Shown here: one piece after another, positions 1 to 55,047 of the stretch
Numbering within the stretch: the first letter of the stretch is position 1
Layout: each line of letters opens with the position of its first letter
Assembly (NCBI GenBank): GCA_030427295.1
Contig: JAUHWS010000003.1
Location: forward strand, 1 to 55,047
Reading direction: 5' to 3'
Source: a bacterium
GTDB lineage: Bacteria; Patescibacteriota; Gracilibacteria; UM-FILTER-43-11
DNA: 55,047 nt
Translations under genes and position numbers: made by a program
Notes under the pieces: generated by a model
Databases searched by the model: none
What the model was told of the DNA's origin: nothing
The model's input: the letters and a program-made list of their open reading frames with translations, nothing else

Positions 1-332
1 ATCAAAAGCAGTCTAAGCACAGGGATTTTATCGAAGGCTGAGGGGGAAGTCAAGAAAAAAGTCTACTTTTTATTCATTTACCGGTTTTCGTTTTAAGATA
101 GCCATGAAAAACAAGGTGATTGATGGTCATCTTGTCTAAGTTTGGATTTATTTTAGACAAATATTTTTTGATTTTTTAAGGATTCATTTTGGCTATTTTC
201 AAGCTCTTAGTAGACGCTTCGCTAAATGATTTATTTTATTAATTTTTTCTTAATTTGTAAATAAGCATTTGACAATTTTAAAATTATTTAATTAATCTGA
301 GGGCCAGTTTAATTTCTAACTCATAATATTTT

Positions 333-593
333 ATGAAAGTTGCTAAAAAAGGACTTAATGGAGTCCGTTTTGCTCTCGCTGCATTATTAGTAGTGCTTAG
401 CTTTGGCTACGGTGAAGCTGAAGTTCTCGCAGGAAATGATGGTTCAGGTGTGAGTTGTGAGTGGTACGATACAGATGCTGATGCCGATGGAAACTACCAA
501 AGCTACTATACCTGTTGTGATGAGGATGGCTGCACGCTGGTGCAATGGTACGAGTGTGACATTTGCGGTTCTTGCAAACCTCAGATGGACTAA
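333..593 (+). CDS. Small secreted cysteine-rich protein, unknown function
   Basis: An 86-residue protein with a basic start and a hydrophobic stretch at about residues 12-30, which fits a signal peptide. The mature part carries seven Cys residues, including a CC pair and a closing C-x2-C-x2-C arrangement, and is acidic with an Asp/Ala-rich stretch. This suggests a small exported protein stabilised by disulfides or metal, but I recognise no family. A TTGACA hexamer at 269-274 could be its -35 box, though the -10 is poor. There is no Shine-Dalgarno. The gene stands alone in AT-rich DNA. The signal-like start and a frame free of stops support it, but at this length it could still be spurious. 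Confidence 0.5.
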   Translation: MKVAKKGLNGVRFALAALLVVLSFGYGEAEVLAGNDGSGVSCEWYDTDADADGNYQSYYTCCDEDGCTLVQWYECDICGSCKPQMD

Positions 594-671
594 TCCCTAT
601 GGAGCTGAGGCGAGCGCATTGGTGCCTCGCCTCCTTCATCATGCCTCTCAATACTAGTGACTCAAAATGAA

Positions 672-700
672 TTGGATACTCACTCAACCATCGCTATAAT
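672..700 (+). promoter_or_regulatory. Predicted promoter for the small membrane protein gene
   Basis: A perfect TATAAT lies at 695-700, with TTGGAT 17 bases upstream at 672-677. A start near 707 would leave a leader of about 15 bases before the ATG at 722. Confidence 0.5.
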
Positions 701-721
701 GGAATAAATTAAAAAACAAAA

Positions 722-931
722 ATGAAACACAATCCCTTAAAAGAACTTTTCACGGGGCGTCGCAATATTTTTACCGTGACTTTAACTTTGATTGGCGGTT
801 ATTTTATCGCCTATCCCCTGGTGAACATCGTGCTGAAGGAGGCGGGTTACGGTGGAACTATTTTGATTGGCTTTGCCTTGTTGATTTTGGGGGATTACTT
901 GATGGATGCCTTTCATCAAAAAAGTGAATAA
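722..931 (+). CDS. Small two-helix membrane protein
   Basis: A 69-residue protein with two predicted membrane segments at about residues 17-37 and 44-62, a basic N-terminus and a polar C-terminal tail. No family is recognised. The sequence reads as a real membrane protein, with Gly-rich helices and charged flanks. A good promoter sits just upstream, and a hairpin terminator shared with the convergent lipoprotein gene lies downstream. Confidence 0.6.
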   Translation: MKHNPLKELFTGRRNIFTVTLTLIGGYFIAYPLVNIVLKEAGYGGTILIGFALLILGDYLMDAFHQKSE

Positions 932-942
932 GAGACCTTAAA

Positions 943-980
943 AAAACCAGCCCACTTCTACATGAAGCAAGCTGGCTTTT
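943..980. terminator. Bidirectional terminator between convergent genes
   Basis: CCAGC at 947-951 pairs with GCTGG at 971-975. An inner CTTC/GAAG stem lies at 955-967. An A-run precedes the hairpin and a T-run follows it, so it can end transcription from both sides: 722-931 from the left and the lipoprotein gene from the right. Confidence 0.6.
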
Positions 981-996
981 AGGTTCGAGATAGTGA

Positions 997-1662
997 TTAC
1001 TTGAATTCGAATGAAGTCATGATAGTTTCAGTGGCCTCCATGGGGGTGGTTACATTGAAGAAAATGACATTGTAGGTTTGATCTTGAGCTTCGTTGTAAT
1101 AGCCGTAAGAGACAAAAGGATCCCCGCAGCCTGGACCATCACAGTAACCCGTTTCGTTAGCACCGGTTACCCAAGGACCTTCTCCATCGATATCGTACTC
1201 ATCGGCTAAAGGGGCAGCATCCAAGAAGCCAACACGATTGCCTTGCATTACGCGCACTTCCATGATGGCTTCATCGAGAGCCGTTTTGAAGGTAACAACA
1301 TCATTGTGATCATCAAAAACTTCTGTAAAGTCTAGCCCGTAAGGGTGACCGATTGAGTATTTGCTGTGTTGATACACTTCGAGAGGTTCTCCCATGGCCA
1401 CGCGTTCTAGCCCTTGTGGAACGCCACCCATGCCGTCTACTTCCTCATTATTTTCAGTCTCATCTGAAGCATTGTCTTCAGGAGTAGATGTGTCAATCTC
1501 GTCACTGACGACCTCTGATTCACCTGCTTCATCAATGAGAGCGGTTTCATTGGTATCTGCAATCGTATCATTTGAAACATCTTCCGTCTCGACATTTTGA
1601 TTGTCGCAACCAGCAACGACTAAGGCGCCGAACAAGGCGATGATTAGAAAGGTTTTTTTCAT
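997..1662 (-). CDS. Predicted lipoprotein, unknown function
   Basis: A 221-residue protein. The N-terminus is a lipoprotein signal: Lys-Lys, a hydrophobic core and the lipobox VVAGC with Cys19 as the lipidated residue. Residues 22-80 are a low-complexity acidic Glu/Asp/Thr linker. Residues 90-221 form a small globular domain with two Cys (in a YCDGPGCG stretch). The layout is that of a membrane-anchored extracellular domain on a flexible stalk. No enzyme motif is visible. The gene is single and ends at the shared terminator at 943-980. Confidence 0.75.
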   Translation of the reverse strand: MKKTFLIIALFGALVVAGCDNQNVETEDVSNDTIADTNETALIDEAGESEVVSDEIDTSTPEDNASDETENNEEVDGMGGVPQGLERVAMGEPLEVYQHSKYSIGHPYGLDFTEVFDDHNDVVTFKTALDEAIMEVRVMQGNRVGFLDAAPLADEYDIDGEGPWVTGANETGYCDGPGCGDPFVSYGYYNEAQDQTYNVIFFNVTTPMEATETIMTSFEFK

Positions 1663-1733
1663 GATTTTTTAGGTTAATCATTAATTTTTTTTAAAATATC
1701 ATTTTCCCTCTTGCTGAGCAAGTGCCCTTTATT

Positions 1734-1768
1734 TAGCTGGTAGCTTGTAGCTGTTAGCTTATAGACTG
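1734..1768. repeat. Degenerate 7-bp tandem repeat (TAGCTNN)
   Basis: Five consecutive heptamers: TAGCTGG, TAGCTTG, TAGCTGT, TAGCTTA, TAGACTG. The first four share TAGCT, and the fifth is a decayed copy. The same type of array occurs inside the type-2 elements at 14551-14778 and 32402-32630, so this stretch to about 1880 is a truncated type-2 core. Confidence 0.7.
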
Positions 1769-1877
1769 ATCAGTATTTGAATAACTCAAATGATCTCTTA
1801 ATTTAAGATGAAAAGGGAGTCATACCAACTGAATTTAACTCCCAGCAACCAGCTTCGAGCACCCAGCTCTTTGTGGA

Positions 1878-2150
1878 GGGTGGGTATATACTTGAGGGCG
1901 AGGTGGGTATATACTTTTTTCTCAATGACCAATTTCCAATGTCGCAATATCCAAATAAAGCTGAATTCCGAATGTCTAATTTTTAAACATTATTTGGAAT
2001 AAAATAGCTTAAATAAAACAAATTCTAACTCATTTGAACATTAGAAATTCAAGTTTAAGATTTATTTGGAAAGTATTGATAAGTATTGGAGTGAATTGAG
2101 GTGAATTAAGACATAGGTATATAGATGGGGAGAAGGTGGGTATATACTTC
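1878..2150. mobile_element. GTATATAC-bounded repeat element, type-1 core, copy 1
   Basis: One end has two GTATATAC palindromes (1884-1891 and 1907-1914) in the context GGTGGGTATATACTT. The other end has GGTATATAG (2116-2124) and GTATATAC (2140-2147). The core is AT-rich and matches the core of the copy at 9069-9340 on the opposite strand, for example AAACTTGAATTTCTAATGT. No coding capacity. The class is unknown and MITE-like is my inference. Confidence 0.7.
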
Positions 2151-2203
2151 ATTCCGGATCGTGGGCCGAGTCGTGAACCGAATAGTTACTTAAACTGAAT
2201 ATC

Positions 2204-2258
2204 AACCACCATGCGGCCAACAATACGGTCCACCATACGCTCCACGATTCGAAAACCA
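2204..2258. repeat. 12-bp periodic array
   Basis: Units of 12 bases such as ACCATGCGGCCA, ACAATACGGTCC and ACCATACGCTCC. On the other strand these read GTGGAGCGTAT-like, matching the array at 34941-34981. Confidence 0.55.
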
Positions 2259-2290
2259 TTCGCTTCAGTAGTCCAAACCACTGACAGGAC

Positions 2291-2319
2291 TTGAAAAGAA
2301 GTCTATTTTTTGTTATAAT
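2291..2319 (+). promoter_or_regulatory. Predicted promoter of the DUF3179 gene
   Basis: TTGAAA at 2291-2296, a 17-base spacer and TATAAT at 2314-2319. The expected start near 2326 gives a leader of about 14 bases before the ATG at 2340, with no Shine-Dalgarno. Confidence 0.7.
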
Positions 2320-2339
2320 AAACTATTAATAAAACCATC

Positions 2340-3386
2340 ATGATCAATTTTAAAAATACATCCATTGTTGTCGGCGCTCTATTTCTGGGGTTAAGTAGCT
2401 ACTTGGCTTGGGATCAATATTTCCAGGATGCTCAAATTAGCTCAACAGATCCATCAGTGATCGAGGTCGATGAGGATCGTTTGAATCCTTCTGCACCAGT
2501 AGAAGAGGAGTTAGAGATGGCCTTTAGTCGAACAGGCCTGCGAACAAATACAGCCATTTCAAGCATCCCCCTTGCTGAAGTTTTATCGGGTGGACTTCCT
2601 AAAGATGGAATTCCAGCCATTTTAGAGCCCACATTTGTGACGGTTGAAGAGGCGTCGGAATGGCTGGATGATGAAGGGTTGGGCATTATTTACTCGAAAG
2701 GAGACACGACTCGATTTTATCCTTATGCGATTTTGTACTGGCACGAAATCACCAATGACACGGTGGAGGGGCGCAACATTGCGGTGACGTTTTGCCCGCT
2801 TTGTGGTTCGGCCTTGATCTTTGATCGCGGTGAGGATGTGTTTGGTGTGAGTGGAAAACTATGGGAATCGAATTTACTGATGTATGACCATGAAACCGAA
2901 ACCTTGTGGTCTCAGATTTTGGGGGAGGCCATGGTGGGTGATCGCACGGGGGAGACCTTGGAGATCTTGGATGCAAATGTGATTCGCTTTGCAGATTTAA
3001 AATCGACCTACCCGCAAGCTGACGTTCAATCGAAGGATACTGGGTATTCAAGACGTTATGGAGACAGTCCTTATGGGAATTATGAAACGAATAATGAGTT
3101 GTACTTTCCTATTTCCGAGGAGGATGATGCTTTTCAAAAAAAGGAACTCTTTCACATTGTGTATGTGGATGACCTTTCGGTTGGATTTTTACGATCAGAT
3201 CTGGCTGAAGTTGGAGCAGCTGAAGTCGAAGTGAATGGTCGGATGATCCGCGCTGAGATGTCTGAGGAGGGTCAAATCACGGTGACGGACATGGGCTCAG
3301 GCGAGCAACTGCCGGGCTTTGTCACCATGTGGTTCAGCTGGGTGACGCATATTGAGGGAGAACGGCTGGTGTGGGTCAAATCTTAA
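2340..3386 (+). CDS. DUF3179 domain protein, membrane-anchored
   Basis: A 348-residue protein with an N-terminal hydrophobic segment at about residues 8-25 (signal anchor), a short linker, then a DUF3179 domain from about residue 75. Typical family features are visible: a SIPLAEVLSGGLPKDGIPA stretch, a YPYAILYWHEITND-type motif and VTFCPLCGSALIFDR with its CPLC pair, followed by GKLWESNLLMYDHETETLW. The domain has no established enzymatic role, and the CxxC hints at metal or thiol chemistry. It probably faces the outside of the membrane. It has its own promoter (2291-2319), and another promoter follows for the next gene. Confidence 0.85.
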   Translation: MINFKNTSIVVGALFLGLSSYLAWDQYFQDAQISSTDPSVIEVDEDRLNPSAPVEEELEMAFSRTGLRTNTAISSIPLAEVLSGGLPKDGIPAILEPTFVTVEEASEWLDDEGLGIIYSKGDTTRFYPYAILYWHEITNDTVEGRNIAVTFCPLCGSALIFDRGEDVFGVSGKLWESNLLMYDHETETLWSQILGEAMVGDRTGETLEILDANVIRFADLKSTYPQADVQSKDTGYSRRYGDSPYGNYETNNELYFPISEEDDAFQKKELFHIVYVDDLSVGFLRSDLAEVGAAEVEVNGRMIRAEMSEEGQITVTDMGSGEQLPGFVTMWFSWVTHIEGERLVWVKS

Positions 3387-3389
3387 AGC

Positions 3390-3418
3390 TTTTCATAAGT
3401 AGATAAAAATGGTATAAT
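3390..3418 (+). promoter_or_regulatory. Predicted promoter of the ClpP-like gene
   Basis: TATAAT at 3413-3418 with TTTTCA 17 bases upstream at 3390-3395. The leader to the ATG at 3442 would be about 17 bases. Confidence 0.55.
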
Positions 3419-3441
3419 TATTTCTCTAATAATCTCTATTT

Positions 3442-4368
3442 ATGGAAAACCCATCTGATCTACTTCCTATCATTGTAGTGCCCAATGGCGAAGATGGAGA
3501 ACTTATGCATATTACGGAATCTAATGTTTATACGGTTCAGGGCGATGAAATAGTTGAGATGGGATCTGATTTTAGGAAAGCTCTAAAAAAATTGTCTGCT
3601 GCCCATGGGGCAATGGTACTTGATATGGCCTATAAACAGGATTCAGGAGCAAGAAATCGTGAAGCTGTCAAAAAACTCGTTGACCAAGCGACAGCGGAGA
3701 TTTTATTGGGTGGTCGAGTCAGGCTCACCTATTTGCTTAATAGCGATGGTGGCAAATACGTAAACCTGCTTGCGCACAGAAATTTGATGCAATTTATAGG
3801 AAAAAATGGCCAAGCGCAAGCCATTGGAGGTCGTATCATTTCAAGTGCTGCAGCTCAACTCTTTTTATCGGCAGATAGGGACAGACGTTATATTTTAGAT
3901 GAGACAACCATGATGCTTCATTTGGGAGTGTCGAAAAAAGAAGAGGTGCACGCCCCAAAGGATCAAATCGGAAGGGATGTTGTCGAATTGAGCAGGGTTA
4001 TTTCCAAAAGACTCTTTAAAGAAGTATTACTTGTAGGGGATTACGAAAAAAAGAGTGAAGTGGAGGCTTGGATCGATGCCATTCCTGATCAGCCTCCCAA
4101 GCCAGGAGATGCTGTGAAATCCGATCATGCTAGATACTTTTCTGCCCAGGAAATTGTGGCCGCCAAATGGGCCAAACGATTGGAGATAGAAAATGAAGAG
4201 GAATTTTTTATGGAGATTGAGAGGGTGCTCCATTCGCGTCCGATCACTGATATGCCCCAAAGACTCATGGACCAAATTGAATCTCTTGATGAAACTCCGG
4301 GTACTAAAAGTACGAGGAGTAAGTTTGACGAAATGTTCGCTAGGCACAAGCCAAGGAAACAATCTTAG
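3442..4368 (+). CDS. Divergent ClpP-like protein with Ser/His pair retained
   Basis: A 308-residue protein without an obvious signal peptide, presumably cytoplasmic. Residues 94-165 follow the ClpP core: LLNSDGG (98-104, like INSPGG), LMQFI (115-119) at the same spacing from that motif as in E. coli ClpP, a Gly then RIISSAAAQLFLSA, then an Arg pair and MMLHLG. Ser135 lies exactly 25 residues before His160, the spacing of the ClpP catalytic Ser and His. Near 228-240, DHARYFSAQEIV resembles the ClpP segment around the catalytic Asp, with Asp228 shifted by about two residues. The N-terminal 55 and C-terminal 65 residues are extra. It could be a protease or a crotonase-fold relative. Motif reading is my own, so family assignment is inference. 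Confidence 0.55.
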   Translation: MENPSDLLPIIVVPNGEDGELMHITESNVYTVQGDEIVEMGSDFRKALKKLSAAHGAMVLDMAYKQDSGARNREAVKKLVDQATAEILLGGRVRLTYLLNSDGGKYVNLLAHRNLMQFIGKNGQAQAIGGRIISSAAAQLFLSADRDRRYILDETTMMLHLGVSKKEEVHAPKDQIGRDVVELSRVISKRLFKEVLLVGDYEKKSEVEAWIDAIPDQPPKPGDAVKSDHARYFSAQEIVAAKWAKRLEIENEEEFFMEIERVLHSRPITDMPQRLMDQIESLDETPGTKSTRSKFDEMFARHKPRKQS

Positions 4369-4396
4369 GGTGTTGTAGGGCTATGGTAGCTTGCCC

Positions 4397-5395
4397 TCAC
4401 TCATCGTCTTCAGGTCGATCCATGATCGTAACAGCATGTTCACTTTTTATGCGACGTGCTGCTTTTATGGCTTTTCGTGGCTTTCGTTCGGGTGGCACAT
4501 AACCTCTCTTTAGTAAAATTCCTGCAACCCACCAGCGTAATCTTTTTCCCAGCCATTTGCCCACCTTACTACCTTTAAGGGCTCCCACTATTCTTCGCCT
4601 CTTAAACTCCTCGTGGCCCATAGCATTTTTAGAATCCCGATATCCAAATGCGACAACTGCCATTTTGACCACCTTGCCGTTGTCATCCCTGATAATATTG
4701 AGAATGTTGAAGGCGCCCTCTTGATTAATTGCGTAAACAACTTCGTCAAATATAGGGTCATCAGTAAAAGTTGTCCTTAAATCATCTAAATTGGTTGCAT
4801 GGATTATATGATCAAATTCTCTCCAATCACTTAAATCGACTCTCACCGGCTGTGCGCTAAAAAGATCTTGGTTGCCAACCTTAAATCGAGCCCTGCCTGC
4901 TTCGTTTTTAAAGCGATTATGATCGCTCAACTGAGCCTTAACACGCTCTTCCCAAAAGTCCCCCAACTTATCGTCTTTAACAGCAGTGCGTAAGCGATAT
5001 GCCCTTTCTTCTAGGAGATAAATATCCTTTAAGGTGCTTTTTATTTCTTCAACACTTTGAGTAACTCGTTCCAAGCCTTCTAGTTCTAGTGATTCTAAAT
5101 TGAAAGATGGGAACTCCTTTATTCTCTTATGAGCTTTGATGGCATCAGATGGTTCATCTTCAGCGATTACGAGAGCATTGCAGACACTGTAAATCACGTC
5201 AATTTGAGTGAGTAACTCAGCAATCCTCTCTCTGTAGCGCTGGGTGATACTCTCTTCATATTGATCCATCCCTCCATATCTGAGCTCTTTTGCCCTTCTT
5301 GATAAAGATTCAAATTGAGTTTTTAAAGCCAGCCTCATTGTTGCAACCTTCACCTCCTCGGATTCTAATAAATCCTCTCTTGACTCAGTAGCCAT
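4397..5395 (-). CDS. Unknown protein, helical N-terminus and basic tail
   Basis: A 332-residue protein with no recognised family. Residues 1-140 look mainly helical and charged (possible coiled coil). Residues 145-265 are mixed, with a stretch reading EGAFNILNIIRDDNGKVV that may be beta strand. From about residue 270 the chain is strongly basic, with many Lys/Arg pairs, ending in an acidic tail. The basic region could bind nucleic acid or ribosomes, which is speculation. It lies 26 bases downstream of the gene at 5422-6582 on the same strand, so the two are probably one operon from the promoter at 6609-6636. It converges on the ClpP-like gene. Confidence 0.6.
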   Translation of the reverse strand: MATESREDLLESEEVKVATMRLALKTQFESLSRRAKELRYGGMDQYEESITQRYRERIAELLTQIDVIYSVCNALVIAEDEPSDAIKAHKRIKEFPSFNLESLELEGLERVTQSVEEIKSTLKDIYLLEERAYRLRTAVKDDKLGDFWEERVKAQLSDHNRFKNEAGRARFKVGNQDLFSAQPVRVDLSDWREFDHIIHATNLDDLRTTFTDDPIFDEVVYAINQEGAFNILNIIRDDNGKVVKMAVVAFGYRDSKNAMGHEEFKRRRIVGALKGSKVGKWLGKRLRWWVAGILLKRGYVPPERKPRKAIKAARRIKSEHAVTIMDRPEDDE

Positions 5396-5421
5396 GCCGT
5401 TCTACTTAATTTAAATAAACT

Positions 5422-6582
5422 CTATTTTTTGTTTTGATTTTTATCCACCACCTCCTCAAGCCCTTCAAACGGTCGATGAATGAGGGGCTTTGAGCTCCCC
5501 TGAATGAGCATTCGACTTACTTTCAAAGTCGGCTTTTTTTGTCCACTATTGAGGGTCAACTCTCCCAAGTGGAGAGCGATCACTTCATTTTTATAGGCCA
5601 GTTTGAAGAAGATGACTTGATCATAATGAGCGGTTCCAAGTTCAGGATTTGGGAGGTTGTTTGAAAGCCCATATCTGAGGATTCGATCTAGATCATCTTT
5701 AGCTTCTACTTGATTCACAAAACAATTGTTCAATTCTTCTTGAGTGACTGATTTGATTGATCCATCTTCGCTTCGATGAGAAAATTTTGATAGAGGTTCA
5801 GCTCCTTCGTAATCACCTTCAAAATCATCATCTCTGCCTACCAGTGCATCGCTGGTGTCGATGGCATCAGCAATGACTGAGAAAAGCTCGTCTAAATCAA
5901 CGCCATCACCATCGACGTATTTACCCTTGGTTAAAGGTACTTTTGAGCTTTCTAGATTGCTTTTTTGGGGATGCATTTCAGCCAAGACTCGGATTTTTTT
6001 CAAAAACAAACGAGGATAGGGGGTTTGATTTTGAACGTCGTGAGCCTCTCCGATGTGTAGAGCGAGCAGCTCACCAGGTTGCAGAACTCCATGAGCTTTA
6101 TCTCGTAATAAAATTACGTTTTGATAATGGAAATCACCTTCTTCTTTCGCACTCGGAATGACCGCCATTAGACTGGCCAACAATTCTGGGTCAGCAGCGG
6201 TGACGTCAATAGCGTCCAATTCTGAACGTGTGATGGTGTTCAATGTGCCTTGCTGAGTGTGGTTAAAGGCATTTAAATTGTAAGAGGGATGCCCCTCCTC
6301 TAAAAATTCTGAGACGGTCATACAAACTTCTGAGGCTGTTATGGACGCCTCTGAAACTTTAATTTCTGATTTTTCTTGTTCTGCCATGCCGTTTAAACCG
6401 TGGCCAAAAAGTGAAATGACTCTATTTTTTCCAATTGGCTTTGCAGGGTCATGTCGATGCAAACCAAGTGCTTTAACGGCGGCGCGTCTTTGATCAAAAA
6501 GGGCCTGGGCCTCAATAAGGTTGGATTGAGACGTCGCCTCATCGACAGTGGATTCGACTGTTTCATGGTCAGGGACATCCAT
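5422..6582 (-). CDS. Unknown protein with an internal domain duplication
   Basis: A 386-residue acidic protein of unknown function. Two related segments can be aligned by eye: about 116-201 and about 278-361. Each begins with a T-x-x-E-L motif (TITRSEL; SVTQEEL), continues with HY-x-x-VI (HYQNVILLR; HYDQVIFFK), then LALHIGE or IALHLGE, and ends in a basic-hydrophobic strand (FLKKIRVL; LKVSRMLI). The segment between them is acidic. This indicates a tandem duplication of a domain of roughly 90 residues. It is the first gene of a likely two-gene operon and is divergent from the degenerate ClpP-like gene at 6729. Confidence 0.65.
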   Translation of the reverse strand: MDVPDHETVESTVDEATSQSNLIEAQALFDQRRAAVKALGLHRHDPAKPIGKNRVISLFGHGLNGMAEQEKSEIKVSEASITASEVCMTVSEFLEEGHPSYNLNAFNHTQQGTLNTITRSELDAIDVTAADPELLASLMAVIPSAKEEGDFHYQNVILLRDKAHGVLQPGELLALHIGEAHDVQNQTPYPRLFLKKIRVLAEMHPQKSNLESSKVPLTKGKYVDGDGVDLDELFSVIADAIDTSDALVGRDDDFEGDYEGAEPLSKFSHRSEDGSIKSVTQEELNNCFVNQVEAKDDLDRILRYGLSNNLPNPELGTAHYDQVIFFKLAYKNEVIALHLGELTLNSGQKKPTLKVSRMLIQGSSKPLIHRPFEGLEEVVDKNQNKK

Positions 6583-6608
6583 AAATATGAACGTTATGTG
6601 ATGATAAA

Positions 6609-6636
6609 ATTATAATAAAAATTTTCAATTTGTCAA
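6609..6636 (-). promoter_or_regulatory. Predicted promoter of the minus-strand pair
   Basis: On the minus strand, TTGACA (plus 6631-6636), a 16-base spacer and TATAAT (plus 6609-6614). The leader to the ATG at 6582 is about 20 bases. It faces away from a similar promoter at 6675-6702. Confidence 0.7.
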
Positions 6637-6674
6637 ATATAGTGTGTTTTTTAGAAAAATTTAATCTAATAAAT

Positions 6675-6702
6675 TTGACAAAAATAAATTAAGTTCTAAA
6701 AT
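6675..6702 (+). promoter_or_regulatory. Predicted promoter of the degenerate ClpP-like gene
   Basis: TTGACA at 6675-6680, a 16-base spacer and TAAAAT at 6697-6702, with the ATG at 6729. Together with 6609-6636 it forms a divergent promoter pair in 146 bases of AT-rich DNA. Confidence 0.65.
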
Positions 6703-6728
6703 TATTCCTGCACTTAACTTGAATTCAT

Positions 6729-7679
6729 ATGCCTCCACGAAATGCCAAGGAAACTAAAGCCAACCCTCCGCTTACCCCTTTAGTCATCAGCCCAGTAGGG
6801 CGAGGGGAACACTTTGGGGATATCAGGGGTGCTGACACTTATTACAGCAGGAAGGGTGCCATGATACGGGCGTGCAATTCTTCCAGGAAGGCTCTAAGGA
6901 GACGGGTTCGATTTGACTATTTAGCCAATGTGCTTAATGCACCAAGCGCTGTTACTGCTAGCGTAAGAGAAGGTATCGAGGAAGCTCTAGCTGAAGTTGA
7001 TCCTAGTCTTAAAGGTATGCTTGAGGAATTACTATCATCAGGTCGTTTTGATTTAAGCCTCATTTTGAGTTCTGGAAAGTCTTTCGCCACCACAGATACT
7101 GAGGTTGAATATGCAAAGTTAGCTACTTATGTGCAAAGAAATGGTGCCGTACCCCGTGCTATTTTTGGGCAAGAGGTCATAGGTTCAGGGGCAGTGGTGG
7201 GCATGATGATGCCAAGAAGAATTGTTTTACCCGATACCACAATCACTCTAGCCCTTCCCTTTGATATATGTGACCCTGAGGATATGTATAATGATATTCT
7301 TGGTGATGAAAGCCATGAAAGTCTTTCGGAGCTGGCTCAAGAAAGCCGGGATGACCACTTACGTTGGCTTAGGTCTAAACTACTTCCAAACCTACCCAAA
7401 GGGCTTGGTATTCGGGCCAAGGCTGAGGCATGGCTCGAAGGCATACCTGCCGAAATTCCAGCAGATCCCAGCGAAAAAGTAAATCTTCATCCCCACATCA
7501 TCACAGGGCAGGAGTTGGTAAACGCCGGTGCAGCTGAAATGGTTGAAGCGATTGATCGCAGGGCTTTCATGGAACTTTTGGGATTAAAGGGTGATCCTTA
7601 CCGTGTCATTCCAAATCGGCTAGCGAGTCACTTAAGCAATCTCGCTCCTCAAAGAGCTATTTCAGGAGAGTTGTTGTAG
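6729..7679 (+). CDS. Degenerate ClpP-like protein, probable inactive partner
   Basis: A 316-residue protein. Residues 107-177 resemble the ClpP core: FDLSLILSSGKS in place of the INSPGG strand, a helix, then RAIFGQEVIGSGAVVG around Ser153 and PRRIVLPDTTITLALP, which matches the ...GKRxxLPNxxxMIHQP segment but has Ala175 where the catalytic His should be. Near residues 256-278, IITGQELVNAGAAEMVEAI resembles the ClpP stretch FLSAPEAVEYGLVDSI. The first 60 residues are basic and likely disordered. Family membership is inferred from pattern, not from a search. Loss of His suggests a non-catalytic subunit, as in ClpR relative to ClpP. Confidence 0.5.
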   Translation: MPPRNAKETKANPPLTPLVISPVGRGEHFGDIRGADTYYSRKGAMIRACNSSRKALRRRVRFDYLANVLNAPSAVTASVREGIEEALAEVDPSLKGMLEELLSSGRFDLSLILSSGKSFATTDTEVEYAKLATYVQRNGAVPRAIFGQEVIGSGAVVGMMMPRRIVLPDTTITLALPFDICDPEDMYNDILGDESHESLSELAQESRDDHLRWLRSKLLPNLPKGLGIRAKAEAWLEGIPAEIPADPSEKVNLHPHIITGQELVNAGAAEMVEAIDRRAFMELLGLKGDPYRVIPNRLASHLSNLAPQRAISGELL

Positions 7680-7768
7680 AAAAGTTTTAAGAACACAAAT
7701 AATCATATTATAGTTGAAGTTAACGTTAATTAATTAATTTTTTGTTAGCATTTAATCCTTGAATTAAG

Positions 7769-8014
7769 TTGAGTGAATTAATAGACACTGGAGGGGATCG
7801 TGAATTTTCTCTTGAGAACCCGGATATCATCCTTGTTTCAGATTATGACATACGTCAGCTGTTTGAGAATAACCCCCATGTGCGTCAGGCAGATATTCTT
7901 ACTGTTGTCATGCGGATGGCAACTGAACAAGTGGGGAGAGCGACTGAAATTACACTTAAAGATCTACAAGCTGGCTTAGATCAGGCTATTCAAGACGGTT
8001 CTATCCAAACATAA
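7769..8014 (+). CDS. Small unknown protein
   Basis: An 81-residue acidic protein, unrecognised. The start is a TTG at 7769, the only reasonable start that keeps the N-terminus. There is no Shine-Dalgarno. Predicted mostly helical, with an AT-rich region containing TTAACGTTAA just upstream. It follows the degenerate ClpP-like gene by 89 bases and may belong to the same island. The size and unusual start make it less certain. Confidence 0.45.
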   Translation: MSELIDTGGDREFSLENPDIILVSDYDIRQLFENNPHVRQADILTVVMRMATEQVGRATEITLKDLQAGLDQAIQDGSIQT

Positions 8015-8043
8015 AAACACCTGTCGCCAAAACCACAAGTCTT

Positions 8044-8072
8044 TTGAGATTTTTTTTGCTATCCTTTAAAAT
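8044..8072 (+). promoter_or_regulatory. Predicted promoter of trxB
   Basis: TTGAGA at 8044-8049, a 17-base spacer and TAAAAT at 8067-8072, 31 bases before the ATG at 8104. Confidence 0.55.
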
Positions 8073-8103
8073 GAAAATAGTTATCAAGCATAATCCTTAA
8101 ATC

Positions 8104-9024
8104 ATGTCTAAAATTTACGACGTCATTGTCATTGGAGCGGGCCCGGCTGGATACACCGCCTGTTTGTACGCCAGTCGGGCGAATTTATCCGTCCTGTGTT
8201 TTGAAGGATGGCAACCTGGCGGTCAACTGACCACCACGACCGTGATTGAGAATTATCCAGGCTTTGAAAATGGCATCGATGGCAAGGAGCTCATGCAAGA
8301 AATGCGCAAACAAGCCGCTGTTTTTGGAACGGAGTACATCACCAAAGATGTGACTGCTATCGACTTTGCCGCCCCAACCAAAAAAGTACAGGCGGGTGAA
8401 GAATCATATGAAGCGCGGGTCATCATCATTGCCACCGGAGCCAAGCCACGGAAATTGGGAATAGAATCTGAAGAAAAATTGTGGGCCAAGGGGGTGTCAA
8501 GCTGCGCGACCTGTGATGGCTTTTTCTTTCGAGAAAAAAAAGTCGCCGTGATTGGTGGAGGGGATAGTGCCATGGAAGAAGCCAACTTTTTGACCAAGTT
8601 TGCTGACAAAGTCTATTTGATTCACCGTCGGGAGGAATTCCGCGCCTCAAAGATCATGCTCGACCGAGTCAAAGCCAATGAGAAAATTGAAATCCTCACC
8701 AACAAAACTGTGGAAGAAGTGTTGGGAGAACAAAAGGTGACGGGATTAAGATTGAAAGACACCCAATCCAATGAAACGTCTGAACTGGAATTGGATGGGA
8801 TGTTCCTAGCCATTGGTCACATTCCCGTGACTCAATTGTTTGAGGGGCTTGAAAAAGATGATCAGGGTTATCTGTTGCATAAAGAAAACACCATGACCAA
8901 TATGAGTGGTGTGTTTGCGGCCGGAGACTGTGTGGACCATCGTTATCGTCAAGCCGTCACCGCCGCCGCCATGGGCTGCCAAGCCGCCATTGATGCCGAG
9001 CGATGGCTGGAAGGACAAGAGTAG
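8104..9024 (+). CDS. trxB: Thioredoxin-disulfide reductase
   Basis: A 306-residue cytoplasmic flavoenzyme that passes electrons from NAD(P)H to thioredoxin. The FAD-binding GAGPAG motif is at residues 11-16, the redox-active CATC at Cys134-Cys137, the nucleotide-binding GGGDSAMEEA around 165, and the C-terminal FAD contact GVFAAGDCVDHRYRQAVTAAAMG near the end. Length and motif order are those of low-molecular-weight bacterial TrxB. After the GGGDSA motif the HRR of VYLIHRREEFRAS is the usual NADPH 2'-phosphate contact. No thioredoxin gene is adjacent. It is monocistronic, with repeats following directly. Confidence 0.96.
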   Translation: MSKIYDVIVIGAGPAGYTACLYASRANLSVLCFEGWQPGGQLTTTTVIENYPGFENGIDGKELMQEMRKQAAVFGTEYITKDVTAIDFAAPTKKVQAGEESYEARVIIIATGAKPRKLGIESEEKLWAKGVSSCATCDGFFFREKKVAVIGGGDSAMEEANFLTKFADKVYLIHRREEFRASKIMLDRVKANEKIEILTNKTVEEVLGEQKVTGLRLKDTQSNETSELELDGMFLAIGHIPVTQLFEGLEKDDQGYLLHKENTMTNMSGVFAAGDCVDHRYRQAVTAAAMGCQAAIDAERWLEGQE

Positions 9025-9068
9025 TGGCGCAATATCTTGCGCCGATGCTATTGGAATTCTGAATTTTG

Positions 9069-9340
9069 GAAGTATATACTTACCTTCTGCCCAACTATAT
9101 ACCTAAGTCTTAAATTTCCAATTCACCCCAATACTCACCAATTCATTCCAAACAAATCCTAAACTTGAATTTCTAATGTCTAAATGATTTAGAATTTAAT
9201 TTATTTAAGCTGTTTATAATCAGAATAAGGTTTAAAAATAGAAGTCTTAGGCCTTGCGATTTAATTCGTAATTCGTAACTTGTAATTCGTAATTGAGACG
9301 AAAGTATATACCCACCTTCACTCGAAGTATATACCTAAGT
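9069..9340. mobile_element. GTATATAC-bounded repeat element, type-1 core, copy 2
   Basis: Left end GTATATAC 9072-9079 followed by an ACTATATACC motif. Right end has two GTATATAC (9304-9311 and 9327-9334) ending in CTAAGT. The core shares about 43 bases with the element at 47462-47683 on the opposite strand (around CTTAGGCCTTGCGATTTAAT) and other blocks with copy 1. A degenerate 7-bp array (AATTCGT units, 9263-9293) sits just inside the right end. Confidence 0.7.
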
Positions 9341-9507
9341 CACCTATCATGAACACCCCTGCCCCCCTGCCTACCGGCCACAAAGTGGGGCCCTTGGTCC
9401 AGGCAGGACTCTTAGAGAGAGGGAATTGATTGTGAGACTAACTTACAATCAATTCTCCTTCTTCGAAGGGGTGCCCGGAGGGCGGGATAGTTTTTCCCAC
9501 CCCTCAA

Positions 9508-9537
9508 TGAAGGTGACATTAGCCAATGTCGCCTTCA
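9508..9537. repeat. TGAAGG-arm palindrome
   Basis: TGAAGGTGACATT at 9508-9520 pairs with AATGTCGCCTTCA at 9525-9537 across an AGCC loop, with one G-T type mismatch. It is a member of the TGAAGGYGA family. Confidence 0.65.
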
Positions 9538-9581
9538 GGTTAACTAGCGGTTTGGGACCAGTATATACCTAAGTGTACCAT

Positions 9582-9666
9582 TGTCATTCCATGGCTTGAC
9601 CGTGGAATCGTCTGAATTCAGTCCTTCTAAATTTAGACGACTCTTGGATCAAGTCCAAGAGTGACA
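9582..9666. repeat. TGTCATTCC...GAGTGACA repeat element, copy 1
   Basis: An 85-bp unit that begins TGTCATTCC and ends GAGTGACA, so its outer five bases are inverted (TGTCA/TGACA). Inside are two small hairpins and a GAATTCAG stretch. It follows a solo GTATATACCTAAGT end. Related copies lie at 14798-14884, 23009-23093 and 47385-47447. Confidence 0.6.
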
Positions 9667-9686
9667 AACGGTTGTTTATTTTTCAA

Positions 9687-9716
9687 TGAAGGTGACATTG
9701 GCCAATGTCACCTTCA
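9687..9716. repeat. Perfect 30-bp palindrome, TGAAGG-arm family
   Basis: The arms TGAAGGTGACATTGG and CCAATGTCACCTTCA are perfectly complementary. It lies just upstream of the kinase gene start and shows that an N-terminal extension of that frame is not real. Confidence 0.8.
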
Positions 9717-9744
9717 GGTTAACCTTCGTGCTAAAATGTTCACC

Positions 9745-10422
9745 ATGAATAGCACCTCTCTTCTTAAATACATCGAGCAAAGTATTAAAACGATTCAGGA
9801 ACGGACTCAAAGCCCCGTCCGAGTGGCGATCAATGGCATTGAAGGAGCCGGCAAGACGACCCTCAGCAAAAAACTGGTGGAATTTTTGAAGGCAGCCAAT
9901 CATGAGGCGCACCATGTAGGAATCGATGGCTTTCATAATCCCAAGACAATTCGCTACCAGCAGGGCCGTGATTCAGCCGATGGCTATTATGAAGATGCTT
10001 ACAACGAAGCTGCTTTTGTGGAGCAGGTGCTGAAAGCCTCCCGAAAAGAAAAACCCTACATACTGCCTTTTATTCACGATTTAGAAACGGATGAAGCCAC
10101 TGAACCTGACCCTATTTTTCTGGGTCCTCGGTCAATTATAATCACGGATGGGGCCTATTTGTTCAAACCTATTTATAGGCCTCATTGGGATTTAAAAATT
10201 TATTTGAAAGTCGACTTTGAAACCGCCATGGAGCGTGGCATTCAGAGGGATGCTAAAAATTTGGGCGGAGTTAAAATGGCAAAACAAAAATTCCTGGATC
10301 GCTATCATGCGGCCTCCAGACGATATCAAAAGGAGGTGAATCCTGAATCTTTAGCCGACCTGGTGATCGACATGAGCTCGTTTGGAGCATTGAAAATTTT
10401 GAAGAACCGGAACGAATCTTGA
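9745..10422 (+). CDS. Uridine kinase-like P-loop kinase
   Basis: A 225-residue protein of the phosphoribulokinase/uridine kinase family. The Walker A motif GIEGAGKTT is at residues 31-39. A GIDGFHNP stretch and a later DGAYLF match the positions where uridine kinases bind substrate, and a lid-like Arg-rich region follows near residue 150. The likely reaction is ATP-dependent phosphorylation of a nucleoside, probably uridine or cytidine; substrate is not proven. I chose the ATG at 9745 because the longer frame runs through the 9687-9716 palindrome; ATG 9736 is an alternative. The stop codon lies inside the hairpin at 10415-10454. Confidence 0.75.
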   Translation: MNSTSLLKYIEQSIKTIQERTQSPVRVAINGIEGAGKTTLSKKLVEFLKAANHEAHHVGIDGFHNPKTIRYQQGRDSADGYYEDAYNEAAFVEQVLKASRKEKPYILPFIHDLETDEATEPDPIFLGPRSIIITDGAYLFKPIYRPHWDLKIYLKVDFETAMERGIQRDAKNLGGVKMAKQKFLDRYHAASRRYQKEVNPESLADLVIDMSSFGALKILKNRNES

Positions 10423-10454
10423 AGGCGATAAAACGTTTTCTCGCCTTCAAGATT
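10415..10454. terminator. 40-base palindrome overlapping a stop codon; likely bidirectional terminator
   Basis: AATCTTGAAGGCGA (10415-10428) pairs with TCGCCTTCAAGATT (10441-10454), with an AAAACGTTTT palindrome in the middle. It contains the kinase stop codon and lies between two convergent genes. The arms carry the same TGAAGGCGA as five other palindromes in the window. Confidence 0.65.
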
Positions 10455-10478
10455 GAATGAGGCATTCAACTCCCCCTT

Positions 10479-13271
10479 TTATTTCAAACGATACCGAAGC
10501 TGCTTTTCTCCTTCATGTAAAATCAAGAACCAGAGGGCGCCGACAATTGGATAAACAAGATAGGAAAGATGAAGGGCTTCGAACCCAAACCACACGGCAA
10601 TGGAAGGCACGTAGATGAGGAGGGCAATGGCGGCCAGGGAAATGAGGAAGGAGCCCCACAGCTGCTTGTTGGCAAATAGATAGGGAGTGAAAATCGTGCG
10701 TTCGGTGCGCCGAGAAAGAATGTTCATGAACTGGCAGAAAATGATGGCCGTGTAGGCGGCGGCCCGCCCGGCTTCAAGACTCGCCCCCGAAATATGGTGA
10801 ACCATGACAAACGAAAAGAAACCAGCGGCCCCCATCCAAAACCCATAAAAAATCAAATTGAGGTAGCTGCTGGAATTCAGGATATGATCTTTGAGGTCTC
10901 GGGGTGGCTTTTTCATCAAGGTCTTTTCGGCAGGATCGAAGGTGATAGCCGTGAGCGGGAGCATTTCTCCTACGAGATCGACGGCTAGGATTTGCACCGC
11001 GGTGATGGGAATTTCAAGCCCAAAGGCCACGCCAACAAATCCAAGCAACACGCAAGCCAACTCCCCATTGTTGGAGGTGATGGAGGAGAGAATGGTTTTT
11101 TTGAGATTGGCAAAAATCGTCCTTCCTTCTCCAATGGCCGTCGTGAGCGTGCGGAAGTTGTCGTCGAGGAGGACGATTTCGGAGGCTTCTTTGGCCACTT
11201 CGGATCCCATCTTCCCCATCGATACCCCAATATCAGCTCGCTTGAGACTAAGGGTGTCATTCACTCCATCTCCCGTCACCGAGACCACTTCCCCCATTTT
11301 TTTGAGGAGGGAGACGATGCGAAATTTGTCTTCGGGGGACACGCGGGAGAAAATGACGGATTGTTGTCGGAGGATTTTTCGAAGTTTGGCGTCTTTCATG
11401 CGTTTGATTTGATCACCGGTGTAAGCCTCGAGCTCGCCTCTTTCATTTTTCATGCCAATCCGCTGGGCGATGGCTGTAGCCGTCACGGCGTTGTCGCCCG
11501 TGATCATCATGACCCGAATGCCCGCCTCGTAGCTGGCTGTCACGGCTTTGGACACGCCGATGCGTGGCGGATCGATCATGCACACAAATCCAGCAAAGAT
11601 GAATTGCTTTTCGGATTTTGAGATCGAAAAGGATGTGGTGGTTTTGGGAAAATCCCTGTACGCCAAAGCAATGACTCGGAGGGCCTGTTGACTGAATTCC
11701 TCCCCTTTCTGGAGGATCTCCTTTTTCATTTGGGGAGTCAGGCGTTTGATCTCATTTCCCACTTTGGTTTTAGAGCAGGCGTCCAGAATACTTTCGAGGG
11801 CTCCCTTCATGTAGCCAATGTGTTTGCCTTTGTGCTTGCGGATAATGGTCATCCGTTTTCGCTTGGAATCAAAGGGGAGCTCTTCGAGTGATGGGAAAAG
11901 TTTGTCGAGTTGGCGGGGTTTGAGTCCCACTTTCATGACTAGGGGGGTGAAGGCGACCTCGGTAGGATCCCCGACAGGATACCAACTGCGATGGGTTTTA
12001 TCGGGAGGCAGCGCCCGTCCGTTGCTGGCTAGAAAGCCATCCTGAAAAAATTGTTGCAGCGCCGAGAAAGTTTTTTTGTCGATCTTTTTTTTGCCCTCGA
12101 GGACTGAGCCTTTGGGATTGTAGCCCTCTCCGGTCACGTTGAAAACTCGGGCTTCACAGGTTTTTCCAGTGAGCTCATCCAAAGTCACACAATGCGTGAT
12201 GGTCATCTCATTTTTGGTGAGCGTGCCGGTTTTATCACTGCAAATGACGGTGGTGGATCCCAACGTTTCGACGGAGGAGAGCTTCTTGACAATGGCTTTC
12301 TTTTTGGCCAGTCGACCGACCCCCAAACTGAGGGCAACGGAGATTTGAGCGGGAAGTCCTTGAGGCACTGAAGCGGCGGCCACTGAAATGGCGAAGAGGA
12401 TACTGAGTTGAACGGCGGTGCCAATCCCCTCACCTCCTTTGGTGGTGAGCACTAGGTTGATGATGAACAAAATCAAAGCGATCGCTCCCGCAATTTTGGT
12501 GAGCGATTTGGCCAGGATGTTGATTTCTTTTTGAAGCGGTGAGAGGTCGTGTTCGATGCTTTGTGTGGCCGTGGCAATACGCCCAATGGCCGTGTCCATT
12601 CCTGTGCCATAAACCAGGCCGTAAGCATTCCCCTTGGCAACCGTCAACCCCATGAAGACCAGATTGTCTTGGTTGGTGGTGCTGGTGACACCATCGATGA
12701 CCAAGTCGGCAAATTTTTCTTGAGGGACAGATTCTCCGGTCAGCACGAAATCGTTGGTACTGAAGTGGGTGACTCGAGTGAGGCGAATGTCGGCGGGGAT
12801 GGAACTGCCTTCTTCCAAATAAACCAAATCCCCGGGGACGAGTTGAGATTGAGGAATTTCAGCCTCTTTGCCGTCTCGAATCACCACGGCCTTGTCTTGG
12901 ATGATGGCCTTGAGGGAGTCAAGAATTTTTTCAGCTTTGAATTCTTGATAGAAACCAATCACCGCATTGACGAGCACAATGACGAGCAAGATGGTTCCCC
13001 CTCGAAAATCACCGAGGTAGTAGGCCAGAAAGGCGGCCAAGATGAGCACGAGGATGAGCAGGTCTTTGAATTGATCTAAAAATCGCAAGACCATGGGTCG
13101 GCGTTTGCCTTCGCGGAGTTCGTTGGGTCCGTGCTCGAGTGATCTTTTTTCAGCCTCTTTTTGAGTGAGACCTTTTTCGAGATCGGTGTTTAGCAAAGCC
13201 GCTGATTCTTCAATCGAACGCTGATAAAAAAACTGTTTTTTGGCATGTTTCGTGCCTGCTTTTTTGGGCAT
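10479..13271 (-). CDS. P2-type cation-transporting ATPase with atypical ion site
   Basis: A 930-residue integral membrane pump of the calcium/cation P-type family: N-terminal cation ATPase domain, ten-helix pattern, phosphorylation motif SDKTGTLT with Asp346, and the hinge TGDGVND. Around M4 the usual PEGLP is PQGLP (Gln304 where SERCA has Glu309). In M6 the SERCA motif NLVTD is DLVGE (Asp765, Gly768, Glu769). M5 keeps Asn734 and Glu737. After TGDGVND the usual APAL is TLSL. The transported ion is therefore uncertain. I chose the ATG at 13271 over an upstream TTG. It converges on the kinase gene and is downstream of no obvious operon partner. Confidence 0.9.
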   Translation of the reverse strand: MPKKAGTKHAKKQFFYQRSIEESAALLNTDLEKGLTQKEAEKRSLEHGPNELREGKRRPMVLRFLDQFKDLLILVLILAAFLAYYLGDFRGGTILLVIVLVNAVIGFYQEFKAEKILDSLKAIIQDKAVVIRDGKEAEIPQSQLVPGDLVYLEEGSSIPADIRLTRVTHFSTNDFVLTGESVPQEKFADLVIDGVTSTTNQDNLVFMGLTVAKGNAYGLVYGTGMDTAIGRIATATQSIEHDLSPLQKEINILAKSLTKIAGAIALILFIINLVLTTKGGEGIGTAVQLSILFAISVAAASVPQGLPAQISVALSLGVGRLAKKKAIVKKLSSVETLGSTTVICSDKTGTLTKNEMTITHCVTLDELTGKTCEARVFNVTGEGYNPKGSVLEGKKKIDKKTFSALQQFFQDGFLASNGRALPPDKTHRSWYPVGDPTEVAFTPLVMKVGLKPRQLDKLFPSLEELPFDSKRKRMTIIRKHKGKHIGYMKGALESILDACSKTKVGNEIKRLTPQMKKEILQKGEEFSQQALRVIALAYRDFPKTTTSFSISKSEKQFIFAGFVCMIDPPRIGVSKAVTASYEAGIRVMMITGDNAVTATAIAQRIGMKNERGELEAYTGDQIKRMKDAKLRKILRQQSVIFSRVSPEDKFRIVSLLKKMGEVVSVTGDGVNDTLSLKRADIGVSMGKMGSEVAKEASEIVLLDDNFRTLTTAIGEGRTIFANLKKTILSSITSNNGELACVLLGFVGVAFGLEIPITAVQILAVDLVGEMLPLTAITFDPAEKTLMKKPPRDLKDHILNSSSYLNLIFYGFWMGAAGFFSFVMVHHISGASLEAGRAAAYTAIIFCQFMNILSRRTERTIFTPYLFANKQLWGSFLISLAAIALLIYVPSIAVWFGFEALHLSYLVYPIVGALWFLILHEGEKQLRYRLK

Positions 13272-13367
13272 GTTTGATTTTTGTTTTTGGCTTTTTATAT
13301 TGTAGCACAAATCTGATCAAACTGAATTTGAAGTTTTGCCAATTGCGTTTTTTTAGAGGCATATCTC

Positions 13368-14390
13368 TCACGCTGCCACATGACGATGTTGTTGAATCCA
13401 CTGATCCGCTTGGCCCGGGGTGTAACGTCGAATATCAGGCGCTTTTTCCTGGGTTTTTTCTCGAGCCAACAGGAGGGCTTTTATGAGGACATTTCCATAA
13501 AAGCTGAGTTTGGCGGGGTCGGCTTCGAGGCAGGCTAGGTCAAATTGGCCAAACGGTCCTAAGTTGGAGAGTTCGGTTTTAACCATTTCAATGGCGGCGC
13601 CTTTTTCATAGTCATTGTGACTGACGGATCCCAGGACCGCATTGTTGAAATAGTAGATATCATCGCTCAGAGGAATGCCCAGCGTATTGAAAATTTCTTT
13701 GAGGGATTCTAAGAGAATGGGGTCAATGTATAAATGTCCCTCCTGATCTGGATGCTCTTTAAAGGTTGAGATCACCGCATGAGTTCTGGTCTGGCGAACA
13801 TGAGGTCCTGCCAAACGGTCAATCCGGTGCCTGAGCCGTTCAACATAATCCACCCCATCGGGGATGGCTTGTCCATCTAGGTCTGTGCTGAATGGCCTCA
13901 TGCTGTGCAAATCCAACCATTTTCCATCTGCAGTTAATTTATTGATGAGACGACGCCGTTCATCGACCACTTGCAGATAATAGAGATTGAAGAGGTGATT
14001 GAGAAATCGCACCTGTCCATTATTCACTTCGCCATTATTATAGGTAGGACGCACAGAATGACCCTGGACCCGATTGGCATCAATGATCTCTCGAGGTAAA
14101 AAGACGTTTAAAACGGCTACTCGATAGCCCTGAGCGGCTAATTTCTGAGCCATGTTGTGGGCTAGCTCGGGTGTGAAGACGTCGGCTTCAAGATGACAAA
14201 TTTGAGTGAGTTGTTCGCGAGTGAGTCGGGCTTGCTTGAGATAATCTGGATGCTGAGCCAAAAAAGCCTCTGGTTTGGCGCCATGAGGCACATAGAAAAA
14301 GAAGTCGATTTCATCCGTTTCAGGCGCGTTTCCCCCTAGATGCTTCGAATTGTAAAACCGTGTTTCAGACGGTCGAAAGAGGGCGCTCAT
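13368..14390 (-). CDS. N-formylglutamate amidohydrolase-like protein
   Basis: A 340-residue protein. VLNVFLPREIIDANR matches the conserved SRxxxDxNR region and KWLDLHSM matches the DLHSM region of the N-formylglutamate amidohydrolase family, which are zinc-dependent amidases. A YVPHG near residue 35 could be the usual HGG-like strand. The family in bacteria cleaves formylglutamate in histidine breakdown, but no histidine genes are near, so the substrate here is unknown. The C-terminal 80 residues look like an added helical part. It is on the same strand as the ATPase gene, 96 bases upstream of its start. Confidence 0.6.
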   Translation of the reverse strand: MSALFRPSETRFYNSKHLGGNAPETDEIDFFFYVPHGAKPEAFLAQHPDYLKQARLTREQLTQICHLEADVFTPELAHNMAQKLAAQGYRVAVLNVFLPREIIDANRVQGHSVRPTYNNGEVNNGQVRFLNHLFNLYYLQVVDERRRLINKLTADGKWLDLHSMRPFSTDLDGQAIPDGVDYVERLRHRIDRLAGPHVRQTRTHAVISTFKEHPDQEGHLYIDPILLESLKEIFNTLGIPLSDDIYYFNNAVLGSVSHNDYEKGAAIEMVKTELSNLGPFGQFDLACLEADPAKLSFYGNVLIKALLLAREKTQEKAPDIRRYTPGQADQWIQQHRHVAA

Positions 14391-14550
14391 GGGCAGGTAT
14401 CAATCTAAGTCAGGCGTCTTTTATAACAGTTATGTGGAGAATTGTCTAGGGGTTTGAATGACTTACGGATTATGAATGACGTAGTACGCATTATGCGTTG
14501 ACCGATCTTTTTTTCTTCGCACCTCGCACTTTGTACTTAGCACTTGAGAT

Positions 14551-14778
14551 GAAGTATATACTCACCCTCTCTTTAACTATATACCTACCCTCTTCAAAAA
14601 GCTGGGAGCTCGGAGCTGGTAGCTGATAGTTAAATTCAGTGAAGATACCTCTCTATTTGTCTTAAATAAGTGATAATTTAAGTTTTTCTAAATACCAACT
14701 AGTCTACCAGCTAAAGGCTAATAGCTACCAGCTCGAATAAAGTATATACCCACCCTCACATGAAGTATATACCTAAGT
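14551..14778. mobile_element. GTATATAC-bounded repeat element, type-2 core
   Basis: Left end has GTATATAC (14554-14561) and CTATATACC (14578-14586). Right end has two GTATATAC (14742-14749, 14765-14772) ending CTAAGT. The core opens with a 7-bp array (AGCTGGG, AGCTCGG, AGCTGGT, AGCTGAT from 14600) and closes with an inverted form of it, so it can fold on itself. It matches the element at 32402-32630 on the other strand. Confidence 0.75.
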
Positions 14779-14797
14779 GTACAGTTTAAAGTACAGT

Positions 14798-14884
14798 TGT
14801 CATTCCATGACTTGATCATGGAATCGTCCGAATTCAGAACATCCAAATATAGACGACTCTAGGGTCTGACGCCCATGAGTGACA
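14798..14884. repeat. TGTCATTCC...GAGTGACA repeat element, copy 2
   Basis: Starts TGTCATTCCATGACTTGATC and ends GAGTGACA. It contains a CATGA/TCATG hairpin and a GACGACTCTAGGGTCTGACG stretch. It begins 20 bases after the end of the type-2 GTATATAC element. Confidence 0.65.
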
Positions 14885-14904
14885 CCTATTTCCTTGCTTC
14901 TTAA

Positions 14905-14934
14905 TGAAGGCGAGGATATATATCCTCGCCTTCA
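14905..14934. repeat. Perfect 30-bp palindrome, TGAAGG-arm family
   Basis: TGAAGGCGAGGATAT and ATATCCTCGCCTTCA are perfect reverse complements. The outer nine bases are shared with the other family members and the centre differs. Confidence 0.8.
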
Positions 14935-14959
14935 GGAGTTGATTAAATACTTCACTCAG

Positions 14960-15036
14960 AACCACCCCCTCACCATCAAATCACATTCAAGCCCCTCCCC
15001 CTCCTCATATGAGGAGGGGGACACAGGGGGAGGTCC
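14960..15036. repeat. G/C-rich inverted-repeat element
   Basis: Imperfect ends GAACCACCCCCT and AGGGGGAGGTCC surround a perfect 24-bp palindrome at 14997-15020 (CCCCCTCCTCAT and its complement). It is related to the larger element at 23111-23212. Confidence 0.6.
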
Positions 15037-15283
15037 AGATCAAATGAATGGAATCATTCCGAACTTCAACATCCAAAACCATTCGTAAACCATTCCCCAA
15101 AGGGGCCCCGCTGGGGCGAACACTATACGCAGTCAATTCGCAACCCATCCGTCATCAAAGCATTGAAAAAAACTGAATTTTCAGGCAAAATGGTTTCTGT
15201 GCTGGGTCTATTGAGGATCTATTGTGGATCTTTAGATGCCTCAAAATCGACCGTCAGCTTACAAAGACCTTCTAAAGACATTC

Positions 15284-17098
15284 ATGAAAAACATTCGGAA
15301 CTTCTGCATCATCGCCCACATCGATCACGGCAAGTCGACTTTGGCGGATCGGTTTTTGGAAATCACTCACACCCTGTCCAAGCGCGACATGAAACATGGA
15401 CAGATGTTGGACACTATGGAGTTGGAACAAGAACGTGGGATCACCATCAAGTTACAACCGGTTCGCATGGATTATAAAGGGTATACTTTGAACTTGATCG
15501 ATACGCCCGGGCACGTGGACTTTACTTACGAAGTGAGTCGGAGTTTGGCGGCCTGTGAAGGAGCGATTTTGGTGGTGGATGCCACTCAAGGGATTGAAGC
15601 CCAAACTTTGGCCAATCTGTACATGGCCATGGATCACGATTTGACCATCATCCCTGTGATCAACAAGATCGACATGCCGGCGGCCGATCCGGAGCGGATC
15701 ATGACGGAGATTGAGAATACCTTGGCCATTCCGCGTGATGAAGTGCTTAAAGTTTCGGCGAAAACGGGCGAGAATGTGGAGGAGGTGCTCGATGCCATCA
15801 TCGAACGGATCCCAGATCCGACAGAGGGAGGGCTTCGAAAACAACTTGATTTGACCGATGATACAGAGGCTAAGGCGTTGATTTTTGATTCGATTTACGA
15901 CACCTATCGTGGCGTGGTGACCTACATTCGCATGGTGACCGGGACCTTTAAAAAGGGTCAGAAACTGCGCTTTTTGAACACTAAAGCAGATATCGAGCCA
16001 ACGGAGGTGGGCTATTTGCGCCCGGCTTATGAACCGGTGGGGAAATTAGAACCGGGTGAGGTGGGTTATTTGGTGACGGGTTTGAAATCCGTGGGTGAAG
16101 CGCGTGTGGGGGACACCATTTGGTCGGGCCATAAGGATCAATTGGATTCCGCCGAGCCACTTCCGGGTTACAGTCGTGTGACGCCGATGCTTTATGCAGG
16201 AATTTACTGTGTGGATGGAGATGACTATCACTTGCTTCGAGATTCATTGGAGAAACTGACCTTGAATGATGCGGCTCTGGTCTATGAACCTGATCAGTCC
16301 CCTGCTTTGGGTTCTGGGTTTCGTTGTGGATTTTTGGGACTCCTTCATATGGAAATTGTGCAGGAGCGCTTGGAGCGCGAGTATGATTTGGATTTGATCA
16401 CTACCGCGCCATCGGTGTCTTACAAGGTGAACATGAAGTCGGGTGAAAAGCTGACGATTTCCACCCCAGCCATGCTGCCAGATCCTTCGATTTTTGATTC
16501 GATTGAGGAACCCTGGGTCAAAGTTGAGATTGTGTGCCCCAAAGACAAGGTAGGGTCGGTGATGAAGTTGGTACAACAACGACGTGGGGTTCAAAAAAAT
16601 ATCAGTTACATCGATGAGGAGCGAGTGCTTTTGCTTTTTGAGATGCCGCTAGCCACGGTGATTTTGGACTTTCATGACTCGCTGAAGAATGTGAGCTCGG
16701 GCTACGCTTCGATGAACTACGAATTTTTGGACTATCGGATTGAAAATTTGTGTCGGCTGGACATCATGGTGGCCGGTGATAAGGTGGATAGTTTGGCGGT
16801 GATGTGCCATCGAACGGAGGCAGAAGGGTTGGGACGAAGGTTGGCCAAGAAACTGAAGGAGCTCATTCCGCGGGCTCAGTTTGCGATTCCGATTCAAGCC
16901 GCGATTGGGGGGAAAATTGTGGCCCGAGAAACGATTTCGGCCTTCCGTAAAGATGTGACGGCTGGTTTGTATGGGGGAGATGTGTCACGGAAAAACAAGC
17001 AACTTCAAAAGCAGAAAAAAGGGAAAAAACGCATGAAGCAAATGGGTTCTGTGGCCTTGCCTCAGGAGGCGTTTCATGCGATTCTTAAAAAGGACTAA
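15284..17098 (+). CDS. lepA: Elongation factor 4 (LepA)
   Basis: A 604-residue translational GTPase that acts on stalled or misplaced ribosomes. The G1 motif AHIDHGKST is at the N-terminus, followed by DTPGHVDF (G3) and NKIDMPAADP (G4), then the EF-G-like domains and the LepA-specific C-terminal domain with AIGGKIVARETISAFRKDVTAGLYGGD and a KKQKKGKKRMK-like basic tail. I chose the ATG at 15284 because family members start MKNIRNF; a longer frame runs upstream into repeat-like DNA. It is followed 9 bases later by the RMD1-like gene, so they are probably cotranscribed. No Shine-Dalgarno. Confidence 0.97.
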   Translation: MKNIRNFCIIAHIDHGKSTLADRFLEITHTLSKRDMKHGQMLDTMELEQERGITIKLQPVRMDYKGYTLNLIDTPGHVDFTYEVSRSLAACEGAILVVDATQGIEAQTLANLYMAMDHDLTIIPVINKIDMPAADPERIMTEIENTLAIPRDEVLKVSAKTGENVEEVLDAIIERIPDPTEGGLRKQLDLTDDTEAKALIFDSIYDTYRGVVTYIRMVTGTFKKGQKLRFLNTKADIEPTEVGYLRPAYEPVGKLEPGEVGYLVTGLKSVGEARVGDTIWSGHKDQLDSAEPLPGYSRVTPMLYAGIYCVDGDDYHLLRDSLEKLTLNDAALVYEPDQSPALGSGFRCGFLGLLHMEIVQERLEREYDLDLITTAPSVSYKVNMKSGEKLTISTPAMLPDPSIFDSIEEPWVKVEIVCPKDKVGSVMKLVQQRRGVQKNISYIDEERVLLLFEMPLATVILDFHDSLKNVSSGYASMNYEFLDYRIENLCRLDIMVAGDKVDSLAVMCHRTEAEGLGRRLAKKLKELIPRAQFAIPIQAAIGGKIVARETISAFRKDVTAGLYGGDVSRKNKQLQKQKKGKKRMKQMGSVALPQEAFHAILKKD

Positions 17099-17107
17099 CT
17101 TTGCCAT

Positions 17108-17905
17108 ATGGCTTCAAAAACATTGGATATCATTGGGTATCACTTGGGAACGCGAGTGGATATTCAGACGCTCAAGAGTCAGTTGAAGCTGACCTTGGTT
17201 TATCATGACCTGACGGAGCTGGTTTACGAGTTGGGCAAAAACAGTTATTTGCTGATTCATGATTATGGTAGCCTTGTTTTTTTGGGAGCAACGAAGAAAA
17301 AACAGGAGGCGTGGCTGAAAAAAGTGCGGAGCGCGTCGGGGGTGGGAGCCTCTGATTTGGATCCTGAATATTATTTGGTGGAACTGAATGCAAGGGCGAA
17401 ATATCAGGTGCTTTTTGATAAAATCGTGCTCAAGAAAATGAACCATGAGATTGCACGCGTTTTGATGTTGAGCATTGCCCAGTCGATTGCTCTGGATCAC
17501 TACACGGCTCAGTCGGAGCAGTTGTTGAAGGAAATTTCCATCCACACCACGGAGCTGGAAAAGAGGGGGGCGTTTTCAATTCGAGGAAGAAATTTGGCTA
17601 AGTATATGGGGAGAACGATGAACTTGAAAAATAAAATTGTGGGGAATTTGTATGTTTTTGACACTCCGACAGAAATTTGGAATGACGAACTTTTGGATCG
17701 CATCCACACCGATTTGCACCGGGAGTTGGACATTGATCAGCGGTATCGCAGTTTGAAGGATAATCTGGAAACGATTAAAGAGAGCTTGGATTTTTTCAAT
17801 GAATTCAATCAGCACACGCACAGCTCCCGCTTGGAGTGGATCATTATTCTGTTGATTTTATTCGAGATCGTGAAACCATTTTTTGACCAGTGGATGGCGG
17901 GGTGA
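17108..17905 (+). CDS. RMD1/DUF155 family membrane-associated protein
   Basis: A 265-residue protein of the RMD1/YagE (DUF155) family. The central region ARVLMLSIAQSIALDHYT is the family's helical core. The C-terminus has one membrane helix, about residues 244-262 (EWIIILLILFEIVKPFF), which is the usual position. In yeast, relatives are tied to mitochondrial translation or membrane organisation, and bacterial function is not known. It starts 9 bases after lepA. A toxin-gene remnant and the toxin-antitoxin region follow. Confidence 0.85.
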   Translation: MASKTLDIIGYHLGTRVDIQTLKSQLKLTLVYHDLTELVYELGKNSYLLIHDYGSLVFLGATKKKQEAWLKKVRSASGVGASDLDPEYYLVELNARAKYQVLFDKIVLKKMNHEIARVLMLSIAQSIALDHYTAQSEQLLKEISIHTTELEKRGAFSIRGRNLAKYMGRTMNLKNKIVGNLYVFDTPTEIWNDELLDRIHTDLHRELDIDQRYRSLKDNLETIKESLDFFNEFNQHTHSSRLEWIIILLILFEIVKPFFDQWMAG

Positions 17906-17921
17906 TTTGCAAAATGATGGA

Positions 17922-17969
17922 TCAGAGTTTTTTGTATGCGTTTTTTCGATGCGCGATTTTGAAGTGTTC
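17922..17969 (-). pseudogene. Remnant of a RelE/ParE toxin gene (C-terminus only)
   Basis: Read on the minus strand this stretch encodes ...HFKIAHRKNAYKKL then a stop. This is nearly the C-terminus of the toxin at 18553-18813 (KIAHRKNVYKKL). The DNA at 17925-17962 matches 18556-18593 at 36 of 38 positions. No upstream part of the gene remains. The two copies flank the RHH/RelE pair as direct repeats. Confidence 0.75.
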
Positions 17970-17984
17970 CAATCATGACAAAGT

Positions 17985-18013
17985 TTGACAATCTTTGCTA
18001 TTTTTGATATAAT
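17985..18013 (+). promoter_or_regulatory. Consensus promoter of the RHH/RelE module
   Basis: TTGACA at 17985-17990, exactly 17 bases, then TATAAT at 18008-18013. The start near 18020 gives a 22-base leader to the ATG at 18042, which rules out the longer reading of the antitoxin that would begin inside the promoter. Confidence 0.8.
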
Positions 18014-18041
18014 GGTTGTGTCTTTGATAAATTCAAACCCT

Positions 18042-18290
18042 ATGGTGACTTACAACATTTCTTTAAATGAGGAATTGGACGAATTGGTAAGGGCCAGCCT
18101 TAAGTCTGGTTGTTATGCCAATCGCAGTGAGTTTTTTAGAGATTTGTTGAGGCACCATTATAAGAGACAAGGCATTATTGTGGAGCAATTATCCGCAGAT
18201 GACCCTGATTATAAAATGGTTCAAAAAATGAAAAAAAGAAAGAAACCGGGTTTTTTGTCTTTTGATGAGGTCATGAATGAACCCACCTAA
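18042..18290 (+). CDS. Ribbon-helix-helix antitoxin
   Basis: An 82-residue protein. The N-terminal MVTYNISLNEELDELV is a ribbon-helix-helix strand and helix, followed by SGCYANRSEFFRDLLRHHY, as in CopG/ParD-type regulators. The acidic C-terminus (DEVMNEPT) would wrap and neutralise the toxin. It overlaps the start of the toxin gene by 14 bases, the usual antitoxin-first order. It should repress its own consensus promoter at 17985-18013. Confidence 0.85.
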   Translation: MVTYNISLNEELDELVRASLKSGCYANRSEFFRDLLRHHYKRQGIIVEQLSADDPDYKMVQKMKKRKKPGFLSFDEVMNEPT

Positions 18291-18549
18291 ATATACGATT
18301 GAAATTAGTAAGGAGGCTTTAAAGAATTTCAAGAGGCTCTCCTTACCCCTCAGAGAAAAGATTTGGTTAAAGGCTAAATCGGTTTTAGAGAACAATCCTT
18401 TTCCTCAAGGAAATAATCCTAAGAAGCTCAAAAACACGGATGTTTTTCGATTGAGAATTGGAAATTATCGACTGGTTTATTCGATTGAAAACAAGGTGGT
18501 GCGAATTTTTATTTTTAAGCATCGAAAAGATGTTTATAAGAATTTTTAG
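18277..18549 (+). CDS. RelE/ParE family toxin
   Basis: A 90-residue protein with the RelE/ParE fold pattern: YTIEISKEALKNFKRL strand-helix start, a basic middle and the closing strands FRLRIGNYRLVYSI and VVRIFIFKHRKDVYKNF. RelE types cleave mRNA on the ribosome and ParE types poison gyrase, and the sequence does not tell which. It starts inside the antitoxin gene. Its stop lies 3 bases from the stop of the opposite toxin gene at 18553. Confidence 0.85.
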   Translation: MNPPKYTIEISKEALKNFKRLSLPLREKIWLKAKSVLENNPFPQGNNPKKLKNTDVFRLRIGNYRLVYSIENKVVRIFIFKHRKDVYKNF

Positions 18550-18552
18550 AGT

Positions 18553-18813
18553 TTAGAGTTTTTTGTATACGTTTTTTCGATGAGCGATTTTGATGATGGT
18601 CACGATTTCAATTTTTTTTTGAACCCGATAAACCACGCGGTACATTCCTATCCTGAGGCGGTAGTGACCTGAATAACCTCTGATTTTTTTAGCTTGTTTT
18701 GGAATCGGATCTTTGGCGAGCTGACTAATGGCTGTTTCAATTTTTGTCAAAAATACATCTGGAATTTTTCGTATGTCTTTGAGCACAGAGGCTTTTAATT
18801 CTATTTTGTACAT
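18553..18813 (-). CDS. RelE/ParE family toxin of a second module
   Basis: An 86-residue toxin-like protein, similar in layout to the one at 18277 (HYRLRIGMYRVVYRV, then IIKIAHRKNVYKKL). It lies 2 bases after the Phd-type antitoxin gene on the same strand, so the pair is one operon. It is tail to tail with the RHH-linked toxin. A piece of its 3' end is duplicated at 17922-17969. Confidence 0.85.
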   Translation of the reverse strand: MYKIELKASVLKDIRKIPDVFLTKIETAISQLAKDPIPKQAKKIRGYSGHYRLRIGMYRVVYRVQKKIEIVTIIKIAHRKNVYKKL

Positions 18814-18815
18814 GT

Positions 18816-19046
18816 TTATAGGAGATTTTTAAGAGATCCTTTGAAAGGAATGGTTTTTTCGCCTTTTCTGGATTCGATGGCTTTGATGTCTTCCAGTTCT
18901 TCCAAGGCTTCCATCAGCATGTTGTAGACTTCAATGGGCACGATGGCAGATTTCACTTTTGAATTGACGATGAGGTAAAGGATATCCGAATCGGATAGGG
19001 CTTTTGAACCTTTCTTTTTGATGTCTTGTAGGGTGACGGTATTCAT
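18816..19046 (-). CDS. Phd/YefM-type antitoxin
   Basis: A 76-residue protein. MNTVTLQDIKKKGSKALSDS and SKVKSAIVPIEVYNMLMEAL follow the Phd/YefM layout of beta-hairpin plus helices, with a C-terminal Lys-rich tail that would bind the toxin. It is encoded first in the operon with the toxin at 18553. Its promoter region holds a perfect palindrome likely to be its operator. Confidence 0.8.
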   Translation of the reverse strand: MNTVTLQDIKKKGSKALSDSDILYLIVNSKVKSAIVPIEVYNMLMEALEELEDIKAIESRKGEKTIPFKGSLKNLL

Positions 19047-19077
19047 TATATTTAATTTAGTATTTTATTCACTCTTT

Positions 19078-19121
19078 ATTATATACTAAATTTAGTATTA
19101 AATAAAGTACTAAAAAAGTAC
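19078..19121 (-). promoter_or_regulatory. Promoter and operator of the Phd/RelE module
   Basis: On the minus strand a TATAAT lies at plus 19078-19083. Directly behind it is a perfect 16-bp palindrome ATACTAAATTTAGTAT (19083-19098), between the -10 and the weak -35. A second inverted pair GTACT/AGTAC lies at 19107-19121. This layout fits autorepression by the antitoxin. Confidence 0.65.
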
Positions 19122-19211
19122 CTATTATATTTTACCTGAGTCGTCGAGGAAAATTAATTACGTAATTAATTTCAAATCATCCTCTAAAATAAGCTATTCT
19201 AAAAAATAATA

Positions 19212-19351
19212 TTGAAAAAATAAATCGATGTGCTAGGATTTGTTTGTGAATCCAACGACTTCTAAATCATCTCAAAAAACCAAAACCGCGTAGCGGTGGT
19301 CTTTTGTGATTAATGATTTGACTCAGCAGACCACCTCAAAAGTGGTTTTTT
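19212..19351 (+). promoter_or_regulatory. Possible attenuator: promoter, short leader peptide, alternative hairpins
   Basis: A promoter-like TTGAAA (19212-19217) and TAGGAT (19234-19239) lead into a 15-codon frame at 19246-19293 starting GTG, with four Thr, three Ser and three Lys. It overlaps hairpin 1:2 (ACCGC 19285-19289 with GCGGT 19293-19297). GGTGGTCT (19295-19302) can pair instead with AGACCACC (19328-19335). ACCAC (19330-19334) can pair with GTGGT (19342-19346) followed by a T-run, a terminator. Pairings 2:3 and 3:4 exclude each other. It could also be simply two terminators in a row. Confidence 0.4.
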
Positions 19352-19414
19352 GTTTGTCATATCACGTCATTTTTATTAGAATAGTCAACCCATTGCCTCT
19401 TAACCCCATATCGT

Positions 19415-20410
19415 ATGCCACTCTCACCAACTCCAACTCAATCCAATGATCGACCAATGCGCTTAGCTTACATGACCTCAATTTCTGAAATTGCCAGCCC
19501 GAAAGGCGGTGAGCATGTGGGCCAAGATGTCACTTGTCCGGAAACAGGCGATCAACTTGGTTATCGAGAGGGCCATTTGGAAGCTTTAGCTAAAGCAATT
19601 GAGCAAAACAGAGATGGCGTTGGTGACTTGGTTGAAATTGCTGCTGTAATTTATCATGATTCAAATAGACGCATGAAAAGAATGGGGTTCGATGGAAAGC
19701 AAGCAACAGGTGATATTCGCTGGCCATGGCCAGAAAATCTGCCGGCTGCTGACGGTAAGACCTTGGGTGATGTGACTCATCAGGTGGTGATGTATACACC
19801 TGAATGGAGAGAGGCAAGAAAGGCAAGAAACTTGGAATTGGCTCGAGGAATCAGAGCTGAAAGAGAGCGCTATTTGGAAACGCTTCTAAGAGAAAACGGG
19901 GTGGATGTTTTATTGAATGATAGTGGCACCTACATTTTTCAACCCAATATGGCCATTCTTCAAAGCAAAGGGGGTCGCATTATCAATATTCATCCTGCGG
20001 TCACCAATCCAATTCATCCTGACTACAAACTAGCATCTGATCAAGAAATTGACCCACGATATGCTATCCCTGGATTATACCCTACAGAAAGTGCATTAAT
20101 GAGATACAATCAAGGGAAAATATTAGGTGTCGGCAGAGAAGTGATTGATGTACCTGAATTACAAGGCTATCGAGGACATGGGGCTACATTACATGAAATC
20201 ATTGCTGAAATTGACGCAGGGCGTGTGATTCATGCTAGAGAGAATAGGGACATGATTGAACCTGGAATGTCTCGCCAACAATTGAGACATCGAGCGTTTG
20301 AATTGAGCAGAGAGGTTCTTGTGAAAGGTGTGATAAAATATGCTCAGGCTAGACGAGAAGAAATGCAAAGTGCATTAGCTGATCAGCCTACTTTAGCTGC
20401 AGCCATGTAA
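19415..20410 (+). CDS. Formyltransferase-fold protein (PurN/Fmt-like)
   Basis: A 331-residue protein. The segment GRIINIHPAVTNPIHPDY holds Asn191 and His193 in the NIHP motif of formyltransferases, and GATLHEIIAEIDAGRVIH holds Asp267 in the third catalytic position. These match the Asn-His-Asp set of 10-formyltetrahydrofolate-using enzymes such as PurN. The spacing between His and Asp (74 residues) is about twice that of PurN, so an insertion is present, and the N-terminal 150 residues are not typical. The substrate is unknown. It leads a same-strand run with an M23 peptidase and riboflavin genes, 15 bases from the next start, possibly controlled by the leader at 19212-19351. Confidence 0.6.
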   Translation: MPLSPTPTQSNDRPMRLAYMTSISEIASPKGGEHVGQDVTCPETGDQLGYREGHLEALAKAIEQNRDGVGDLVEIAAVIYHDSNRRMKRMGFDGKQATGDIRWPWPENLPAADGKTLGDVTHQVVMYTPEWREARKARNLELARGIRAERERYLETLLRENGVDVLLNDSGTYIFQPNMAILQSKGGRIINIHPAVTNPIHPDYKLASDQEIDPRYAIPGLYPTESALMRYNQGKILGVGREVIDVPELQGYRGHGATLHEIIAEIDAGRVIHARENRDMIEPGMSRQQLRHRAFELSREVLVKGVIKYAQARREEMQSALADQPTLAAAM

Positions 20411-20424
20411 TCAAAATTAATATA

Positions 20425-21141
20425 ATGTCTCGATTACTCACTCCACAACTTGCTGACCGATCCTTTCGATTGGATCACTTGCTTCGCAACACATCATTTC
20501 ATCCTATTTTTGATGAAGCAGTGATGAAAACCCCTCCAGCTATTTTTGATTTTACGCGTCACAATGAATCCGTGACGGGGTTAGTGAAAGCTGGTGGCGA
20601 GCATTTTCAGGAAGTGATTGATCAAATAATGAAAGAGCAAGGGGCTACGTGGGGCATTGGACAATATTTGGAACGGCGTGACGGAGTGCTTTCGGGCACT
20701 TATATCGATCAAGCCAAACGCTACTATCATTTGGGTGTGGACATTGCTTTTCCAAAAAATACTCCTTTATATGCCCCTTTGGATGGAGAAATCTATAAAA
20801 CTGGTTATGCAGAAGAATGGGGGGATTACGGTAATTATCTGTCCACCAAACACGAACTGGATGGTATTGAGTTTTATCTTTTTTACGGACATTTAAAAGC
20901 TGAGAGTTTTAAAGCAGGGGGTTTGATAAAGAAGGGTGAAAAATTGGCTGAAATAGGCGATTTTGAAGAAAATGGACAATGGTTTCACCACACTCACTTA
21001 CAAGTTTGTTTATTGCCTTGGGAATCTGGCACACCAGATGGTTACTGCTCGGAAGAAAATTTAGACCAGTATCGTTTACTCAACCCCAATCCTCTTTTGA
21101 TCATTCGAGATTATTTGCCATCTACTTTGCCTGCCAATTAA
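20425..21141 (+). CDS. M23 family metallopeptidase-like protein
   Basis: A 238-residue protein with the LytM/M23 domain from about residue 100: HLGVDIAFP (His102 and Asp106), YAPLDGEIYKTG, YGNYLSTKH, FYGHL and HTHLQV (His189 and His191). The HxxxD and HxH zinc-site residues are all present, so it may be active. M23 enzymes cut peptide cross-links in peptidoglycan. There is no signal peptide, which is unusual for a cell-wall enzyme, and the first 95 residues are not recognised. It ends 2 bases before ribE, so it is probably in one operon with the riboflavin genes. Confidence 0.75.
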   Translation: MSRLLTPQLADRSFRLDHLLRNTSFHPIFDEAVMKTPPAIFDFTRHNESVTGLVKAGGEHFQEVIDQIMKEQGATWGIGQYLERRDGVLSGTYIDQAKRYYHLGVDIAFPKNTPLYAPLDGEIYKTGYAEEWGDYGNYLSTKHELDGIEFYLFYGHLKAESFKAGGLIKKGEKLAEIGDFEENGQWFHHTHLQVCLLPWESGTPDGYCSEENLDQYRLLNPNPLLIIRDYLPSTLPAN

Positions 21142-21143
21142 TC

Positions 21144-21740
21144 ATGTTCACCGGCATCATCGAAAGCACCGGGCAGGTTCAGGCCAAGACCAGCAATACG
21201 CTGACCATCAAAATGAGTCAGGTGATGGAGGATTTGAAGATGGGGAGTAGCATTGCCGTGGATGGCGCCTGCTTGACCGTGACGAAACTGGGAAAGAAGC
21301 AGTTTACGGCCGATGTGATGCCCATCACTTTTGAGCGGACTGTGTTGGGAGAACGGAAGGTGGGTGACGAAGTGAATTTGGAGCGGGCCATGGAATACGG
21401 CAAACGTTTTGAAGGACACATGGTCAGCGGTCATGTGGAAGGTCGAGGCATCCTCAAAAAAATGCAACTGAAAGACAACGCCTATCATTTGGAATTTGAG
21501 GTGGATGAAACCTTGCAACCCTACATTGTTCGGACCGGCTCCATCACCGTCAATGGCATCAGCTTGACCGTGATTCAAGACACTGAAACCGGCTTTGAAG
21601 TCGGCATCATCCCCCACACCTGGGACCACACGAATTTGAAGCACCTACAAGTCGGTGATCAGGTGAATGTGGAGACAGACTTACTCGCAAAATATGCTCG
21701 TAAACTTTATTCTGTTGATCTAGCCGTTCAACAGGACTAA
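21144..21740 (+). CDS. ribE: Riboflavin synthase, alpha subunit
   Basis: A 198-residue enzyme that makes riboflavin from two molecules of 6,7-dimethyl-8-ribityllumazine. The start MFTGIIESTGQV is the family hallmark, and the protein shows the two similar halves (AVDGACLTVT in the first, TVNGISLTVI in the second). GHMVSGHVEGRG marks the interface between them. I chose the ATG at 21144, since a longer frame reads through the M23 gene. It is followed after a repeat-filled gap by ribH. No ribBA or ribD gene is in the window. Confidence 0.95.
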   Translation: MFTGIIESTGQVQAKTSNTLTIKMSQVMEDLKMGSSIAVDGACLTVTKLGKKQFTADVMPITFERTVLGERKVGDEVNLERAMEYGKRFEGHMVSGHVEGRGILKKMQLKDNAYHLEFEVDETLQPYIVRTGSITVNGISLTVIQDTETGFEVGIIPHTWDHTNLKHLQVGDQVNVETDLLAKYARKLYSVDLAVQQD

Positions 21741-21896
21741 GGAGTATGGACTAAGGACTAAGTGAAAAACTATTCGTAATGAGATGATGCCCCCAGCCCC
21801 CTTTAGCAAGGGGGAGCCAAATACAGAATAAAACTATTCGTAAACTATTCGCAGCTATTCGTAACCCATCCGTAAACGATCCGTAACCCATCCGTA
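21741..21896. repeat. Heptamer and 11-bp periodic repeats upstream of ribH
   Basis: GGAGTAT, GGACTAA, GGACTAA units at 21741-21761, then a small C-run/G-run hairpin (about 21787-21818), then six units of about 11 bases of the ATTCGTAAACT / ATCCGTAACCC type from about 21833. The last unit contains the ribH ATG. Confidence 0.65.
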
Positions 21897-22376
21897 ATGA
21901 GCTTAATAAAAGACAATCTCTCGCAAGAAAATTTAACCCTCGATCAACCGGTGAAAATCGGGATCGTTCAAAGCGAGTATAATTCGGAAATCACGGATGC
22001 TTTGGCCGGCAGTTGTCTGGAAACTTTGGAGCGCGCCGGCGTGAGGATGTCAGACATCCTCCATCAAAAGGTCCCCGGGGCTTGGGAGTTGGCCATTGCC
22101 GCTCAGCGTATGGCTAAGGAGAATGAGCTCGATGCCATCATCACCTTGGGTTTGATTCTGCGAGGAGAGACCCCCCACTTTGATTTTATTGCAGCCGGGT
22201 GTGCAAACGGTATAATGCAAGTGAGCTTGAATGCCAATATCCCGGTTATCTTTGGTGTACTGACCACGGATTCACTCCAGCAAGCTCAAGACCGCATCAA
22301 AGGCGGGCGGCGTGGAGATAAGGGGGTGGAGGCGGCTCAAGCAGCGATCAAAATGATTCAACTGAACTCAAAATAA
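21897..22376 (+). CDS. ribH: 6,7-dimethyl-8-ribityllumazine synthase
   Basis: A 159-residue enzyme for the penultimate riboflavin step. IGIVQSEYN near the N-terminus, VPGAWELAIAA, LRGETPHFDF and PVIFGVLTTDSLQQA are the substrate-site motifs of lumazine synthase, and the conserved His of GETPHFD is present. It starts within the 11-bp repeat array. Only one base separates its stop from the STAS gene, so those two are cotranscribed. Confidence 0.94.
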   Translation: MSLIKDNLSQENLTLDQPVKIGIVQSEYNSEITDALAGSCLETLERAGVRMSDILHQKVPGAWELAIAAQRMAKENELDAIITLGLILRGETPHFDFIAAGCANGIMQVSLNANIPVIFGVLTTDSLQQAQDRIKGGRRGDKGVEAAQAAIKMIQLNSK

Positions 22377-22377
22377 A

Positions 22378-22743
22378 ATGCAAAAACTCAACATAACGAT
22401 CACAGATTTTCCCAATCTTGAAAAAGCTCAACTCGTTCGCTTTGAGGGCGATTTTGATGGGGTGGCGAAAGAAAACTTAGCGGACATTGAAGTAGCTGTC
22501 GAGAATTGCCCGGAGGACTGCCTCATGATCTTTGATTTTTCTCAACTGGACTACCTCAACAGCTTTGCCTTAGGCCAACTGGTCACCTGGCACAACATCA
22601 TTGAGGCTAAAAAAGGCAAAGTGGTGATTGTGGGCACCAATGATCACGTGAAAGATATCTTCACAGTTTTAGGCGTGGACAATATCTTCAAAACCTACTC
22701 CACCTTAGAGGAGGCCAACATGGATTTGCATCAGCATGTTTAG
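22378..22743 (+). CDS. STAS domain protein
   Basis: A 121-residue single STAS domain, as in anti-sigma-factor antagonists. DFSQLDYLNSFALGQLV carries Ser62 at the position phosphorylated in such proteins, and VVIVGTNDHVKDIFTVLGVDNIF is the following strand and helix. No partner kinase or phosphatase is in the window, so its role is open. It ends 2 bases before a repeat block. Confidence 0.8.
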   Translation: MQKLNITITDFPNLEKAQLVRFEGDFDGVAKENLADIEVAVENCPEDCLMIFDFSQLDYLNSFALGQLVTWHNIIEAKKGKVVIVGTNDHVKDIFTVLGVDNIFKTYSTLEEANMDLHQHV

Positions 22744-22745
22744 AG

Positions 22746-22996
22746 GAAGTATATACTCGTCCTCTCCTCAACTATATACTCATCCCCGCCAAAATGCTGC
22801 GTGTCATCTCAGCACCCTTTTCAGTAAGCGATTAGCGAATAGCGAGTAGCGATTAGCTAGAATACAGCTTAAAATAGGACTCATCACTCACTACTAGCCA
22901 CTCACCACTATAAATAGGACTTAATCGTTACTCGCTATTCGTTAGTCCTTGAGAAGAAAGTATATACCCACCTCAACCCAAAGTATATACCTAAGT
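22746..22996. mobile_element. GTATATAC-bounded repeat element, type-3 core, copy 1
   Basis: Left end GTATATAC (22749-22756) and ACTATATACT. Right end two GTATATAC (22960-22967, 22983-22990) ending CTAAGT. The core carries a 7-bp array (AGCGATT, AGCGAAT, AGCGAGT, AGCGATT; 22827-22858) identical to that in the element at 37034-37284, and complementary heptamers (CTCGCTATTCGTTAG) near the right end. Confidence 0.78.
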
Positions 22997-23008
22997 GTAC
23001 AGTACAGT

Positions 23009-23093
23009 TGTCATTCCATGACTTGATCATGGAATCGCCTGCATTCAGTCACTCCAAATTTGGACGACTCTAGGGTCAAGCCCTAGAGTGACA
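23009..23093. repeat. TGTCATTCC...GAGTGACA repeat element, copy 3
   Basis: Two clear hairpins: CATGA/TCATG near the start and CTCTAGGG/CCCTAGAG (loop TCAAG) near the end. The unit begins TGTCATTCC and closes GAGTGACA. It starts 12 bases after a GTATATAC element, the same order as at 14798. Confidence 0.7.
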
Positions 23094-23110
23094 AATGGTT
23101 ATTTACCATT

Positions 23111-23212
23111 CAGGACCTGCCCCCTAAAAGCTATTCATCCATCAATCCCTTTCCCCCTCCCTGTGGAGGGGGACAATAAGATGGGTTTGATGGAGTAAAG
23201 GGGGAGGTCCTG
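23111..23212. repeat. Nested inverted-repeat element of about 100 bp
   Basis: CAGGACCTGCCCCCT at 23111-23125 is complementary to AGGGGGAGGTCCTG at 23199-23212. Inside, TCCATCAATCCC pairs with GGGTTTGATGGA, and CCCCCTCC pairs with GGAGGGGG across a CTGT loop. The whole unit can fold as one long hairpin. A shorter relative is at 14960-15036. Confidence 0.65.
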
Positions 23213-23302
23213 ATGGAATGAATAGAGTGATTCCGAGCTTCAAAATACAGACAACTCTAGGATCTGACGCCTTTGAGTGACATCTATTTCCTTGTTTCTC
23301 AA

Positions 23303-23331
23303 TGAAGGGGAAGATATATTCTTCGCCTTCA
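23303..23331. repeat. TGAAGG-arm palindrome, imperfect
   Basis: TGAAGGGGAAG at 23303-23313 pairs with CTTCGCCTTCA at 23321-23331 except for one mismatch, around an ATATATT loop. Member of the TGAAGGYGA family. Confidence 0.6.
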
Positions 23332-23356
23332 GGTCATTTTTGGACGAGCATTCCCC

Positions 23357-24037
23357 CTACCCAATTCGCTTCTGACCCACCACTAACTCTTCCAGGTCGG
23401 TGATCATTTTTAGGTAAGCCGATTGCATGAAGTCGTGTAGAATCTCGTAATCGACTTGGGTGCTCTGCATGGCGAGGTAGTTTCGCAGAATGAAGGCGGA
23501 GAGCTGAACAAAAGGAGCAGAAAGCTCTTTGACCATTTCGTTGCGGTCATTTACTTTTTTGCGAAGCACAGATTCGAGGGTGCGGTGCGGTTTGTTGGCC
23601 GCAGCAACGGTGATGTCACCCAACCATTTTTCGATGGCTTGCATTTGCCCCTCACTCAAACTATGGATGGCTTGTTGCTTGGGCACGGTGAGGGCATTTT
23701 TGTTTTGAGCCGCAGCGACAATCTGATCGATTTCCATCGAAGCAGTGCGATCGATGAGCGAAAGCACGGCAATGAGAAGTTCAGAGGGAATATCTTGCGC
23801 CACACAACGGGAAATGAGCAAGAAGAGGTCTGTGTTGCTGGCTTGAGAGAGAAATTGAACGATGATGTTGGCTAATTTATTGTCATTGCCTCGGGCTTTC
23901 CCCTCCTCTTTTTTGAGTTGTTGTTGGGCGGCTTGAGCCCGTCGCATCTCTTCGTTAAATTGCTCTTGGGCTTGTTCACTGGATTCATTGCCTGCTGGGG
24001 CGCCTGCAAAGGATTCAAAATTTCCGACTTCTGACAT
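23357..24037 (-). CDS. Unknown helical protein
   Basis: A 226-residue protein, not recognised. Residues 1-55 are Glu/Gln/Ala-rich and probably disordered or coiled. From residue 55 it reads as a helical bundle with a hydrophobic start (LANIIVQFLSQA) and conserved-looking Leu/Ile spacing to the end. No signal peptide or catalytic motif. It lies downstream of rpmA on the same strand, but a terminator at 24073-24102 separates them. Confidence 0.65.
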   Translation of the reverse strand: MSEVGNFESFAGAPAGNESSEQAQEQFNEEMRRAQAAQQQLKKEEGKARGNDNKLANIIVQFLSQASNTDLFLLISRCVAQDIPSELLIAVLSLIDRTASMEIDQIVAAAQNKNALTVPKQQAIHSLSEGQMQAIEKWLGDITVAAANKPHRTLESVLRKKVNDRNEMVKELSAPFVQLSAFILRNYLAMQSTQVDYEILHDFMQSAYLKMITDLEELVVGQKRIG

Positions 24038-24072
24038 AGGGGGGAATTAGTGTTTATGGGTTGATTCTATCA

Positions 24073-24102
24073 AAAAAACCGCATGGAAGGCCACACGGTT
24101 TT
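24073..24102 (-). terminator. Terminator of rpmA
   Basis: AAAACCG (24075-24081) pairs with CGGTTTT (24096-24102), with ATGG/CCAC contacts inside. On the minus strand the hairpin is followed by a T-run, 18 bases after the rpmA stop. Confidence 0.7.
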
Positions 24103-24119
24103 CTGGAATGGTTTTTGCA

Positions 24120-24437
24120 TTAAGCTTTGGCCACCTTCTTGGTCGCTTTCACTTTTTTAGGCGCGGGGACGATGTTGACGAACTTGTTGCGGTATACGCG
24201 TCCATCGTATTTCTTCTGACGTTTTTCTGAGAAAGAAACCACGCCATTTTTGAGGGCAAACAAGGTGAAGTCTTTTCCAGTCCCTACCCCATTTCCTGCG
24301 AAGAACTTGTTTCCTTTTTGGCGCACAAGAATGTTTCCTGCTTTCACAGCTTGGCCAGCATAAAGCTTTACCCCAAGGCGTTTTGAATTTGAATCTCGTC
24401 CGTTTTTGGTGGAACCACCTGCTTTCTTATGTGACAT
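24120..24437 (-). CDS. rpmA: 50S ribosomal protein L27
   Basis: A 105-residue ribosomal protein near the peptidyl transferase centre. The N-terminus [20 protein letters not shown] is typical, with no cleaved extension as in Firmicutes, followed by [20 protein letters not shown]. The C-terminus has an extra Lys/Ala-rich tail beyond the usual length of about 85-90. The rplU (L21) gene, often just upstream, is not here; upstream lies a 128-base gap and then an unknown gene. A terminator follows. Confidence 0.96.
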
Positions 24438-24565
24438 AGTGTTTGAGTTGAATGAATCCTGAATACAAGTTTCTAAAACAATAAAGTATCCAGTGCGGAG
24501 GTATTTTATCGATCTTTTTGACGTTTGGCAAGGGATTTTCTAGGATTTAACAATGCTTAACATTT

Positions 24566-25072
24566 TTAAGCCACTTGCTCATAATCCCCCTGTTCACTTG
24601 AATCTGTCTCGGGGCTTTCTTCAGCTAGCATTTTTTTTGCTTCTTCTCGAAGTAGGTCTGCCAACCTAAAGAATTCACCTCTTTCTTCTGAACCTGATTC
24701 TAAACCTGTTTTTGATTTGGCCACGGTCATGATTTTATCATGAAGTTCATCATTCACATCCCACTGAAAAAGATCATCTCCCAGTCCTGTTTTTACTCTT
24801 TTTCTCATTCTTATTTTTGCCACACTTTTTTGAACTTGTTTTCTGACAAATAGTGACCATTCAATTAGAACCGCCAATTGTTCTGGGTTTAACTTACTGA
24901 AATCTGCACCATTTTCAGATAGGCTTTGTACTATTGCTTCTAGGTCTCTATCCCCAACAAAGGATTGTACTTGAACAAATTCACCCTTGCTATCCTCATG
25001 TCTTATGGAGAGTTGAACTAAACCTGTGGCTTTTTCAAGGATGTCTCCCTTTTTTTCTAAATTGGTGGGCAT
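24566..25072 (-). CDS. Unknown cytoplasmic protein
   Basis: A 168-residue protein of unknown function. The middle has a basic stretch (KIRMRKRVKTG, about residues 86-96) and the C-terminus is acidic and Ser/Glu-rich. There are no membrane segments or known motifs. It lies upstream of rpmA on the same strand, separated by 128 bases. The style (acidic, charged, lone) resembles the unfamiliar genes at 3442-8014 and 40714. Confidence 0.55.
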   Translation of the reverse strand: MPTNLEKKGDILEKATGLVQLSIRHEDSKGEFVQVQSFVGDRDLEAIVQSLSENGADFSKLNPEQLAVLIEWSLFVRKQVQKSVAKIRMRKRVKTGLGDDLFQWDVNDELHDKIMTVAKSKTGLESGSEERGEFFRLADLLREEAKKMLAEESPETDSSEQGDYEQVA

Positions 25073-25151
25073 ATTTAAAGAAATTTAATGTTAAGATCTA
25101 ATTTTTCCATACCCTGTTCCAATCGGCAAGTTTTTTTGCTTTAATGGGGAT

Positions 25152-25889
25152 ATGAAAATCCTGTTCTACAACATTGCTTACGCGACGGGGCTCAATGGCT
25201 CGTGGCGACAATACGTGAATAAGATGTGGCGGCTAGTGACCACGTCACCTACGGCGTTCAAGCGAATCAGTCAGACCATCAAGCAAGCGGGAGCCGATGT
25301 GGTGTGTCTGGCAGAAATGGACAATGGTTCGTTTCGGAATCGGTTTCAGTGTCAAACCAAGGCTCTGGCGGATCATCTGCAAGCGGTCTTTTTTGCGACG
25401 GAGAGTAAGTACGAACCTTGGTCGATTTGGCGCTTCATGACCTTGATCCGCAAGCAGCATGATGCGGTGATCTCGCATCGGAATGGAGAATTTAAAGCCC
25501 ATTACCTAAAAACGGGTTTGCAACGACTGGTGTCGGAATTTGTGGTGGATGGGATCAGTATTTTTTTAGTTCATTTGGCCGTACTCAGACGAAAGGTGCG
25601 TGCCAGGCAGCTGCGGGAATTGGCGGAAATCGTGAATCGGTGTGACCGCCCCTATTTGATTTGTGGGGACTTTAACTTGCACGATGGTCTGGATGAGTTA
25701 GATGAATTCAAATCCTTGACCAAGACTCAACTGGTCGAAACTCCAATGACATTCCCAAGTTTTAAACCCAATCGAACGATCGATCTTTTTTTGGTCAGTC
25801 CTGAATTAGAGGTGGCCGAAGCGGGTGTGATGGAAGTTCATGATTCGGATCACTTGCCCGTGTGGGTGAAGTTGAAAGGTGCGGCGTAA
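25152..25889 (+). CDS. Endonuclease/exonuclease/phosphatase family protein
   Basis: A 245-residue protein with the EEP fold. The N-terminal KILFYNIAY is the first strand with its Asn, VVCLAEMD holds the metal-binding Glu, YLICGDFNLHDG is the DxN motif, RTIDLFLVSP is the later strand, and HDSDHLPVWVKL carries the final Asp-His pair. The substrate could be DNA, a phosphate ester or a lipid headgroup. There is no signal peptide. A GGGG run precedes the ATG. The ROK kinase gene follows 35 bases later. Confidence 0.85.
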   Translation: MKILFYNIAYATGLNGSWRQYVNKMWRLVTTSPTAFKRISQTIKQAGADVVCLAEMDNGSFRNRFQCQTKALADHLQAVFFATESKYEPWSIWRFMTLIRKQHDAVISHRNGEFKAHYLKTGLQRLVSEFVVDGISIFLVHLAVLRRKVRARQLRELAEIVNRCDRPYLICGDFNLHDGLDELDEFKSLTKTQLVETPMTFPSFKPNRTIDLFLVSPELEVAEAGVMEVHDSDHLPVWVKLKGAA

Positions 25890-25924
25890 CGGGCGGGATG
25901 TACGATGTGATATGATGGAATAAA

Positions 25925-26791
25925 ATGAAAACAAACAAAATTCAAAGCATCGGCGTGGATGTGGGAGGCACTAAAATCTTGCTTCAAGCTTTTGATAAAT
26001 CCATGAATGTGGTGGTACAGGAGCAAGTGGCAACGGAAACCAAGAAGGGGCAGAAAGGATTTGTGGATCAGCTGATGGATTTGATTGACGGCCATTTTGA
26101 TAAGGGGGTGAAATCGATGGGGGTGGCCGTGCCCGGGATTGTGGATCATGCAAAGGGAGTTTTGGTGAAAGCCCCTCATTTGCCCGTCAAAAATCTAAAA
26201 TTCAAGGCCTTGTTGGAGAAGCGATTCAAGTGCCCAGTGACCATCGACAATGACGCCAATGCCTTTTTGTATGCTCAGTATCAGCGGCCGCGACTTCAAA
26301 AATATCAGCATGTGATCGCTGTGATGCCGGGCACCGGTTTGGGAGGATCGAGCCTGGTGGAGGGGAAGATTGTATACGGCAAAAAAGGCTTTGCGGGGGA
26401 ATTGGGGCACATGGTGATTCGGGCCGATAGCCCACTGAACACCTTTGAAAAAAATACGAGTGGCTCAGCAGTGCCTAAAATTGCTAGATCGCTAGGCATT
26501 GAGCGTAAATTCACCTCGTTCGAGTTGGATGAGAAAACGCCCGAGGCCAAGCAGGTGAAGCGTCACCTGGTGCAACATTTGGGCCTTGGCTTGGCGAATT
26601 TGAATCTAATTTTCAATCCTGATGCCTTTGTTTTGGGTGGTTCGGTCTACTTGTATCATTTGAAGGATTCAACGCAAGAACTTCAAAAAATCATTGCCCA
26701 GCATGCCCTGGACCAGAGCTCGCCGGTGATCATTGACGCGGATCAAAAGCACACGGTGGCCATGGGGGCAGCGTTGATGAGCCAAGTTTAA
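25925..26791 (+). CDS. ROK family sugar kinase lacking the zinc motif
   Basis: A 288-residue protein of the ROK family, probably a glucokinase-like hexose kinase. GVDVGGTK is the ATP phosphate-binding motif, VAVPGIVD and TIDNDANAF the sugar site with the catalytic Asp, and PGTGLGGSSLVEGKIVYG the second nucleotide motif. After GELGHMVI, where most ROK proteins have a CxCGxxGC zinc site, the sequence has no Cys (residues about 163-180). A TATGAT at about 25910-25915 lies only some 10 bases before the ATG, which would give an almost leaderless message. Its stop overlaps that of the convergent DUF2461 gene in TTAA. Confidence 0.82.
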   Translation: MKTNKIQSIGVDVGGTKILLQAFDKSMNVVVQEQVATETKKGQKGFVDQLMDLIDGHFDKGVKSMGVAVPGIVDHAKGVLVKAPHLPVKNLKFKALLEKRFKCPVTIDNDANAFLYAQYQRPRLQKYQHVIAVMPGTGLGGSSLVEGKIVYGKKGFAGELGHMVIRADSPLNTFEKNTSGSAVPKIARSLGIERKFTSFELDEKTPEAKQVKRHLVQHLGLGLANLNLIFNPDAFVLGGSVYLYHLKDSTQELQKIIAQHALDQSSPVIIDADQKHTVAMGAALMSQV

Positions 26792-27447
26792 ATGAGCTGA
26801 TTCAAATAGTTATCAAACGGCTGCAAGGCCTTACACATTTGGGTGAGGTTTTTGAGGAAACTGGGGGCGAGGACTTCCTTGTCGGAAAGACGGTGCATGG
26901 CCATGAAACTTTTGTGACGGAGGAGCTCGATTTCGGGATGGTCTTTGGGGAAATCACGGGGGGCGGTTTTGAGCTTGTCGCCTTCGAGAGTAAAGGTTTT
27001 TTTGAAGGACGAAGAATTGAGGATTGCTTTGAACGGCTTAGCATCCTCCGCAATGGCCTGGCGGATGTTTTGGAGCCAGGCTGAAGGTGGTAGGTAGCAC
27101 CCTCCGGCCAAGAAACAATTGTTGGGTTCGACGTTGAGGTAGTAGCCAGCTCGCTCGTGCATTTTTGGCCGACCCCCTTTGACGACGAGAATCCCAAGAC
27201 CTGTTTTGTAGGGAGCGCCTTTGGCAAAACGAGCGTCTCGGTAAATGCGAAACACATAACCTTTTTCATCGGGAGAGCGGAGGGTGTCGTCGAAGGCAGC
27301 GATTTCGTGATGCCAGGCGGCGGCAAATTCCTCCAGTTCTTTTTTGAGGTTGAGGTAGCGGTCTTTGTTTTTTAAAAACCACTCCCGATTGTTGTTTTTT
27401 TGGATGTCTTTGAAGAATTGGAGGGTGATCGAGGTGATTTGGGTCAT
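26788..27447 (-). CDS. DUF2461 family protein
   Basis: A 219-residue protein of the DUF2461 family. FFKDIQKNNNREWFLKNKDRY is the family start, and YVFRIYRDARFAKGAPYKTGLG and AGYYLNVEPNNCFLAGG follow. The family has no settled function. I chose the ATG at 27447 because family members begin within a few residues of this Met and the extra upstream codons would come from the 27465-27504 palindrome. The last base pairs overlap the ROK gene. Confidence 0.85.
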   Translation of the reverse strand: MTQITSITLQFFKDIQKNNNREWFLKNKDRYLNLKKELEEFAAAWHHEIAAFDDTLRSPDEKGYVFRIYRDARFAKGAPYKTGLGILVVKGGRPKMHERAGYYLNVEPNNCFLAGGCYLPPSAWLQNIRQAIAEDAKPFKAILNSSSFKKTFTLEGDKLKTAPRDFPKDHPEIELLRHKSFMAMHRLSDKEVLAPSFLKNLTQMCKALQPFDNYLNQLI

Positions 27448-27464
27448 GTTTGGATGCGGTGAAT

Positions 27465-27504
27465 AAAATTGAAGGCGACGTGCCGGCACGTCGCCTTCAA
27501 TTTT
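27465..27504. repeat. Perfect 40-bp palindrome, TGAAGG-arm family
   Basis: Arms AAAATTGAAGGCGACGTGCC and GGCACGTCGCCTTCAATTTT are exact reverse complements, with no loop. It sits upstream of the DUF2461 gene start, where it cannot be that gene's terminator. The T-run on each side would let it end transcription arriving from the right or left. Confidence 0.85.
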
Positions 27505-27645
27505 ACGGGAGATGGCTCATTTCATCCACAAATATTTTTTTAAAATTACTTAACAAAAAAAACACCCCTTATTATTCTGTTTTAGCCTCCAAATGGACCA
27601 GGAGCTTGAATTGAGTTCCAGCATCTCAAAAATGGCTCATACCCT

Positions 27646-27674
27646 TGAAAAAGTGGCTTATTTTTGCTATAATG
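27646..27674 (+). promoter_or_regulatory. Predicted promoter of the glucan cluster
   Basis: TTGAAA at 27646-27651, 17 bases, TATAAT at 27669-27674. The leader to the GTG start at 27729 is about 48 bases, longer than at most other genes here. Confidence 0.7.
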
Positions 27675-27728
27675 TAAGGATTCATTAAATAAAGAATGAA
27701 ACATAGATAATAAATAATAAAAAGTGCC

Positions 27729-28958
27729 GTGAACGTGTTGATGTACGGGTGGGAATTTCCCCCCATTCAAAGTGGAGGATTAGGCGTCGCCTGCCAAGGG
27801 ATTGTAGAAGGGCTACTTGGGCATCAACATGAGGTTTTTTTGGTGCTTCCCAAAACGAACCCGGCCATGCAACTGCATGATCCGGAGAGATTTAGAATCC
27901 TTGCTGCTAGCGAATCAGGGGGCACGATTGAAGTGGAGGCCATCCCCACCAGTTTGTACAACCCTTACGTTACGTCAGAGTTTAGCTATCAACAATCCAT
28001 CAAAAAGACACTCAAGACCGATGAACCTGAGACAATTTATGGACTAAACATGATGGAAGAAGTCCATCGTTATGCGTCGCAAGCGGCTGTCCATGCTAAA
28101 AAGGTTCCCCACGATGTGATCCACGCTCACGATTGGCTGACGGCCGAAGCAGGCGTTCAGGCCAAGCAGATTTCTGGGAAGCCCTTGGTGATGCAAATCC
28201 ACGCCACCGAATTTGATCGGAGTGGGGAGAATCCCAATCAGGCCGTTTATGATTTAGAGCGACGGGGCATGGAACATGCCGATCGCGTGATTGCCGTGAG
28301 TGAATACACCAAAAAGATGCTCATGAAGCATTATGGTGTGGCGGATTGGAAGATTGACGTGGTGCACAATGCGGTGAGATCAAACTTTGACCCATATCAC
28401 AAAACTCATCACCTGAACAAAAGAGACAAAATTGTACTGTTCTTGGGGAGGATGACCATGCAAAAAGGCCCTGACTATTTTCTGAAGATGGCTAAAAAAG
28501 TGCTCGATCATATGAAAGATGTCAAATTCATCATGGCAGGCGACGGCGATATGATGGAGCAAGTGATCAAGTTAGCTATTGACCTGGGAATTGAACGGCA
28601 TGTGCTTTTTTCTGGATTCTTGAAGGGGGGTGAAATCGCGCGGGCTTACGCCGAAGCGGATTTGTATGTGATGCCATCTATCTCTGAGCCCTTTGGAATC
28701 ACGCCTTTGGAAGCCATCAAGCAGGGCACCCCTGTGCTGATTTCAAAACAATCTGGTGTGAGTGAAGCCATCAAAAGCGCACTGAAAGTGGACTTTTGGG
28801 ATGTGGATGAAATGGCCGAAAAAGTCATTGGTGCCCTCAAATACCCTGCTTTGAACCAAGTGCTTCGCGAGCATAGCCATCGGGAGCTGGTCAAACTCAA
28901 TTGGCATCAGCAGGCCGGGGAAATTGTTAAAAGTTATGCTCGAGCGATTAGCGTTTAG
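27729..28958 (+). CDS. Glycosyltransferase family 4/5, glycogen synthase-like
   Basis: A 409-residue glycosyltransferase of the GT-B fold. The start VNVLMYGWEFPPIQSGGLG is the glycogen/starch synthase-type ADP-glucose loop, HDVIHAHDWLT the conserved middle, FLGRMTMQKGPDYF the nucleotide-sugar strand, and MPSISEPFGITPLEA the catalytic E-x7-E region. The start is GTG at 27729. Being first in a cluster with GH57 and GH15 enzymes, it probably makes an alpha-glucan, although a trehalose or sucrose role is possible. Its last codons (ARAISV) lie in a 7-bp repeat array. Confidence 0.85.
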   Translation: MNVLMYGWEFPPIQSGGLGVACQGIVEGLLGHQHEVFLVLPKTNPAMQLHDPERFRILAASESGGTIEVEAIPTSLYNPYVTSEFSYQQSIKKTLKTDEPETIYGLNMMEEVHRYASQAAVHAKKVPHDVIHAHDWLTAEAGVQAKQISGKPLVMQIHATEFDRSGENPNQAVYDLERRGMEHADRVIAVSEYTKKMLMKHYGVADWKIDVVHNAVRSNFDPYHKTHHLNKRDKIVLFLGRMTMQKGPDYFLKMAKKVLDHMKDVKFIMAGDGDMMEQVIKLAIDLGIERHVLFSGFLKGGEIARAYAEADLYVMPSISEPFGITPLEAIKQGTPVLISKQSGVSEAIKSALKVDFWDVDEMAEKVIGALKYPALNQVLREHSHRELVKLNWHQQAGEIVKSYARAISV

Positions 28959-29019
28959 CGTTTAGCGCTGAGCTTCTAAATTTTTGCTACCCGCTAGTCG
29001 CTTGTCGCTTACCGCTTAG
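28944..29019. repeat. Paired 7-bp arrays in inverse orientation
   Basis: GCGATTA, GCGTTTA, GCGTTTA, GCGCTGA from 28944, then CGCTAGT, CGCTTGT, CGCTTAC, CGCTTAG from 28992. The two arrays are imperfect reverse complements, so the RNA could form a hairpin just behind the glycosyltransferase stop. Confidence 0.6.
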
Positions 29020-29045
29020 AAAAAGTATCAATAATTCAAAAAAAT

Positions 29046-30377
29046 ATGAAAAAGGGAAAGAATGATTACAATAAATCCATTTGTTTCTACTTCCAAGTCC
29101 ATCAGCCATATCGACTGAGCAAGTGCAGTGCGTTTGAAATGGGTCAGAAGGACGAGTACTTCGATGGGCCGGAGGCCTATCGGAATAAGGCAATTTTTGA
29201 AAAAGTGGCCCAGAAGTGCTATTTGCCGACCAATCGATTGATGTTGGAGCTTTTGAAAAATCATCCTGAATTTAAAATCAGCTATTCGTTTTCGGGCGTC
29301 TTTTTGGAACAGTGCTTGGAATATGGGGAAATTGGAAAGGAGGTTCTCGACTCGTTCAAAGCTTTGGTCAAAACTGGGCAAGTGGAAGTGTTGAGTGAAA
29401 CGTACTATCATTCGCTCTCGTGGCTCTTTTCGAAGAAGGAGTTTGCTGAGCAAATCCTCAAGCATCAAAAACTGGTTCAAAAGATCTTTAAGAAGACGCC
29501 GACCGTGTTTCGGAATACGGAGCTCATCTACAGCAGTGAAATTGCAGAGTTCATTCGGGAAATGGGCTTCAAAGGCATTCTGGCCGAAGGCTGGGATTAT
29601 TATTTGGACTGGAAGAGTCCCAATTTTTTGTATCATCCGGAAAGAGTGACCTTGCATCCTGAAGATCAGAAGATTGCTAAGCAATATGGAATTCGCAAGC
29701 ATCCGTTCAAAAATATCAAGCTTTTGCTGAAGAATTATAAGCTCTCGGATGACATCGCGTTTCGATTTAGCAACAAAGGGTGGACCGAGTGGCCGCTGAC
29801 CACCGACAAGTATGCGGCCTGGGTGGATGCAGCCGAAGGCGACACCCTCAATTTGTTCATGGATTATGAAACCTTTGGAGAACATCAGTGGGAAGACACG
29901 GGGATTTTTGAGTTCATGCGACATCTACCTGAAGCCCTTTTGAAGCGAAATATTGGATTCAAAACCCCGTCAGAAACCATCCAATCGTATGAGGCGGTGG
30001 GAGAGATACACGTTCCCCATTTGATGAGTTGGGCGGACATGGAACGGGATTTATCGGCCTGGTGCAGCAATCAAATGCAGGAATCAGCTTTGCAACGCGT
30101 GTTTGAACTCGAACAAGAGGTGGAACAACTCCTCCCTCAAATGCACACAAAAGAGAGTGAGCGGTTGCAGCACGATTGGCGCAAATTACAGACCTCGGAT
30201 CATTTTTATTACATGTGCACCAAATATTGGAGTGATGGAGATGTGCATGCCTACTTTTCGTGCTATGAATCGCCGTATGAAGCCTACATCACTTACATGA
30301 ACACCCTGACGGATTTTGAAATGAAATTACAGCGATTAGCGACTAGCGAAGAGCGGCTAACAAAACAGTTGATCTAA
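29046..30377 (+). CDS. GH57 family alpha-amylase-like enzyme
   Basis: A 443-residue glycoside hydrolase of family 57. FYFQVHQPYRL is motif 1 with its His, VFRNTELIYSSEIAE holds the likely nucleophile Glu159, and LFMDYETFGEHQW holds the likely acid Asp273. GH57 includes amylases, branching enzymes and 4-alpha-glucanotransferases, and this length fits an alpha-amylase or glucanotransferase. No signal peptide, so it acts on internal glucan. It lies 87 bases behind the glycosyltransferase. Its C-terminal codons (RLATSEERL) come from a 7-bp repeat. Confidence 0.88.
   Translation: MKKGKNDYNKSICFYFQVHQPYRLSKCSAFEMGQKDEYFDGPEAYRNKAIFEKVAQKCYLPTNRLMLELLKNHPEFKISYSFSGVFLEQCLEYGEIGKEVLDSFKALVKTGQVEVLSETYYHSLSWLFSKKEFAEQILKHQKLVQKIFKKTPTVFRNTELIYSSEIAEFIREMGFKGILAEGWDYYLDWKSPNFLYHPERVTLHPEDQKIAKQYGIRKHPFKNIKLLLKNYKLSDDIAFRFSNKGWTEWPLTTDKYAAWVDAAEGDTLNLFMDYETFGEHQWEDTGIFEFMRHLPEALLKRNIGFKTPSETIQSYEAVGEIHVPHLMSWADMERDLSAWCSNQMQESALQRVFELEQEVEQLLPQMHTKESERLQHDWRKLQTSDHFYYMCTKYWSDGDVHAYFSCYESPYEAYITYMNTLTDFEMKLQRLATSEERLTKQLI
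30331..30358. repeat. 7-bp array inside the GH57 reading frame
   Basis: AGCGATT, AGCGACT, AGCGAAG, AGCGGCT, in frame with the last part of the GH57 gene. The array is of the same type as the intergenic ones. Confidence 0.6.
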
Positions 30378-30420
30378 ATTGTAAAGACCCAAGATTTTGC
30401 GTCTCTAACCCCAATTCTAT

Positions 30421-32394
30421 ATGCCCAGAGCCATTGTGACCGGAAACGGAAATCTCCTCGCTTGTATCAATCAACACAATTTGATTGAGGATTTTTACTT
30501 CCCGTATGTGGGGATGGAAAATCAGATTGCCTTTGAACACTGGCATCGCTTGGGGGTGCATGTGGACCATCGCTTTTCGTGGTTGAGCGAGCCCAGCTGG
30601 ACCCATGAGATCGATTATTTGCATGAAACCTTGGTGACCGACAGTGTGGCTAAAAATGAGGAGCTACTTTTGACCATCAAATTCAATGATTTTGTTTATC
30701 CGAGTGAGGACTTTTTGATTCGAAAACTCTCCATCAAAAATAATGCTGATTATGATCGAGAATTGAAGGTTTATTTCAATCAAGACTTTCACTTATACGG
30801 CGATAAAATGCAGGATACGGCCTTTTATGAACCCGAACACCGCGCCATGGTTCACTATCGAAAGCGCCGATACTTTTGGATCAGTGGCATGCAAGGGTCT
30901 ATTAGCGGAGTGGATTCGTTCACGACGGGAAAAAGTGAGTACAATCATCTAGAGGGGACCTGGAAGGATGCTGAAGATGGTCATTTGCAAGAGCATCCCA
31001 TTGAACAAGGGTCGGTGGATTCGACGGTGGAGTTTCGGATGAATCTGAAGGCCAATCAAGAAAAACAATTGTATGTGTGGATTTGTGCGGGTAAAAACTT
31101 GTCGGAGGTGAAGCATTTGCATGACTACATTTTGAGTGAAAAGCCGGAAAAGTTGATGAACAATACCATTAATTATTGGATCAGTTGGGTGAATAAAGAA
31201 GCTCAACGGGAATTCTTGGTAGAACCCGAGCTCATGAAGCATTACAAACAAAGCCTTTTGATCATCCGGACTCAGATTGACAATCGAGGCGCCATCATCG
31301 CGGCAAATGACTCGGATATTATGAAATTTAATAAGGACACCTACTCGTACATGTGGCCTCGTGATGGGGCCTGGGTGAGCTTGGCCTTGGACCGAGCGGG
31401 TTACGGTGAAATCACCAAGCGTTTTTTTGCCTTCTGCGCCGATAGCATGACCGAGGATGGTTATCTCCTCCACAAATACAATCCGGATGAGTCGGTGGGT
31501 TCCTCATGGCATTCGTGGTATAAGGATGGTGAAATGCAACTGCCAATTCAGGAAGATGAAACCGCCATTGTGACTTACGCCTTGTGGAATCACTGGCTGT
31601 ATTATAAGGATATTGAGTTCATTCAAGACATGTATGAACCACTCATTCGAGCGGCTGGGAATTTTATGATGCATTTTATCGATGAGGAAACGGGCCTTCC
31701 CTTACCCACGTATGATTTGTGGGAACAGGAGCGTGGGGTTTTTACTTACACCACCGCTTGCGTGTACGCCGGCTTGGAAGCGGCTTATCGGCTTTCGGCA
31801 ATACTGGGCCACTTCAATCATTCGCATCGGTACAAGGAAGCGGCAGAGCGCATCAAGCAAGCCATGCTCACGCATCTTTATGATGCGGAGGAAGATCGTT
31901 TTTTGAAACGTATCGAAATCGACCCACACACCCGCGCGGTGACCAAGGATTATGGGCTGGATGCCAGTATGCATGCCGTGTGGATGATGGGCGTGTTGCC
32001 TGCGGAGGATGACATGGTGGTCAAAACAAATCGCGCCTTATTTGAGAAATTAAGTGTGAAGGAAGGGCCGATTGGAGGTTTGACTCGGAATGAACATGAT
32101 CATTATCAGCGCGTCCATGGGCACTATGGGGATGTTCAAGGAAACCCTTGGATCATCACGACCTTGTGGCACGCACAGTGGCTGATGGCCATTGCTAAAA
32201 ATAGAGAGGACTTGAAGGAGGCAGAAAAATACTTACATTGGGCGATTGAACGAGCCAACTCGGCCGGTATCATGCCTGAACAGGTGAATCCGTTTAACGG
32301 CGATCCCCTTTCGGTAGCCCCGCTGACTTGGAGTCACGCGACCTTTGTGGATTCGGTGTTGAAGTATGATGAGAGGATGAAGGAATTGTCTTAA
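30421..32394 (+). CDS. GH15 family glucoamylase/glucodextranase-like enzyme
   Basis: A 657-residue glycoside hydrolase of family 15: an N-terminal beta domain (to about residue 260) and an (alpha/alpha)6 barrel. Barrel motifs visible are SYMWPRDGAWVSLALD, SSWHSWYKDGEMQLPIQEDE, LPTYDLWEQERGVFTYT with a likely catalytic Glu, and MPEQVNPFNGDPLSVAPLTWSHA near the end. It removes terminal glucose from alpha-glucan. No signal peptide. It is third in the glucan cluster, 43 bases behind GH57. The order GT4, GH57, GH15 resembles archaeal-type glycogen loci. Confidence 0.9.
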   Translation: MPRAIVTGNGNLLACINQHNLIEDFYFPYVGMENQIAFEHWHRLGVHVDHRFSWLSEPSWTHEIDYLHETLVTDSVAKNEELLLTIKFNDFVYPSEDFLIRKLSIKNNADYDRELKVYFNQDFHLYGDKMQDTAFYEPEHRAMVHYRKRRYFWISGMQGSISGVDSFTTGKSEYNHLEGTWKDAEDGHLQEHPIEQGSVDSTVEFRMNLKANQEKQLYVWICAGKNLSEVKHLHDYILSEKPEKLMNNTINYWISWVNKEAQREFLVEPELMKHYKQSLLIIRTQIDNRGAIIAANDSDIMKFNKDTYSYMWPRDGAWVSLALDRAGYGEITKRFFAFCADSMTEDGYLLHKYNPDESVGSSWHSWYKDGEMQLPIQEDETAIVTYALWNHWLYYKDIEFIQDMYEPLIRAAGNFMMHFIDEETGLPLPTYDLWEQERGVFTYTTACVYAGLEAAYRLSAILGHFNHSHRYKEAAERIKQAMLTHLYDAEEDRFLKRIEIDPHTRAVTKDYGLDASMHAVWMMGVLPAEDDMVVKTNRALFEKLSVKEGPIGGLTRNEHDHYQRVHGHYGDVQGNPWIITTLWHAQWLMAIAKNREDLKEAEKYLHWAIERANSAGIMPEQVNPFNGDPLSVAPLTWSHATFVDSVLKYDERMKELS

Positions 32395-32401
32395 TTTTTT
32401 A

Positions 32402-32630
32402 GGATGGGTATATACTTGAGCGTGAGGTGGGTATATACTTTTTGGGAGCTGTTAGCTATTAGCTTTTAGCTGGTAGACTAGTCGGTATTTAGGATAACCC
32501 AAATTACCTCTTATTTAAGATAAGTAGAGAGTTATCTTAACTGAATTTAACTATCAGCTACCAGCTCTGAGCTCCCAGCTTTTTTCAGAGGATAGGTATA
32601 TAGTTGGGAAGAAGGTAAGTATATACTTCT
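32402..32630. mobile_element. GTATATAC-bounded repeat element, type-2 core, inverted copy
   Basis: Two GTATATAC at the left end (32408-32415 and 32431-32438), GGTATATAG and GTATATAC (32619-32626) at the right. It is the reverse complement of the element at 14551-14778, with shared core blocks such as GATAGTTAAATTCAGT and ACTAGTCTACCAGCT. The 7-bp arrays at 32447-32476 and 32552-32580 are inverse to each other. It fills the gap between GH15 and the methyltransferase. Confidence 0.78.
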
Positions 32631-32651
32631 AAAATCTGCTACAATGTTCTC

Positions 32652-33362
32652 ATGCACCCAAAAAATGCTCACGACATTGTTGGCCAAGTGAAAGCGTCTT
32701 ACAAAGCGATTGCAGGTGAATTTGATCAGACGCGACAGCGGCCCTGGACGGAGTTTGAGGGGTTTTTGGGATATATAAAAAAAGGAGCTAGAGTGCTCGA
32801 TTTGGGCTGTGGTAATGGGAGGTTGTGTGGTTTTTTAGAACAAAAAGAAGTGGAGTATGTGGGAGTCGATCACAATGAAGCCCTGCTGAAGAAAGCTCAA
32901 GAAAACCACCCAAATGCCATATTTGAGCACGCGGATATGGTGAATTTAGAATTGGATGATGAGAGGTTTGACAACGTGTTCTGCATTGCGGCCTTTCACC
33001 ATATTCCCAGCAAGCCATTGAGGAAGAAGGCGCTTAAGGACATTCATCGTTCCCTTAAAAAAGATGGGGTGTTGATTTTGACCACCTGGAACCTGTTTCA
33101 GTGGAAGTATGTGCGGGAGTGGCTCAAAGGTATCGGCCGGAGCATCCTGACTTTGGGGCGAAAAGGGACTTGGAATGACCTGTGGATCAAGTGGGGGAAA
33201 TATCCTCTCAAGCGCTATTATCACAGTTTTTTACCGGGGGAACTGAGACGATTATTTAAAAGTGATGAGTGGACCGTGGAAGCGTTTTACTTTACAAAAA
33301 AAGGGAAAATGGTAAAATTTCTTAGTGCTTATAATATTATTGTGATCGCTCGAAAAAAATAA
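32652..33362 (+). CDS. Class I SAM-dependent methyltransferase
   Basis: A 236-residue methyltransferase. VLDLGCGNGRL is the SAM-binding motif I, EYVGVDHN motif II, and FDNVFCIAAFHHI motif III/IV. The N-terminal ASYKAIAGEFDQTRQRPWTEFEGFL and the overall layout resemble Trm9-type tRNA wobble-uridine methyltransferases, but a small-molecule or lipid substrate is equally possible. A TACAAT at 32640-32645 lies only 6 bases before the ATG, suggesting an almost leaderless transcript if used. It is followed after 8 bases by the WecG-like gene. Confidence 0.85.
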   Translation: MHPKNAHDIVGQVKASYKAIAGEFDQTRQRPWTEFEGFLGYIKKGARVLDLGCGNGRLCGFLEQKEVEYVGVDHNEALLKKAQENHPNAIFEHADMVNLELDDERFDNVFCIAAFHHIPSKPLRKKALKDIHRSLKKDGVLILTTWNLFQWKYVREWLKGIGRSILTLGRKGTWNDLWIKWGKYPLKRYYHSFLPGELRRLFKSDEWTVEAFYFTKKGKMVKFLSAYNIIVIARKK

Positions 33363-33370
33363 CCTTAAAC

Positions 33371-34225
33371 ATGAGTCAAAAAGTAGACATTGCTGGCGTA
33401 AAATTTGATGCCGTCCGCTACGACGATGTGATCACGGCGGTGGAAGTGTTTGTGAGCCAAACCCACCAAAAACACATGATCGCCACGCCGAACCCCGAGA
33501 TGGTGGTGGATGCCAGTCAGCGCAACAGTTTTAAGAATTTGTTGAATTCAACCGCCATGCTCGTGCCCGATGGCATTGGAATTTTGTGGGCCTCATATTA
33601 TCTATCCCTTCCATATAAAAAAAATCGAGTGACGGAGTGGGTTCAACGTTGGAGCAGTTTACTAAAAGTTTTCTTCAAGCACTCGGATATTTACAGCATT
33701 TTGCCACAGCGGGTGACAGGTTCGGATTTGCTCTTTAAAATTGTGGACGCGTCTCAGCGCAATCATTGGCAAATCTATTTGTTGGGAGCGGCGCCAGGCA
33801 TTGCTTCGATTGCCATTGATCGATTGCTCCAGAAATATCCCGACGCGATTTTTGCAGGCAGTTTTGCGGGCACTCCTGCCGAAACCCACGAAGATGAGCT
33901 CTGTGAACGAATCAATCAAGCCCAGCCAGACATTTTGTTTGTCGCCTATGGCAGTCCGGCCCAGGAGGAGTGGATCCATCGGAACTTGGACAAGTTAGAC
34001 ACCGTGAAAGTGGCGATTGGTGTGGGGGGGGCCATCGATTTTGCTGCCGGAAAAGCAAAGCGGGCTCCGAATTGGATGCAGAAAATGGGTTTGGAATGGT
34101 TATGGCGATTGATCCGGCAACCCCGTCGTTACAAACGGATTTGGAATGCCACCTTTCGGTTCATCAAACTGATTCGGAAATACAAAAAAGTGTGTCATCA
34201 AGTAGAAAAGAAGGCCAAAGCCTAA
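33371..34225 (+). CDS. WecG/TagA/CpsF family glycosyltransferase (GT26)
   Basis: A 284-residue glycosyltransferase that adds a sugar to a lipid-linked carrier in surface-polymer synthesis. MIATPNPEMVV, VPDGIGILWA, IYLLGAAPG, DILFVAYGSPAQEEWI and the signature GVGGAIDFAAGKAKRAPNWM are all present, and it ends in a basic amphipathic tail that usually holds such enzymes to the membrane. It lacks the other genes of a polymer locus. It may make part of the wall polymer that SLH proteins bind, which is inference. It is cotranscribed with the methyltransferase. Confidence 0.92.
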   Translation: MSQKVDIAGVKFDAVRYDDVITAVEVFVSQTHQKHMIATPNPEMVVDASQRNSFKNLLNSTAMLVPDGIGILWASYYLSLPYKKNRVTEWVQRWSSLLKVFFKHSDIYSILPQRVTGSDLLFKIVDASQRNHWQIYLLGAAPGIASIAIDRLLQKYPDAIFAGSFAGTPAETHEDELCERINQAQPDILFVAYGSPAQEEWIHRNLDKLDTVKVAIGVGGAIDFAAGKAKRAPNWMQKMGLEWLWRLIRQPRRYKRIWNATFRFIKLIRKYKKVCHQVEKKAKA

Positions 34226-34298
34226 CTCGAGTTTCTGGCTTTTTTGATCATTTTTTGTTACAAATGGACTAATGAGCATTCTCTTAAAACCGTGATCC

Positions 34299-34895
34299 AT
34301 GCTGCAAGACTTTCCGGGCCGAAAGCCCGATGAACATGTCATCATGATCATTCGCAAACACCCAATTGTGTTCATCAGTCGTGTGTTGGTTTTTTTATTG
34401 ATATCCATTTTACCCCTGGCCATCTTTCTTTATTTTTGGTCGCGCAGTTATCCTATCGCATCCGGCACGTTGATAGGGGTGACAGGTTATTTGATCGCCT
34501 TGATGTATTTTTTGGGTACCCTGATGGCCCTTCTGATTTCGTGGCTCAACGAGGAATTCGATTTGTTTATTTTAACGGATCACCGCCTAATCGACATTAC
34601 CCAGATCAACTTTTTGAAGCGTGAAGTGGCTGCCACTCCCCTGTCTCAAATTCAGGATAGTACGGGCGATATTCAAGGTTTTTTTGGGACCCTATTGAAT
34701 TATGGAGAAATTAAAATTCGAACGGCGGCTGGCCGAGGTAGCAGCTTCATTATTGATCGCGTGCCTGACCCGGATATTTTGGCGAGAAAAATTTTGAATT
34801 ATGCTCACGAGAGCAAAGAGATGCATGGTGTGATTGAACATGAAGAAGCTGCTCCAGACAATGTGACAGCAGAAGAAGGACTTCAAAATATTTAA
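34299..34895 (+). CDS. Bacterial PH-domain membrane protein (YdbS-like)
   Basis: A 198-residue protein with two membrane helices at about residues 26-46 and 54-82, followed by a bacterial PH domain (FDLFILTDHRLIDIT, REVAATPLSQIQDS, and NYGEIKIRTA). The layout is that of YdbS/YdbT-type proteins of unknown function. It lies 73 bases behind the GT26 gene. Confidence 0.8.
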   Translation: MLQDFPGRKPDEHVIMIIRKHPIVFISRVLVFLLISILPLAIFLYFWSRSYPIASGTLIGVTGYLIALMYFLGTLMALLISWLNEEFDLFILTDHRLIDITQINFLKREVAATPLSQIQDSTGDIQGFFGTLLNYGEIKIRTAAGRGSSFIIDRVPDPDILARKILNYAHESKEMHGVIEHEEAAPDNVTAEEGLQNI

Positions 34896-34940
34896 AGGAT
34901 GGTCTTTCTGATTGAGAAATGGTATTTTGGCTTCCCTATT

Positions 34941-35056
34941 GTGGAGCGAACCGTGGAGCGAATGGTGGGCCGAATTGTTGGTTTTTAAACTGTGCTTCTT
35001 CCACCATTCACATCCAATTCGTAATTTGTAATTAGTAACTCGTAATTTGTAATCAG
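34941..35056. repeat. 12-bp and 7-bp arrays upstream of the large unknown gene
   Basis: Units GTGGAGCGAACC, GTGGAGCGAATG, GTGGGCCGAATT (34941-34976), then AATTCGT, AATTTGT, AATTAGT, AACTCGT, AATTTGT, AATCAGG from about 35016. The heptamers run to 2-3 bases before the next ATG, where a ribosome-binding site would be. Confidence 0.65.
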
Positions 35057-35058
35057 GT

Positions 35059-37029
35059 ATGGCCGAAGCAGCCCGAAAAATCGAAGGGATTGATGCGGAC
35101 GATGAAAATCCAGAGAAAATTCGGGAGCGCGAAGAGATGGATGACATTCGGGATCAGATCAGTGACGTGGCGGATCAATCGCTGCAAGAAGGAGTGATCG
35201 ATTTGGAAGCCCATCGTTTTTACAAACAGCTTTCTCGAGGCCAGGCGGTGAGTAAGGAATTGGAGAAAAAAGACAAGCTGAAAGGCATGCTGGATTTTGC
35301 CAAGGAATATGCCATCAAGTCGATCAAGATTCAACAAAAACTCGAAAAAGAAGTGCCGGCCAATGATGGAAAGTATTTGATGGAAAAGTTGGTGACAGAC
35401 AACATCGATTTTATGAAACAAGCCGATGCGGTGGATCGTTTGATTAACGAAAAAATTGACCGCATCAAACAAGATATTAAATTATTTGGTGAGTTGAGTG
35501 ATCATCCCTATACGAAGGAGTTAAGCATAACCGTCTCGGATAAAATCAAATTGGGGGATGAGAAGAGTTTTTTGGAAGCCAAGACTCCTGATCGTCGGGC
35601 TTTTTTGAAAGCAGTTCAAGAGCTTTTTTGGAAGAAGGAAGTGGAGGAGGCCATGGATGAAAAAAATGCCGAAAAACTCACGCGGATTTATGAAGCGAAA
35701 CTACGACGACGATTGTGTAATTCTCAAGGAAAAAATGGTTCGATGGGTCAGAAGACCTTTAATGCCTTTCTGGAGGGTTTCAAGCAAATGGCGGAAGAGA
35801 AGAATTTTGTGGGGATGGAATACTGGCACAAGGATTTTGAGAACCAGATGAAAGATCGGGATGCATTTTTTGATGAAATGCGCCACACCGTCAGAGAAGA
35901 TGGCTTGCGCGAGTTGGAAGGGAGCGTTCATTTTATTGGCTTTACGGAGTTAAAAGAGCGCTACAAAGCCATGCTCAAGCCTGACTCAAAAGAATCCAAG
36001 CGGCTGGAGAATCAGTATGGGGGAAAATTGGAAGAATACCGCAACGTCTGCGCTAGTGACCACAGTATCAAAGCCTTTAAGGAATGGTTCGCCGCCTTGC
36101 CGCTGAAAGGCAGATACACCGCTCGAGATCGGATTGATACTTATGAAGGCATGGGAAGGCTCATGGAACAGTGGGAGCGGATCAAAAAACTACCACCCGA
36201 ACAGCAGTTGTTTATGGAGCAGAAGCGAGATGATCCCAATGCGAATTGGGGCTACACTGAATTCCAAAAACAACTGGAGGAATTTGAAAGGCAGGGGGTG
36301 GGGGTGAATCTTGAGTCAGCGGAAGCCGAGGAAGCCCTGGCTGGCTTGAATGATTCGGAAAAACGGGCCGTTTTGAGTGCTCGAAAAGTGTTGATGAAAC
36401 TGGGCCAAACCAATGTAGATCAGATGGCACAGGTGATTCACTTTATGACCGATGGTTTATCTCAAGCTCAAATCGACCAGATGGATCATGATCAAGAGGT
36501 GGCGGCCGAAATTGAACGGCTTGAAGCCGAGCAGGAGTCTCTGATTGAGCCATCGGCCAATCAAGCAGATTATCGGCTGCGAGAGGTGCCCACTCCGGTT
36601 CAAAATGAGTTAGAGGAGATGGCTCAAGAGGAAGATGCGGAGGTTGATCCAGCCCTTGAAATTGATGAAAGGACGGATAACAACCATCCTGAAGCGGAGC
36701 AGGAAAAACTGAAGCGACTGGAACGGTCAGAAGAATTGAAGGTGAGCAAAGTGAGCGCCTTTAAGAAGGTTCAAAACCGACAAGGCGAACGGAACATGGA
36801 AGTGATGGTGAATGATATGGAGAGCGCCCGCAGTTTTGCTATGGAGGATAATCGCAAGGCGGTCCGCTCAGAAGCGCGAGGGGGGAAAGATAAGGTGTCG
36901 TTTACCTTTGACATGGGGAGCGGCAAACGCAAGTTCAATGCCAAAAGTTTGAATGCCTTAGAGAAACTCCTACGGGCCAAACGCTCCGCGAATGATTCGA
37001 ATTATGGAAATGTGGACAAGGCGTCTTAG
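35059..37029 (+). CDS. Large charged helical protein, unknown
   Basis: A 656-residue acidic protein without signal peptide or membrane segments. It is dominated by Glu, Lys, Asp and Arg and reads as long helices, with likely coiled-coil stretches at about 70-170, 240-350 and 475-560. The C-terminus has a short FTFDMGSGKRKF strand and a basic tail. No family is recognised. It may be a structural or scaffold protein, but that is a guess. It starts directly behind a 7-bp repeat array and is followed at once by a GTATATAC element, and appears monocistronic. Confidence 0.75.
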   Translation: MAEAARKIEGIDADDENPEKIREREEMDDIRDQISDVADQSLQEGVIDLEAHRFYKQLSRGQAVSKELEKKDKLKGMLDFAKEYAIKSIKIQQKLEKEVPANDGKYLMEKLVTDNIDFMKQADAVDRLINEKIDRIKQDIKLFGELSDHPYTKELSITVSDKIKLGDEKSFLEAKTPDRRAFLKAVQELFWKKEVEEAMDEKNAEKLTRIYEAKLRRRLCNSQGKNGSMGQKTFNAFLEGFKQMAEEKNFVGMEYWHKDFENQMKDRDAFFDEMRHTVREDGLRELEGSVHFIGFTELKERYKAMLKPDSKESKRLENQYGGKLEEYRNVCASDHSIKAFKEWFAALPLKGRYTARDRIDTYEGMGRLMEQWERIKKLPPEQQLFMEQKRDDPNANWGYTEFQKQLEEFERQGVGVNLESAEAEEALAGLNDSEKRAVLSARKVLMKLGQTNVDQMAQVIHFMTDGLSQAQIDQMDHDQEVAAEIERLEAEQESLIEPSANQADYRLREVPTPVQNELEEMAQEEDAEVDPALEIDERTDNNHPEAEQEKLKRLERSEELKVSKVSAFKKVQNRQGERNMEVMVNDMESARSFAMEDNRKAVRSEARGGKDKVSFTFDMGSGKRKFNAKSLNALEKLLRAKRSANDSNYGNVDKAS

Positions 37030-37033
37030 GGTG

Positions 37034-37284
37034 GAGGTATATACTCACCCTCTGCCCAACTATATACCTATCCTCTTCAGAATGCTGGGGTTCATCTCAG
37101 TACCTTTTTCAACAAGCGATTAGCGAATAGCGAGTAGCGATTAGCTGAAATAGATCTTAGAATAGAGCTAGACGCTATACACTGATCGCTACACGCTCAA
37201 AAAATCAACTCGTAATTAGTCACTCGTAATTCGTAATTAAGAATAAAGTATATACCCACCTCAACCCAAAGTATATACACAAGT
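37034..37284. mobile_element. GTATATAC-bounded repeat element, type-3 core, copy 2
   Basis: Left end GTATATAC (37037-37044) plus ACTATATACC. Right end two GTATATAC (37248-37255 and 37271-37278). Its 7-bp array (37115-37146) is identical in sequence to that at 22827-22858. A second heptamer stretch of the ACTCGTAATT type lies at about 37207-37232. Same orientation as the copy at 22746-22996. Confidence 0.78.
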
Positions 37285-37302
37285 ATGCAGCGGAAGTGAG
37301 AA

Positions 37303-38544
37303 CTACCCCACCGTCGACCCAATATAAAAGAAAGGCAGCATCACGGCCATCAAAATGGAGCCGACGAGGGCGGCGACGATGAAAATCATGATGGGTTCGA
37401 TGAGGGTGGAGATGTTGCGGAGGGAGTAGTCGATGCTCTTGCGATAATTAGCTTTGATCTTTTCGAACATCTGAGGAATTTTCCCGGTGGTCTCGCCAAT
37501 GTGCATCAGTTGAGCCACTTGCAGTGGGAAGAGCTTGTGTTTTTTGAATTTTTGTTCTCGGATGTCGATGAGCCCCATCAACTGACTGACTTCTTGCCCC
37601 ATCACGACGCCTTTTCTTAGGTCTTCAATCGCATGTTGGTAGTGTAGGTTACTCAAGGTTCGTTTGGTGATGGCAAAGGCCTCGGTAATGAGCACCCCAC
37701 TGCGCATGAGCATGGCCATGTTGGAAGCAATCATCATGAGGTTTTTTTCGCGGTTGATCCGGCCAATGATGGGGAGTGCCCCCACCATGGATTCTCCGAT
37801 CCAGCGACCGGGTTTGAATTCGGCGAAGAAGAGGTAGAGTAAAATACATCCTCCCACAATACTCAAAATGAGGATGGGCCATTTTGCCACGATGAAATCA
37901 CTAATGTTGATGACTCCCTGTGTTAAAGCTGGCAAACTGACTTGGGCTTGGTCGTACATCTCGGCAATCTTGGGGATGACAAAAATCATCATCCCGGCGA
38001 CGAGGCCGATCGCCAAGACAATCAGGATGATGGGGTAGACCATCGCCCCGGTGATCTTGCGATGAAAATCCTGACTCGCTTCCATTTCTTCTACGAGATC
38101 CGAAAGGACCTCTTTTAAATTCCCACTGGCTTCGGCGGCTTCGACCAAGGCGGATTGCATGGTGGGAAAAACATGGGGGAAGAATTCCATTGCTTCGGCC
38201 AAACTCAGCCCTGCATTGATGTCATGAATCATGTGGGCGTAGAGTTTTTTGACCGTCTTATTTCGCTCTTGGGCTTGAATAAGCGAAAGGGAGTCGATGA
38301 GCGGCACGCCCGACCCCACCAAAGTGGCGAGCTGGTCATAAAAACTGAGTCGTTGCTTGTGACTGAAGTGTAAGTGCCGGAGAGAAAACGGTAATTTGGC
38401 GTTCTTAATTCGCTCTCTTTTTTCAATTTTTTTCCGCGTTTGTTCATCGAGCATGTCGACCCCAGCCAAGGGTTTGCTGGCGGGATCCTGAGTGACAGGA
38501 GGGACGGGATTTTCCGGTGCTGTTTTTTTGGAAAATAAGTTCAT
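37303..38544 (-). CDS. pilC: Type IV pilus inner-membrane platform protein (PilC/GspF)
   Basis: A 413-residue integral membrane protein with two T2SSF domains. The first starts near residue 60 (LSFYDQLATLVGSGVPLIDSL), the second near residue 265 (NMAMLMRSGVLITEAFAI), and there are three membrane helices at about 165-190, 215-235 and 375-400. It holds the pilus assembly ATPase at the membrane. It is third in the operon pilB, pseudopilin, pilC; only 3 bases separate it from the pseudopilin gene. Confidence 0.94.
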   Translation of the reverse strand: MNLFSKKTAPENPVPPVTQDPASKPLAGVDMLDEQTRKKIEKRERIKNAKLPFSLRHLHFSHKQRLSFYDQLATLVGSGVPLIDSLSLIQAQERNKTVKKLYAHMIHDINAGLSLAEAMEFFPHVFPTMQSALVEAAEASGNLKEVLSDLVEEMEASQDFHRKITGAMVYPIILIVLAIGLVAGMMIFVIPKIAEMYDQAQVSLPALTQGVINISDFIVAKWPILILSIVGGCILLYLFFAEFKPGRWIGESMVGALPIIGRINREKNLMMIASNMAMLMRSGVLITEAFAITKRTLSNLHYQHAIEDLRKGVVMGQEVSQLMGLIDIREQKFKKHKLFPLQVAQLMHIGETTGKIPQMFEKIKANYRKSIDYSLRNISTLIEPIMIFIVAALVGSILMAVMLPFFYIGSTVG

Positions 38545-38547
38545 GGC

Positions 38548-39252
38548 TTAAGGATTCAATTCAACGACTTCTTCGATACCGGCAGGGTGAGTGAGGGTGA
38601 GAGAAGCGTCCCCTTGATAAATTTCACCGAGCTTGTAAAATGTTTTTTTGCCGTAAGGCGCTTCGATTTTGAGCTGTAGGTCTGTTCCCGAGCTGATCTG
38701 AACGGGAGCATGGCTTCCATCCCGATCAAGATTGAAATGGAGGAAGCGAATGCGGTTTGAGAACGCGCCATTGGATTGAAGTTGATATTGCCAACTGAGA
38801 GATTGGTCATCCATCATTGGCGCGCAGTAGGTCGTGTCAGTTTTGAAGGGGAGGAGCTCTAGATTCTGTCCTTTTTGATCTTGGAGGATCAAATTCACTT
38901 GTTGGTCCGTTTCAAAGCTGAGCGTCGTTTCATTTTCTTCGCAGCCTTCCAGGCCAAAGCCGAGATAACTCAGGGTGAGTGAATTGCTTGAAGGCCGGCT
39001 ATCGACGACGAGTAATTCGGGTTGAAAGTGAATCAGGTGGGATTCATATTCGCCGTTGATGGCTTCGAGTTCGAGTTGTTTTAGACGGTCTTGAATCACT
39101 TTGGCGGTTTCTTCGATTTGGATGCTTTCTTTGGCCCCTCCGAACCCCACCACCGCGGCGGTGGAAAGTAGGGCCAGAATGACCACCACAACCATGATTT
39201 CAACCAAGGTGAAACCTTTTTGGGACTGAGATTTAAAAGAATTGCATTTCAT
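38548..39252 (-). CDS. Type IV pilus/type II secretion pseudopilin (GspH-like)
   Basis: A 234-residue prepilin. The leader ends in KG and is followed by FTLVEIMVVVVILALLSTA, the prepilin cleavage site with Glu at position +5 and hydrophobic helix. The rest is a beta-rich domain with three Cys, as in GspH or minor pilins. It lies between pilB and pilC, 12 bases behind pilB. Confidence 0.9.
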   Translation of the reverse strand: MKCNSFKSQSQKGFTLVEIMVVVVILALLSTAAVVGFGGAKESIQIEETAKVIQDRLKQLELEAINGEYESHLIHFQPELLVVDSRPSSNSLTLSYLGFGLEGCEENETTLSFETDQQVNLILQDQKGQNLELLPFKTDTTYCAPMMDDQSLSWQYQLQSNGAFSNRIRFLHFNLDRDGSHAPVQISSGTDLQLKIEAPYGKKTFYKLGEIYQGDASLTLTHPAGIEEVVELNP

Positions 39253-39264
39253 CGATAAAACAAA

Positions 39265-40557
39265 TTAGGCCATGGCACGGATTGCCTCTTCAATCGTGAT
39301 ATCTCCGGTGGCTGCTTTGTAGAGGGCGTCTTTGCGCAGCAGGATCATCCCCTCTTTGACAGCCTGGTCTTCAATGTCGGAATGTGAGGCGCCACTGATG
39401 ATCAACTCTTCGATGGCGGGTGACATTTCAAGGACTTCAAAGAGTCCAATTCGACCTTTGTAACCGGTATTTTTACAGACCTCACAACCCGTGGCTTTAT
39501 ACAAAAAAGCTTCCTTGGGATCCAAGGTCGACTCCTTCAAAAACAAATCATGATATTTTTGAGGAACGGGGTAGGCTTCTCGACAATTGTTGCAGATTTT
39601 GCGGACGAGCCTTTGAGAGATGATGAGTTTGACGGCGGCGGTGATCAAAAAGCGATCGATTTCCATATTGAGGAGACGCTGAATGGTACCGACAGCGGTG
39701 TTGGTGTGAAGGGTGGAGAAAACTAGGTGACCGGTTAGTGCAGACTCGATCGCGAGTGAGGCGGTTTTTTGGTCGCGAATCTCCCCCACCATGATGATGT
39801 CGGGATCTTGACGGACCAAGGTACGTAAGCCATCGGAGAAGTCGAAGTCGATCTCGGTATTGATTTGAGTTTGGGTGACGTGAGGAATTTTGTATTCGAT
39901 AGGGTCTTCGAGGGTTGAGATGTTGTAAGCTTGAGCGTCGAAGGTTGAAATCATGGAAAAAAGCGAGGTGGATTTCCCTGACCCTGTCGGACCCACAGCC
40001 AACACCATGCCATAGGTTGCAGTCAGATGCCGTTCAACCTTCATGAGGATGTTGGGCAACATTCCCAGGTCGCGCAATTCGACCATTTGAGGGTTCTTTT
40101 CCAACAAACGGATCACTACTTTTTCTCCAAATTGAGTGGGAAGCACGGAGACGCGCAGATCTACTTGTTTGCCATCGGTGGATTCAAAACTGGTTTTCCC
40201 GTCTTGTGGCAATCGGTGTTCATCAATCCGGAGTCCGGAAAGAATCTTGATGCGGGCGATGAGCGGGTTGTGGTAGTCTGCTTGGAGCGTTTGGTGTTCC
40301 ATCATGGCCCCATCGATGCGAAAAAAGATTTTGAACTGGTTTTCGCTGGGTTTGAAGTGGATGTCACTGGCCCGATGATTGATGGCGGCAGCAAAGACGT
40401 CATTGAGCATCGTTGGGATGCTTTCTTCGTCGAATTGGACGGGTTCAATGGGTGCTTGCGTCGCTTGCCCCCCTTTTTCAAGGATGGCGGTGCTGACACC
40501 TTTTTCGTCGTCTTGCCGTTGATTTTTTTCGTTTTTTAGAACGTCGAGTAGCGACAT
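39265..40557 (-). CDS. pilB: Type IV pilus assembly ATPase (PilB/GspE)
   Basis: A 430-residue secretion ATPase that powers pilus extension. Walker A is GPTGSGKST, the Asp box and Walker B are near DIIMVGEIRD, and the zinc-binding Cys set is CNNC...CEVC. At about 430 residues it is shorter than typical PilB (about 550-570) and appears to lack the N-terminal MshEN domain. I chose the ATG at 40557; a GTG at 40578 is an alternative. It begins a three-gene operon. No retraction ATPase (PilT) is in the window. Confidence 0.93.
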   Translation of the reverse strand: MSLLDVLKNEKNQRQDDEKGVSTAILEKGGQATQAPIEPVQFDEESIPTMLNDVFAAAINHRASDIHFKPSENQFKIFFRIDGAMMEHQTLQADYHNPLIARIKILSGLRIDEHRLPQDGKTSFESTDGKQVDLRVSVLPTQFGEKVVIRLLEKNPQMVELRDLGMLPNILMKVERHLTATYGMVLAVGPTGSGKSTSLFSMISTFDAQAYNISTLEDPIEYKIPHVTQTQINTEIDFDFSDGLRTLVRQDPDIIMVGEIRDQKTASLAIESALTGHLVFSTLHTNTAVGTIQRLLNMEIDRFLITAAVKLIISQRLVRKICNNCREAYPVPQKYHDLFLKESTLDPKEAFLYKATGCEVCKNTGYKGRIGLFEVLEMSPAIEELIISGASHSDIEDQAVKEGMILLRKDALYKAATGDITIEEAIRAMA

Positions 40558-40661
40558 GAATTTTTGTTTTTGAGGCACATGAATATGATCTATTTATTTT
40601 AGCACAAATGGACTTTAAAATCAAGGCTTTATGGCTTATTTTTAAGGAGAATGAACAAAAT

Positions 40662-40689
40662 TTGACAAAATTAAAATTTTTGCTAAATT
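40662..40689 (+). promoter_or_regulatory. Predicted promoter of the unknown gene at 40714
   Basis: TTGACA at 40662-40667, 16 bases, TAAATT at 40684-40689, with the ATG at 40714. Similar to the promoters at 6609-6636 and 6675-6702. Confidence 0.6.
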
Positions 40690-40713
40690 TATTATTACCC
40701 CAACTCTCCAAAG

Positions 40714-41289
40714 ATGACTGCAGAAAACCCTTGCCAGCGAAGTGGGTTAGAATCGCTCTGTGATACATTTGAGGCTGCTTTAATGGCTCATGGCTTTAGA
40801 GAAAGCTTGCAACCACTAATCGGAGGTACGGACAGAGTGTTACGGCGCGGTGGTGTAGAAATAGTTTGCCTGACATTCGATTTGGATGAGCCTCGAGTGG
40901 GCGTTTTAGACGACATTGGCCCATTTGATGATGAATGCCAAAGTGCCCCAATTGAAAGAGACCTACGCTTAGGCAATCGACTTGAAATAGGAGTATATGT
41001 TCCCATTGTTAGGCTCTTAAGACCTTTGCTGTCTAGGCAATTTGGTCCCTACTTTGCCAAATGTCGTTCTGAAAGGATAAAATATTTGCGACAAAAGGAG
41101 GATATTCTTATTTGGACTCGGCTAGATCTGAAAAGTGCTATTGATCGTGTGCTTTTTTTGGCGGAAAAGGGTCAAGCTATTTGGGAAAAAAGCCCGGTAA
41201 GCTTACGCTCAAAACCAAAGACTAAAAAACAATCTAAAAAAAATAGATTGATCAAGCCTAGAGTCAAAAAAATCAAACTAGCTAGCTAA
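40714..41289 (+). CDS. Unknown protein with a basic tail
   Basis: A 191-residue protein, unrecognised. Residues 1-155 form a probable globular domain with three Cys in the first half, and the last 35 residues are very rich in Lys (KPKTKKQSKKNR), fit for binding nucleic acid. It lies between two blocks of pilus genes but looks like an insertion with its own strong promoter and lower GC than the neighbours. Confidence 0.6.
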   Translation: MTAENPCQRSGLESLCDTFEAALMAHGFRESLQPLIGGTDRVLRRGGVEIVCLTFDLDEPRVGVLDDIGPFDDECQSAPIERDLRLGNRLEIGVYVPIVRLLRPLLSRQFGPYFAKCRSERIKYLRQKEDILIWTRLDLKSAIDRVLFLAEKGQAIWEKSPVSLRSKPKTKKQSKKNRLIKPRVKKIKLAS

Positions 41290-41433
41290 AAAACACTTTC
41301 CTTTCTCTTAATTACTAATTCATTTGGCGAATGGGAGTTCCAAATGCTGTTGCTTTCTGCGGCATTTAATTCAAGCAGTCCGGATTGCCTAAATGCTCGT
41401 TTTGGAGTAATTTAAGGCTGTGGAAAACTCCTC

Positions 41434-41859
41434 ATGAAAACAAAAATAAATAACATCGCTGGTTTTTCGTTGATTGAACTGCTCTTCGCCATTGTTTTTT
41501 TGTCCGTGGTGATTGTAGGTATCATGAAATTACAGACCAGCAATGTGATTTTAGGAAACACCCAGCAGAATCAATTGAAAGCTCACTTTTATGCCATTCA
41601 AGCCCTTGAAATAGTTGAGAGTCTGCCTTTTTCAGCCATCGACAACTGCGGTGACGTTTGTTATTTGACCGAAAATGGAGGAGGTTATGACCTGGGAAAT
41701 GCGGTCGAGCCCCTGGATGAAGGACTTTTTGAACGGCGTCTGGTCAAAAATCAAGAGGGATTGATGAGTAAATCGGCTTACGTGGTGACCGCCGAAGTGG
41801 CCTGGACGGACAGCAGTGGACCTCACGTGGTTTCAGCCAAGCGAGTGGTTTTTGACTAA
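41434..41859 (+). CDS. Minor prepilin (PilV-like)
   Basis: A 141-residue prepilin. AG followed by FSLIELLFAIVFLSVVIVG is the cleavage site and helix with Glu at +5. The remainder, with two Cys close together (DNCGDVCY), is a short globular head. It is first in the plus-strand prepilin series. Minor pilins of this kind prime pilus assembly. Confidence 0.88.
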   Translation: MKTKINNIAGFSLIELLFAIVFLSVVIVGIMKLQTSNVILGNTQQNQLKAHFYAIQALEIVESLPFSAIDNCGDVCYLTENGGGYDLGNAVEPLDEGLFERRLVKNQEGLMSKSAYVVTAEVAWTDSSGPHVVSAKRVVFD

Positions 41860-41870
41860 CTGTTTTTTGT

Positions 41871-42060
41871 AAGGACTAAGGACTATGGACTAAGAACTAA
41901 GCGTTAAACTATTTGTGAGACAATTCGCAACCCATTCGTAAACTATTCGTAAACCATTCGTAAACTATTCGTAAACCATCCGTAAACTATTCGTAAACCA
42001 TCCGTAAACTATTCGTAAACCATCCGTAAAACAACTCGTCATTAGTAACTCGTCATTAAA
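41871..42060. repeat. 7-bp array followed by ten 11-bp units
   Basis: GGACTAA-type heptamers at 41874-41902, then ten 11-base units from 41923 to 42032 alternating ATTCGTAAACC / ATTCGTAAACT and ATCCGTAAACT, so a 22-base superperiod is visible. A short ACTCGTCATTAGTA stretch follows. The array ends 17 bases before the next start. Confidence 0.8.
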
Positions 42061-42076
42061 AATAGCTATCCGAAAC

Positions 42077-43828
42077 GTGCTCAAATCTAAAACAGAAAAA
42101 TCAAAGGGCTTCACCCTGGTTGAACTGATCGTTTCAGTGGCCATCACGGCTATTTTGATGGTGGGAATAAGCGTTTTTTTCTCAAGCAGCTTTCAAAATC
42201 TCCTGGCGGCCCAGCAAAAATTGGATAGGGCTCAGGGGGAGTTGGTGCTGTCGAGCATCCTGACCAAAAAATTCAACCGGGCGGATCAGCTTTTAGAAAT
42301 GGGAGATGATTTTGCGGTACTAAGAACAGACGCTTCCAAAGAAAATAAACCCTTTATGTATGTGGGCAAAAAAGAGGATCAGCTGGTTTTGAAGGATTTT
42401 CTTATTTTCAATGGCCGGGAGAGTGATGTTTCAACCTTTTCGGATGTGAACAACGTCGATCAACCCAGTGGAATCACGAAAATGGATGGACAGTATTTTG
42501 TGATCGCTCCGCTTGAAAATGTGATTTATCGTTGCAGCAGTCTGCCGGGAGACTGTGAATCTAAATTAGACACCACAACCTTGGATTTGCCAGTGGACAT
42601 CGCTACAGATGGCACCCGTTTGTACGTGACAGACGCTGGGAGTGGGCGGGTTCTATCTATCAACCCCGATCAACCCAATGAGGTGGATGAGGTGCTGAGT
42701 GGATTGAATTATCCCACTGGGATTGAATATTATGAAGCTGGCGAAAACGCATATTTATTTGTGTCCGAGAGTCGGAACCATCAGGTCAAACGCATCGATT
42801 TAAACACCAGTGAGGTCGAGGTGGTTGTGGGAGCCGGAAGTCAGGCAGCCTGCAATCACAGCGCCCTGCTTTGCCAACTCAATTTTCCGATGGGGTTGGC
42901 TGTGGGAGATGATGGAAATGGTGAGGGACTTTTTATTGCGGACACGGGAGGTGGTCGGGTACTCAAGATGTCAGACCCTATTTTTGAACCGAGTCAGCAA
43001 GACATTGGTTTCACCTTAAATGGAGCCACTCCAATTTCTCGGATTGACTTCATTTTTCCTCCGGAGGTGATGGTTGATACGGTGACTGAATCCCAGGGCA
43101 ACACCCTTCATAAAGGCAAATATGCGGAGAATGAATCGGTGTTGAGCTTTCTGCTCAAAAGCCAAGCTAAGAGCACGCACTTGAAGGAGGAGTGTGATGA
43201 AGAAGACAACTGCACCAGCTTCTTTGCAGGCTTTCATGTGGATGCCGAGCAGCACATTTTTGAAGTGGGAGATGACATTTTATTTGATGGCAAGGCCTTT
43301 AAAGTCAGCAATGTGAGCCTTCAGGCCGAGGGATGGCGCATTGAAGTGTTGCCGGACAATTTACAGTTTGAGCCTGATTTGGAAGAGCCCATCTCCATCA
43401 CAAATGCTTTCTCGGGAAATCACACCTTTTCATTTGATCTTTCTGGAATTGAGTGGCCTCCTGGTTATCATTCGATTTCGGCCAAGGTGTATGACGATGA
43501 AAATCAAATCGTCAATGATCCTCTGTTGGAAAAATATATTTTGCATGTGGGGAATGGTGAACTTGGGGGTTCAGAGGATTTGATTGAGGTGATTTCACAG
43601 GAACTTCCTTACCCGACAGACTTGAGTTTTTCGGGAAATAATTTGGAAATTTCGGACGCAGCGGAGTACACCACTGATTTTGCTGAGCCGGATTACCGGA
43701 GTGATTTTGAAGTGACAACCCTTGATTTCTCCACAAAGAATGAGGGACAACTGCTTGAAATGCGCCTGGTGAAAAATGAAGAAGGCGAATTGAAGGAATC
43801 TATTTTTAATGCCGCTTTAACTGACTAA
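42077..43828 (+). CDS. Prepilin fused to an NHL-like propeller (PilW-like)
   Basis: A 583-residue protein. The leader ends KG and FTLVELIVSVAITAILMVG follows, giving a type IV prepilin start (GTG start at 42077). After about 110 residues come repeated units reading PSGITKMDGQYFVIAPLE, PVDIATDGTRLYVTDAGSG, PTGIEYYEAGENAYLFVSES and PMGLAVGDDGNGEGLFIADTGGG, the pattern of NHL beta-propeller blades, to about residue 300. The last 280 residues are extra beta-rich. A minor pilin with a propeller head is unusual. It is followed with no gap by the PilX-like gene. Confidence 0.8.
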   Translation: MLKSKTEKSKGFTLVELIVSVAITAILMVGISVFFSSSFQNLLAAQQKLDRAQGELVLSSILTKKFNRADQLLEMGDDFAVLRTDASKENKPFMYVGKKEDQLVLKDFLIFNGRESDVSTFSDVNNVDQPSGITKMDGQYFVIAPLENVIYRCSSLPGDCESKLDTTTLDLPVDIATDGTRLYVTDAGSGRVLSINPDQPNEVDEVLSGLNYPTGIEYYEAGENAYLFVSESRNHQVKRIDLNTSEVEVVVGAGSQAACNHSALLCQLNFPMGLAVGDDGNGEGLFIADTGGGRVLKMSDPIFEPSQQDIGFTLNGATPISRIDFIFPPEVMVDTVTESQGNTLHKGKYAENESVLSFLLKSQAKSTHLKEECDEEDNCTSFFAGFHVDAEQHIFEVGDDILFDGKAFKVSNVSLQAEGWRIEVLPDNLQFEPDLEEPISITNAFSGNHTFSFDLSGIEWPPGYHSISAKVYDDENQIVNDPLLEKYILHVGNGELGGSEDLIEVISQELPYPTDLSFSGNNLEISDAAEYTTDFAEPDYRSDFEVTTLDFSTKNEGQLLEMRLVKNEEGELKESIFNAALTD

Positions 43829-44440
43829 ATGAGCCACAATCAATCAAAACCACGGGGGTCAATCTTGATTTGGACAGTGTTCATGAGTTTGCTGCTGGCG
43901 ACGGTTTTCTTTTTCGTGGCTCAGCGATTGAATTTGAATGCGGCCCTTCAGCGCAAAACCATTGAGCGTCAAAATGCCGAGCTGTTTTTGGAGAGCTATG
44001 CCGATCACATCACCTCGCTGAGTGCAGATGAGCTGACTGAAACCATCATCGATTTTGAGGGAATCACAGGGGCTTTGACCCATCAAGTGAATGAGATCAA
44101 GGGAGGCTTGGATGTGGGAGAAACCGTCGAATACAAGGTGAAGGATGGGGACGCTAAAGTTCTGTGGGGCCGTTGTGAGGCGGGGGAAATTGGCTATCTA
44201 TTTGAGGTGAATCCCAGTGAAACGCCCTCAAGTGGCAATTGTGGGATTTATGATGGGGTGGTGATCAGCAGTGGCCCCGTGATCAGCCTCACTTCGCCAG
44301 AAGTGCCTTTGCATTATAAAATCACCCCGCAAAATGCGGCTATACTTTATGATCGAGCCTGGCACTTGTCTTTAGAATATCCCATGAATGGACAACAAAC
44401 TTTGAAACTGGAGCGAGATTTCATTCCAGAAGGGGTGTAG
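43829..44440 (+). CDS. PilX-like membrane-anchored protein
   Basis: A 203-residue protein. After RG the helix SILIWTVFMSLLLATVFFFVA is of the PilX kind, lacking Glu at +5. The rest is soluble, with two Cys. PilX-type proteins are minor pilus components. Its first base follows directly on the stop of the PilW-like gene. Confidence 0.7.
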   Translation: MSHNQSKPRGSILIWTVFMSLLLATVFFFVAQRLNLNAALQRKTIERQNAELFLESYADHITSLSADELTETIIDFEGITGALTHQVNEIKGGLDVGETVEYKVKDGDAKVLWGRCEAGEIGYLFEVNPSETPSSGNCGIYDGVVISSGPVISLTSPEVPLHYKITPQNAAILYDRAWHLSLEYPMNGQQTLKLERDFIPEGV

Positions 44441-44460
44441 TGGGAGGATTTTATTTCCGT

Positions 44461-44490
44461 TTGAAAAAGGATCAGGAAGTACGCTACAAT
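44461..44490 (+). promoter_or_regulatory. Predicted promoter of the major pilin-like gene
   Basis: TTGAAA at 44461-44466, 18 bases, TACAAT at 44485-44490. It lies 24 bases before the ATG. Confidence 0.55.
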
Positions 44491-44513
44491 GAGGGCGAAA
44501 ACTTAAAAAAAAG

Positions 44514-45014
44514 ATGATGAAAACCTTAAAAAATAAAATCAATTCTAAAAAAGGGTTCACCTTGGTCGAGCTGTTGGTGGTGATTGCCATCATTGCTATT
44601 TTGTCAGTCACGGCTTATGTGGCCTTGAGTGGGCAGACCGGGAAAGCAAGAGATTCTAGGCGGCAACAAGACCTATCTTCCATTCAAACGGCCGTGGAAC
44701 TTTATTTTGTGAACAATAACAGTGAGTATCCTAAAACCTTGGATGACTTGAAAGAAAATGAAATGAGAGAGATTCCAACCGATCCGTCGACGGGAGAGGT
44801 TTATATCTATGCGACTGAGGCGCCTTACAAAACCTATCAGCTGGGAGCCACGTTGGAGGGGGAAGAGGGTGATTACGAGGCGTATGTGATCGGAAACAGT
44901 GATACAAACTTGATCGAGGGAGTGGACACCTTGGTGGGGCAGTGTGGCGACGATCTTGACCCTGTGGAAGATGGCAGCAAGAATTGTGTGCCCATGAAAG
45001 TTTGGAACGATTAA
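44514..45014 (+). CDS. Type IV pilin, probably the major subunit
   Basis: A 166-residue prepilin with KG then FTLVELLVVIAIIAILSVTAY, a strong match to type IVa and GspG-type pilins. Residues 50-60 (GKARDSRRQQDL) are the usual polar start of the head, the domain is small, and two Cys near the C-terminus (VGQCG and KNCVP) could form a disulfide loop. Having its own promoter and the best helix, it is the likeliest main subunit. Confidence 0.88.
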   Translation: MMKTLKNKINSKKGFTLVELLVVIAIIAILSVTAYVALSGQTGKARDSRRQQDLSSIQTAVELYFVNNNSEYPKTLDDLKENEMREIPTDPSTGEVYIYATEAPYKTYQLGATLEGEEGDYEAYVIGNSDTNLIEGVDTLVGQCGDDLDPVEDGSKNCVPMKVWND

Positions 45015-45038
45015 TTTTAAAAAATAATTAAAAAAGGT

Positions 45039-45764
45039 ATGAAAAAATTTAGCTCTACTTTATTCTTGTCTTTGATTTTATTCCTCTCGGGCTGTGCTGG
45101 AGACAATGCAAATGAGGAACGAAATGACGGTGCCACCAATGATTCTGGACTTGAAATTCAAACAGAAACCAATCTGGATGATCCTTCTACTTCTAACGAC
45201 AACGTAACTATGACTGACTTTGATCAAACCGCTTTGCCTGAAAAAGGCGAAGACATTGTGGTGATGGAAACCAATAAGGGGACCATTAAGATTCGACTTT
45301 TCCCAGAGCAAGCGCCTAAAACCGTGGAGAATTTTGTGGGCTTAGCTGAAAAAGGTTATTACGATGGCCTCACATTTCACCGCGTGATTCCCAACTTCAT
45401 GATTCAAGGGGGTGACCCCGCCGGAAATGGAACCGGGGGTGAGAGCTTGTGGGGAGGAACCTTTGAGGATGAAATTTCGATGGATCTTAGCAATCTGCCT
45501 GGAGCCTTGGCCATGGCGAATTCTGGTAAAGACACCAATGGCTCACAATTTTTCATCAACCAAGTGGACAACAGTTATTTGAACGGTTATGAAAATGGTC
45601 AGCTGAAAGACTGCAGCTCTCGCATGGTTTCTTGTCATGCTGTTTTTGGGCAAGTGTTTGAGGGGATGGATGTGGTCGAAGCCATCACCGAAGCAGAAAC
45701 CGGTGCGAATGACAAACCCGTAGAGGATGTGGTGATGGAAACTGTGACTGTGGAAGCATATTGA
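45039..45764 (+). CDS. Peptidyl-prolyl cis-trans isomerase lipoprotein (cyclophilin type)
   Basis: A 241-residue protein. The lipobox LSGC (Cys19) follows a hydrophobic signal, then an acidic linker. From about residue 70 the cyclophilin fold: GTIKIRLFPEQAPKTVENF, GYYDGLTFHRVIPNFMIQGGDP with the active-site Arg, and AMANSGKDTNGSQFFI. It would help fold exported proteins at the outer face. A rho-independent terminator follows at 45793. The preceding pilin gene is 24 bases away. Confidence 0.92.
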   Translation: MKKFSSTLFLSLILFLSGCAGDNANEERNDGATNDSGLEIQTETNLDDPSTSNDNVTMTDFDQTALPEKGEDIVVMETNKGTIKIRLFPEQAPKTVENFVGLAEKGYYDGLTFHRVIPNFMIQGGDPAGNGTGGESLWGGTFEDEISMDLSNLPGALAMANSGKDTNGSQFFINQVDNSYLNGYENGQLKDCSSRMVSCHAVFGQVFEGMDVVEAITEAETGANDKPVEDVVMETVTVEAY

Positions 45765-45792
45765 TCTCATTGATTTTCAAAAAACTTCATTT

Positions 45793-45821
45793 AAGACCGG
45801 AGCTTCTTCCGGTCTTTTTTG
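45793..45821 (+). terminator. Terminator after the cyclophilin gene
   Basis: AAGACCGGA (45793-45801) pairs with TCCGGTCTT (45808-45816) across a six-base loop, followed by a T-run. Confidence 0.85.
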
Positions 45822-45899
45822 TAGGTGAGCATGAATCCCTCCAAATTATTGAAAAGATTGTGTAGAATGGTGAAGTATGATGTAACCCTATCCATTGCT

Positions 45900-47369
45900 A
45901 TGAAAAAGATCCGCGTTCGTATTGCCCCCTCTCCGACGGGACTGCTGCATATTGGAACTGTCAGAGTGGCGCTTTATAATTACCTTTTTGCCAAACAGAA
46001 TGACGGGGATTTTGTGCTGCGGATTGAAGATACGGACAAAGTTCGAAGTACGAAAGAATATGAAGAGGACATCATCAGTGGCTTACAAAATTTAGGCATT
46101 GGAGGCAATGAAGGACCGCATGTGGGAGGTGATTATGGACCGTATCGTCAATCGGAACGGACGGAGATTTATGTGAAATATCTCAAGCAATTGCTGGAGG
46201 AGGATAAAGCCTACTTTTGTGCCTGTAGTAAGGAGCGCTTGGAGGAAATGCGAGAGGTTCAACGGGCGGCCAAAAAACCAACCCGTTATGATGGAAAATG
46301 CCGAGGGGCTGGGGAGAGCTCTGGCGTGGTTCGTTTAAAAATCCCAGAGGATCGGGGTGACATCACGTGGGAAGATCTGATTCGAGGAAAAACCACGATT
46401 CATGCCAAAGAATTGGATGATTTTGTCATCGCTCGTTCTGCGGAGGATCCTTTGTTTCATTTTACCGTCGCAACGGATGATCATGAAATGCAGATCAGTC
46501 ATGTGATTCGGGGAGAAGACCATGTGAGTAACACCCCGAAGCATATTTTGATTTTTGAGGCATTTGGATGGGAGCTGCCAAAATTTGGTCACTTGCCCCT
46601 CATTTTGAATGAAGACAAGACTAAAATGAGCAAACGCAAGAACAAGGTATCGGTGGATGACTATTTGGCGGAGGGATATTTGCCTGCAGCCATCCTGAAC
46701 TTTTTGGCGTTGTTGGGATGGAACACGGGAGATGAACAGGAAATTTTTAGCTTGGAGGAGCTGGTCGAGAAGTTTAGCTTGGAGCGGGTGCACAAATCTG
46801 GAGCCGTGTTTGATTTGAAAAAATTGGATTGGATCAATGGGGAGTACATCAAAAAAAATATTGCCCAGGACATCGACGGGTTTTATGAAATGGTGAAACT
46901 CTTCATCAAAGGGTCAGAGTTCGACACGCAAAGTGCGGAGGGTGAAGCCTTGATCAAAAAAATCCTGCAGGATCCTGATTTTGAAGGACGCTTTAAAAAG
47001 CTATCGGAGTTGGAAGAGGGATTGTCACCTCTTTTTGCTGAACTGCCGGATTACCCGTATGAATTGATCGCTCGGGAGAAGTTTAAAATCACCGCCGAGA
47101 TACTGAAAGAGGTACTTGAAAAAGCCATTGAAAAGGTGGAAGCGCTGGAGTGGGACAAGGGAGACGGCACCAAAAATCAAGATATTTCGGAGGCCTTTGT
47201 GAGTATTGTTGGAGAACTCAGCCTTAAAAATGGCCAAGTCCTCTGGCCCATTCGGGTCGCGCTGTCTGGATTAGAACGTTCGCCTAATTTTGCTACCCTG
47301 GCGGTGTATTTGGGGAAGGAGGAGGTATTGAAGCGTTTAGAGGTGGCTTTGGGAAAGATTGAAGGGTGA
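45900..47369 (+). CDS. gltX: Glutamyl-tRNA synthetase
   Basis: A 489-residue class I synthetase that charges tRNA with glutamate. IAPSPTGLLHIGTVR is the HIGH region, KMSKRKNKVSV the KMSKS region, and a Cys cluster (FCACSKERLEE and later KCR) near residues 125-155 suggests a zinc site. I chose the ATG at 45900 because the family begins at KKIRVRIAPSPTG; the longer frame reads through the spacer. Whether it also charges tRNA-Gln (with GatCAB) cannot be seen here. Confidence 0.96.
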   Translation: MKKIRVRIAPSPTGLLHIGTVRVALYNYLFAKQNDGDFVLRIEDTDKVRSTKEYEEDIISGLQNLGIGGNEGPHVGGDYGPYRQSERTEIYVKYLKQLLEEDKAYFCACSKERLEEMREVQRAAKKPTRYDGKCRGAGESSGVVRLKIPEDRGDITWEDLIRGKTTIHAKELDDFVIARSAEDPLFHFTVATDDHEMQISHVIRGEDHVSNTPKHILIFEAFGWELPKFGHLPLILNEDKTKMSKRKNKVSVDDYLAEGYLPAAILNFLALLGWNTGDEQEIFSLEELVEKFSLERVHKSGAVFDLKKLDWINGEYIKKNIAQDIDGFYEMVKLFIKGSEFDTQSAEGEALIKKILQDPDFEGRFKKLSELEEGLSPLFAELPDYPYELIAREKFKITAEILKEVLEKAIEKVEALEWDKGDGTKNQDISEAFVSIVGELSLKNGQVLWPIRVALSGLERSPNFATLAVYLGKEEVLKRLEVALGKIEG

Positions 47370-47384
47370 TCATTTAATTTCTTA

Positions 47385-47447
47385 TGTCATCTTCGGACTT
47401 TTTCCGGAGAACTAGTTTAGACTCCTGGGACAAGTCCGAGAGTGACA
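47385..47447. repeat. TGTCAT...GAGTGACA element, short copy
   Basis: A 63-bp relative: it begins TGTCAT and closes GAGTGACA, with TCGGACTT/AAGTCCGA arms inside. It lies 15 bases before a GTATATAC element, with the order reversed compared with 14798 and 23009. Confidence 0.5.
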
Positions 47448-47461
47448 TTGGGGTGTGGGGT

Positions 47462-47683
47462 GGGTATATACTTTCCTCTCAATTACGAATTACGAGTTAC
47501 GAATTACGAATTAAATCGCAAGGCCTAAGACTTCTATTTTTAAACCTTATTCAGATTCTAAATAGCTTAAATAAAACAAATTTTAACTCATTGAGTACCT
47601 GCCTGCCGGCAGGCAGGTTGGAATGAATTGGGGTGAATTAAGACATGAGTATATAGATGGAGAGAGGGTGAGTATATACTTCA
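47462..47683. mobile_element. GTATATAC-bounded repeat element, type-1 core, inverted copy
   Basis: Only one GTATATAC at the left (47464-47471), GTATATAG (47649-47656) and GTATATAC (47672-47679) at the right. The left half matches copy 2 (9069-9340) on the other strand for about 43 bases, and the right half matches copy 1. Where copy 1 has about 50 further core bases, this copy has the palindrome at 47597-47618 instead. Confidence 0.75.
47597..47618. repeat. Palindrome ACCTGCCTGCC/GGCAGGCAGGT
   Basis: A perfect 22-bp palindrome, inside the type-1 GTATATAC element. In one frame it reads as CLPAGR. I recall peptides of the LPAGRQAG type from CPR genomes, which would fit a dispersed palindrome of this kind; that is memory, not a search. 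Confidence 0.6.
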
Positions 47684-47751
47684 TGTCTGATGTCTAATGG
47701 GCTAATGTCTGATTTAGATCATGCGTACTACGTAATCCTTAAACAAAAAAC

Positions 47752-47843
47752 CATTCGTTAACTATTCGCAGCTATCCGCAACCTATTCGTATTCGTAAAC
47801 CATTCATGAGACAATTCGTAAAGCTATTCGTTACACGATCCGG
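47752..47843. repeat. 11-bp periodic array upstream of the SLH gene
   Basis: Imperfect units such as CATTCGTTAAC, TATTCGCAGCT, ATCCGCAACC and CAATTCGTAAAG. It is the most degenerate of the 11-bp arrays and lies 69 bases before the ATG. Confidence 0.55.
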
Positions 47844-47911
47844 ACAAAAACCTTGTGGTTTGGTTAACAAAGTGTTAAATTCTTGGCGGAAAAAAATATA
47901 AAAATAAAACA

Positions 47912-48970
47912 ATGAAAACGAAACTATTCCAGATTGGATTCACGCTTTTTACGGGTCTTACGTTGAGCCTGGGTTCTTTTTTGGGAGCGAATCCTCAAGT
48001 CCTTGCTCAGGATACCTCGACGACTGCATCAGGCATTCAAAATGTTCAAGAGGGCTTTTTAGATTTGGATCGGACCCATCCCTATTATGTGCCTATCCGC
48101 TACATGCAAAAAATCGGAGTGATCAATGGTTATGACGATGGCACGGTTAAGGCTGATAACCCTATTAACAAGGCTGAAGTGACCAAGGTTCTGATTGAGA
48201 CCGTGGGGGCTGATTTAGATGTGGGTTACACTCCCCAATTCCCAGATGTTTTTGAAAAAGACTGGTATAGCCTCTATGCCCTCAAAGGTTATCAAATGGG
48301 CTTTATTAATGGGAATGATGGAACGGGGACCTTTATGGGTGAAAAGCAGATCAATTTAGCGGAATTCTTAAAGATGATGTTCATTACGTACCAAGTGGAC
48401 ACGTCTAAGATTACCGAAGACGAGAAGCTTCCAAACATGCGAAATGGCGAATGGTATGAGCCTTACATCAATTATGCCAACAAGCTTGGTATCATCCAGG
48501 TGAATGTGGATGGTACTGTCAATCCAGGCAAAGTCTTGGACCGGGGTGAAGTCTTGAATATTTTATACTTGTTCAACTTACTTCTAAAAGGAGATGATAT
48601 CCCCTTCCTCCTGGAGCAAGCTGAAGCCCATTTGGCTCAGATTGAATTTTATACGGTCGCCAATCAAGCTGGTTTGGCCAAAAATTCAAGTGAATTGGGA
48701 GTCCAATTGACTCAACAAGCTTATCAATTGAAGCCGACAGATCCTGTTGTTTTGAGTGCCGCCAAAATTGCTAGAGCCTATGATTGGCTGGTAGATGCCT
48801 ATATTTTGGGTATGAAAGGCGAAAATGAAGCGGCGGCTCAAAAAGCTAATGAGGTGATTGATAAAGCCACTGAAGCCTGGGAAGTGAACAATGATGTACA
48901 AGCCATTGCCGCCCATGTGAAGGAGTTGGCACGTCGTGTTTTGGAACAGGTGGGTGGTACAGAAAACTAG
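47912..48970 (+). CDS. SLH domain surface protein
   Basis: A 352-residue exported protein. It has a signal peptide (about residues 1-32, ending near VLAQ), then two or three S-layer homology motifs (FLDLDRTHPYYVPIRYMQKIGVINGYDDG; FPDVFEKDWYSLYALKGYQMGFINGNDG; then a decayed third) and a helical C-terminal 130 residues like a TPR repeat. SLH motifs bind wall polymers, so it probably anchors something at the surface. It is convergent with the secreted-protein run, with overlapping stops in CTAG. Confidence 0.85.
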   Translation: MKTKLFQIGFTLFTGLTLSLGSFLGANPQVLAQDTSTTASGIQNVQEGFLDLDRTHPYYVPIRYMQKIGVINGYDDGTVKADNPINKAEVTKVLIETVGADLDVGYTPQFPDVFEKDWYSLYALKGYQMGFINGNDGTGTFMGEKQINLAEFLKMMFITYQVDTSKITEDEKLPNMRNGEWYEPYINYANKLGIIQVNVDGTVNPGKVLDRGEVLNILYLFNLLLKGDDIPFLLEQAEAHLAQIEFYTVANQAGLAKNSSELGVQLTQQAYQLKPTDPVVLSAAKIARAYDWLVDAYILGMKGENEAAAQKANEVIDKATEAWEVNNDVQAIAAHVKELARRVLEQVGGTEN

Positions 48971-50025
48971 ATTCCGACCACAAAGACAGTGAAGTCTGTT
49001 CCTGCTTCCTCGTCTTCCAGGCCTTGGCCACCCAAAACCACCGTATTGCTTTCGAGGAATTTGATGGTAAGGGCTCCGGTGGCAGCGCTGTACTCATAGC
49101 CGTACATGGCGGGGGCTGCACCCAATGATTCAATTTGTTTTGCCGCTGCTGTCACGTGATACACCTCTGTAAAAAGCTTGTTTCCTAAATTAGTTCCGTC
49201 GTCCGTTAAATAAATTACTGTATCTTCTCCGGTTGTAGAGACATCGGTACGTGTGGCGGTGACCACATTATTGATCTCGGCCCCATTATGATAGTGAGTT
49301 GTACTAACGGTTTGATTGTTGATGATTTGGTAGTTGGTTCCATCACAGACATAAGAATTGTCGTCTGAGGTATTGTGATAAAGACGGCCTGCCAAACCCG
49401 CGTTACAAGTTGGCTCGGCGCCTAAGTTCTCTATCCTGAAATTGAGGGCTTGATTTGAGCCTAAATCAATATTTCCACCCATTTCTAAATCACCATTGAT
49501 GCGCAAGCTTTCAGATAAGTCAAAACGCAGCGCTCCTGCATTCCAAAGGAGAGAACGGTCAGCTCCATCGTCAAAGGTGATGCTGGAATTCGTGGCCGTT
49601 CCATCGCCAATTTGAATCACATCTCCGGTTGCTTCAATGTCAAGAGGAACGTTGGGCGCCCCATTTTGGATGCCCACATTTCCGTCTTGATCGATCAAAA
49701 ATGGGCTGGTGTCATTGGTTTCGTCGTTGACCCGAAAACTCTGCCCCAGATCGTTGTGTTCGACAATGGTTGAACCAAATATAGTCATGCCATCACTCAC
49801 CTCAAACCAATCGTTGGCAATGTCAAAGTGAATGGTTTCAGCAAGCGTATTCCCAAATTGAAGAGAGACGTCTCCTGACACATCATCCCGGGAATCGAGA
49901 ATGAAGGCATTGGCTTTGTCAGACTCAATCAAATATTCGTTTTGAAATACCAGCTTTGCCTGAACCTGAGGTGAATCGATGGAGAGACACAAAAGGAGCA
50001 ATCCAAACCAAACGGATTTTTTCAT
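48967..50025 (-). CDS. Secreted modular protein D
   Basis: A 352-residue exported protein. A signal peptide at residues 1-24 (KKSVWFGLLLLCLS) is followed by a beta-rich, Asp/Asn-rich chain. LQFGNTLAETIHFDIANDWFEV also occurs in protein B (51949), and RLYHNTSDDNSYVCDGTNYQ matches IYHNTTDGNTYIWNG there and MFYNTVDNLLYICT in protein C. The C-terminal 80 residues are unique. I chose the ATG at 50025, which has an AGAGAG before it; ATG 50058 is an alternative. It is the last of four genes, with a surface adhesin or fibre role possible. Confidence 0.75.
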   Translation of the reverse strand: MKKSVWFGLLLLCLSIDSPQVQAKLVFQNEYLIESDKANAFILDSRDDVSGDVSLQFGNTLAETIHFDIANDWFEVSDGMTIFGSTIVEHNDLGQSFRVNDETNDTSPFLIDQDGNVGIQNGAPNVPLDIEATGDVIQIGDGTATNSSITFDDGADRSLLWNAGALRFDLSESLRINGDLEMGGNIDLGSNQALNFRIENLGAEPTCNAGLAGRLYHNTSDDNSYVCDGTNYQIINNQTVSTTHYHNGAEINNVVTATRTDVSTTGEDTVIYLTDDGTNLGNKLFTEVYHVTAAAKQIESLGAAPAMYGYEYSAATGALTIKFLESNTVVLGGQGLEDEEAGTDFTVFVVGI

Positions 50026-50086
50026 GACTCTCTTATTTTTTTTGAATGAACGTTTCATGGTCGCGATAAATTGAATCAAAAAATTA

Positions 50087-51946
50087 TTATTTGCTGTAAT
50101 TCCAGTGCACCCGACCGACATTGGCATAATCCAGTGCTCCGGAATTGTCTAGCAATTTGATTTGCACTTCAACCACATCCCCTGAATCCAAGGCAGTACC
50201 TCCGGTACATCCTGTATTAATACTGGCAGCATTGATGGTGCCAGTCGCCCACAGGGCAGCGGATACATTGGTTAAATCATTGGCACATTCTGCACCATCC
50301 GTTAAATTGTAGAGTCGAACTTCAACGTCGTTGTCGGCCTCAATAATGGTTCCGGTTCGATAACGGTAGGTGAAATCATCGGTGGCATTAAAATCGGCTG
50401 GAAGAGGAAAAGTAAAACGCAGATCAATGTCTTGGGTGGTCACGTTAGCTGAGGTCCAATCGTAATAACCGGTTTCTTCTGTAGAATCATAGAGGCTTTC
50501 CAGGGTTCCGCTGTTATTTGACCCATCGGGATAAACAGTGGTGTTTGGATATTCGGGGTAAAAGAGTAGGGTCTCGGTATTGGCTCCAGCGCTGGAGGCT
50601 AGTTCAGCCAGGGCTCCTTCGACATCGGTTGAAACAAAATTTGCTCCTGCATCTTCAATTCCGACCAGCGAAGCTCCTTCGCCGTTAGCGGTGGTGGCCA
50701 AATCTCCCCATTTGAGATCAAGCTTATTGAGTGCAGTGTAAACTGGGTCGTTATCAGCCAGTAGATTGCCTTCGGTGAAGTTGAAAGTACTGGAAGTGGC
50801 GGAACCTAATAAGGCTTCGAGTTCATTTAAGGCTGCTTCAATTTCAGCCCCGGTGAACCAGTTACTGCTATCTTCAAGTCCGACGTTACTGGCCCCTTCC
50901 CCATTGGCGGTGGAGGTGAAGGAATTGATATTATCGACAATTCCATCCCCTGCCAGCGTGGCATCCCAATCGGTGTCTGAGTCACTGAGTTGGACGGTGC
51001 CTGTCAATTGAGCATCGTCTAGAATGATATCGTCCGCAGATGTGATCGTGATATCAGAAAGGGTGTCTGAAGTGATGTCTACACCAGCCCCACCGATGGT
51101 CACTCCCAAGTCAGAATCGATGCCAATGGCTCCCACTGCATCAATGGCAAAACCAACTAGAGCAGTCAAAACATTGTCTGCATCGGCGGCATAAACCGCT
51201 TCAAAATCTTGATTTCCCGAGGCTTGGGAAGTCCAGGTGTCGGCGGCTGTACAGATATAAAGGAGGTTGTCTACGGTGTTGTAAAACATTTGACCTTCCA
51301 AACAGTTGAGTGGGTTCACAATCCCCTGAAACATGTTGAAAGAGGTGGCCCCTGAAAAATCTGCATCCCCGTTCACATCTAGGATGGTTCCCAGGTTAAA
51401 GGTGAGAGTGCCATTGGTGTACTGATCGGAGGTGTCACTTCGTAAAAATTGGGTGGAGTCGAGGGTGTCTAGGGTGTCCGCATCCCCACCTGAAGCAACT
51501 GTTGTCCAGGCTCCTGGATTCCCTACCCCAGTACAAATATAAATGGCATTTTCGTTGGTATCGACCACCAATTCATCGAGAGTGGTACATTGTGCGGCGG
51601 CTTCATCGGCCACTTCTCGAATGTGGAATTCGGTAGCACTTTGAAACAAGAGCGCTCCTGTGGTTGTCAAATTTTCATCGGAGAAAGAGATGTCACCCCC
51701 CGGCGTTGAAACCGTGATGTCTTGGGTGGTGGGATCGTATTGCAGATTGGCATCGGATCCATCATTCCCCAATTGTAGGTTGATGGGAGTGGTGCCAGCA
51801 TTGTTATTGGCATCCAAAATCAACCCCTCGGAGTTGATGTTGTGATAAAGATCGTCCTCAAACAGAAGCCCTGCAGAAACAGAGGGAATGCCTGAAAAGG
51901 TGAGGAAGAGCACCAAGCCAAGATGGGTTGCTTTTTTACGGTTCAT
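50087..51946 (-). CDS. Secreted modular protein C
   Basis: A 619-residue exported protein with a signal peptide (about 1-25, ending VSAG). The chain is rich in Asp, Asn, Thr and Ala with repeat-like units: NENAIYICTGVGNPGAWTTV and NLLYICTAADTWTSQ, and twice TANGEGAS-VG-ED (residues about 346 and 424). The last 165 residues share a domain with protein B (DGSNNSGTLESLYD against DGSNNKGTLTSHFVD, then YYDW/YYEW, FPLPADF/FKLPDNF). This looks like a beta-sandwich C-terminal domain. No anchor, so it may pair with another protein. Confidence 0.75.
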   Translation of the reverse strand: MNRKKATHLGLVLFLTFSGIPSVSAGLLFEDDLYHNINSEGLILDANNNAGTTPINLQLGNDGSDANLQYDPTTQDITVSTPGGDISFSDENLTTTGALLFQSATEFHIREVADEAAAQCTTLDELVVDTNENAIYICTGVGNPGAWTTVASGGDADTLDTLDSTQFLRSDTSDQYTNGTLTFNLGTILDVNGDADFSGATSFNMFQGIVNPLNCLEGQMFYNTVDNLLYICTAADTWTSQASGNQDFEAVYAADADNVLTALVGFAIDAVGAIGIDSDLGVTIGGAGVDITSDTLSDITITSADDIILDDAQLTGTVQLSDSDTDWDATLAGDGIVDNINSFTSTANGEGASNVGLEDSSNWFTGAEIEAALNELEALLGSATSSTFNFTEGNLLADNDPVYTALNKLDLKWGDLATTANGEGASLVGIEDAGANFVSTDVEGALAELASSAGANTETLLFYPEYPNTTVYPDGSNNSGTLESLYDSTEETGYYDWTSANVTTQDIDLRFTFPLPADFNATDDFTYRYRTGTIIEADNDVEVRLYNLTDGAECANDLTNVSAALWATGTINAASINTGCTGGTALDSGDVVEVQIKLLDNSGALDYANVGRVHWNYSK

Positions 51947-51948
51947 TT

Positions 51949-53322
51949 TTATAAAGTGTTATAGTTAAAAATAATGTCTGCCACGCGGGCAAAATGTGTA
52001 TTGATTGTTGATAAAGTCAATTTTAAAGTGATGTTTTCGCCAGCATTGAAAACTGGAGCACCGCCAAAGGTGATATTTTCGGTGGTCCAACTGGCATTCG
52101 CCAAGTCGGTTCCACCCACCAGGGTCACCGCATCTCCATTGCTGTCATAGAGGGTGACATCGATTTGATTATTGGCGGCCACACCATCATTGCTTCGATA
52201 CAAGAGACTGAGGGGGGCCACGGTGAAGCCGTCAAAATTATCAGGGAGTTTGAAGGACACATAAATGTCGACATCTTGCAAGGTGCCTTCGGTTGTGTTC
52301 CATTCGTAGTAGTTGTATTTGTCCGGACCTCCTTCATCGACAAAATGTGACGTGAGGGTTCCTTTGTTGTTCGATCCATCGATATCGACGACGGCATCTT
52401 CGTATTCGGCATTAAAAACAGCCATGCCAGTTCCTGCCCCACCGTTATCAGTGATGTCTTCCCACACGGCGCCATTCCAAATGTAGGTATTCCCATCGGT
52501 CGTGTTGTGGTAGATTTGACCATCCACGGGTGCTCCAGGAGCGGCAGCTCGATTGTCGATGGCAACATCTTTGAGTTCGTTCTGATTCAAGCTCAGATCG
52601 TTGTTGAATTCAAACCAGTCGTTGGTGACATCAAAACTGAGAATTTGAGACAGGAGGTCTCCAAATTGCAACTCGATATGGCCTCCAGGTCCGACAGTGT
52701 TGTCGTGATCGAGCACAAAGTTATCTGCGTTGGTTCCTCCAGGAATGAAGCTGATGTCCCATACATCCCCAAAACTCAAGGTGGCTAAATCACCGGCACT
52801 GGTGCCAATTTCGGCGTTGTCTAAATAATCGGCATTGTTAGTAAAAGGGGTGCTCCCCATGGTTTGACGGTCATCAGTGTCGGCTCCATCATCACCTGTA
52901 GGATCCATGAGCTCAAAACTAGTGTCTGGATCGAGTTCGGCTTTGATTTCGACCATCAAATATTTGTGCTGAGAGGCATTCATTTCAGCTAGAGGCGTGT
53001 TCTCACCCAACTCCACAAAAAATGTCCCATCGGTGTTGGGCGTCACAACATGCTCTTCTTGCCAACCACTGTAGTTGGGAGCACCCACATTGATGGCTCC
53101 TAGTCCATCAACATCTCCCACTTGAAAGTCATCGGAGGACCAGAGCGAAAAGCGAAAGGTGTGACTCGTGATGATGGGATTATTGGCCGCATCCAATAGC
53201 TTACCTTCATAAACAAATACAGGAGGGGTACTATCCACGGCCTGAACTGTAGAAAAACTACTGATTAAACTGATTAGTAAGAGAATAATGAGTCGATGGA
53301 TGGAATGTCTATTTTTTTTCAT
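51949..53322 (-). CDS. Secreted modular protein B
   Basis: A 457-residue exported protein: a signal peptide to about residue 28, a beta-rich N-terminal domain (FVYEGKLLDAANNPIITSHTF), a GDLLSQILSFDVTNDWFEF unit, the G-x-IYHNTTDGNTYIWNGAVW module, and a C-terminal domain shared with protein C. The protein overlaps the 3' end of the gene for protein A by 14 bases and ends 2 bases before protein C. All four genes are therefore probably one transcript. Confidence 0.78.
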   Translation of the reverse strand: MKKNRHSIHRLIILLLISLISSFSTVQAVDSTPPVFVYEGKLLDAANNPIITSHTFRFSLWSSDDFQVGDVDGLGAINVGAPNYSGWQEEHVVTPNTDGTFFVELGENTPLAEMNASQHKYLMVEIKAELDPDTSFELMDPTGDDGADTDDRQTMGSTPFTNNADYLDNAEIGTSAGDLATLSFGDVWDISFIPGGTNADNFVLDHDNTVGPGGHIELQFGDLLSQILSFDVTNDWFEFNNDLSLNQNELKDVAIDNRAAAPGAPVDGQIYHNTTDGNTYIWNGAVWEDITDNGGAGTGMAVFNAEYEDAVVDIDGSNNKGTLTSHFVDEGGPDKYNYYEWNTTEGTLQDVDIYVSFKLPDNFDGFTVAPLSLLYRSNDGVAANNQIDVTLYDSNGDAVTLVGGTDLANASWTTENITFGGAPVFNAGENITLKLTLSTINTHFARVADIIFNYNTL

Positions 53323-54835
53323 AAAAATAAGAAAAGAGAGCCGTTAAAAGAACTATTGAGATGAGGCCTATTAAAATCCAAATGGGGTTTGAGGGAGTGC
53401 TAAATTCATAGCGTAGATTGCGTGAAATTTTTCCATCTTTGTACACTTGAACCACATTCATTTGATAATGGCCCGACTTTAATTCATCTGGCAGCGTAAA
53501 ATTGAAATCGCCGTTTTTTATTGCATTCGTTTTTAGATAGATCACCTCTTCGGGATGACCATGGTTTGATTCTTGTTGAATGAAGATGTGATATTGACTA
53601 TTGAGTTTTCCCTTTCCCGACAAACGCGCGTTTTTTTCTAGATCGCCCAAATCGATGATCTCGCGATGGACCACTTGATTTAAATCGTAGCTTTCATGGA
53701 TTCGATACTCGTGATCTTCCAAGCGGATGGCCCACTGTTTGAGTACATTTTTTTCAGGATCCTGCAACTGCAAAACATAGTCACCATATTCGAGCACCGT
53801 GAAGGATTCGGTGATTAAAAACCCATTCCGGTCGGTTGTGACTGGCTGCTCTACCCGAATGGTGCCGTCTAAATCTTGAATCATGAGTTGATAGTGTTTT
53901 TGAGGCTCCAACTGAGCGGTGACAAAAAGGGTCTCATCCAAGATGACGATGGGGCTTTGGTGTTGTGAAATTTCTGTTTCAGAAATGGTGTGATCAGTGT
54001 CTGACTGACCATCTTCTATGGGCTGATTTTTGCCTTCCTCATCTTTTATGTTGAGCTGCTGCTCATCGGTGATGTTTCCTTTTTTCAAGATGGGCTTTGC
54101 CTCAACTTTTGCTTGGAAAGGGAATTCTGAAGCTGGGTCGTAATTGGGATTGATTTCAGGTTTATCCAGTTCGAAAAAATCTCCCGAGATGCTCAATTGA
54201 TCCTTTGTTTCAATTTCATCGGGAATTGACTCAACATTTTCCTCTGATTCATCTTCGGGAATTTCTTCCTCCTCTGGCTCTGGTAAAGGTTCGGGCTCAA
54301 CTTCGAGGTCGCAGAATTGATCACAGGAATCACCATTCACCTGATTTCCATCATCGCAAGCTTCCCCCGCTTCTTTGATCCCATTGCCACAAACAGGAGG
54401 CTGAATGTTGCCTCCATTCCCTCCCCCATTGTCGTCATTATTGAAACACGCATCGGTGACGATGGAACAGCCTACACATTGAAGACCCCCTGAATCGAAG
54501 CCATAATCCCCACAAGTCAGCCCGCCGTAGTCTGGGTCATCACAATCTTCACCCACTTCAATCACTCCATTGCCGCAGACGGGCAATACCACGGTGGCTT
54601 CAGCGTAGACATTGTGCATGATGAACGTATCTGATTCGCCCTCAACAGAAATATCAGAAACCGCGTCTTCCATTTGAAAGGAATTTGAACTGGATTGATC
54701 AGCATCATTGGTCAGGCGTCCGTAATCCATACGGAAGCTGGTAGATTCACTGCTTTCGGCCATTACTGCATTGGTGAATAAAAGGATTCCCACCATCAGC
54801 ATAGCCCCATGTTTTTTGTTTGTTTTGATTTTCAC
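53309..54835 (-). CDS. Secreted protein with Cys-rich repeats and C-terminal anchor (protein A)
   Basis: A 508-residue protein: GTG start, signal peptide to about residue 26, a SESTSFRMDYG...SSNSFQMEDAVSDISVEG unit common in CPR surface proteins, then two Cys-rich repeats of the myxobacterial type (CGNGVIEVGEDCDDPDYGG and CGNGIKEAGEACDDGNQVNG). After an acidic stretch comes a beta-rich part and one membrane helix near the C-terminus (WILIGLISIVLLTALFSYF) with a KK end. It is thus anchored in the membrane, exposed outside, and leads the four-gene run. Confidence 0.85.
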   Translation of the reverse strand: MKIKTNKKHGAMLMVGILLFTNAVMAESSESTSFRMDYGRLTNDADQSSSNSFQMEDAVSDISVEGESDTFIMHNVYAEATVVLPVCGNGVIEVGEDCDDPDYGGLTCGDYGFDSGGLQCVGCSIVTDACFNNDDNGGGNGGNIQPPVCGNGIKEAGEACDDGNQVNGDSCDQFCDLEVEPEPLPEPEEEEIPEDESEENVESIPDEIETKDQLSISGDFFELDKPEINPNYDPASEFPFQAKVEAKPILKKGNITDEQQLNIKDEEGKNQPIEDGQSDTDHTISETEISQHQSPIVILDETLFVTAQLEPQKHYQLMIQDLDGTIRVEQPVTTDRNGFLITESFTVLEYGDYVLQLQDPEKNVLKQWAIRLEDHEYRIHESYDLNQVVHREIIDLGDLEKNARLSGKGKLNSQYHIFIQQESNHGHPEEVIYLKTNAIKNGDFNFTLPDELKSGHYQMNVVQVYKDGKISRNLRYEFSTPSNPIWILIGLISIVLLTALFSYFYEKK

Positions 54836-55047
54836 GTGTTATTTAAAAAATCTTATTATTTTACTCTATTTTTAGGCTTTTAGCCATCAAGCTGAGTTGT
54901 TTAGTTTTAAAAAAGGTGGTTTACATGGTTAAATTTATTTAAAAAATTATATTATTGAGTGTTTAGTGTGTGGCGCTTAGCGTTTAGCTGTTAGCTGTTA
55001 GACAAGCGGCATTTTGAGTGCACCATTTATTCCGTCAGGATCCCCCC
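54836..55047. repeat. AT-rich end of the window with a 7-bp array
   Basis: After about 110 AT-rich bases, heptamers GTGTTTA, GTGTGTG, GCGCTTA, GCGTTTA, GCTGTTA, GCTGTTA run from about 54959 to 55000. No gene. It may hold the promoter of protein A, which I could not place. Confidence 0.6.

Follow-up and report, generated by a model that had tools for sequence, protein, structure and literature searches.

Likely mobile non-coding repeats with twin palindromic ends in a Patescibacteria genome, and a candidate double AbrB/MazE regulator

What is the sequence that lies directly behind a STAS-domain gene in this contig, and that recurs along it with shared ends and differing middles? The window, i.e. 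the whole stretch of 55,047 nucleotides analysed here, is contig C65 of a MAG of 1,481,779 bases in 98 contigs (92% complete). The best match of its glutamyl-tRNA synthetase is in a Candidatus Peregrinibacteria MAG (65% over nearly the full length), and, judged from this sequence, the host is a member of the Patescibacteria close to Peregrinibacteria.

The initial annotation had named nine places in the window (seven full copies, a truncated core and a solo end) and interpreted them as a MITE- or REP-like family recognised by its ends, an interpretation that is partly supported by the present analysis. All nine places are present in the sequence. Six of the seven copies are complete, but the copy given as 47462-47683 has three sites, lacks the outer right one and runs straight into a downstream module. 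The truncated core at 1734-1880 is a type-2 core without the outer right sites, and the solo end at 9561 was found. The features of the window are as follows.

1735..1873, minus strand: type-2 core without right end sites, chained behind the right end of the element at 1881..2149
1881..2149, minus strand: complete type-1 element, inner spacing 210
9070..9337, plus strand: complete type-1 element, inner spacing 209
9348..9487, plus strand: module M_CATGAACACC, directly after the element at 9070..9337 (right border provisional)
9561..9568, plus strand: solo end palindrome, preceding a TCATTCC-type module
14552..14775, plus strand: complete type-2 element, inner spacing 165
22747..22993, plus strand: complete type-3 element (the starting finding), inner spacing 188, starting 3 bp after the stop codon of the STAS-domain gene 22378-22743
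32405..32628, minus strand: complete type-2 element, inner spacing 165, right end ~10 bp after the stop codon of the gene 30421-32394
37035..37281, plus strand: complete type-3 element, inner spacing 188, starting 5 bp after the stop codon of the gene 35059-37029
37083..37112, plus strand: putative terminator-like hairpin and T-tract (pattern match), just inside the left end of the element at 37035..37281
47461..47681, minus strand: type-1 element lacking the last 23-bp unit, so that three of the four sites are present

The window also holds arrays of an 11-base tandem unit (about ACYATYCGTAA) at 15122-15177, 21830-21898, 41898-42041 and 47747-47791. By a strict count (at least four TCGTAA/CCGTAA steps of 10-12 bases) there are two such arrays in the genome, at window positions 21859 and 41936, both shortly before a gene. 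REP-like palindromes of the form GAAGGYGAC...GTCRCCTTC are found at 9509, 9688 and 27471 of the window, and nine times genome-wide by the pattern used.

Architecture, copy number and boundaries

The element unit is AASTATATACYYACCYT, built on the 8-bp palindrome GTATATAC; the inner left site is mostly CTATATAC. An element consists of two units 23 bp apart, a core, and a second pair with this spacing; all four units have one orientation. The inner palindrome had been placed about 15 bases further in, which is right for the linker (15 bp), while the distance from palindrome to palindrome is 23 bp. Genome-wide, 273 of the 280 same-strand site pairs are at exactly 23 bp, a count that includes some pairs twice, because a palindromic site matches on either strand. 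The inner spacing clusters at 165, 188 and about 210. The three core types described earlier hold for the window, but four exist in the whole genome: type 3 (39 copies and one relative), type 1 (31), type 2 (19) and type 4 (11), the last with no member among the window copies.

Read by eye, the core arms resemble period-7 repeat tracts. In relatives (L189, L193, L194), period-7 tracts such as GTAGTTAGTAGTTA and ATTACAAATTATGAATTACGAG are present shortly 3' of the stop codons of orthologous genes, without GTATATAC; these may be an older form of the core arms.

Complete elements were located by a scan for four sites, each with at least 6 of 7 matches to TATATAC. The first scans for site pairs and quadruples covered 700,560 bases, and the later ones the whole genome. 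The whole-genome scan gave 101 complete elements, two of which overlap (C1:18609 and C1:18632). They make up 1.8% of the genome and are present on 47 of the 98 contigs. On 23 contigs an element site lies within 300 bp of the contig end, as expected if the repeats broke the assembly. The density is one complete element per 14.7 kb, so the earlier figure of one copy per about 8 kb does not extend to the genome, and the window is denser than the average. The paired site STATATAC-N15-STATATAC has 313 matches (163 forward and 150 reverse) and its reversed control pattern none. A large dispersed family with shared ends and differing cores, as first proposed, is thus borne out.

In 287 other genomes of the class, the sole congener included, the paired site was not found once. 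The single unit, with up to one mismatch, has 253 matches in the own genome, 1-2 matches in 4 of 57 relatives, and none in the congener or in 16 other genomes of the family. The strict two-site pattern gave no match in the GTDB r220 contigs (a set to which the own genome possibly does not belong) and none in viral contigs, and a search of plasmids and phages with one type-3 copy as query was also negative; a plasmid or phage origin was set aside on these grounds. Among the literature matches listed, which cover subscription papers thinly, no description of the repeat family was found by title or by the start of the abstract.

Identity between copies at unrelated loci reaches 95%, and the alignments of such copies break off at the end palindromes. 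Considering only those alignments between copies that span the element (1151 of 1982), 703 begin within one base of the leading A of the first palindrome and 924 finish 0-7 bases past the last one. The boundaries are therefore sharp at unrelated loci, as in mobile elements. Together with the absence of the paired site from the congener and the class genomes searched, this argues against ancestral intergenic DNA, in line with the initial annotation. The search for target duplications, recommended at the outset, showed that in the 101 elements matching flanks were no more frequent than with shuffled pairing, small counts aside. The comparison of orthologous gaps gave one comparable locus, behind a gene that we take to be ClpB-like: the gap is 277 bp with an element here and 34-46 bp with a short hairpin in the congener, so the element is lacking there, but the sequences differ as well. 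The other 14 gaps syntenic with the congener hold no element in the own genome. We conclude that the repeats are likely non-autonomous mobile elements.

Placement relative to genes and constraint on the palindromes

None of the 101 elements overlaps a predicted gene (borders are from our own hexamer predictor rather than an annotation), in agreement with the earlier claim that the copies always lie between genes. The contexts are ++ (31), -- (22), convergent (30), divergent (8) and contig ends (10), compared with 321, 337, 130 and 210 for the ++, --, convergent and divergent background gaps of at least 20 bp. Divergent gaps are under-used, with 8 of 91 elements versus 210 of 998 gaps.

For the 91 elements with both neighbours (the 10 of 101 lacking a gene on one or both sides were left out), 50 of the 113 sides that face a gene 3' end are no more than 16 bp from the stop codon; for the sides that face a 5' end the count is 2 of 69. 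When each element is slid uniformly within its own gap, the mean is 17.7 and the maximum 28 (5000 trials). In gaps with more than 50 spare bases, 39 sides are near the stop codon, versus a mean of 8.4 and a maximum of 18 (3000 trials). Some elements overlap the stop codon by its last base or bases. The preference depends on the end and on the core type. For type 3, a stop codon lies within 16 bp of the left end in 16/21 cases and of the right end in 9/28; type 2 leans the opposite way (left end 3/11, right end 7/14); in type 1, for which no terminator was noted, the values are 8/17 for the left end and 1/14 for the right.

A hairpin followed by a T-tract is located just inside the left end of type 3, with -3 kcal/mol or lower in 24 of 40 copies, and a second one forms the downstream module M_CCGAG. 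The end-specific placement, along with the type-3 hairpin, suggests use as gene-end cassettes, and the elements probably serve the 3' ends of genes in this way. Between positions 30000 and 49000 of the window, terminator-like sites are not in excess (19, versus 20.1 in shuffles). The cores fold moderately: for 40 of the 101, the mean z values by length class and strand range from -1.4 to -3.6, with -0.7 for control gaps (30 of 151). Rfam gave no match over the window at gathering thresholds, and a structured RNA was rejected on this account and on that of the moderate folding.

From these data the repeats could be seen as terminator or insulator cassettes maintained by the host, selected for ending transcription and spread by recombination or gene conversion. 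The stop-codon placement, the scarcity in divergent gaps, the terminator-like parts of type 3 and M_CCGAG, and the short hairpin found in the congener in place of the element all agree with such an origin. We nevertheless consider it quite improbable, as absence from the congener and the class, and 95%-identical copies at unrelated loci with alignments ending at the sites, point to transposition, while 16 of the 40 type-3 copies do not reach a hairpin of -3 kcal/mol.

Because the quadruple scan itself demanded at least 6 of 7 matches to TATATAC, conservation of the palindromes was tested again from the cores alone. At 574 site positions predicted from core profiles, 433 palindromes are perfect, 24 have one or two mismatches, and 117 show no recognisable site. 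Cores of one type are 72-83% identical, and we estimate that about a third of the palindromes would be perfect if they drifted like the cores. In 48 disjoint nearest pairs, 31 of 1536 palindrome bases differ (2.0%), in comparison with 1205 of 8754 core bases (13.8%) and 398 of 1440 bases in the 15-bp linkers (28%); one mis-registered pair, C70:7037/C76:29046, was kept and accounts for 8 of the 31 palindrome differences. The linker divergence of 31 nearest pairs is 0.23 on the left and 0.31 on the right, close to the 0.28 and 0.33 of random copies. Spacing and palindromes are thus held, with the linker sequence free or exchanged. The palindromes are under constraint, and simple copying is insufficient as an explanation.

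The core halves fall into four groups on the left and ten on the right, and behind the type-3 left half there are six different right arms, with the spacing kept at 186-191 bp in 33 of 40 copies. Chains occur, in which two cores have one site pair in common. All 24 copies of M_CCGAG stand behind an end site (one of them degenerate), as do seven of the eight pattern matches of M_CATGAACACC, the eighth being unrelated by inspection. Accordingly, the palindromes could be places of crossover that allow cores, linkers and downstream modules to be exchanged between loci, and the swapped arms, the chains, the position of M_CCGAG and the near-random linkers of the nearest cores are all consistent with this. 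Mantel tests gave a mixed picture. In types 1 and 3 the right linker is uncoupled from the core despite coupling of the last 15 core bases, as crossover at the sites would predict. But uncoupling also affects the first core bases (types 2, 3 and 4), and type 4 has a coupled right linker; the palindromes are thus not the only points of breakage. Exchange restricted to the palindromes is not cleanly supported, nor is any recombinase tied to the sites, and we regard this explanation as very unlikely.

Candidate regulator and mobilising enzymes

The palindrome GTATATAC occurs 362 times in the genome, compared with 31 expected from base composition and 1-34 occurrences for twelve other palindromes of similar make-up. 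Five occurrences are isolated, and four of these are element remnants or contig-end sites by inspection. The main use of the word outside the elements is in triple arrays with 11-bp steps, present at five places. All five have a gene start at most about 170 bp downstream, and for three of them the stop codon of another gene is no more than 32 bp away. One is 20 bp before C9:8002-8334, which encodes 110 residues with two AbrB/MazE domains (PF04014, E = 4e-13). The middle palindrome of this array contains the TATATA of a promoter-like site, TTGACT-N17-TATATA. The remaining arrays adjoin genes for a presumably TspO-like protein and for other proteins. The array is found directly before the gene of the candidate regulator itself, as would be expected of an AbrB/MazE operator.

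The genome has only one other AbrB/MazE gene. In front of this gene and of its homologue in the congener, immediately ahead of the start codon, stands a different double palindrome, TTACGTAA, so autoregulatory sites seem usual for the family. By analogy, the double AbrB protein likely reads GTATATAC. The contig C9, with the regulator gene, holds no element. The double palindrome of the other AbrB/MazE gene (given as AATTACGTAATTAATTACGTAATT) was observed at 14 places (e.g. C88:742, C69:35335, C44:3491), often before genes, the single-domain AbrB gene among them, and also at the congener's homologue (L184); these places are likely a second AbrB regulon.

Among matches in 5.8 billion proteins, by a search that reaches only proteins of similar length with exact words in common, the query was the only double form; each of the 29 other hits is 60-89 residues long and covers no more than 51% of it by matches. 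The single-sequence model of the protein (mean pLDDT 60) shows two similar halves of strands and a short helix and is too weak for a fold search. By sequence, no clear relative was detected among solved structures.

Four other class genomes, which lack such elements, also have pairs of GTATATAC at 11-bp steps. In two of the four such a pair precedes small genes, which we assume to be of the toxin-antitoxin type. Other proteins can thus use the word. Another of the four, the distant genome G085, has eight such places, with the sequence GTATATACAATGTATATAC, and the four places that were read (L174, L177, L179, L181) lie 2-46 bp after the stop of an open frame. The position of GTATATAC at stop codons may not be unique to the own genome.

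The explanation we favour, at somewhat less than even confidence and from sequence evidence, is that about 100 complete, non-coding, likely mobile repeats, absent from the class genomes searched, have twin GTATATAC-type ends that are likely bound by the double AbrB/MazE protein, which would hold the ends together. An enzyme acting in trans would insert the element behind a stop codon. The double AbrB protein would then bind all four palindromes and so pair the two ends, and the element would end or insulate transcription as a gene-3'-end cassette. A search of the genome (92% complete, 98 contigs) revealed neither a mobilising enzyme nor an autonomous copy.

A stronger version, which we think unlikely, is that the operator of a single private regulator, a double AbrB protein known from this organism alone, has been carried by a mobile repeat to about 100 gene ends, and that the protein clamps each element into a loop that closes the 3' border of the transcription unit, giving a genome-wide insulator system. 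The type lengths of 165, 188, 210 and 211 have a common phase near 11.35 bp, which is reached by 1.6% of random quadruples. Strict helical phasing of the inner spacings was rejected, because the agreement is only approximate and the within-type indels are mixed, several being out of helical phase.

Without any role for the AbrB protein, the repeats would be plain non-autonomous mobile DNA, MITE- or REPIN-like, with palindromes that are the binding sites of an unseen transposase and an accidental or secondary likeness to the array before the AbrB gene. Sharp ends, dispersal and the exclusively intergenic location would follow; the palindromes would be conserved since only lineages with intact ends would spread, and Y1/RAYT genes are present in several copies. 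We hold this to be possible but doubtful, considering that the word is nearly absent elsewhere in the genome except for the five arrays beside genes, and that the available enzymes are not linked to it. The initial annotation had proposed to look for a REP-type transposase or a resolvase with such ends around its own gene; at the seven Y1/RAYT loci no element site scoring at least 14 is found within 1.5 kb, and one locus has a site cut off by a contig end at 0.9 kb.

Five of these loci (C41:2926, C45:9159, C4:4691, C50:2 and C73:49821) belong to one RAYT-like Y1 transposase family with identities up to 93%, and have another palindrome in common, GAAGGCG...CGCCTTC, in or near the gene. RAYT/IS200-like mobilisation is accordingly not supported as linked to the elements, although a copy may have been lost from the assembly. 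Neither the multi-copy proteins nor the Y1, tyrosine and serine recombinase families of the 92% complete MAG include a related autonomous transposon. The genome has five tyrosine and one serine recombinase family matches. The gene C4:3214-4134, presumably XerC-like, starts about 0.2 kb behind an element, and the large serine recombinase gene C16:12570-14201 is about 2.7 kb from one. Beyond this proximity nothing ties either to the sites, and both were discarded as mobilisers. The serine recombinase gene lies beside a primase-like gene (by eye) in a contig of lower G+C, and C16:11471-16911 is probably a small integrated element.

If the double AbrB protein does bind the ends, the family would be a compact natural case of rewiring by a mobile element in a small genome, in which, as far as the searches went, only one species has the regulator and its several hundred sites. 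In eukaryotes, it is well known that mobile elements carrying transcription-factor sites rewire gene control; in bacteria, to our knowledge, this has rarely been documented. The stop-codon placement and the near-invariant palindromes make the regulator idea directly testable.

Comparison with known systems

REPINs are short, extragenic REP doublets with variable sequence between conserved ends, thought to be moved by RAYT transposases that are described as single-copy per type, and hundreds of conserved palindromes occur per genome, also in tandem clusters (PMC3116915). Our elements are likewise short and extragenic, with hundreds of conserved palindromes, a variable middle and tandem clusters. 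They differ in having four palindromic sites in pairs 23 bp apart, where REPINs have two inverted REPs. The site pairs are direct at both ends and the cores fold moderately, and an inverted pair of palindromes forming one hairpin was not found. No RAYT gene is flanked by the element palindrome at any of the seven Y1 loci, and one RAYT family is present here in five copies rather than one.

MITEs, including Correia and NEMIS, are non-coding, a few hundred bp long, sharp-ended, intergenic and present in many copies, all of which applies to the elements described here. Their ends, however, are not terminal inverted repeats: the 23-bp units are direct repeats, inverted only within the 8-bp palindromes. 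Neither a parent transposon nor a target-site duplication was found, the latter in 101 elements and with one empty site compared. DNA uptake sequences of Neisseria and Haemophilus are short words that recur by the hundred at the ends of genes, in part within terminator hairpins, and the element word resembles them in these respects, the hairpins here being terminator-like. It differs in being confined to structured elements and five arrays instead of being scattered singly (5 isolated of 362).

The TAACTGA heptamer repeats of Beggiatoaceae are simple period-7 direct arrays between genes, mostly just upstream of start codons (PMC4679880). The likeness is in the period-7 tracts between genes, which here are varied heptamers that make up the core arms of framed elements, many of these elements being located after stop codons. 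Taken together, the elements are possibly a previously undescribed variant of the REPIN/MITE kind, which may be coupled to a private regulator.
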